DNA of 26,900 nt from positions 1 through 26,900 of IMG/VR virus record IMGVR_UViG_3300027805_000071; one strand, given 5' to 3'. The notes under the pieces were generated by a model. The model ran no database searches. It was not told where the DNA came from and saw nothing but the letters and a program-made list of their open reading frames with translations. Every line of letters starts with the position of its first letter. Within the stretch, counting starts at the first letter, position 1. Positions 1 to 26,900 of the stretch are shown one piece after another. The position numbers and the translations under genes are program-made. This stretch comes from a virus.

Positions 1-19
1 ACGGACCAAATAATGCTTG

Positions 20-92
20 AGCCTCCGATAGGATTCGAACCTACGACCCACTGATTACAAATCAGTAGCTCTACCAACTGAGCTACAGAGGC
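20..92 (-). tRNA. tRNA-Thr (anticodon UGU)
   Basis: Complete cloverleaf on the minus strand: 7-bp acceptor stem GCCTCTG/CGGAGGC, D arm with GTTGGTAGA, anticodon arm CTGAT-TTTGTAA-TCAGT... giving anticodon TGT, and T arm GTAGG-TTCGAAT-CCTAT. The discriminator is T and CCA is not encoded. It is the last RNA of the Ser-Gln-Pro-Thr series within the window and reads ACA codons, which suit an AT-rich phage. Confidence 0.95.
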
Positions 93-155
93 AAATACAG
101 GATACGTTTTGGCTTCAAAGTTGCAGTTTGATAAAATTTGCTGTATGTATCCTTG
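93..155 (-). repeat. Structured spacer A between tRNA-Pro and tRNA-Thr
   Basis: This 63-nt spacer starts (minus strand) with AAGGATACATACAGCAAA and ends with CGTATCCTG. The arms GGATAC/GTATCC (100-105 and 147-152) can pair to close a long loop. A related 64-nt spacer lies between the tmRNA and tRNA-Gly (785-848), with an A-T pair here replaced by G-C there. This suggests a conserved RNA hairpin, perhaps a processing site. The function is inferred. Confidence 0.6.
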
Positions 156-230
156 TAGGGAAGACAGGATTCGAACCTGCGATCTCCTGGTCCCAAACCA
201 GGCGCGATAACCGGGCTACGCTACTTCCCT
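156..230 (-). tRNA. tRNA-Pro (anticodon UGG)
   Basis: Acceptor stem AGGGAAG/CTTCCCT, anticodon stem CCTGG/CCAGG with loop TTTGGGA (anticodon TGG), and T arm GCAGG-TTCGAAT-CCTGT. Discriminator A; CCA is not encoded. Only 5 nt separate it from tRNA-Gln, so the two are certainly co-transcribed. It reads CCA and, by wobble, other proline codons. Confidence 0.95.
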
Positions 231-235
231 ATATG

Positions 236-306
236 TTGCCCCCAAAGGATTCGAACCTCTACACTGTGGACCAAAACCACATGTCCTGCCATTAGACGAG
301 AGGGCA
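236..306 (-). tRNA. tRNA-Gln (anticodon UUG)
   Basis: Short 71-nt cloverleaf. Acceptor TGCCCTC/GGGGGCA includes one T-G pair and a weak U-A first pair, as is usual for bacterial tRNA-Gln. Anticodon stem TGTGG/CCACA with loop TTTTGGT gives anticodon TTG; T arm AGAGG-TTCGAAT-CCTTT. CCA is not encoded. It lies 8 nt after tRNA-Ser and reads CAA codons. Confidence 0.93.
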
Positions 307-314
307 ATTTAAAG

Positions 315-400
315 CGGAAAGAGAGGGATTCGAACCCCCGATACCTCGCGGTATGCCGGTTTTCAAGACCGGTGTAATCAACCAACTCTACCATCTTTCC
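315..400 (-). tRNA. tRNA-Ser (anticodon UGA)
   Basis: Class II tRNA of 86 nt. Acceptor GGAAAGA/TCTTTCC with the serine-type discriminator G73, anticodon arm CCGGT-CTTGAAA-ACCGG (anticodon TGA), and a long variable arm with ACC..GGT pairing. It is the first RNA of its unit, following a boxA-like element and a host-type promoter. CCA is not encoded. Confidence 0.95.
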
Positions 401-410
401 GTTGGTACCT

Positions 411-427
411 CAATATGTCAAAGAACG
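411..427 (-). promoter_or_regulatory. boxA-like antitermination element before tRNA-Ser
   Basis: The minus strand reads CGTTCTTTGACATATTG, 11 nt before the mature tRNA-Ser end. The same 17-mer with one A/G change precedes the tmRNA at 1233-1249. GTTCTTTGACA closely matches the boxA core (GCTCTTTAACA) that recruits NusB/S10 in rRNA leaders. A -35 reading (TTGACA) is unlikely because the matching -10 would fall inside the tRNA. The role is inferred. Confidence 0.6.
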
Positions 428-448
428 AATTTGAAATTCTATTCTAAA

Positions 449-479
449 CAAATATAACTCATTCAATCTATTTCTGAAA
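449..479 (-). promoter_or_regulatory. Bacteroidota-type promoter for the tRNA Ser-Gln-Pro-Thr unit
   Basis: On the minus strand TTTC (479-476) is followed by 19 nt and then TATATTTG (456-449). The Bacteroidota primary sigma consensus is TTTG-N19-TANNTTTG, so the -7 box is a full match and the -33 box misses one base. It lies directly downstream of the terminator at 489-525 and upstream of the boxA-like element and tRNA-Ser, exactly where a new RNA unit must begin. Confidence 0.6.
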
Positions 480-488
480 GAGACCCAT

Positions 489-525
489 AAAAAAAGCCTC
501 CCGGAATTTTTTATCCAGGAGGCTT
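489..525 (-). terminator. Strong Rho-independent terminator
   Basis: Minus-strand stem AAGCCTCCTGG pairs with CCGGGAGGCTT (11 bp, one T-G pair) around a 10-nt loop and runs into seven T residues. It ends the upstream unit (tmRNA, tRNA-Gly, mini-gene) just before the promoter of the second tRNA unit. Confidence 0.92.
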
Positions 526-548
526 GATTATGTAAGTGTTTTATCTCA

Positions 549-644
549 TCAGCTCCTGCCTGGACTTGGTGTAATTGAATCCGCCTGTGGAAAATTCTTC
601 TCCACATTACTAAGAATCCAATATGTACATCCGTGCAGTTGCAT
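549..644 (-). CDS. Possible 31-residue peptide gene
   Basis: A short open frame from ATG (644) to TGA (549) encodes a peptide that begins MQLHGCTYWILSNVEK and ends ITPSPGRS. I do not recognise it. Three things support it as a gene. A TATATATAATTAAC element stands about 23 nt before the ATG, as for many genes here. A strong terminator follows about 25 nt after the stop. It is also the only plausible frame in a 310-nt stretch between RNA genes. A competing 65-codon frame starting at 607 runs straight through the terminator hairpin and is rejected. The same DNA contains a hairpin (GTGGA..TCCAC, 587-605), so a small regulatory RNA is an alternative. Confidence 0.35.
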   Translation of the reverse strand: MQLHGCTYWILSNVEKNFPQADSITPSPGRS

Positions 645-666
645 TGAAATTGTTTTTATTTGTTAA

Positions 667-675
667 TTATATATA
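667..675 (-). promoter_or_regulatory. TATATATAA promoter-like element
   Basis: The minus strand reads TATATATAATTAACA, resembling the AATATATAAA boxes that precede virion genes and the TATATAAAATTAACGG boxes at 2008 and 2923. It would start transcription between tRNA-Gly and the 31-codon frame. Being AT-only, it could also arise by chance. Confidence 0.4.
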
Positions 676-692
676 CACACATAGTGTTTGTT

Positions 693-704
693 TCACATAT
701 GTGA
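693..704. other. 12-bp perfect palindrome TCACATATGTGA
   Basis: The palindrome lies 8 nt after the end of tRNA-Gly and just upstream of the TATATATAA element. It could be an operator or a small hairpin. No regulator can be assigned from the sequence. Confidence 0.3.
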
Positions 705-711
705 GATTTTG

Positions 712-784
<73 letters not shown>

Positions 785-848
785 AGAATCAGGATGCATT
801 GGGTTGTAGTTTACAAGTCTAGTCCAAAGTTGCTGTATGCATCCTTTT
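785..848 (-). repeat. Structured spacer B between tmRNA and tRNA-Gly
   Basis: This 64-nt relative of spacer A starts AAAAGGATGCATACAGCAA and ends GCATCCTGA on the minus strand. The arms GGATGCAT/ATGCATCC (837-844 and 792-799) form 8 perfect pairs. Compared with spacer A, the fifth pair changes from A-T to G-C, so pairing is kept. It is probably a processing or anti-degradation hairpin. Confidence 0.6.
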
Positions 849-1233
849 TGGTGGAGGTGATGGGATTCGAACCCATGTCCGACTAAGGAACCTAAATCCC
901 TCGTTCACAAGCTTAGGCCATTTTTCTTAATGGCCAAAATAAATGGTTCCTATTTTGACATTGTTACCAATAACTGTGTCGAGTTCACTTGTAATAAGGT
1001 AGCCCTCTGAACGAAACCTTGTATTCTCATTCTTTTTAATATCTCACGATGAGTGCGAGACTGACTAGGCTGCTACAGCGTAATCAGCACCAATGAAAGC
1101 CATAGCGTCTTCCCAGGTGAATGAAGATTTCTCTTCGCCTTTTATTGTGTGATAGGTGTTTAAGGATTTCCATCTAATCCTGCTTGCATCAGTAACCTAA
1201 TTTCAGCTTAACCGTCAAAACCTGGTCACCCCC
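849..1233 (-). ncRNA. ssrA: tmRNA (trans-translation RNA), one-piece
   Basis: The tmRNA rescues stalled ribosomes by acting as alanyl-tRNA and then as a short mRNA. The 5' end GGGGGTGACCAGGTTTTGACGG is the canonical tmRNA start. The 3' end has T arm ATGGG-TTCGAAT-CCCAT, acceptor TCACCTCC, discriminator A and an encoded CCA. The acceptor contains the G3-U70 pair that specifies alanine. The predicted resume codon is GGC (1139-1137), about 95 nt from the 5' end and preceded by UAAAA, which fits the UARNN rule. The frame then runs 24 residues, starting GEEKSSF and ending GADYAVAA, to TAG (1067-1065). Typical tags are about 8-11 residues. A GAAGA-GAAA-TCTTC hairpin sits in the first codons. A boxA-like element and a TATAAATA box lie upstream. 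The tRNA-like ends are secure; the tag start is inferred. Confidence 0.93.
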
Positions 1234-1249
1234 AATATGTTAAAGAACG
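1233..1249 (-). promoter_or_regulatory. boxA-like antitermination element before tmRNA
   Basis: The minus strand reads CGTTCTTTAACATATTG, abutting the first G of the tmRNA. GTTCTTTAACA differs from the E. coli boxA core GCTCTTTAACA by one base. A copy with one change precedes tRNA-Ser (411-427). No copy was seen before protein genes, so the element appears specific to stable-RNA units. Confidence 0.6.
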
Positions 1250-1255
1250 TACCTT

Positions 1256-1263
1256 TATTTATA
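1256..1263 (-). promoter_or_regulatory. T4 late-type promoter TATAAATA before tmRNA
   Basis: An exact TATAAATA on the minus strand, 23 nt upstream of the tmRNA 5' end, matches the -10 element used by the T4 gp55 late sigma factor. It would start the tmRNA/tRNA-Gly transcript just before the boxA-like element. Phage control of this unit is thus inferred, in contrast with the host-type promoter of the second tRNA unit. Confidence 0.5.
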
Positions 1264-1272
1264 TAATCGCGG

Positions 1273-1575
1273 TTAACGATTGTTTACTGGAGTTCTCCAA
1301 GATTCCATTTGTTCACGACGATTCTTTTGAATCATATCCCATTCCATGCGATCGTATAGAACATAGGAATACTTCCATCCACAGTCATCATCGTAATCAG
1401 AGTCTTCTTCTACCACGATAGAAGGACCAAGGATTTCTTGAAGAGTTTTCCAATCGGTTGGTCTCCAATACCCAAAGCGAAGGTAATTATGATTACCGCC
1501 GCCGAAGATACGACCTACCTCAAATTGCCCGAGGGCTTCTTCAATCTGTTTAAGTTTTTCAATGTCTATTTTCAT
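1273..1575 (-). CDS. Small acidic hypothetical protein (100 aa)
   Basis: Not recognised. It starts at ATG 1575, which overlaps the stop of the upstream gene as ATGA, so translation is probably coupled. The N-terminal third is a charged helix (IEKLKQIEEAL). The middle has a Gly/Asn/Tyr-rich stretch (FGGGNHNYLRFGYW), and the centre is very acidic (VVEEDSDYDDDCGWKY). The C-terminus is basic and aromatic. No signal peptide or membrane segment is seen. It is the last of three small overlapping genes and lies 39 nt before the tmRNA, whose promoter box sits in that gap. It is probably an early or host-modifying protein, by position only. Confidence 0.7.
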   Translation of the reverse strand: MKIDIEKLKQIEEALGQFEVGRIFGGGNHNYLRFGYWRPTDWKTLQEILGPSIVVEEDSDYDDDCGWKYSYVLYDRMEWDMIQKNRREQMESWRTPVNNR

Positions 1576-1799
1576 TTTTCTAAAATTACAAAGTTACCAA
1601 ATTCGCGATCAAATACCTGAATGAGATTATCATAATCTCCACTCATCATTTCAGTGATTAGGTTCTGTGATCTTTCGCGTTCCCATCCGAGTTGTTTTGC
1701 AAAATTCTTTGCATAACCCATAAGTGCGAATGCATTTCCATCAGGACCTGTGAGGTCGATTACAATAGGTGCAGTTCTTTCGTGTTTTTCTCGTATCAT
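1572..1799 (-). CDS. Small conserved-looking phage protein (75 aa)
   Basis: Function unknown. I chose ATG 1799, 1 nt after the stop of the upstream gene (TAATATG). Starts further up (1841 or 1907) would overlap that gene heavily and give an unconvincing N-terminus. The core reads TAPIVIDLTGPDGNAFALMGYAKNFAKQLG, split here as TAPIVIDLTGPDGNAF and ALMGYAKNFAKQLG: a strand, a glycine turn and a helix. A helical EMMSGDYDNLIQVFDREFG segment follows. Short proteins with the pattern IDLTGP-GNAFALMG are, from memory, common in large phages. The 3' end overlaps the next start by 4 nt. Confidence 0.75.
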   Translation of the reverse strand: MIREKHERTAPIVIDLTGPDGNAFALMGYAKNFAKQLGWERERSQNLITEMMSGDYDNLIQVFDREFGNFVILEK

Positions 1800-1800
1800 A

Positions 1801-2007
1801 TTACATGCATTGATAAGTTTCAGACTTAGACCAGTATTCATAGAATGCGGCAGCAGATTCTGTAACTTCAGTAAGCTTAATACTTTTGAAGTAGACTCGG
1901 TTTCCAAAGACAGACTTTAGATTGACAGTATTTTTTGTGCAGTTTGATACCCGGTAGAATCCACCTTGGTATGTTACGATTGATCCTTTGTTAATTTGAT
2001 TTTCCAT
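1801..2007 (-). CDS. Small SH3-like hypothetical protein (68 aa)
   Basis: Not assigned to a family. The first 45 residues (GSIVTYQGGFYRVSN.., VNLKSVFGNRVYF) alternate short hydrophobic strands with turns, as in small SH3/KOW-like barrels; this is only a shape impression. The ATG follows directly after a TATATAAAATTAAACGGAT element with no Shine-Dalgarno sequence. It is the first gene of a three-gene overlapping cluster (2007-1273) and its stop is 1 nt from the next start. Confidence 0.65.
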   Translation of the reverse strand: MENQINKGSIVTYQGGFYRVSNCTKNTVNLKSVFGNRVYFKSIKLTEVTESAAAFYEYWSKSETYQCM

Positions 2008-2026
2008 ATCCGTTTAATTTTATATA
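2008..2026 (-). promoter_or_regulatory. TATATAAAATTAAACGGAT promoter/leader element
   Basis: This minus-strand sequence lies directly before the ATG at 2007. An almost identical copy (one A fewer) lies 25 nt before the exonuclease gene at 2923-2940. Both share TATATAAAATTAA and CGGAT. It is probably a promoter class for non-virion genes. The tail CGGAT could also be part of the translation start signal. Confidence 0.45.
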
Positions 2027-2103
2027 AATATAAAACAAATTTTTGGGATTTGAAAATTTTTGGGAGACTTTTTTCTCTCCAGATGAAAAAAGTTATTAAC
2101 AAT

Positions 2104-2898
2104 TTAGAATGGCATTGGGGACTCTGCCTTTAGCTTTTCTACAAGCTTTCTTGCAATGATTTTGGTTTCTTTTGCAAATTCACCTTTATCAATCATCCAT
2201 TCAATATATCTGGTGTCAGCTTCATAAACTTCTTTAAAAGGTTTACCTGCCCATTTTCCAAAATTAAAGATGATTTCTTTTTTACCGTTGATTTCGGCAA
2301 ACTTAAACTTACCGCTTAGGTCAACTTGCGTTTGGCGAGACTCATTAACTACCTGGTCAATTTCGGCAGCAGATCCTGGCATATCATATAGATTGCGTTG
2401 TGCCTGGAAGATTTCCATTGTTGCACGAATATCTGCTTCTGCACGGTGTGCACCGTCTAAAGTTTTACCAGTGTACTTGGTGTATGCAGTACTAAGGTCT
2501 CGTCTTTCGTATTTAGAATAGATTAGGAACGGATCAATAACGGCCTTACCGCGAGGATTAAATACAAGACCAGCTCGCATAAATTCTTCAGTAAGCATTG
2601 GGATATCAAAGTAAAGTGCATTATAACCACCGAGGTCGCTATCACCTATAAAGTCCATAACTTCTTTGGCAATATATTCAAACCTATCCTGGTCTTCGAG
2701 CATATCTGGTGTGATTCCATGTTTATCAATCGCTTCTTGGCGCCATTCAATACCAGGCCCAGGATTTACGAGTGTATAAAAAGATGAGATCTCATTACCT
2801 TCAAAATCAGTTTTGATCATACAGATCTCAATAATCCTATCTGTTGCTGTGTTAACACCAGTAGTTTCTAAATCAAACCAAACAATACTCTTATCCAT
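2104..2898 (-). CDS. DEDDh 3'-5' exonuclease with ExoX-type C-terminal domain
   Basis: Predicted metal-dependent 3'-5' exonuclease of the DnaQ/epsilon family. All acidic residues are visible: D9 and E11 in VWFDLETTG, D98 in NALYFDIPML, and H151 with D156 in HRAEADIRA, giving the DEDDh signature. Residues about 210-255 (FNFGKWAGKPFKEVYEADTRY...) match the small C-terminal domain of exonuclease X and relatives (FGK-GKP-EV-D-YI-W). Length 264 aa suits this class. It could act in repair, recombination intermediates or nucleotide salvage. It is transcribed alone from its own TATATAAAATTAACGGAT element and is followed by a weak hairpin (2073-2092) without a T tract. It is not the polymerase proofreading domain, which T4-like phages carry within gp43. 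Confidence 0.92.
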   Translation of the reverse strand: MDKSIVWFDLETTGVNTATDRIIEICMIKTDFEGNEISSFYTLVNPGPGIEWRQEAIDKHGITPDMLEDQDRFEYIAKEVMDFIGDSDLGGYNALYFDIPMLTEEFMRAGLVFNPRGKAVIDPFLIYSKYERRDLSTAYTKYTGKTLDGAHRAEADIRATMEIFQAQRNLYDMPGSAAEIDQVVNESRQTQVDLSGKFKFAEINGKKEIIFNFGKWAGKPFKEVYEADTRYIEWMIDKGEFAKETKIIARKLVEKLKAESPMPF

Positions 2899-2922
2899 AA
2901 TTACTATACTTTTAGTGGAACA

Positions 2923-2940
2923 ATCCGTTAATTTTATATA
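2923..2940 (-). promoter_or_regulatory. TATATAAAATTAACGGAT promoter element before exonuclease
   Basis: Second copy of the element seen at 2008-2026, here 25 nt before the ATG at 2898. The surrounding gap (2899-2983) holds nothing else apart from a weak CTTAG/CTAAG hairpin after the tape-measure gene. Confidence 0.45.
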
Positions 2941-2983
2941 GTAACCAGATAACTTAGTTTTAGGTTTCTAAGAAAAAGATTTA

Positions 2984-5900
2984 TTATGTACCTTCGGTAG
3001 GAATGAGTACGGCAATTTTTCCAGGTAAACCACTCATTGTAGAATTTAGGTTACCTAAAGTAGTATTAATACTTCTAAGAGTTACTGAAAGACCTTTATC
3101 TCCGCCTCCACCGCCAGCATTACCATCAGATGTTGTTGTGGTGGTAGCAGTAGAAGTATTACTTTGATTTAACGCATCTCTAATGTCTTCGACGGCACTA
3201 AGTAATTGAGCATATGCAGCTGCATTGTTACTTAATTCACCTGCGCCCTTAAATAGATTTGCAAATGATTCTGCTTTATCTGCATCTATCTTATTAATAG
3301 CGGCAGCCATTTTATCCATACCTTCAGCAGCTTTATGAATAAGACCTTTAGCAGCATTTTTAGATATCTCAGAAATAAATCCTTGCATATGATCTACTTG
3401 GGACTTAAACTTAGGCTTTTCATAATAATATGTAAAAGTATCCCCAATTGATGTAAAGATTGATTTAATACTTTTTGCAATTGCCTCAGGATTCTTAAGA
3501 CCTGTAAATGCTTGTAAACCTTGTGCAATATTTTCTAATTCTTTACCTGCACCCTTTACATTTTCAATACCTTTTTGTACAAGATTCTCATCCCAGCTTA
3601 TACCAAACAGAGAACTTATACCTGTTGAATCTTCCTGTTCTTTACCACCTATCATTGCAAATGCATCACCTACAAACATAAGGGTATTTTTAATTGAATA
3701 TCCTAACTTTTCAAAATCAACATTGTTAGATATCATATCCTGAAAAGACTTAAGACCATTTGCAATTGAATTAAGTTGTTCGCCTGCACCTTTTACATTT
3801 TCAACACCTTTCTGTACAAGATTTTCATCCCAGCTAAAAATAAACCAACCGTCCTCTTGTTCCATACCTCCGATTGCAGCAAAAGCTTCTCCTACAAAGG
3901 TAATTGATTTTTTAACGGCATCTGCTAATTTATCCCAATTAATGTTTTGATCAACCATCTCTTGGAATGTTTTGAGGCCAGTTGCAATGTTAGTAAGTTC
4001 TTGACCTGCACCTTTCACAGAATCAATACCTTCAGCAACTTTATTCTTTTCAATTCCAAAAAGAGATCCCATAATTCCACCAGCCTGTACATTACCTTGA
4101 CTTGCAACTGCAGCAAAGGCTTCACTAACAAAACCTACGGTATTTGTAACAGCATAACCCAATGTACCAGGAGCATATCTTCCGTTTGCATCAGGTTGTC
4201 CAAAATTAACACCGCTATCAATTAATGCCTGGAATGATTTAAGACCTTCAGCAATATCTTTAAGAGCAGCGCCAGTTCCCATAACCGATTGGATACCTTC
4301 TTGTACTTTATTTTGTTTAACATTAAATAAAGTATCAAAGAAACCTCCACCTTGAACATTACCTTCATTGGCCACAGCGGCAAAAGCAGTTCTAATAAAT
4401 CCTACTGTATTTGTAACGGCATAACCTAATGTCCCTTCTTCATAATTACCATTGCCATCAGGTTGACCAAATTTAACCCCACTATCAATAAGAGATTGGA
4501 ATTCTTTAAGACCTTGAGCAATATCTTTCAATGCTCTACCGGCACCCATAACTGATTCTATTCCTTCTTCAACAGAATTTGCTTTAAACCCAAACATTTG
4601 TCCAAAGAAGGATGTGCTTGGTACTTGTTTCTCTTGCCCAGCCAATGCAAATGCAGTAGTAACACCATTTAACATTACTACTAATTCTTTGGACAATTCA
4701 TCATTCCATCCAACTTCCTTAAACTTATTAAGACCAAATGATAATGTTGCCAATGCAATACCCGCGGCAGTAAAACCAGCGGCTGCTTCAACCATTCTAA
4801 CAGCATCAACTGCACCAGTAATAGCACCACCTAATTTAGCGAAGAAACCTTCATCGGCATCGGCATTACCTAAGAATGCAGATTTAACACCAACTAAAGT
4901 GGTAGTCATGGCAGAAGCGTCTTCTTCAGTAAAACCTACTGCTTTAAATGCAGCCAAACCGCCAGATAATATGGCTAAAGATATTCCAACTGCAGCAAAT
5001 GCACCAGCCCCGGCTAATATAAATAATGCCCCAACTCCAGCTGCAGCAAATTCTAAACCTAATGCTAATAGGATTCCAGATTGTACACCTACATCTTCCA
5101 GAGTCATATCCTCTGTTACCTTGGCAAACGGTAAATATCCAAGACTAAATACAAGTAATCCAAGTCCCATAGCAGCAATACCAATAGCACCTTGAATTAA
5201 TTGACTAAATACTAAACCTGCACCGGCAGTAACAAGACCAATTCCTGCAATAATAGCAGCCTGTGTTCCTAGTCTTTCAAGAGTCATATCCTTAGTTACC
5301 ATTGCAAACACTAAGTACCCAACAGAAAATACTATTAAGCTTAATCCCATGATTAATAAACCAACCGCTCCTTTTCTGATTTGTTTATCAAATAGTCCTA
5401 TAAGAGCAAATGCTCCACTTATAAGAACAAGAGTTCCTACCATTGCTAGCAGAATGATTGGGTTTAATAAGATAAATAGAGAAGCTAAAGCAAATAGAAC
5501 TAATCCGGCCGCAAAGAAAACTAATGATCTTCCCATTAATAAAAGAGCTCGTGCTCCTTGCCTAATTGGTCTATCAAATTTACCTAATAATGCAAATGCC
5601 CCTGCAAAGAGTACTACTGTTAATAATATAACAGGAGCCATAACAAGTCCTACTATAGAAGCAATAGCAACTAACACCAACCCTTTTGCAAATTTAATTA
5701 GAGAATCTCCCATCATGCCTAATGCATCGGCACCCTTACTTATCACTTTACTTTTATTTCCTAACATTTCAAATGTAGGAAGTAATATCTTTAATGTAGC
5801 TTTAAGTAAAAGAGCACCTACATATCCTGGTATAAGTAAGAATGCAGCGGCAGCGAGCCCTCTTGCAAACTTACCTATGTTTGCTGCTATTTTTTCAAAC

Positions 5901-6322
5901 GCTTCTGAGCCTTCTTTAATCTTTTTTGTATCTAATTGATCAAATACAGCAAGGATTTCGGTAATAGTTGATGAAAACTTTTTAATTGCACCTTTAGGTA
6001 CCAACATAAATGTTAATAAACCAAATGCCAAAGAAGAAGCACCGCCACCTAACATTTTGATGGCTTCTGCCCCTTCTTTAAGTTTATCTTTATCTACGGG
6101 TTTACCTCCTACAGATATTGCACCGTTTTTCGTATTTGTAGCAATCTGTTTTAATAAATCTGTTTGTACTTGTAATTCAGCTACAATTGCTTGACTTAAC
6201 TGCCCACTACTTCCACCGGCAACAGCAGCAACCACAGCATCTAATTTTGATGCAGTTTCTTCAGTCGACTTTGCTATCTTGGTTAGAGGATCCATAAGAT
6301 CCTTTAAGGTTACTACTGCCAT
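2984..6322 (-). CDS. Tape-measure candidate, very hydrophobic and repetitive (1112 aa)
   Basis: Likely tail tape-measure protein, which sets tail length and threads the tube. It is the longest gene of the tail module and lies downstream of sheath, tube and chaperone-like genes, as tape measures do. Residues about 95-450 are rows of hydrophobic helices (e.g. LLLMGRSLVFFAAGLVLFAL) resembling the membrane-active centre of many tape measures. A 60-residue unit containing K/EDMTLE occurs twice (about 345 and 405). Residues about 580-920 carry five imperfect units of 73-90 residues with the core VxxGIxxVxGAGxxLxxIAxGLxxFQ. The C-terminus is Ser/Thr/Gly-rich followed by a short helix. No peptidase motif was seen. 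Ala/Leu codon use creates long open frames on the opposite strand that are not genes. An unrelated membrane-associated virion protein remains possible. Confidence 0.65.
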   Translation of the reverse strand: MAVVTLKDLMDPLTKIAKSTEETASKLDAVVAAVAGGSSGQLSQAIVAELQVQTDLLKQIATNTKNGAISVGGKPVDKDKLKEGAEAIKMLGGGASSLAFGLLTFMLVPKGAIKKFSSTITEILAVFDQLDTKKIKEGSEAFEKIAANIGKFARGLAAAAFLLIPGYVGALLLKATLKILLPTFEMLGNKSKVISKGADALGMMGDSLIKFAKGLVLVAIASIVGLVMAPVILLTVVLFAGAFALLGKFDRPIRQGARALLLMGRSLVFFAAGLVLFALASLFILLNPIILLAMVGTLVLISGAFALIGLFDKQIRKGAVGLLIMGLSLIVFSVGYLVFAMVTKDMTLERLGTQAAIIAGIGLVTAGAGLVFSQLIQGAIGIAAMGLGLLVFSLGYLPFAKVTEDMTLEDVGVQSGILLALGLEFAAAGVGALFILAGAGAFAAVGISLAILSGGLAAFKAVGFTEEDASAMTTTLVGVKSAFLGNADADEGFFAKLGGAITGAVDAVRMVEAAAGFTAAGIALATLSFGLNKFKEVGWNDELSKELVVMLNGVTTAFALAGQEKQVPSTSFFGQMFGFKANSVEEGIESVMGAGRALKDIAQGLKEFQSLIDSGVKFGQPDGNGNYEEGTLGYAVTNTVGFIRTAFAAVANEGNVQGGGFFDTLFNVKQNKVQEGIQSVMGTGAALKDIAEGLKSFQALIDSGVNFGQPDANGRYAPGTLGYAVTNTVGFVSEAFAAVASQGNVQAGGIMGSLFGIEKNKVAEGIDSVKGAGQELTNIATGLKTFQEMVDQNINWDKLADAVKKSITFVGEAFAAIGGMEQEDGWFIFSWDENLVQKGVENVKGAGEQLNSIANGLKSFQDMISNNVDFEKLGYSIKNTLMFVGDAFAMIGGKEQEDSTGISSLFGISWDENLVQKGIENVKGAGKELENIAQGLQAFTGLKNPEAIAKSIKSIFTSIGDTFTYYYEKPKFKSQVDHMQGFISEISKNAAKGLIHKAAEGMDKMAAAINKIDADKAESFANLFKGAGELSNNAAAYAQLLSAVEDIRDALNQSNTSTATTTTTSDGNAGGGGGDKGLSVTLRSINTTLGNLNSTMSGLPGKIAVLIPTEGT

Positions 6323-6338
6323 TCATGGAGTTATTTTA

Positions 6339-7331
6339 TTAGTTAACGTCAACCGTCCAGCCGTTACCTTCTAGGACCGCTTTAGCAGCAAGACCAGTTG
6401 CGCTAGGAGTAGCATTAGTTCCTCCGTTTAACTCAACATATCCACCTGATACACCGTTTGTAGAAAGAGCAACTAAGATGTTATCTACCGCTTCTTCCGT
6501 TAGGTCACAGTTATATGCTAATATATCATAGCCGCCATTACCTAGAGGTTGACTGCTATCAATAATTATCTCGGTTAAATCTGTATTTCCATTAAGATCA
6601 AATCCAGTTAATGAAGGTAACATTGATATGTCAAGACTACCTGCAATAAGAGATTGGTCAGCATCAAAATATTCAAGATTAACTAATCCTACAAGATCTG
6701 GGAATCCACCTGAAAAATCACTATCGTCTACACGAAGCTCAATTAAATTATAGCAACCTGATAAATTAACAGAAGTTAATGATGGAGTGTTTGTATCAAC
6801 AAGATCACAGTCACTTATATCAATATATGTAAGGTTTGTTAAACCAGAAAAATCTACACTTTCTAACGCGTTATAGTCTGCCCTGAATTCTTGTAAATTA
6901 GCAAGGGTTTGTAAACGTGATATTGACTTAATAGGTGCATCACCATCACCAGGAAAATTTAATTGCAAGATTTTTAGAGGATCATCAAAGTATACTTTAA
7001 CTGTGTAATCGCCAATCTCATCATATGTATGGTCTTCGCTGTAATAGCCACCACCACCTGAATCCACATGTACAGTACCATCACCCCATTCAATTGTAAA
7101 TTCAATAGGTTCACCGGTAGAAGTAAAATCAAATTCAAAGTAAGTACTATCAAAGGTATTTACTACAAATTCCAATGAAGGTGTTCTACCACCCCCACCG
7201 CTACTCGAATCCCCTGTTGCAGCAACAGCTGACATATTTCTAACCGCTTCTTGTAATGCCTGTGTTCTAATTTCAGAAAAAGCAGCCTGGCTCTTTGCCT
7301 GAATTTCTTTAATGATTTGTTCTCTATTCAT
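6339..7331 (-). CDS. PKD plus leucine-rich-repeat virion protein (330 aa)
   Basis: Predicted structural or receptor-interacting protein. Residues 1-38 form a charged helix (REQIIKEIQAKSQAAFSEIR), followed by a Ser/Gly linker. Residues about 52-118 are PKD/immunoglobulin-like (IEWGDGTVHVD... and HTYDEIGDYTVKVYF). Residues about 137-262 hold irregular leucine-rich repeats (LTNLTYIDISDCDL, LTSVNLSGCYNLIELRV, LVNLEYFDADQ, LTGFDLNGNTDLTEI). The C-terminus ends GLAAKAVLEGNGWTVDVN, a style I associate with adhesin-like proteins of Bacteroidota and their phages. No signal peptide is visible, which fits assembly into virions rather than export. It lies between the tail-chaperone pair and the tape measure, with its own AATATATAAA box. 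Confidence 0.75.
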   Translation of the reverse strand: MNREQIIKEIQAKSQAAFSEIRTQALQEAVRNMSAVAATGDSSSGGGGRTPSLEFVVNTFDSTYFEFDFTSTGEPIEFTIEWGDGTVHVDSGGGGYYSEDHTYDEIGDYTVKVYFDDPLKILQLNFPGDGDAPIKSISRLQTLANLQEFRADYNALESVDFSGLTNLTYIDISDCDLVDTNTPSLTSVNLSGCYNLIELRVDDSDFSGGFPDLVGLVNLEYFDADQSLIAGSLDISMLPSLTGFDLNGNTDLTEIIIDSSQPLGNGGYDILAYNCDLTEEAVDNILVALSTNGVSGGYVELNGGTNATPSATGLAAKAVLEGNGWTVDVN

Positions 7332-7346
7332 TATCGTAAATCTTTA

Positions 7347-7356
7347 TTTATATATT
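7347..7356 (-). promoter_or_regulatory. Late-type promoter AATATATAAA(TA)
   Basis: The minus strand reads AATATATAAATAAAG, containing an exact TATAAATA (7352-7345). It overlaps the last base of the previous gene and stands 15 nt before the ATG of the PKD/LRR gene, with no Shine-Dalgarno sequence between. Confidence 0.5.
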
Positions 7357-7598
7357 TAGAATCGTGGCATACTTATCTTAGGCATGGAAGGTTGTTTATA
7401 TCCAGACATATTTTTATTCATGTTTGTAGCATTTTTCTTCATACCAGATAAATTATACTTATCTTCTGCGTCTTGATTTTGTTTCTTTTCTTCATCATTA
7501 CGCTCTTTAATAATTTCATTATAGATTTCAAGAGTATATTCAAATTCATAATATGGAAGCATGTCCAGCTCAGTAGGCTGAACATGTAATTTTTCCAT
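7356..7598 (-). CDS. Second tail-chaperone-like protein (80 aa, or frameshift extension)
   Basis: Small protein beginning MEKLHVQPTELDMLPYYEFE, then a charged helix and a Met/Asn/Lys-rich tail (PKISMPRF). The gene lies between hub/chaperone and tape measure, where the second tail assembly chaperone (lambda GT, T4 gp51) is found. As a separate gene it starts at ATG 7598, 16 nt after the upstream stop. The same frame is open upstream to 7724, across the end of the upstream gene, with no stop. A -2 (or +1) shift at CCCGGGGGA (7671-7663) would therefore join both into a protein of about 417 residues. The MLPYYEFEYTLE segment is what one expects of a chaperone binding the tape measure; the family assignment is inferred. 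Confidence 0.65.
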   Translation of the reverse strand: MEKLHVQPTELDMLPYYEFEYTLEIYNEIIKERNDEEKKQNQDAEDKYNLSGMKKNATNMNKNMSGYKQPSMPKISMPRF

Positions 7599-7614
7599 AA
7601 GTAATACTCTGATC

Positions 7615-8607
7615 TTATAGAAGTTCAGAAGAGATATCTTGAATAATGAACAGAGATTTGATTCCCCCGGGAAAGGAAAGCGGAACTGTGACCTCCGCGC
7701 CACAAGATTGACATGGGTAAACAAATTCAGGTTTAATACCTATTTTCATTTTTTCCACCAATCTAAAAATTATTGAATATTTTCCAGAATCCCAGCCTTG
7801 AAAAGATGTCATAGCAGAGAAGATTTGTTTTTCATCAAATCCACGCCATTCTCTTTGTACATAAGGAAGTATACCGAGAGAAGATTTATCCCACGATTTA
7901 TTTTCTTCCTCTCTCTTTCTTGCCCAATCAGTAATAGCTCTCATAACACCGATTGTAGGTGGTGCTAATACTAATTCACCGTGGTTTTTGGTTGGAATGG
8001 TGTAGCATTTATTTACAGAATCATAATACTTTTCAATAAGATCATCTACTTCATTAAACTGAAGATTGGCTGTTTTTAATTCTACACTATCCTGTGACTT
8101 ACATGAACCTGAAGTACATTTCTTTTTACCTACAGGCATCATTAATTTAGCTTCACCATTTTTGAATGTAAGCTCTCTGATTGAAAGTAAAACATAAATA
8201 CGGTCTTCTTCAAGAATATCACGGTATGATCCTCTTTGGTTTCCGTACATGATTTTAGTACAGCCTACTAGAATAGAATTTAGTTTTTCATCTACGTCTC
8301 TAATGTTTTCTTCATCGATTGTAGAGAAATCTCTAATCTCTCCAACTCTTGCAGCTCTAATATGAATTTCAAAATCTTCACGATAAAATTTACCAGCAGA
8401 AGGAAGATTCCCTAAATCTAACTTCATATATCCAGTTAATTCCTGAATTCTTCTAATCTCAGGATCATCTGGTGAAGTGATTCCCATCCCTTTAGTTGGA
8501 TCAACTTTACCTAAATTTGTAATTTTACCATCATTAACTACTGTTGCTGGTTGAATGCCTTCTGCTGCTTCAAACTCTTTTTTGATATTTTCTTCGTGAT
8601 TACTCAT
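7615..8607 (-). CDS. Baseplate hub/tail assembly chaperone, T4 gp26-like (330 aa)
   Basis: Resembles the T4 gp26 baseplate-hub family: an N-terminal disordered acidic stretch, then LPSAGKFYREDFEIHIRAARVGEI, split as LPSAGKFYRED and FEIHIRAARVGEIRDFS (residues 68-95), the helix EEDRIYVLLSIRELTF (133-148), and a C-terminal domain ending in a cysteine knuckle. C164/C169 and C299/C302 (YPCQSCGAEVTVPLSFP) could bind zinc. In this family the protein usually ends soon after the second knuckle, so the last 15 residues (IKSLFIIQDISSELL) look like a frame-0 tail. It follows sheath and tube and precedes a small gene and the tape measure, the standard position for tail chaperones. The start is 1 nt after the stop of the GIY-YIG gene. 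Confidence 0.75.
   Translation of the reverse strand: MSNHEENIKKEFEAAEGIQPATVVNDGKITNLGKVDPTKGMGITSPDDPEIRRIQELTGYMKLDLGNLPSAGKFYREDFEIHIRAARVGEIRDFSTIDEENIRDVDEKLNSILVGCTKIMYGNQRGSYRDILEEDRIYVLLSIRELTFKNGEAKLMMPVGKKKCTSGSCKSQDSVELKTANLQFNEVDDLIEKYYDSVNKCYTIPTKNHGELVLAPPTIGVMRAITDWARKREEENKSWDKSSLGILPYVQREWRGFDEKQIFSAMTSFQGWDSGKYSIIFRLVEKMKIGIKPEFVYPCQSCGAEVTVPLSFPGGIKSLFIIQDISSELL
7663..7671 (-). other. Candidate frameshift site CCC GGG GGA
   Basis: In frame 0 the codons are TTT CCC GGG GGA ATC. A run of five G in this AT-rich genome is notable. Slipping back two bases on GGG GGA continues as GAA TCA AAT and reads into the downstream 80-codon gene without a stop. A +1 slip on CCC GGG gives the same frame. 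Tail chaperone genes commonly use programmed shifts, mostly -1, with -2 in Mu-like phages. No downstream pseudoknot was proven. Confidence 0.4.
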
Positions 8608-8608
8608 G

Positions 8609-9079
8609 TTATTTGTTTTTTGTTAATTGTTTTTCTGGTGAAGTTTCTTCTACGATATGTTCAACAATAATGTTTCTAACATATCTTGAAATGGGAATCG
8701 GTCTAATACCAGATTCCATTGATTTTTGAATGATAATAGTATTTAAGTTATCTTCATCCTCGGGTGTTAAAAGAACCTGTAATTTTTTTGTTAATTTCTT
8801 TTTTTGAGGAATCATTTCCTGGACACTTTCGTTATACCCAAACTTAGGATTATCGGATTTGAATTTTTTAATCCAAAATTCAACACGATCCATTACAATA
8901 CCTAAAGATTCGTCTGCATCAAAACGTTCTAACACTTCCCTCTTAAATGAAGTTGTGCCAAAATCTTTTACAGCTCGCTTAATGTATTTTCCGGTACCTA
9001 GATTATTAGGATTATCATTAATTGCATATCCTACATAGGTTTTCCCATTGGATATATTTTCTACTTTAAATATAATCAT
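8609..9079 (-). CDS. GIY-YIG-type endonuclease-like protein with RHH-like tail (156 aa)
   Basis: The N-terminal domain (1-85) resembles the GIY-YIG homing nuclease fold: IIFKVENISNGKTYVGY replaces GIY..YIG, then LGTGKYIKRAVKDFG (27-41), FKREVLERF, VEFWIKKF with the expected acidic residue E67, and GYN. The helix that normally holds the catalytic arginine between YVG and the GTG segment appears missing, so cleavage activity is doubtful. Residues about 98-140 (LQVLLTPEDEDNLN.., SRYVRNIIVEH) look like a ribbon-helix-helix DNA-binding domain. It sits between tube and hub genes, where core virion genes are normally adjacent, and has its own promoter-like box. It is probably a homing-type insertion, perhaps now regulatory. 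Confidence 0.7.
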   Translation of the reverse strand: MIIFKVENISNGKTYVGYAINDNPNNLGTGKYIKRAVKDFGTTSFKREVLERFDADESLGIVMDRVEFWIKKFKSDNPKFGYNESVQEMIPQKKKLTKKLQVLLTPEDEDNLNTIIIQKSMESGIRPIPISRYVRNIIVEHIVEETSPEKQLTKNK

Positions 9080-9103
9080 GATCTATAGATTATGTATTCT
9101 ATA

Positions 9104-9112
9104 TTATATATT
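9104..9112 (-). promoter_or_regulatory. Late-type promoter element AATATATAA
   Basis: The minus strand reads TCTAATATATAATATAG, 24 nt before the ATG of the GIY-YIG-like gene and just downstream of the tail-tube terminator. The inserted gene therefore seems to form a new transcription start for the hub genes behind it. Confidence 0.45.
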
Positions 9113-9123
9113 AGAGATAAGAC

Positions 9124-9150
9124 AAAAAAACTGGCCCTAGGGCCAGTTTT
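9124..9150 (-). terminator. Palindromic terminator after tail tube
   Basis: AAAACTGGCCCT pairs perfectly with AGGGCCAGTTTT, followed on the minus strand by T residues (seven in total). It lies 16 nt after the tail-tube stop. Because the palindrome is flanked by A on one side and T on the other it could work in both directions. Confidence 0.88.
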
Positions 9151-9165
9151 GTTAAATGTTTAGTT

Positions 9166-9729
9166 TTAGTTGTTTGGAGCTCCAACGTTTTCTTCAACCC
9201 AATGGTCACAACGATAAGTCATTGATAACTGGGCAGCATCGGCTGTTCCATAATCTAAAGAATCGATAAAGTCAGGTGCACCAGTTGGGAAGATGTCCTT
9301 ACAAGTAATCTTTCTGAAGATATCTCCTGCACGGTTATATTGAACAATGATCATACTTCCTACATAGTCTTTCTTTAATCCCATTTCACCAGTCAATGGA
9401 TCATAGATTAATTTATACCAGTTTCTCATGGTATTATAGATGTAGTTTTCATTTGCATCATTTAAGTTCAAGGTAAATGCGATAGTAAGATCTACGAAAG
9501 TCTGACCAGGCATACCTGCAAAAGAACGGTCTGCAAATTTATATTTTTGACCAATTGCAGCAACTTCAGGGTTTAATGCATTTAAACCTCCAACAGATAT
9601 AACATGTTCAAGGATCAAACCAGTATCATCACCATTTGGGGTAAAAAGTGTTACCTCAAATAGGTTAGGCTGAATTGGTTCATATCTGTTATTACTTGCC
9701 TTTGATTGTGTGTAATGTGGTAATGGCAT
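9166..9729 (-). CDS. Tail tube protein, T4 gp19-like (187 aa)
   Basis: Forms the inner tube of the contractile tail by stacking hexameric rings. Recognised from the gp19 pattern: an N-terminal loop with NRYEPIQPNLFEVTLFTP, VGGLNALNPEV, a GMPGQTFVDLTIAFTLN strand pair, the helix NYIYNTMRNWYKLIYDP (residues 96-112), and a C-terminal IFPTGAPDFIDSLDYGTADAAQLSMTYRCDHW segment, given here as IFPTGAPDFIDSLDYG and AAQLSMTYRCDHW. T4 gp19 is 163 aa, so this one is slightly longer. It directly follows the sheath gene (41-nt gap with an AATAAATA-like box) and ends in its own terminator, consistent with high expression. Start ATG 9729 has no Shine-Dalgarno sequence. Confidence 0.93.
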   Translation of the reverse strand: MPLPHYTQSKASNNRYEPIQPNLFEVTLFTPNGDDTGLILEHVISVGGLNALNPEVAAIGQKYKFADRSFAGMPGQTFVDLTIAFTLNLNDANENYIYNTMRNWYKLIYDPLTGEMGLKKDYVGSMIIVQYNRAGDIFRKITCKDIFPTGAPDFIDSLDYGTADAAQLSMTYRCDHWVEENVGAPNN

Positions 9730-9752
9730 AGCTTAACTTATTTTTTTATTTA

Positions 9753-9770
9753 TTCTTTCTTTCTTTCTTT
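9753..9770. repeat. (TTCT)n microsatellite between sheath and tube
   Basis: Four and a half TTCT units (AAGA on the coding strand) end at the sheath stop codon. The minus-strand continuation AGAATAAATAAAAAAATAAG resembles a late promoter for the tube gene. Short tetranucleotide runs are prone to slippage, but here they lie outside coding sequence. Confidence 0.6.
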
Positions 9771-12700
9771 TTATTGGAAGTTTCCTGAACTAATTGCTCC
9801 AGTTCTTAAAATAGTGGTTCTTTGAACCAAAATTTCCATTCCTCTTACTGGTTCGATGTAAGTATCTAAGATACCAACATTTTGATCAATAACTTCAGGT
9901 GTATTATTTGTTTCATCCATTACGTTTCTGAAGTCATATACACCATCGTCATTTTGAACTGTTGATAAGAAGTTATCAGCAAGAGTTTTAATTTCCAATC
10001 TTGTTTGAGCAGTATTGAACTCAAATAAGTAATTCTTAAGAATTGCCTCAATACCATCTTGGATGTAGATAACAACCTCTCTTACATTAATTGAACTTAA
10101 TGCAGATTTTGGAGTTTGTTGAGCAGTTTTATTTGCGAAGATAGTTGGACCAGTTCCACTTTGGAAAATAATTGGATTCAATCCAAATGGTTCTAAGTAT
10201 TCTCTATCTGATAGGTCAAGATTAATTTCTAATCCTACCACTCCAGTTCCACCTACAACACCTCTACGAACACCTGCAACTAAAGACCAAGGTAATGCAT
10301 TTTCATACTTTGCAATAAAGTTATTTGATACATAAGCAGCAGGAGGAACGTTAATGTTCTTTCCTAAATCCCTTACAGTAATGAAAGGATAATAGAATGC
10401 TCCCCAGCTTCCACCTTGTGTATTAGAAGGTAATGAATATCTAACAGTTGGATTCTTAGAAAGATCTCCACCAGTAGAAATAAATCTAGAGGATAGTGCT
10501 CCAGTCGCATCCACGAATGAAGGATCTACGTTAGCCTTAAAGTCTTTTGCAGAAGGTGCATTAACAATTGCAAATGCATTCTTTCTAGTTTGACATAGGT
10601 TAGTGTAGATTGCCTTAGATCCACTTTCAATACCGTTACCGAAGGTATCAACCAAATAACGGAAGTTAATTGTTTCTCTGTCAGTTAATGCTTTAAATAG
10701 ATTTGTTCCACTTAAAGTTCCATTAAGGATAGCATTTTGACGATCATTTGTTCCGTTAGGTACATGTTTGTTAACATCTAATACAAATCCATCGAGAGTA
10801 AAGATGTTTAGGTAATCAACCCATGTATCAATTGGATAATAAAGTTCAACCTTCTTAATAGAATTTACGGTTGTAACATTTATCTCAGATTGACAAGTTA
10901 CAAGTAATGCAGTAGTCCCTACTGGAATAGTTGGGAATTCATTATTTGTTTTACCACCCTGAACCTGATTAATTCTTGTTAATCTTGAGTGTGGTACTGC
11001 AACATTACCTTCAAAATGTAAAAGATAATTTCCTACAGCCACAGCAGCAGCATCAGGGTTAGTTGTTGCAATAAGTACTTGGTTAGGCTTAAGTGATGGT
11101 TCAGATGATGAATCTGATATGATATCAATTGAGCGATTAAGAGATCCTTTAAGTGTTTGGATATCTAAAGTATTTAATGCGAGTGCAGATCCATCAGAGT
11201 TTAAGAAGAATCCTGTGTTACTGTCCATATTAAACTGAGATCTTGGTGTAACATTTACAAAAGAATCTTGTTGATATGGAGTTATTCTAACACTTGGTAA
11301 GTAATATGCAGGATCAGAGATTGCAAATTTTGTACTTACAGAAGCAGGTACACCAGTATGAATGAATCCGTAACCAGCAGCATTAAATACTAAATAAGAA
11401 GTATATTGATTTGCTCCGTTTTGCCATACTGCCTCATCACCATCAGTAAGAGTTCCGTTAGAGAATGCGCTATAAAGAGAACTTCCGTAAGAACCTATAA
11501 CATTTGCATTTGTATTTGCAGTTTCAAATTCATGAACTGTGAATCCAAAATCTTCTTCATTTACATAAGTATATGTAGTTCCTAATGTAGTTGGAAAATC
11601 TCCAGCCACAATACCACCTACACCAGATAAAACCACAGTAACAACTGTGTTTGTAACATTTACAGAAAGTACAGGAACATATTTAGCACTGATTGCGCCT
11701 TTAATATATGAACCTACAGCAGAAGGTGTATTTGCAGCCATACCAGCAAATGCATCATATAAAGGATTCCCTGCAGAACCAATTACAGAAATCTGGATAT
11801 TTCCACCTGTCAATGTATTAACAGATACAACATCACCAGTTGAAATCGTTGCAGTGTTTACTCCTTGTGGAGCTCTTGCGTAAGCAAGGTCAGATACAAT
11901 AGCTTCATGATAAGATAGGAAATTAACATCATCCTGAATTCCAGTTGCCTGGGCATATTCAATATTATGTCCGATTAGGTCAATACCACCTTTTACTCCG
12001 TCAATTAAAAAATCTCCGCTAAACAGATCTTCGTTAACGGCACAGAATAGGCCAGTGGTTGCAGTATCAGCATTGATTAATTTTTCAATGAATAGGTTAT
12101 TACCAATAAGATCCACAAAATCAGGAATTAAACATGCAGTATAAGTTGCAATTAAGTTTACTTCTGATTCATTGAAAAACTCTTGTAATTTAGTATCAGT
12201 TGTATCAGATGCGAATTTCTTTCTCTGAATACCTTTAGTTGGGTTAAAATATTGTTGGAATGTAGGATCGGCAGTAAATCTGTCATAAGGTGTAGCAGAA
12301 CCGAAGTCTCCACCGAAGTTACCTTCAATGACAAATACATCTACCATAAAATCAGAGATTAAACTGTTTTTATCTAAGAATCCTGGAACATTTGCAGTTC
12401 CGTACCATTCTTCAACAGTAACATTAAAACTAGCAACATTATCATTTGCAGCTTTTCTAACAATTACTGATATTGGATTTTGACCTAAGTTAACAAAATC
12501 CAAAAGATCATTAGTAGTTAAAGAGCTAAGTGTGTTTCTGTTTGCTCCAACATTATCTAGGAATGCATCGCTGTCAGGGAAAAAGAATTTGTCCCTGTTA
12601 TAAAATTTTTGATATTCTCCAGAAGCACCTGCATTATTTTGAGCTTCTGGTGTAGCAGCAGTACCTAATTTAATGTAATCTACATTATCATTAGAGTCTA

Positions 12701-12986
12701 ATGCTAAAAGGTTAAGGGCTAAAATTGGTCCTCTTTCTAATGCAGCTAAGCAGCTTCTATGAAAGTATGAATCCTTTCTTTCGAGGTTTCTGTCAATATC
12801 TCCAAATACTTGCTTAAAAAATGCAGTATCTGGTACAAAAACTGGGGTATTAAAAGGACCTTTCTTAGAAAAACCAACAATTAATCTTGTTTGGTTTGCA
12901 GGAATGCTAACAACTTGACTCTTGTCAAATTCGAAGCGGTAGGTACCTGCGGCTTTAAGAGAAGCGATTCTTGGATCTAGTGCCAT
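9771..12986 (-). CDS. Tail sheath protein, T4 gp18-like, enlarged (1071 aa)
   Basis: Contractile sheath subunit that drives DNA injection. The N-terminal domain is typical (residues about 28-110: QTRLIVGFSKKGPFNTPVFV, FGDID, HRSCLAALERGPILALNL). The C-terminal domain is also typical (about 960-1070: SINVREVVIYIQDGIEAIL, NYLFEFN, PVRGMEILVQRTTILRTG). T4 gp18 has 659 residues, so roughly 400 extra residues lie in between. Much of the middle (about 360-600) is Gly/Thr/Val-rich beta sequence, probably surface domains on the outside of the tail. The gene is followed closely by the tube gene and preceded by terminase, as in T4 (16-17-18-19). It has its own GATATATAAA box. Confidence 0.93.
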   Translation of the reverse strand: MALDPRIASLKAAGTYRFEFDKSQVVSIPANQTRLIVGFSKKGPFNTPVFVPDTAFFKQVFGDIDRNLERKDSYFHRSCLAALERGPILALNLLALDSNDNVDYIKLGTAATPEAQNNAGASGEYQKFYNRDKFFFPDSDAFLDNVGANRNTLSSLTTNDLLDFVNLGQNPISVIVRKAANDNVASFNVTVEEWYGTANVPGFLDKNSLISDFMVDVFVIEGNFGGDFGSATPYDRFTADPTFQQYFNPTKGIQRKKFASDTTDTKLQEFFNESEVNLIATYTACLIPDFVDLIGNNLFIEKLINADTATTGLFCAVNEDLFSGDFLIDGVKGGIDLIGHNIEYAQATGIQDDVNFLSYHEAIVSDLAYARAPQGVNTATISTGDVVSVNTLTGGNIQISVIGSAGNPLYDAFAGMAANTPSAVGSYIKGAISAKYVPVLSVNVTNTVVTVVLSGVGGIVAGDFPTTLGTTYTYVNEEDFGFTVHEFETANTNANVIGSYGSSLYSAFSNGTLTDGDEAVWQNGANQYTSYLVFNAAGYGFIHTGVPASVSTKFAISDPAYYLPSVRITPYQQDSFVNVTPRSQFNMDSNTGFFLNSDGSALALNTLDIQTLKGSLNRSIDIISDSSSEPSLKPNQVLIATTNPDAAAVAVGNYLLHFEGNVAVPHSRLTRINQVQGGKTNNEFPTIPVGTTALLVTCQSEINVTTVNSIKKVELYYPIDTWVDYLNIFTLDGFVLDVNKHVPNGTNDRQNAILNGTLSGTNLFKALTDRETINFRYLVDTFGNGIESGSKAIYTNLCQTRKNAFAIVNAPSAKDFKANVDPSFVDATGALSSRFISTGGDLSKNPTVRYSLPSNTQGGSWGAFYYPFITVRDLGKNINVPPAAYVSNNFIAKYENALPWSLVAGVRRGVVGGTGVVGLEINLDLSDREYLEPFGLNPIIFQSGTGPTIFANKTAQQTPKSALSSINVREVVIYIQDGIEAILKNYLFEFNTAQTRLEIKTLADNFLSTVQNDDGVYDFRNVMDETNNTPEVIDQNVGILDTYIEPVRGMEILVQRTTILRTGAISSGNFQ

Positions 12987-13014
12987 CTTGTATTATATTT
13001 TTTTTATTGCTTTT

Positions 13015-13024
13015 TTTATATATC
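13015..13024 (-). promoter_or_regulatory. Late-type promoter GATATATAAA before sheath
   Basis: The minus strand reads GGATATATAAAAAAAGC, 28 nt before the sheath ATG. It falls in the 56-nt gap after the terminase gene, allowing sheath expression above that of the packaging genes. Confidence 0.5.
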
Positions 13025-13042
13025 CACGGCATAGCCACTTTT

Positions 13043-14860
13043 CTACACAAGATCATAAATATCGTAATTAAGATTTCCTCCCTTAGAGTCCTTTTCTAAG
13101 ATCTCATCAATCTTAATTTGTAATGATTCATCAACAGTATCATAAATCTCTTCGACAAAGTCAGAGAAGTCTAAAGTAAAGAAAAATTCTGAACTATTTA
13201 TGCTAGTCATTATAAGATCATCATGACCTAATTGACCTGCATAACTACCATTAGGCATCTTACCAAACGTAGATGCTTCATATACAGTTTTCTTATCTTT
13301 AATGATAATCCGATTTTGAGTTATGTATTTCTTAAAGTTTTGGCAAAAGATAGGTTTATTATCTTTTTTAATCTTAAGACCAAAGTTTTTGGTTCTTGCA
13401 TCAATACGATGTTTAAACTTAACTACCATCTCTTCATCAAATTCATTTCTTTGAGGAAATACAGTTTCAAGTCTCTTAATTAATTCACCCCCAAACATAT
13501 TCCATTCAATTATCATTTTTACGTTTTCTGAATGAAACATATCAAATGCTAAGATATAAACGGCTTTTGCGAATTCTTCAATAGTATGTTCATTACTTCT
13601 AAATCTTCCAACCTGTCTAAGTCTAAAAAAGTCTACGAATGATCCAGGGGATGTTATTCTTTTCCAATCCTGTTCATCCATAATTTCAATCTTAAAGATA
13701 TTTATAATTGAATAGTCTCCACCGTTTCCTTCTGCGATGTCAATTGAAAACACCCAATAATTAGTATCTTCTTCAATCTCATCAAGACTAAAATCAGGAT
13801 CCCATAATAAACCTTCATATTCAATACTCTCATCTTCAAACTCAGGCAACTCTCTGTGAACAAATTCCTTTTGATTCTGCTGAAGTTTTTTAAGACTATC
13901 TGCACCAAGTAATAGAGAAGAACTTGCTATGAACTGATTTCCGTATTGTCTGTTAAATGCTTCTTCTGAACCAAGGTTAGCAACTTCTTGTCTCATCCAT
14001 GCCTCATCTCTGCCAGGTACATCCCACCAATCTACTCTAAACGGTGAGTATTCGTTTAATCCCTTTTCAGCTGACGAGTAAATATCATAAAACTTATTGA
14101 AGCCATTAGGTGTACTTGTAATAATTACCTTTGAATTTGAAGAAGCAGATACAGTAGGATAAACGTTTTCATAGAATGTTTCCACAAAGTTTTGTGGGAT
14201 GTGAGCAAACTCATCCATAAATAGCAAATGAATGGTAAAACCAATCGCAGCTTTCTTTGTTGTAGTTTGTCCAATAATACGACAGCCGTTATCAAATTTT
14301 GAATTAAATACATCCCACTTAATAACTCCTGGCTTTAAAAAGAATGGTAAGTGTTCAAGAATCGTTTTTCCTTTATCAATAATTTCACGAGTAGTTGCAC
14401 CTTTGTTAGAAAGTACAAGTGAATTTTTATCAAAATTAAATAATGAATACCATGCAATAAAAATTGATGAACATATTGTTTTACCGATCTGACGAGATGC
14501 TAAGCAGCAATTAAATCTTTCTTTTTGAAATTGCCTTAACATCTCTTCTTGATAACCTCTTAACTTAATTGTCTGTAAACCATGATCGGTCATTACAGTA
14601 CAATAAGTATTGGCAAAATAAACAATATCAGTTGCACATTTCTTTATCTCCCTAATTTCATGAGGCGTATAGTTAAAAACAATATTCCCTTTTCTTAAAT
14701 TAGGATTCCCTTCATAAAAAGGTGTTGCTTTAGGTTTATAACCTTCTTCTAATGCAAGCATAAGCTGCTCTACCCTTTCAGATGTCCATGAAAAGGATTC
14801 TTCTGCAGCTCCAATCTTAAAATCAAATCCTGCGCTTTCTGCTCTAGGTTTCTGTGCCAT
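13043..14860 (-). CDS. Terminase large subunit, T4 gp17-like (605 aa)
   Basis: ATP-driven motor and nuclease that packages DNA into the prohead. ATPase: Walker A variant SRQIGKT (122-128), Walker B LLFMDE (212-217) with the catalytic glutamate, and coupling motif ITSTPNG (247-253). RNase H-fold nuclease: D374 in FSIDIAEGNGGDYS, E452 in MIIEWNMFGG, and D547/D548 in GQLGHDDLI, matching the acidic triad of gp17. Length (605) equals T4 gp17 (610). The ATG at 14860 overlaps the end of the GroES-like gene by 17 nt, so translation is probably coupled. No intein or insertion is visible. Confidence 0.97.
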   Translation of the reverse strand: MAQKPRAESAGFDFKIGAAEESFSWTSERVEQLMLALEEGYKPKATPFYEGNPNLRKGNIVFNYTPHEIREIKKCATDIVYFANTYCTVMTDHGLQTIKLRGYQEEMLRQFQKERFNCCLASRQIGKTICSSIFIAWYSLFNFDKNSLVLSNKGATTREIIDKGKTILEHLPFFLKPGVIKWDVFNSKFDNGCRIIGQTTTKKAAIGFTIHLLFMDEFAHIPQNFVETFYENVYPTVSASSNSKVIITSTPNGFNKFYDIYSSAEKGLNEYSPFRVDWWDVPGRDEAWMRQEVANLGSEEAFNRQYGNQFIASSSLLLGADSLKKLQQNQKEFVHRELPEFEDESIEYEGLLWDPDFSLDEIEEDTNYWVFSIDIAEGNGGDYSIINIFKIEIMDEQDWKRITSPGSFVDFFRLRQVGRFRSNEHTIEEFAKAVYILAFDMFHSENVKMIIEWNMFGGELIKRLETVFPQRNEFDEEMVVKFKHRIDARTKNFGLKIKKDNKPIFCQNFKKYITQNRIIIKDKKTVYEASTFGKMPNGSYAGQLGHDDLIMTSINSSEFFFTLDFSDFVEEIYDTVDESLQIKIDEILEKDSKGGNLNYDIYDLV

Positions 14861-15119
14861 CTTCTTCTATTATGCCTAAGATATGATTTTCATGTAAAGC
14901 TTCGTATTCTTCACCATCTATTCTAAAAATCGTACCCTTGCCTATTGTTTTTATAACTGTTTGTCCTTCTCTAACTTCTTCAGACGAGGACTTAATTACA
15001 ATACATTTACGGTTGTATTTTTCGGATGGAAGTATAATTCCACCGCTAGATACTTTTTCTTTTTCTATGATCTCTTTTGTAAGAACATAGTTATTCTTCA
15101 GATTGATCTCCATCGACAT
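14844..15119 (-). CDS. GroES-like co-chaperonin, gp31 analogue (91 aa)
   Basis: Predicted co-chaperonin that caps host GroEL; T4 gp31 does this to fold gp23. The GroES pattern is clear: NNYVLTKE strand, a mobile-loop region ending SSGGIILP (24-31), VREGQTVIKTIGKGTIF (48-65) in place of the VGD-V--- segment, and the final GEEYEALHENHILGII (69-84), matching GroES ...YLIMSESDILAIV-like ends. At 91 residues it is close to GroES (97). It is nested between the terminase genes, overlapping gp16 by 29 nt and gp17 by 17 nt. Placement in the packaging operon differs from T4, where gene 31 is elsewhere. Confidence 0.85.
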   Translation of the reverse strand: MSMEINLKNNYVLTKEIIEKEKVSSGGIILPSEKYNRKCIVIKSSSEEVREGQTVIKTIGKGTIFRIDGEEYEALHENHILGIIEEDGTET

Positions 15120-15711
15120 CTTGTATATCTTCTTCGTTAATACTATCTTGTAAGGCCCTCATAAGATCTTTAGTTCCTCTTGCCTTAACTCCAGAGTTTC
15201 CACCTTTCTTTTGATTATTATCTACATTATTAGCACCACCGTGATAAACATCAATATCTCTGGATAATTTTTTCGCATTTTCCTCAATTGCAACCATGTA
15301 CATTGTTTGGCTTTTTATGATATCCAAGAGAGTTCTCTGTAAGTCACTAAGTACTTCAAACATTCTAGGCGAAACATCACCTTCATTAATGGTGTCCATT
15401 AAAGTTGAAATAGCAGATTCACTATTTTGCATTTGGCGAATAAGCATGCCTAGGGCATACTCATCTAGCTCTGCTTTAACTTTAATGTATTCATGCTCCT
15501 CAATAATCTCTTCACTTAAATAAAACTTAAGAAGATTATTCATAACCCGCTGGGCCTTGTTCTTTGCGGTTTGTAATGCAACAGCCTGTGTTCCTTCTGA
15601 TTTAACTCTAGGTAATTGTGGTGTATCTTCTAAACCAGGTACCTCATCAGGTAGATCATTTAATAAGTCTCCAAGGCTGTCTCTAAATTTATGTTTAGAC
15701 TCTTCTTTCAT
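15091..15711 (-). CDS. Terminase small subunit, T4 gp16-like (206 aa)
   Basis: Regulatory terminase subunit that recognises DNA and stimulates gp17. Its position right before gp17 and its build fit gp16: N-terminal acidic region with LPDEVPGLEDT, a long central helix pair for ring assembly (about 45-155), and a C-terminal segment. The motif SPRMFEVLSDLQ (114-125) corresponds to SPRHMEVFATLM of T4 gp16, and TKDLMRALQDSINEED (180-195) to the C-terminal TDLMDEIGDAYEAQ. It is longer than T4 gp16 (164). It starts a unit after an AATATATAA box and overlaps the GroES-like gene by 29 nt. Confidence 0.85.
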   Translation of the reverse strand: MKEESKHKFRDSLGDLLNDLPDEVPGLEDTPQLPRVKSEGTQAVALQTAKNKAQRVMNNLLKFYLSEEIIEEHEYIKVKAELDEYALGMLIRQMQNSESAISTLMDTINEGDVSPRMFEVLSDLQRTLLDIIKSQTMYMVAIEENAKKLSRDIDVYHGGANNVDNNQKKGGNSGVKARGTKDLMRALQDSINEEDIQDVDGDQSEE

Positions 15712-15727
15712 TAATCCTTAATTTAGA

Positions 15728-15736
15728 TTATATATT
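15728..15736 (-). promoter_or_regulatory. Late-type promoter element AATATATAA before gp16
   Basis: The minus strand reads AGAATATATAATCTAAATT, 16 nt before the ATG of the terminase small subunit, in a 30-nt gap after the preceding structural gene. Confidence 0.45.
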
Positions 15737-15741
15737 CTAGC

Positions 15742-17700
15742 TTATCTAGGATTGGTTTCCTTCTGTAGCAATAGTTGAGGTGCAGCATTATCCAACAATA
15801 GAGTTAAGTGAGTATCTTTTACTACATATTGTGATAAAATTAATTCTTGTAATTCTTCCTCTATAGGTTTACTCCAAATGCGAATATTGGTAAGATCCGT
15901 TTTACATCCTAATAATTTCCATGAATGCGAATCAGGAATTTCAATTGGATTATACAATTTAGTCTCCGAGAATATCTTTGTTAATTTAGCACTATTTTTA
16001 GGATTAATAGCACCGGTCTTATCTAATGTTTCATACCCAAATAAACTTAACTGTTTTGCAATAGAATTAAGATTAATTACAAATGCATACCAATCATTCT
16101 CAATTAATGATAAACCTTGTGATTGTAAATTATACTTAAAGTAAGTATCATCTAGCTTTATTATAAACCAATTAGGTGTATATGTAAATTCAACCAATTG
16201 GGCAGGTGGAATAAGAGAGGTTTCATAAATCATAAAGGTATTACTTGCTTCTCTATTAAATCTTGGTGTACCCTGAAATGTGTTATCAATATAGTCCGTA
16301 TCTATGTCAATACTTGTTGTTCCTATTGCAGTTATTTTATGAATACCGTTATATGATGTTGTACCAGACACCTTAATCCAATTCCCTACTGCTAATGCTT
16401 GTTGGTTTGTTGGTAAACCTGCAGTATTTAGTTTTACCTTTCCACTGGTACTACTTATACTTGTAATTGCAACATTTATTCCAATAGGATTTGTATATTT
16501 AGGTCTTACCCAAAATGTAAACGCTCTATCATCGGTTGTTTTCCATCCTTTATTGTATCTGTACTCTACTCCTTCAACTCCAGTTTCCATTGAAGATAAT
16601 TGATAATGATACTTTGATATGATAGTCCAATTATTATAAACATTCTCTTCTTTAATTAGAAGTTTCTTATCAAGAATTCTTCTAACATAATCATTACTTA
16701 AAGATCCTATAGTGTTATATTGATTAGGCTTTCTTACATCATCATATTCTTTATTAGCTTCTTCACCAAACTTAGATTCAAGATCACTTACCAATGCATC
16801 CTTTTGCGCTTCTATGTTTTTATCAGGATAAAGAACAGCTGTTCTTTGCTGATAAGGAACAAGACTTACTCTCCAATATGAACCTGTATATAAAAAGTCA
16901 TCGGCTTCAGCAACAGCATCAACCTCATACATTCTATTCATATATTGTTCAAAGTAGAGATAGTCTCTCATTTGTGGTTTTGCACCAACTCCAAATACCT
17001 GTTCAAATGCAGACTTAACAATATGAACTTCAAATTGTACAGGAAAATCCATCATAAGAGGATTATACTGTATCTCTCTAGTAGGTAACTGATTATCAGG
17101 AAACATTATCTTAACATCAGCAGTTGAAGTAACATTAAATAATGAATATTCTTTTAAGATAACATCTTTACTTCTTTGGTCAGCAGCAGTCTTAAAGTAC
17201 TTAACACAAAAACCAAACAGATTTGAAGCAACTGCAGATAATTGATTATACATCTGAGAAGCTCTAGATAAATCATAAGGATTCCAAGAAGATCCACAGC
17301 AATCAATAACTAGGTTTTGTGCACCTGACATTGAGCCGCTATCACAACAATTAATCTGTGGAATTTTACAAATCACCCCACCGTCTGTAACTATTTCTAG
17401 TGAGATAGACTTAAATTCTAGGGTGCCGTCGCCCACCTGTTCATACTTATACTGCGCCCAAAATGGATTAATCGGATTAAGTAATAAACTCTCTAGATTC
17501 GCATTAGTTAAAGAGACCCAATCAGAATATGTAACACCATCAATTCCCCATCTAAACGATTTATTAAAATAAACCGATGTAGATTCTCCTACAGTTTGAT
17601 CGCTATAGCTTAATACCTCAACAACATTTTTGTAAGGTTCTTGCAAGCTTATTAAAATAGCATCGCCATTCTCATTTGTTGTTGTTCCTATAACGGCCAT
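15742..17700 (-). CDS. Virion structural protein with LamG-like C-terminal domain (652 aa)
   Basis: Specific role unknown. The N-terminal half includes two cysteine pairs (NCCDS and DCCGS, about 118-134) and a segment SQMYNQLSAVASNLFGFCVKYF typical of a helical connector. Residues about 240-330 (YFEQYMNRMYEVDAVAEADDF, given in part) look like a structural beta-fold. From about 390 the pattern AFTFWVRPKY (393), NDWYAFVINLNSIAKQLSLFGYE (about 533) and LTNIRIWSKPIEEEL (about 601) is that of a concanavalin/LamG jelly roll, often used for glycan binding. It lies upstream of terminase, where T4 has neck genes 13-15, but does not resemble them. It follows the membrane-protein gene after 3 nt, so both share one transcript. 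Tail fibre, neck or head decoration are all possible. Confidence 0.65.
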   Translation of the reverse strand: MAVIGTTTNENGDAILISLQEPYKNVVEVLSYSDQTVGESTSVYFNKSFRWGIDGVTYSDWVSLTNANLESLLLNPINPFWAQYKYEQVGDGTLEFKSISLEIVTDGGVICKIPQINCCDSGSMSGAQNLVIDCCGSSWNPYDLSRASQMYNQLSAVASNLFGFCVKYFKTAADQRSKDVILKEYSLFNVTSTADVKIMFPDNQLPTREIQYNPLMMDFPVQFEVHIVKSAFEQVFGVGAKPQMRDYLYFEQYMNRMYEVDAVAEADDFLYTGSYWRVSLVPYQQRTAVLYPDKNIEAQKDALVSDLESKFGEEANKEYDDVRKPNQYNTIGSLSNDYVRRILDKKLLIKEENVYNNWTIISKYHYQLSSMETGVEGVEYRYNKGWKTTDDRAFTFWVRPKYTNPIGINVAITSISSTSGKVKLNTAGLPTNQQALAVGNWIKVSGTTSYNGIHKITAIGTTSIDIDTDYIDNTFQGTPRFNREASNTFMIYETSLIPPAQLVEFTYTPNWFIIKLDDTYFKYNLQSQGLSLIENDWYAFVINLNSIAKQLSLFGYETLDKTGAINPKNSAKLTKIFSETKLYNPIEIPDSHSWKLLGCKTDLTNIRIWSKPIEEELQELILSQYVVKDTHLTLLLDNAAPQLLLQKETNPR

Positions 17701-17703
17701 GTA

Positions 17704-18132
17704 TTAAGAATTTATTTGTTCTATTTCTTCTTCAACTTCAACTACTTCCTTCTTAAAAGTTTCACCTAAAATATATGAACCTACAAAGGGTGTTAATGCT
17801 GCGAAGTATGCACTTACTCCAATAAGATCTGCGCCATTTACGATTACCCATAAACCTACGGCTAACCATAATCCGATGGTAATGTACATCATTACTTCTC
17901 TTCTACTATTAGGGCCAGGTAAAAATATTGAAGAATTTTTACTTTTACGAACGCTTTCGCCAAAAATGTATGAAGCAACAAAACCAGTTAAAGAAACAAA
18001 ATATGCTGCTAGTGCAGTAAAATCCGTTTCAAAATAAGTTGCGGTAATACCAACTGCTAACCACAAAAATACTATTAGGTATGTTACGCATTCGCGCTTA
18101 GACTCGCAACATCTCCTTAAAAAACTTTTCAT
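17704..18132 (-). CDS. Four-helix membrane protein with internal duplication (142 aa)
   Basis: Predicted inner-membrane protein with four transmembrane helices (about 16-33, 40-57, 80-98, 104-121), basic linkers and an acidic tail. The two halves are copies: YLIVFLWLAVGITATYF with AAYFVSLTGFVASYIFGES, and YITIGLWLAVGLWVIV with SAYFAALTPFVGSYILGET. Each half ends in the strongly conserved SYI-GE. It might be a holin or a superinfection/entry factor, but nothing in the sequence proves lysis, and no lysin is adjacent. It stands first in a unit headed by an AATATATAAA box and is followed by the LamG-like virion gene after 3 nt. Confidence 0.8.
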   Translation of the reverse strand: MKSFLRRCCESKRECVTYLIVFLWLAVGITATYFETDFTALAAYFVSLTGFVASYIFGESVRKSKNSSIFLPGPNSRREVMMYITIGLWLAVGLWVIVNGADLIGVSAYFAALTPFVGSYILGETFKKEVVEVEEEIEQINS

Positions 18133-18144
18133 AAGACCTTTTTG

Positions 18145-18154
18145 TTTATATATT
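18145..18154 (-). promoter_or_regulatory. Late-type promoter AATATATAAA
   Basis: The minus strand reads GGAATATATAAACAAAAAGG, 12 nt before the ATG of the membrane-protein gene. It marks the likely boundary between the replication block and the late virion block. Confidence 0.5.
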
Positions 18155-18156
18155 CC

Positions 18157-18828
18157 TTAATAAGGAGTATAGTCTGTCTTAACCATAAGTGTTGGATCGT
18201 CTTCTTCTAATTTTTGATCAATATGATCCAGAAGATCAAATGTGCTAAGAGTACCGTCAATCTCAAGTTGACCTAAAATTTCAAATAAAAGAGATGCCTT
18301 CATATAAAAGTAAGGAGATCTTTCCAAATACTTATTAGGCATTATCTTGTATTCAATTATCTTTTTATTAATGATATCAAGTTGGCTTCTAGTAAATACT
18401 TGTGTTAAATCAAAAATGCCTTCTTCTATTTTGAAATAGAAGCTCATAATATCTTTATTTTCAATTCTTACTACTCTGGAAAATTTCTTATCATAAGAAA
18501 TACTGAATGTCATCCATTCAAGATTTTCCAAACGGTCCATTATTGACCAGAGAAAGGTAACCGAATTTGGTTTATTACCAGGCATAGAAAATAGGCCATC
18601 CGCCTCGGCCTTGGTAATCTCCATGTTTAGTCTCTTATTGCCCTTAATAGCAGACTTAAAAGACTCCACATCAACGGTGAATAGATTTTCATCACCGGAT
18701 TCATTCCAGTTTTTACACTCTTTTATAACTCTTGAAATGATAATACTATCAATGTGATCAAACTTATAAAGAGTAAAGTAAATGTGAGTTGGAATACCTA
18801 ACTCAAACTTATTGTCGATTAACATCAT
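18157..18828 (-). CDS. Hypothetical protein in replication block (223 aa)
   Basis: Not recognised. Soluble, mixed alpha/beta, no cysteine knuckles or signal peptide. It starts ATGATG (18828 or 18825), overlapping the previous gene by 20 nt. The middle contains FLWSIMDRLENLEWMTFSISYDKKFSRVV (in parts), then a helical region (FTRSQLDIINKKIIEYK) and a terminal acidic helix (DLLDHIDQKLEEDD). The pattern of a strand-rich core followed by helices and a winged-helix-like end may mean a DNA-binding initiator or transcription factor. That is speculation. Coupling to the gp62-like gene suggests a role in replication. Confidence 0.7.
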   Translation of the reverse strand: MMLIDNKFELGIPTHIYFTLYKFDHIDSIIISRVIKECKNWNESGDENLFTVDVESFKSAIKGNKRLNMEITKAEADGLFSMPGNKPNSVTFLWSIMDRLENLEWMTFSISYDKKFSRVVRIENKDIMSFYFKIEEGIFDLTQVFTRSQLDIINKKIIEYKIMPNKYLERSPYFYMKASLLFEILGQLEIDGTLSTFDLLDHIDQKLEEDDPTLMVKTDYTPY

Positions 18829-19225
18829 TTCCCATCTGTTTTTCTAATATATCTATCGCGGTTCGGACTTCTGATGGGTTATATTTTAGGCATTCTTTAA
18901 ACTCTCTATGACCAATTTCATTAAATTTCATATAAAGTTCTACTGCTTTAGGATCTGGTGTCCATTGCTTTTCTTTTTCTTGTTTCTTTACCTTTGTGTA
19001 AATAAAGCCTGGAACTTTATTAAATTTTGAAGCAACCATTCTCCATGCTTCTGCTTGTCCCACTGGATCAATTTTAAGAGTATTAAAAAGGTTTGCCTGA
19101 ATAGGAAACTTAATACTCATAAAACGATTAGTCATAAATGAATTGCGAGATTTATCATAACTTGATACTTTATCCCATTGTGCATCCTTTCCAAATAAAA
19201 CCTTTATGTAGTCAAATAATTGCAT
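18809..19225 (-). CDS. Probable clamp-loader small subunit, gp62-like (138 aa)
   Basis: Proposed partner of the gp44-like ATPase. The middle reads SRNSFMTNRFMSIKFPIQANLFN (residues about 26-48, in parts), resembling the F-NR-LS----I--N--N pattern of phage clamp-loader A subunits, followed by a basic YTKVKKQEKEKQW segment like the KR--KW stretch in that family. The C-terminal helix ends MGNDVNRQ. T4 gp62 is 187 aa, so this is shorter. Its setting, four genes after gp44 with a FEN nuclease between, supports it. It has AAAGGAG 2 nt before the ATG, one of very few Shine-Dalgarno-like sequences here, probably too close to be efficient. The family call is moderate only. Confidence 0.5.
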   Translation of the reverse strand: MQLFDYIKVLFGKDAQWDKVSSYDKSRNSFMTNRFMSIKFPIQANLFNTLKIDPVGQAEAWRMVASKFNKVPGFIYTKVKKQEKEKQWTPDPKAVELYMKFNEIGHREFKECLKYNPSEVRTAIDILEKQMGNDVNRQ

Positions 19226-19244
19226 ACTCCTTTTTTATTATAAG

Positions 19245-19535
19245 CTAAACACCTATTTTTGTTTTAGGTGAACATCCTAAAACAATAGAAGTTTTGAATG
19301 ACTGTCTAAGATAAGTTGGAATCTTATACTCCTTATAAATTTCTTTAAAGATAGGATCCCATTTACTCTCATCCAATTCATAATCCATGAAAGGAATTTC
19401 TTTCTGACCTCTATCATTGATAATAGCAGTTTCAACTAAATAGTCAAAGTCACCACTCGGGGTTGATTCCTTAAAAAGACGACGATAACATTCCATCATT
19501 GCCTCTTCTATTTTCTTTTCCATTCTTGGCGTCAT
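19245..19535 (-). CDS. Small conserved-looking protein (96 aa)
   Basis: Function unknown. It begins MTPRMEKKIEEAMMECYRRL, an amphipathic helix, followed by STPSGDFDYLVETA, an acidic segment IPFMDYELDESKWDPIF and a C-terminal helix ending SFKTSIVLGCSPKTKIGV. I recall similar MTPR..I..A..ECYR-LF starts in other large phages but cannot name a family. It starts 1 nt after the stop of the FEN nuclease gene and precedes the gp62-like gene by 19 nt, so it is co-expressed with the replication set. Confidence 0.75.
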   Translation of the reverse strand: MTPRMEKKIEEAMMECYRRLFKESTPSGDFDYLVETAIINDRGQKEIPFMDYELDESKWDPIFKEIYKEYKIPTYLRQSFKTSIVLGCSPKTKIGV

Positions 19536-19536
19536 A

Positions 19537-20751
19537 TTAAAAAATCTTTCCTTTTTGTTTACGATCTGTTATAAATGAAAAGTCAGAGTCATCTTCATCG
19601 TCCTTAAAGATCTTTGATGAAACTGCGATTGAAGTATCTTCTGTTTTATATGAACTGTTTTCTAAGATAGCTTTCATTGAAGAAACTCCATTAATCTTTA
19701 AAACATTAAGATTAATTTTTGATTCTATAGAGCGAAACATTTCGTCTAGGATACCTTCTGGTATTGACTCAGCAGAAAGAACCATAAGATTTACATTAGA
19801 CTTAATATTGGAGATGATCTGTTCTCTGCTCATATGTTTAGCCTTCATAACCCTAATAGTGATATTGGCAAGATCGGTAATAAGCTCATCATTATAAAGA
19901 TACATATGTGAAAGTACACCATGTTTTAATTTGAATTCAGAAACAATCTCCTCTGCTTTCTTTTCACTAATTCCATAACGACGATCCTTAGATACATACC
20001 AATACGCAGGTGTAACATTATCACCGGCGTCACCAGTAAGAACCTTTCTAAAACGAAACTCCTCCGGATCAACCTCTATGATATCGACCTTTTTCTTTTT
20101 TACCAAAACCTGTAATAATTTCTTTGCCTGGTTTTCCGGAGAAACAGAAACCTTCATAAGATCAAAAATATCAGATGAAGTTTCTTCTTGTTCAGAATTC
20201 ATCCATTCAGAAAATCCTTGATATGTATAAAGTTTTTTATGTGCTGGTGAAAATAAGATAGTATGAGTATCTTGATTTTTACAAACCAATTGAACAAGAT
20301 CACGGTCACCAGTAAACATAATTACTGATTTGTTATTAGCCAATGATTCTGTATTCCATGCATACATTAAATCATCACCTTCAGCACCATCAATTTTGGA
20401 AACAATAACACCCTGACGAACCAAGAGAGCAATAAAGTCTTCTGATACTTTAGAAAAGTTTTCCCAGTTAATAGTGGAATCCTGTTTACGATTTCCTTTA
20501 TAGTCTGCCTCTGGGTAAAAGTCTTTACGCCATGAACGTGAATCTACCGTCCATACAATTTTATCAATAAGACCTTCAAATAATCTAACCTGATATGCAA
20601 AGTCAGTTGCGAGCTTTGTCATAAAGGATTGCGACTCTTCGGAAGAACCTAGTAATTCTTTAGACTTACCTAGACGAGGCAAGACATATAATGTTCTGAA
20701 CAGAAAATAATTTCCATCCACAACAAATGTGTGTCTACCTGTTTTTTTCAT
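19537..20751 (-). CDS. FEN/RNase H-type 5'-3' exonuclease (404 aa)
   Basis: Flap nuclease expected to remove RNA primers and process Okazaki fragments, as T4 RNase H does. Metal-binding acids of the PIN/FEN fold are visible: D12 (VVDGNYFLFR), D70 (TVDSR), YKGNR (84-88), E124/D126/D127 (AEGDDL), D149/D151 (TGDRDLV) and D241/D244 (TGDAGDN). A helix-hairpin-helix region follows (ISEKKAEEIVSEFK). T4 RNase H has 305 residues. The extra C-terminus is acidic and ends DSDFSFITDRKQKGKIF, a candidate peptide for binding the sliding clamp or single-strand binding protein. It lies in the clamp-loader cluster, 31 nt after a 54-codon gene. Confidence 0.9.
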   Translation of the reverse strand: MKKTGRHTFVVDGNYFLFRTLYVLPRLGKSKELLGSSEESQSFMTKLATDFAYQVRLFEGLIDKIVWTVDSRSWRKDFYPEADYKGNRKQDSTINWENFSKVSEDFIALLVRQGVIVSKIDGAEGDDLMYAWNTESLANNKSVIMFTGDRDLVQLVCKNQDTHTILFSPAHKKLYTYQGFSEWMNSEQEETSSDIFDLMKVSVSPENQAKKLLQVLVKKKKVDIIEVDPEEFRFRKVLTGDAGDNVTPAYWYVSKDRRYGISEKKAEEIVSEFKLKHGVLSHMYLYNDELITDLANITIRVMKAKHMSREQIISNIKSNVNLMVLSAESIPEGILDEMFRSIESKINLNVLKINGVSSMKAILENSSYKTEDTSIAVSSKIFKDDEDDSDFSFITDRKQKGKIF

Positions 20752-20782
20752 CTATTATAGTAATTTATTTAATAATAACAGG

Positions 20783-20947
20783 TCAAGGATTAAACTGAAA
20801 GTTTATAATAAAAAACTCTTCTTCAATCTGTTCTTGTGATTGATTAGGTCTTTCTCTCTTAAACTCCCAAAATCTTTTTACTGCTTCACCTAATGCAAAA
20901 TGATTAGGATATCTTTTAATTAATTCATTTAGAAAATTGTCTGACAT
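20783..20947 (-). CDS. Small charged protein between gp44 and FEN nuclease (54 aa)
   Basis: Unrecognised gene, easily missed for its size. ATG at 20947 is 1 nt after the gp44 stop (TAATATG), the same stop-start arrangement as at 1801/1799, so translation is probably coupled. The product is an amphipathic, highly charged helical protein: MSDNFLNELIKRYPNHFALG, then EAVKRFWEFKRERPNQ and an acidic/hydrophobic end (IEEEFFIINFQFNP). Its place in the replication operon suggests a small replisome accessory protein; that is inference from position alone. Confidence 0.7.
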   Translation of the reverse strand: MSDNFLNELIKRYPNHFALGEAVKRFWEFKRERPNQSQEQIEEEFFIINFQFNP

Positions 20948-20948
20948 A

Positions 20949-21911
20949 TTATGCACCATTTAATATTGATTGCAATTCATAAATACAAGCGAGCATTGAT
21001 ACAGCAGGATCAATTACAAGTTGTCTTTGCGATTGATACTTTGAAACCGTTACAATAGTTTGTGGTATGAATTGAATATAAGAAGGCCTTTCCTGTTGTA
21101 TGTATTCAATAAATTCAGCACCTAGGGAAGAAAGTACATCATCTACTCTGTTTGCATAATTTGATAACATATATTGATAATTTTTTACCGGGTCAGTATT
21201 ATCAATAATCAGATCATAAACATCTTTATAAACCGAACTAAATTTTTTGATATCTTCAACGGTAATAGTTTCCTTACCTTGAGACTTAAATCCTTGTAAT
21301 TGATTAAGCATATTACGAAGATCCGGAAATTTTCTTTTTACTAATTCAACGGCTGCATGTTTATCAATTCCAATTCCTTCTTCTTTACAGATTTGAAGTA
21401 TTCTCATTATGTAACCTTTCATGATTTCGGTTTCCTCTTCCTTAGTAAAATCAAAATCAATCATTTCAAATCTTGACTGAATTGGATCTGGGACTTTATT
21501 GATGTAATTACATGTTGCAATAAATCTAGCATTAGATGCAAATTGATCCATAGTAGCACGAAGTGCTTTAAAGAATTGATCAGATACTCCATCAATCTCA
21601 TCTAGGATAATAACCTTAAGTTTACCAGGTTCATCCATAATTGAACGATTTGCACAGAAGTCAGTAATTCTATTTCTTACAATATCAACAGATGTATCAG
21701 TTGATGCATTAATGTAAAGATATGGATGCTTAAAATGTTTCACTAAAGCTTTAGCAGCAGACGTTTTTCCTGTACCTGGACTACCATGTAAAAGAAGATG
21801 TTGATAAACACCCTTAGATAACTTATCTCCTACTCTCTTGGGGGTAATAAGATCATCTAGGTTTTGTGGCCGATACTTTTCAGTTAAAAGAATATTCTGT
21901 ACATTTCTCAT
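20949..21911 (-). CDS. Clamp-loader large subunit, T4 gp44-like AAA+ ATPase (320 aa)
   Basis: AAA+ ATPase that, with gp62, loads the sliding clamp for DNA replication. Start LLTEKYRPQNLDDLI (8-22), Walker A GSPGTGKT (43-50), Walker B VIILDEID (100-107), sensor 1 ATCNY (132-136), and arginine-finger motif SRF (146-148). Length 320 matches T4 gp44 (319). The C-terminal collar helices (about 230-320) are present. It opens the minus-strand replication block. Upstream is a CATATAAAAATAAAC sequence and a 78-nt divergent gap shared with the plus-strand gene. Confidence 0.95.
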   Translation of the reverse strand: MRNVQNILLTEKYRPQNLDDLITPKRVGDKLSKGVYQHLLLHGSPGTGKTSAAKALVKHFKHPYLYINASTDTSVDIVRNRITDFCANRSIMDEPGKLKVIILDEIDGVSDQFFKALRATMDQFASNARFIATCNYINKVPDPIQSRFEMIDFDFTKEEETEIMKGYIMRILQICKEEGIGIDKHAAVELVKRKFPDLRNMLNQLQGFKSQGKETITVEDIKKFSSVYKDVYDLIIDNTDPVKNYQYMLSNYANRVDDVLSSLGAEFIEYIQQERPSYIQFIPQTIVTVSKYQSQRQLVIDPAVSMLACIYELQSILNGA

Positions 21912-21927
21912 AATAAGATATAGTTTA

Positions 21928-21958
21928 TTTTTATATGCAATCTAAAAGGATAGTTTTA
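21928..21958 (+). promoter_or_regulatory. Weak candidate promoter for the plus-strand gene
   Basis: TTTT (21928-21931), 19 nt, then TAGTTTTA (21951-21958) resembles the Bacteroidota consensus TTTG-N19-TANNTTTG with one mismatch in each box. A GATAAATA sequence at 21964-21971 is an alternative phage-type box. One of these should drive the only plus-strand gene. Confidence 0.3.
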
Positions 21959-21989
21959 CTAGAGATAAATAAAAAAATCAAATAAGACA

Positions 21990-22802
21990 TTGATAAGAAG
22001 AGTACGAAAAATACTAGGGAATGATAGAAGAGTCCCGGTAATTAAAGAGAATAAAGGATTACCACCAACCGTGGTAAAAAAGGGATCTTCTGATGATAGG
22101 ATAGGTAGAATAACTATAAGTAATGATAATGTACCAATCGTACAGAGAAGAAATCTTAGCATTACTACAACAGGAGAAGCTACAAAAAGACCAATAAGTA
22201 AAGTTGATCCTATCTTGGCAGGAGAAACTGTTTTTATTATTGGTGGAGGTCCATCACTTATGGACTTTAATTGGAATGCTCTCTATGGTAAGAAAACTAT
22301 TGCAATTAATAAATCGCTGCTTTCATTTCCTCAAGCAAATGTTCTCTACTGGACAGACTCACGTGTATATTCATGGATGAAAAATGAAATTGATAATTTC
22401 AAAGGGCCTAAATATACTATAAGAGATCATCCATCATATGTAGGAGATATTAAGATTTTAAGAAGAGGAAATAAATTTGGTTTAGAAGAATCAAAAGATA
22501 CTCTTTCTCATGGAAATAATAGTGGTTATGCTGCAATTAATCTTGCATATCATTTAGGAGCAAAAAGAATTATTTTATTAGGATATGATATGGGTAATGA
22601 TGGAAGAAGAGGACATCATCATGATGGATACCCAGTACCTGTAACTGGTGATGATATTTATAGAGATCAGTTTGTACCAGGATTTAGAGTACTTGCAGAT
22701 CTACTTAAAACAAAAGGTATTGAAGTTTATAATGCTTCTCCTAGAAGTCTATTAACTGTTTGGCCAAAGATTACAATTGAAAAAGCATTAACCTTTAAAT
22801 GA
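21990..22802 (+). CDS. DUF115-like Rossmann-fold protein on the opposite strand (270 aa)
   Basis: The only plus-strand gene. Residues about 78-205 have the DUF115/MptE-like (MAF_flag10) pattern: AGETVFIIGGGPSL (77-90) with the GGGPS nucleotide loop, KKTIAINKSL (101-110), NVLYWTDSR (117-125) and GYAAINLAYHLGAKRIILLGYDM (179-201). A histidine cluster GHHHDGYPVP (208-217) follows. Known relatives act in diphosphokinase chemistry or glycan/sialic-acid related transfer; the substrate here is unknown. The first 75 residues are a basic, low-structure extension. No ATG fits: TTG (21990) is the first usual start, and the frame is open back to 21969. There is no Shine-Dalgarno sequence. It converges with the zinc-ribbon gene, overlapping it by 15 nt, which suggests an acquired accessory gene. 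Confidence 0.8.
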   Translation: MIRRVRKILGNDRRVPVIKENKGLPPTVVKKGSSDDRIGRITISNDNVPIVQRRNLSITTTGEATKRPISKVDPILAGETVFIIGGGPSLMDFNWNALYGKKTIAINKSLLSFPQANVLYWTDSRVYSWMKNEIDNFKGPKYTIRDHPSYVGDIKILRRGNKFGLEESKDTLSHGNNSGYAAINLAYHLGAKRIILLGYDMGNDGRRGHHHDGYPVPVTGDDIYRDQFVPGFRVLADLLKTKGIEVYNASPRSLLTVWPKITIEKALTFK

Positions 22803-23279
22803 TCTTCTAATATGTGTTATAAACTCCCTTTGTTCACCTTTTAGAAGAGATTTACAGTGTTTAGTAAAGTTAACAGATGAATCTATTACTCTTTGATCAA
22901 CTCTTTTATTCCGTGAGTTATGAGCCTCAGAACATTTATTACATACAAAGTTCTCAATCTTCTTTGAATCCATTCTTGCCTTAATGTCTGTACTACAAAT
23001 TGCACAGTTCCAATCTATAACATTAGAGTCCGCCTCAACCTCCTTTATTGTAGTAAAAGTTTCTCTAAAAGGATTCCAGAGAATCTTATTAGGATTTTTT
23101 TCATGATCATTCATATCCTCAACCTTAAATATGATCTCATATGTTTGTGGATCTGGATCCAACCACTTAAGATAGTCATTCTCTACCATGAATCGTTGCT
23201 TTGAAGGCGGCAGGTTCTCTAAAAGAATACCATGCCGCCTTCTATACCATCCAAAGTTTATTTTACGAACTTTATACAT
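22788..23279 (-). CDS. Zinc-ribbon hypothetical protein (163 aa)
   Basis: Role unknown. One zinc ribbon with four cysteines: C92/C95 (NCAIC) and C113/C116 (FVCNKC) spaced 17 residues apart, preceded by an aromatic, basic N-terminus (NFGWYRRRHG) and followed by a basic helix (HNSRNKRVDQRVID). This architecture would suit nucleic-acid binding. The ATG overlaps the previous gene by 8 nt, so both are on one transcript. The 3' end overlaps the convergent plus-strand gene by 15 nt. Confidence 0.75.
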   Translation of the reverse strand: MYKVRKINFGWYRRRHGILLENLPPSKQRFMVENDYLKWLDPDPQTYEIIFKVEDMNDHEKNPNKILWNPFRETFTTIKEVEADSNVIDWNCAICSTDIKARMDSKKIENFVCNKCSEAHNSRNKRVDQRVIDSSVNFTKHCKSLLKGEQREFITHIRRSFKG

Positions 23280-24333
23280 TTACATTTTTACTTAATCTTC
23301 TAAATTTATCAGTAAAAGATTCACCAACATATTCATATGAATTGTTTTGCGGTGTACCTTCCTTTTCAGCATCAACGGCTGCCTTTAGATCATCTTGCGC
23401 AACATTAAGAGCAGATTGTGCAGCGGCAATATCATCAGAATTACCACCTAATTTTGCTTTTTCTAATTCTTCCGCTTTAATTTGTCTTTCAATAGCTAAA
23501 ACATCAGGATGATTTTTTGAATTAAGCTGGTCTTCTTTAGTCTTTTTATTATTTTTTAAACCATCAATCTTAGCATCTATAGCGTTTATCTTTTCAGTAT
23601 TATCTTCACCTTCGGGCTTAGTTTCAGCTGCAGGTTTAGTTTCACCTTCGGGCTTAGTTTCAGCTGCAGGTTTAGTTTCACCTTCGGGCTTAGTTTCAGC
23701 TGCAGGTTTATTATCCTTTACCTTAGGCATCTCTTGTTGTTGTGGCTGTTCTTGTGGTTGTGGTTCTTCTGCTTTAGGTTCTCCGGCCTTTTCATAATCC
23801 TTAATAGTCTGTTCTGCCTTAGCAGCTTGTGCATTAAGTTTCTTTATTTGGATCTTAAGCTGTTTAGTTTCTTCAGCATCAGCGGCCTTAAGAGCAGTTT
23901 CAGCAGCGGCAACTTTAGCCTTTGAAATAGCAAGAGATTTAACGGCTTGTAAACCTGGGCTCGTTGCAAGAGTATTCATACGGTCAGAAATAGCACTGGC
24001 CTTATCGGTAAGAGCCTGGTTCTTTGCAGCATTAGCCTGCTTAAGAACCTCCTTTTTATCTGCATCTACTTCTCCACCAGATGCCTGTACCTTCTTTTCA
24101 TAGTCTACATTATTAAGAGCCTTTTGAACCAATGCCTGTTGGTACTTTTTGGCATTATTCTTAATCTTCATAAATTTAACAGGATTTTGGAAAAGGGCAC
24201 CTGCTCTAGTTTGTGCAGGTTTAGGCGCAGCTTCATTTATCGCCTGTTCAACCACGCGGTCAAGATGAGCCTCTAATTTAATTTCGGCTTCTCTAATTAT
24301 TCTGAAGTGTTCAAAATTGACAAGTTCTTTCAT
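23272..24333 (-). CDS. Coiled-coil protein with Pro/Glu/Lys repeats, possible prohead core protein (353 aa)
   Basis: Long charged helices (residues about 55-190 and 245-330, Ala/Lys/Glu/Gln-rich) flank a disordered Pro/Glu/Lys/Gln region. The latter holds three copies of a 12-residue repeat ETKPAAETKPEG, encoded by a 36-bp DNA repeat (23605-23710). The N-terminus MKELVNFEHFRIIREAEI is conserved-looking, and the C-terminus ends SFTDKFRRLSKNVNV, a basic tail. Several L-x-E/I-x-E sites resemble T4 prohead protease sites, which would suit a scaffold or internal head protein. Proximity to the capsid gene supports that but is not proof. It has an AATATATAAA box and lies between two late genes. Confidence 0.7.
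   Translation of the reverse strand: MKELVNFEHFRIIREAEIKLEAHLDRVVEQAINEAAPKPAQTRAGALFQNPVKFMKIKNNAKKYQQALVQKALNNVDYEKKVQASGGEVDADKKEVLKQANAAKNQALTDKASAISDRMNTLATSPGLQAVKSLAISKAKVAAAETALKAADAEETKQLKIQIKKLNAQAAKAEQTIKDYEKAGEPKAEEPQPQEQPQQQEMPKVKDNKPAAETKPEGETKPAAETKPEGETKPAAETKPEGEDNTEKINAIDAKIDGLKNNKKTKEDQLNSKNHPDVLAIERQIKAEELEKAKLGGNSDDIAAAQSALNVAQDDLKAAVDAEKEGTPQNNSYEYVGESFTDKFRRLSKNVNV
23605..23710. repeat. 36-bp tandem repeat, three copies, in coding sequence
   Basis: The unit TTCACCTTCGGGCTTAGTTT... (36 bp) occurs at 23605, 23641 and 23677; the last copy is cut at its end. Copies are identical over almost their whole length, so the expansion is recent. It encodes 12 residues per unit within the disordered centre of the coiled-coil protein and keeps the reading frame. 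Confidence 0.95.
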
Positions 24334-24354
24334 TTCTTATTATTTTTTTAGTAA

Positions 24355-24364
24355 TTTATATATT
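24355..24364 (-). promoter_or_regulatory. Late-type promoter AATATATAAA
   Basis: The minus strand reads GGAATATATAAATTAC, 21 nt before the ATG of the coiled-coil protein and just downstream of the terminator of the preceding gene. Confidence 0.5.
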
Positions 24365-24378
24365 CCAGACCCTAGAGC

Positions 24379-24408
24379 AAAAAAAGGTTCGCCGAAGCGA
24401 ACCTTTTT
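24379..24408 (-). terminator. Rho-independent terminator with C(UUCG)G loop
   Basis: Minus strand: AAAAAGGTTCGC, loop TTCG, GCGAACCTTTTTTT. The 12-bp stem closes a cUUCGg tetraloop, the most stable known, and is followed by a T run. It ends the 384-residue protein gene (stop at 24429). Confidence 0.95.
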
Positions 24409-24428
24409 CATTTAGTATTTATTTGAAT

Positions 24429-25583
24429 TTAGCCTTCAACAGGGAACTCTACTTCTCCACATGCGGTTGCACTCCAAAGCTTATATAACCAATTCTCTAA
24501 TTCCGTGTGGTCTTGTTCTTTAAAAAACCATTGGTTAAAACAGTCAGGTTCTGCCCAACCCCACATATTACCTTGAAATACGTTATACCACATAATACTA
24601 TAAAACTTTTTCCAATCATAACAGAATCTCTCCGCAGTGGCTAAGATAGCAACATATGTATTAGGATATTTACCTGCTTCCTTAACTTGACCACAGGGAT
24701 TATTTTCAAAGAAATTTCTAATAGGATCCCCTGGAGGATCTTTTTCAGTTTGTGTAAAGTAGAACTGTGGAACTTCCCAACCTTCTACGAAAGTTGTACC
24801 AAAGAAATCAGGTCTCTGATCAACAATATCCTTAAAGTCATTAAGATCTTGGAATCTGGTACCCTGTTGAGGAGTTGGTACATATTGGAATGTCATATTA
24901 ACAATAGGATCTCCAGGATTATCAATTTTAAGATATGCCGCAGCTTGATTTGAGTAGGGAACATATGCTCTTATAATTGAACTGGTACCGATCTTGGGGA
25001 TAATTGCCTGGAATGGAAATGCCGTGGCCGGAGCCTTGGTAAATGTATACTGCTGAATACCATATCCATTAGGAACTTCTCCAAATGGAGTAGCAGCCAG
25101 CCATGTACCTACTTGTACTAAGTTATCAAATCGTGTAGCTGCCCATGGATCATTTACAAATTCAACATACCAAGTAGCTGGTGCATCACCAGGATTATAA
25201 ACATAAATGTATGCTCCAATATCATATGAAAAGAGAACCGCAGTTCTATCTAATACGTTACCTGATTTTTGACCACCTGCAACATTTGGGGTTGGAGAAC
25301 CTCCAAAATCAGTTGGTATAGGAGAGTCAGAAAAGAACTTATCTTTGATTTCATACCCATAGGCTGCATCAAACATGGTTTTATTTTCATCACCCCACTG
25401 ATTAGGATACCAGTTAGTTGAAGGTATCTGTGAATCTAGTGTATTAAGATTCGTGTATCTAGTTGCATACTTAGTAGAAGATAAATCGATAGTATCGGCT
25501 CTAACTCCTAACTCGGTGTTTTCTACTTTTAGCCATCTACCAGCATCTAATGCTTTAATAACGGCTGCTCTTGATAATGCCAT
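24429..25583 (-). CDS. Three-repeat beta-rich protein near capsid gene, putative virion protein (384 aa)
   Basis: Function unknown. It contains three related segments (about residues 4-64, 112-181 and 205-276). Each has a short strand start (SRAAVIKALDAGRWLKV, DRTAVLFSYDIGAYIYVYN, NQAAAYLKIDNPGD) followed by the mark A/GTRF/Y--L and aromatic strands. The small downstream-of-capsid protein (25636-25884) is a fourth, single copy. The last 100 residues are rich in Trp, Tyr and Phe with four cysteines (NPCGQV, RFCYDW, DCFNQW, TACGEV). The flanking promoter box and cUUCGg terminator make it a one-gene unit, and its position next to the capsid gene suggests a head decoration or another abundant virion protein. 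Confidence 0.7.
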   Translation of the reverse strand: MALSRAAVIKALDAGRWLKVENTELGVRADTIDLSSTKYATRYTNLNTLDSQIPSTNWYPNQWGDENKTMFDAAYGYEIKDKFFSDSPIPTDFGGSPTPNVAGGQKSGNVLDRTAVLFSYDIGAYIYVYNPGDAPATWYVEFVNDPWAATRFDNLVQVGTWLAATPFGEVPNGYGIQQYTFTKAPATAFPFQAIIPKIGTSSIIRAYVPYSNQAAAYLKIDNPGDPIVNMTFQYVPTPQQGTRFQDLNDFKDIVDQRPDFFGTTFVEGWEVPQFYFTQTEKDPPGDPIRNFFENNPCGQVKEAGKYPNTYVAILATAERFCYDWKKFYSIMWYNVFQGNMWGWAEPDCFNQWFFKEQDHTELENWLYKLWSATACGEVEFPVEG

Positions 25584-25598
25584 AGCTCAATTTTTATT

Positions 25599-25608
25599 TT
25601 TATATATC
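25599..25608 (-). promoter_or_regulatory. Late-type promoter GATATATAAA
   Basis: The minus strand reads AAGATATATAAAAATAAAAA, 15 nt before the ATG of the three-repeat protein. Confidence 0.5.
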
Positions 25609-25635
25609 TTTTGAGCCTAAAAATTTTAGATGTAG

Positions 25636-25884
25636 TTATGCCGCAAAGTATAACCATTGAATTTCCCAAGGATATGGGTTAATGGTAGGATCGCCAATTG
25701 GTGTATCGGTTAAATAGTATTGAAGCTCAACAATATTAACCCATTTAGTCGCATCATTAGGATTAATAACCCATGTCCAAGTAACCGCTGAAGGATCACC
25801 ACCGATGGTACCAGGATCTATTGCAATGTATTTATCTTGGCTAAAATTATAAAGAACAGCTGCGCGGTAAACTCCTTGTGACAT
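25636..25884 (-). CDS. Small single-repeat paralogue of the three-repeat protein (82 aa)
   Basis: The whole protein aligns with the second repeat (112-181) of the neighbouring 384-residue protein: YRAAVLYNFSQDKYIAID with DRTAVLFSYDIGAYIYVY, NPNDATKWVNIVEL with NDPWAATRFDNLVQV, and DTPIGDP...IQWLYF with ATPFGEV...IQQYTF. This identifies a duplication rather than an unrelated gene. It lies alone between the capsid gene terminator and the larger paralogue, with its own AATATATAAA box. It is likely a virion-associated or head-decoration protein, by position. It has no cysteines, unlike the larger copy. Confidence 0.75.
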   Translation of the reverse strand: MSQGVYRAAVLYNFSQDKYIAIDPGTIGGDPSAVTWTWVINPNDATKWVNIVELQYYLTDTPIGDPTINPYPWEIQWLYFAA

Positions 25885-25898
25885 ATTGTTATTTTTGT

Positions 25899-25908
25899 TT
25901 TATATATT
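25899..25908 (-). promoter_or_regulatory. Late-type promoter AATATATAAA
   Basis: The minus strand reads TTAATATATAAAACAAAAA, 14 nt before the ATG of the 82-residue protein and directly after the capsid gene terminator. Confidence 0.5.
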
Positions 25909-25911
25909 AAG

Positions 25912-25942
25912 AAAAAAAAAGGTCCGCCGAAGCGGACCTTTT
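25912..25942 (-). terminator. Rho-independent terminator with C(UUCG)G loop after capsid gene
   Basis: Minus strand: AAAAGGTCCGC, loop TTCG, GCGGACCTTTTTTTTT. It differs from the terminator at 24379 only by a paired change in the stem (TT/AA to TC/GA-type), keeping the cUUCGg loop. It ends the major capsid gene, whose stop is at 25965. Confidence 0.95.
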
Positions 25943-25964
25943 CAAACAGTATGATTACTATTGA

Positions 25965-26900
25965 TTAGATAATATCAACTCCGTTGAAGTTGAAGTTCAA
26001 TACATAGTACATAGTTTGTGGGTGGAATCCAGCGTCTACTAAGTCGAATCTAGATTTAACCGCGATCTTAGGAGCCATAGTTCCTTCTGCGATTGTCTCA
26101 ACAGATTCAGCCATTAAGTAAGGCATGAATACCAAACCAGGAGAGTTACCATCACCTTTACGACCTACAGCGATCTTAACATCGTTAAAGTCTCTGTTTG
26201 GATCTACATAAACAGTAACACCTGCGATAGCTCCAATTGGATAAAGAGAACCACCAGCTTGGTTAACTGTGTTAGAAAGAGGATAAGCAACGAATCCAGC
26301 GATGTCCTGAAGAGCAGATGCCATCTTACCGCCAGTTACAGCGAAAGTAGCAGGTCCTCTACGGCCACGAGTAGCGATCAAGTTAGAAGCAGCAAGAACC
26401 TTAGTAAGGATTCTACGTTGCAATGTACCTTGAGTTTCGCCACCACCACCAACTGATACAGAAGTAACAGTTACAGAGCGGTTAACACCAGTATTATCAG
26501 TTCCAAGAGGAATAGTAACGGCACCGGTAGCACCAGTAGTAAATGCAGCTGAAAGAACAGTGCTATCTACCTGAGATACTTGGTAAGCGTTAGTTACGCC
26601 ATTCTTGAAGATTCTATCCAAGATATACTTGTTGATAGACTGAGTCAATTCGTTAACTAATACAGCTTCTACTTGAGCAACTGCATCGATACCGAATTGC
26701 TTAAGGTCTTGTACTTGTTCGCGAGTTACAGCGGCAGCAACTTGATAAGTTTTAGCAGCAACTGATTTGTTGAACAATGATAGACCCATGATGTTGTCTG
26801 GAGTAGATTCTCCATCTCCTCTTTGATAAGGATCAGTGCTATTAATAGACTCAGCAAAGGTAGGAATACCAGTTGCAGGGTTATTTTCAGCGAAAGCATT
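25965..26900 (-). CDS. Major capsid protein, T4 gp23-like, 5' end outside window
   Basis: Forms the capsid shell. The frame stays open to 26900 (at least 311 codons), so the ATG at 26789 is internal and the start lies beyond the window. gp23-like marks: AQVEAVLVNELTQSINKYIL (helix near the ENR-type segment), LQRRILTKVLAASNLIATRG with RGRRGPATFAVTGGKMASAL, which corresponds to the ANEI...RRG-GNF-V-S--VA-AL segment of gp23, then GVTVYVDPNRDFNDVKIAVGRKG, in parts here, and a C-terminus GFHPQTMYYVLNFNFNGVDII, shortened here to FHPQTMYYVLNFNFNG. Codon use is less AT-biased than in neighbours, as in highly expressed genes. T4 gp23 folding needs gp31, which fits the GroES-like gene at 14844. It is followed by a strong terminator. 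Confidence 0.88.
   Translation of the reverse strand, partial: NAFAENNPATGIPTFAESINSTDPYQRGDGESTPDNIMGLSLFNKSVAAKTYQVAAAVTREQVQDLKQFGIDAVAQVEAVLVNELTQSINKYILDRIFKNGVTNAYQVSQVDSTVLSAAFTTGATGAVTIPLGTDNTGVNRSVTVTSVSVGGGGETQGTLQRRILTKVLAASNLIATRGRRGPATFAVTGGKMASALQDIAGFVAYPLSNTVNQAGGSLYPIGAIAGVTVYVDPNRDFNDVKIAVGRKGDGNSPGLVFMPYLMAESVETIAEGTMAPKIAVKSRFDLVDAGFHPQTMYYVLNFNFNGVDII

Follow-up and report, generated by a model that had tools for sequence, protein, structure and literature searches.

A phage-encoded tmRNA variant with a predicted 24-residue tag that is common to many phages and was not found in the bacteria sampled

The locus described here bears on the purpose of tmRNA in phages, in particular on whether a phage tmRNA with a long predicted tag is an ordinary RNA of the host or a conserved variant with a signal of its own. 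The window, by which we mean the whole stretch of DNA analysed, is a 26.9-kb virus record, and the original prediction placed near its left end a phage-borne tmRNA whose kind was described as uncommon. This description agrees with a published survey that counts tmRNA in 402 phages, 2.3% of 18,146 genomes, and in which the tagging of host proteins by phage tmRNA is already in print as speculation (PMC9004378). Like the window, mycobacteriophages Bxz1 and Wildcat, Bacillus phage G, huge phages and the OM43 phage Melnitz are reported to carry tmRNA in the phage genome (PMC4131195, PMC7162821, PMC9004378), although the Melnitz RNA is two-piece and that of the window is one-piece. Some of the huge phages with tmRNA also carry SmpB (PMC7162821), and mycobacteriophage LordLeafolot is listed with 32 tRNAs and a tmRNA. 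A 2025 tmRNA database gives 97,179 sequences, 79 of them from phages, with 10 residues as the commonest tag length (PMC11915505). In the literature searched we found no report of a conserved long tag common to several phages, and four tag strings gave no match in the paper text searched.

ARAGORN and Rfam agreed on a one-piece tmRNA gene of 385 nt at positions 849-1233 (minus strand), with a match to RF00023 of 104.6 bits (E 3.5e-40; cut-off 47), so that a covariance-model search with tag prediction bore out the phage-borne tmRNA. The tRNA-like ends that had been described were also recovered. CCA is encoded and G3-U70 is present. Of 49 distinct long-tag tmRNAs with 10 different acceptor stems, 48 retain this pair when the 3' offset is picked for best pairing, and the one that does not, L438, seems to have been given a wrong end by ARAGORN. 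On the 3' side of the tag, a pairing that reads CTCAT/ATGAG in the window reads CACAT/ATGTG in the relative L328 and covaries by eye; it may belong to a pseudoknot of the mRNA-like domain.

The tag called by ARAGORN occupies nt 95-169 of the RNA, window positions 1139 down to 1065 (minus strand), and consists of 24 codons, GEEKSSFTWEDAMAFIGADYAVAA, followed by a TAG stop. The GGC at nt 95 sits under the column of the Rfam alignment that we take to be the consensus resume codon. Tag starts in 140 bacterial tmRNAs have a median of nt 97 (5-95% range 92-102, maximum 135), so a resume position at about nt 95, as originally proposed, is normal. The alternative is that translation resumes at the GGT at window position 1091, in which case the true tag would be the 8-residue GADYAVAA and the long call an artefact. 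ARAGORN miscalls do exist, for it assigned a false 23-residue tag to L090, where DNAEYAMAA is evident, and 7-residue tags to four long-tag loci. However, this GGT is nt 143 of the RNA, beyond the tag starts of all 140 bacterial tmRNAs, and the disputed N-terminal part, codons 1-16 (1092-1139, minus strand), is conserved in the manner of coding sequence. With the window included there were 41 distinct tag DNAs encoding 24 distinct peptides, and entropy at codon positions 1, 2 and 3 was 0.38, 0.28 and 0.94 for codons 1-16 and 0.11, 0.11 and 0.81 for codons 17-24. Residues S5, E10, D11, A12, F15, A21 and A24 are invariant (41/41) and A23 is kept in 40/41, a conservation that is partly ascertainment since the patterns used to collect the long-tag loci, on GEEKSSFT or [WF]EDA[ML][AS]F[IV], lie inside the tag; synonymous variation is unaffected by this. 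Substitutions in codons 1-16 relative to L328 were more conservative than if placed at random, with P 0.014 (window) and 0.0024 (L083 type), while off-frame controls were not (P 0.29 and 0.90); between the window and the L083 type P was 0.076. Because third positions are the most variable, codons 1-16 included, we rejected the 8-residue tag, which we find hardly credible. These comparisons demonstrate, at the level of sequence, that the whole 24-codon frame is under selection as a peptide.

A hairpin, GAAGA-GAAA-TCTTC, lies at 1123-1136 (minus strand) over tag codons 2-6. It had been noted from the window alone, and we found it kept in relatives with compensatory changes at two pairs. Within the first 30 nt, a hairpin over codons 1-6 was present in 38 of 41 distinct tags in two registers (28 and 10), and the tags of L396, L433 and L440 fold otherwise than either. 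RNAalifold applied to all tags together did not predict the hairpin, because two registers exist. In the alignment of the first register (17 tags, 16 of them distinct), 80 of 80 cells were paired over the 16 distinct sequences, and at two of the five pairs both partners had changed (A-U to U-A). Compensatory cells numbered five, a count reached in 0 of 500 shuffles (mean 1.1); the number of compensatory pairs (2) was reached in 20 of 500. No covariation was seen in the ten aligned tags of the second register, and the covariation as a whole amounts to two pairs with few independent changes. Mean hairpin energy was -3.85 compared to -1.25 for synonymous recodings that follow the codon usage of the window (0/5000), as measured on nine mutually related hexapeptides. 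The hairpin would also account for the joint changes often seen at tag residues 2 and 6, where E is accompanied by S, and V or D by T. Taken as comparative evidence, these results establish that an RNA hairpin overlapping codons 2-6 is maintained, so that one stretch at the tag start would both encode peptide and fold as a covarying hairpin inside a tmRNA.

Conservation of codons 1-16 could then be for RNA structure rather than for the peptide. In addition to the kept and covarying hairpin, seven other tag windows were put through the recoding test and weak folding signals appeared in two (P 0.023 for codons 9-14 and 0.0135 for codons 19-24). Codons 7-12, however, fold no better than synonymous recodings (P 0.97), and past codon 6 third positions vary, yet E10, D11, A12 and F15 remain invariant in 41/41 tags (partly by ascertainment). 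We regard structure as the sole reason for this conservation as very improbable and retain selection on the peptide.

We searched IMG/VR with an alignment of four tag variants. This matched 217 viral stretches, of which 153 were confirmed and the best 80 of the 153 were read. Within these best 80, a tmRNA was found by ARAGORN or Rfam in 78, and a stop directly follows the tag in 80 of 80 frames. ARAGORN called 65 of the 80 (24 residues in 56, 23 in five and 7 in four), and Rfam, run on the 15 uncalled loci and the four short calls, confirmed 17 of these 19, including 13 of the 15 uncalled. L411 and L436, the two without an Rfam match, are cut by a contig end; L443 and L459 were confirmed though their 5' ends are missing, and L412 was barely at the cut-off with 47.2 bits. 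A pattern scan for divergent relatives gave 17 stretches, 15 of them long-tag; L328 and L330 carry the tag GEEKSSFTFEDALAFVGADYAVAA in a different gene setting, and L327 and L329 were discarded as not being long-tag tmRNAs. Searches by tblastn with three tag variants gave weak matches only (E 5-10) or none in named phages.

A tree calculated with the tag codons removed placed 48 of 48 long-tag tmRNAs in one clade (support 0.995). The comparison set consisted of nine short-tag phage tmRNAs and 45 bacterial ones, one per distinct tag; one of the 45 is from Bacillota and a few are doubtful calls. The mis-ended L438 was left out of the tree. Pairwise identity to the window outside the tag, which we also tried, did not separate long from short tags (68-77% versus 70-75%), whereas the tree did. 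The terminase of the window was matched in 12 of the 48 long-tag records, five at 40% and seven at 25-30% identity, and the other 36, many of which are fragments, gave no terminase match.

A terminase search for close relatives of the window yielded 282 related stretches, and we examined the best 80. A tmRNA above the Rfam cut-off was present in 18 of these best 80 (18 of the first 50, then 0 of 30, the latter mostly short fragments). Seven of the 18 (L083-L089) have the 24-residue tag and ten have 9-residue tags, GNTELAMAA once and DNAELAMAA nine times; the remaining one, L090, is the ARAGORN miscall mentioned above. An exonuclease search gave 29 loci, several on the same contigs, with a 24-residue tag in 13, a 9-residue tag in 4 and no tmRNA call in 12. 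One of the related loci, L113, has 22 tRNAs for all 20 amino acids besides its tmRNA. The sister phages with 9-residue tags (GNTELAMAA, GNAELAIAA, DNAELAMAA) have terminases 82-91% identical where matched, but their tmRNAs fall outside the long-tag clade. In L125, with the tag GNTELAMAA, the tmRNA precedes the same tRNA order. It is as if one allele, long- or short-tag, had replaced the other at the same site.

G004, a relative of the window, shares 97 proteins with the short-tag genome G039 at a median identity of 62%, compared to 20-27 proteins with three long-tag genomes at 27-34% identity. The tmRNA nearest to that of the window outside its own lineage is L444, which is carried by G534. 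Between G004 (L362:9980-12767) and G534 (L471:14121-16926), phages with terminases about 25% identical, identity reaches 75% for two proteins that we read as subunits of ribonucleotide reductase; this suggests a shared host. Since G534 is otherwise distant and holds both L444 and these proteins, the tmRNA seems to move between phages, and the long-tag and short-tag alleles seem to have been exchanged at one site.

The window itself belongs to a contractile-tailed phage, as tail sheath, tail tube, terminase and major head protein were all matched in PHROGs. Its closest terminase is that of an uncultured 462-kb phage, LR756500 (50% identity), a huge phage whose tmRNA has a 10-residue tag, GNNAEMRMAA, unlike the 24 residues of the window. 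The nearest named phages by terminase are PAU (35.8%; host listed as Sphingomonas paucimobilis) and Tenacibaculum phage PTm1 (35.3%), and the named relatives include phages of Tenacibaculum, Flavobacterium and Prevotella and also Prochlorococcus phage P-SSM7 (31%). The best named matches of the G534 terminase are Flavobacterium phage immuto (53.5%) and Microcystis phage Mel-JY01 (52.9%); immuto, which is related to L330 and to the G534 lineage, gave no tmRNA match. A Bacteroidota host for the window is likely rather than established.

Bacteria were surveyed chiefly in Bacteroidota, where 362 of 395 sampled genomes gave a tmRNA match. We fetched 148 loci for tag reading with ARAGORN and obtained a call for 140; one of these is from Bacillota, many are low-scoring tmRNAs by choice and a few calls (L261, L304) are doubtful. 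Tag length was 9-10 residues in 134 of the 140 and 8-12 in 138, close to the 8-10 residues that the original prediction gave for Bacteroidota. In its model match (RF00023), G3-U70, tag start near nt 95 and ..AA end, the window tmRNA resembles one-piece ssrA of the Bacteroidota type. It differs in the hairpin inside its tag frame and in its separate clade, and its 24-residue tag ending in YAVAA, set against 8-12 residues, keeps us from assigning it to that type. The 18-residue tag of L304 was set aside as a doubtful call; L280, a Bacteroidota tmRNA with the 19-residue tag ANNTPVYAMNSVPVYSLAA, looks real and resembles an internal duplication. Mesoplasma florum, like the window, has a long tag, which we take to be of about 27 residues. 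That tag is bacterial, differs in sequence from the tag of the window and is described as being recognised by the cognate Lon (PMC9097571). The description of the window tag as unusually long thus stood with respect to 138 of the 140 bacterial tags read, but not with respect to the published range of 8-35 residues (PMC8012679), within which a tag of 24 is long yet short of the maximum.

A pattern broad enough for 37 of the 41 tags had no match in 395 Flavobacteriales genomes or in 395 Bacteroidota genomes, together 741 distinct ones, and another, fitting only 8 of 41 tags, matched 0 of 395. A scan of 84,980 species with a pattern that covers only 5 of 41 tags gave four matches, none of them a long-tag tmRNA. 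These counts bear on the possibility that the long tag is the ordinary tag of an unsampled clade of bacterial hosts, whose tmRNA phages captured and passed around. A tag common to distant phages could reflect one host group, other phage tmRNAs are said mostly to group with host lineages in the published survey (PMC9004378), and 25 of 25 phage records, many of which are fragments, gave no match to SmpB. The 84,980-species scan is also narrow, and terminase relatives are listed under Sphingomonas (PAU), Prochlorococcus (P-SSM7) and Microcystis (Mel-JY01) as well. Against such capture stand the 741 genomes with no match to the broad pattern, the 8-12 residues of 138 of 140 bacterial tags, and a tblastn search of plasmids that found no long-tag match. 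We consider capture from hosts possible but on balance unlikely. Judged from sequence comparison, the window tmRNA is a conserved variant of a known RNA, with a 24-residue tag that is common to many phages and was not found in the bacteria sampled.

We think it probable that this RNA is a functional phage-encoded tmRNA from a family carried by phages, with charging, rescue, tagging and a role of the extension as outlined here. Following established trans-translation, it would be charged with alanine, bind SmpB of the host and enter ribosomes that have stalled on cut mRNA. Until the long frame is loaded by the ribosome, the hairpin probably holds it in a folded state. Translation would resume at GGC, A-GEEKSSFTWEDAMAFIGADYAVAA would be added and the ribosome freed, and the ...AVAA end would be read by an AAA+ protease of the host, ClpXP first and possibly Lon. 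Failure to find SmpB in the phage records is no proof, because many of the records are fragments. Motif scans of five phage genomes, a weak test, found no Lon or ClpP signatures, and matches to GYVG and HEFGH were uninformative.

The signal read by ClpX is far shorter than a 24-residue tag, and ribosome rescue itself works without a tag. It could therefore be argued that degradation is not the main purpose of the added tag, the proteins having some other fate or the RNA serving only to rescue ribosomes. We hold this to be rather improbable, as A24 (41/41), A23 (40/41) and A21 (41/41) are kept as in proteolysis tags. With a degradation signal as the preferred function, the extra residues would most likely provide a second recognition element, as their conservation suggests, by which the phages would set the fate of rescued proteins themselves. 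Taken to its full extent, the proposal is that a phage tmRNA lineage evolved its own 24-residue signal, absent from bacteria and with a built-in hairpin at the resume site, which uses a second protease or adaptor site to give rescued polypeptides in the infected cell a phage-determined fate; we offer it tentatively and are ourselves doubtful of it as a whole. Two uses put forward in the original prediction, relabelling of host or phage proteins with a distinct degradation signal and supply of tmRNA when the host RNA is lost, are likewise conjectural. An amphipathic helix in the extension was considered and rejected, since the helical moment was not above shuffles in 14 of 15 segments (P 0.049 in the other). 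A search for a partner gene compared 188 predicted G004 proteins to the long-tag genomes G546, G534 and G517 and the short-tag G039; the only one present in the four long-tag genomes and not in the short-tag one was a DNA polymerase B, which we did not retain. A tag conserved at the peptide level, in phages with terminases down to 25% identity and with close sisters that carry another tag, makes a backup of host rescue and an own degradation signal testable against each other, and the long tag offers a natural long degron.

Besides the tmRNA, the left end of the window has five tRNAs, which like it are encoded on the minus strand (ARAGORN), and the next gene after the tmRNA in this array is tRNA-Gly(gcc) at 711-784. 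Downstream of both, a consensus scan found an intrinsic-terminator-like hairpin with a T tail at 494-525 (minus strand), although the scan of 1-1400 gave 2 such elements against 0.8 expected from shuffles. A homing-endonuclease-like gene is located between structural genes at 8609-9079 (minus strand). False 23-residue and false 7-residue ARAGORN tags on phage tmRNAs were seen in L090, L356, L423, L425, L426 and L435; as the calls err in both directions, automatic lists of phage tags need checking. In the set of LR756500, LR756504 and Lak-B5 (L316, L317, L318), the latter two phages have Rfam tmRNA matches and no ARAGORN call.

The tmRNA and tRNA-Gly are separated by a 53-nt spacer at 792-844 (minus strand) whose ends can pair (GGATGCAT/ATGCATCC). 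A second copy is present at 100-152 (minus strand), with the common start GGAT[AG]CATACAGCAA, and L114 and L115 also have the spacer, of which L119 has an altered form. Immediately before the tmRNA, at 1234-1248 (minus strand), is the element GTTCTTTAACATATT, of the form GTTCTTT[AG]ACATATT, which is repeated at 412-426 (minus strand) shortly before tRNA-Ser. Absent at four other long-tag loci checked, it is found in near relatives, with small end changes and before the same two genes, and in L421, and it is similar to the boxA antitermination site known from rRNA operons.
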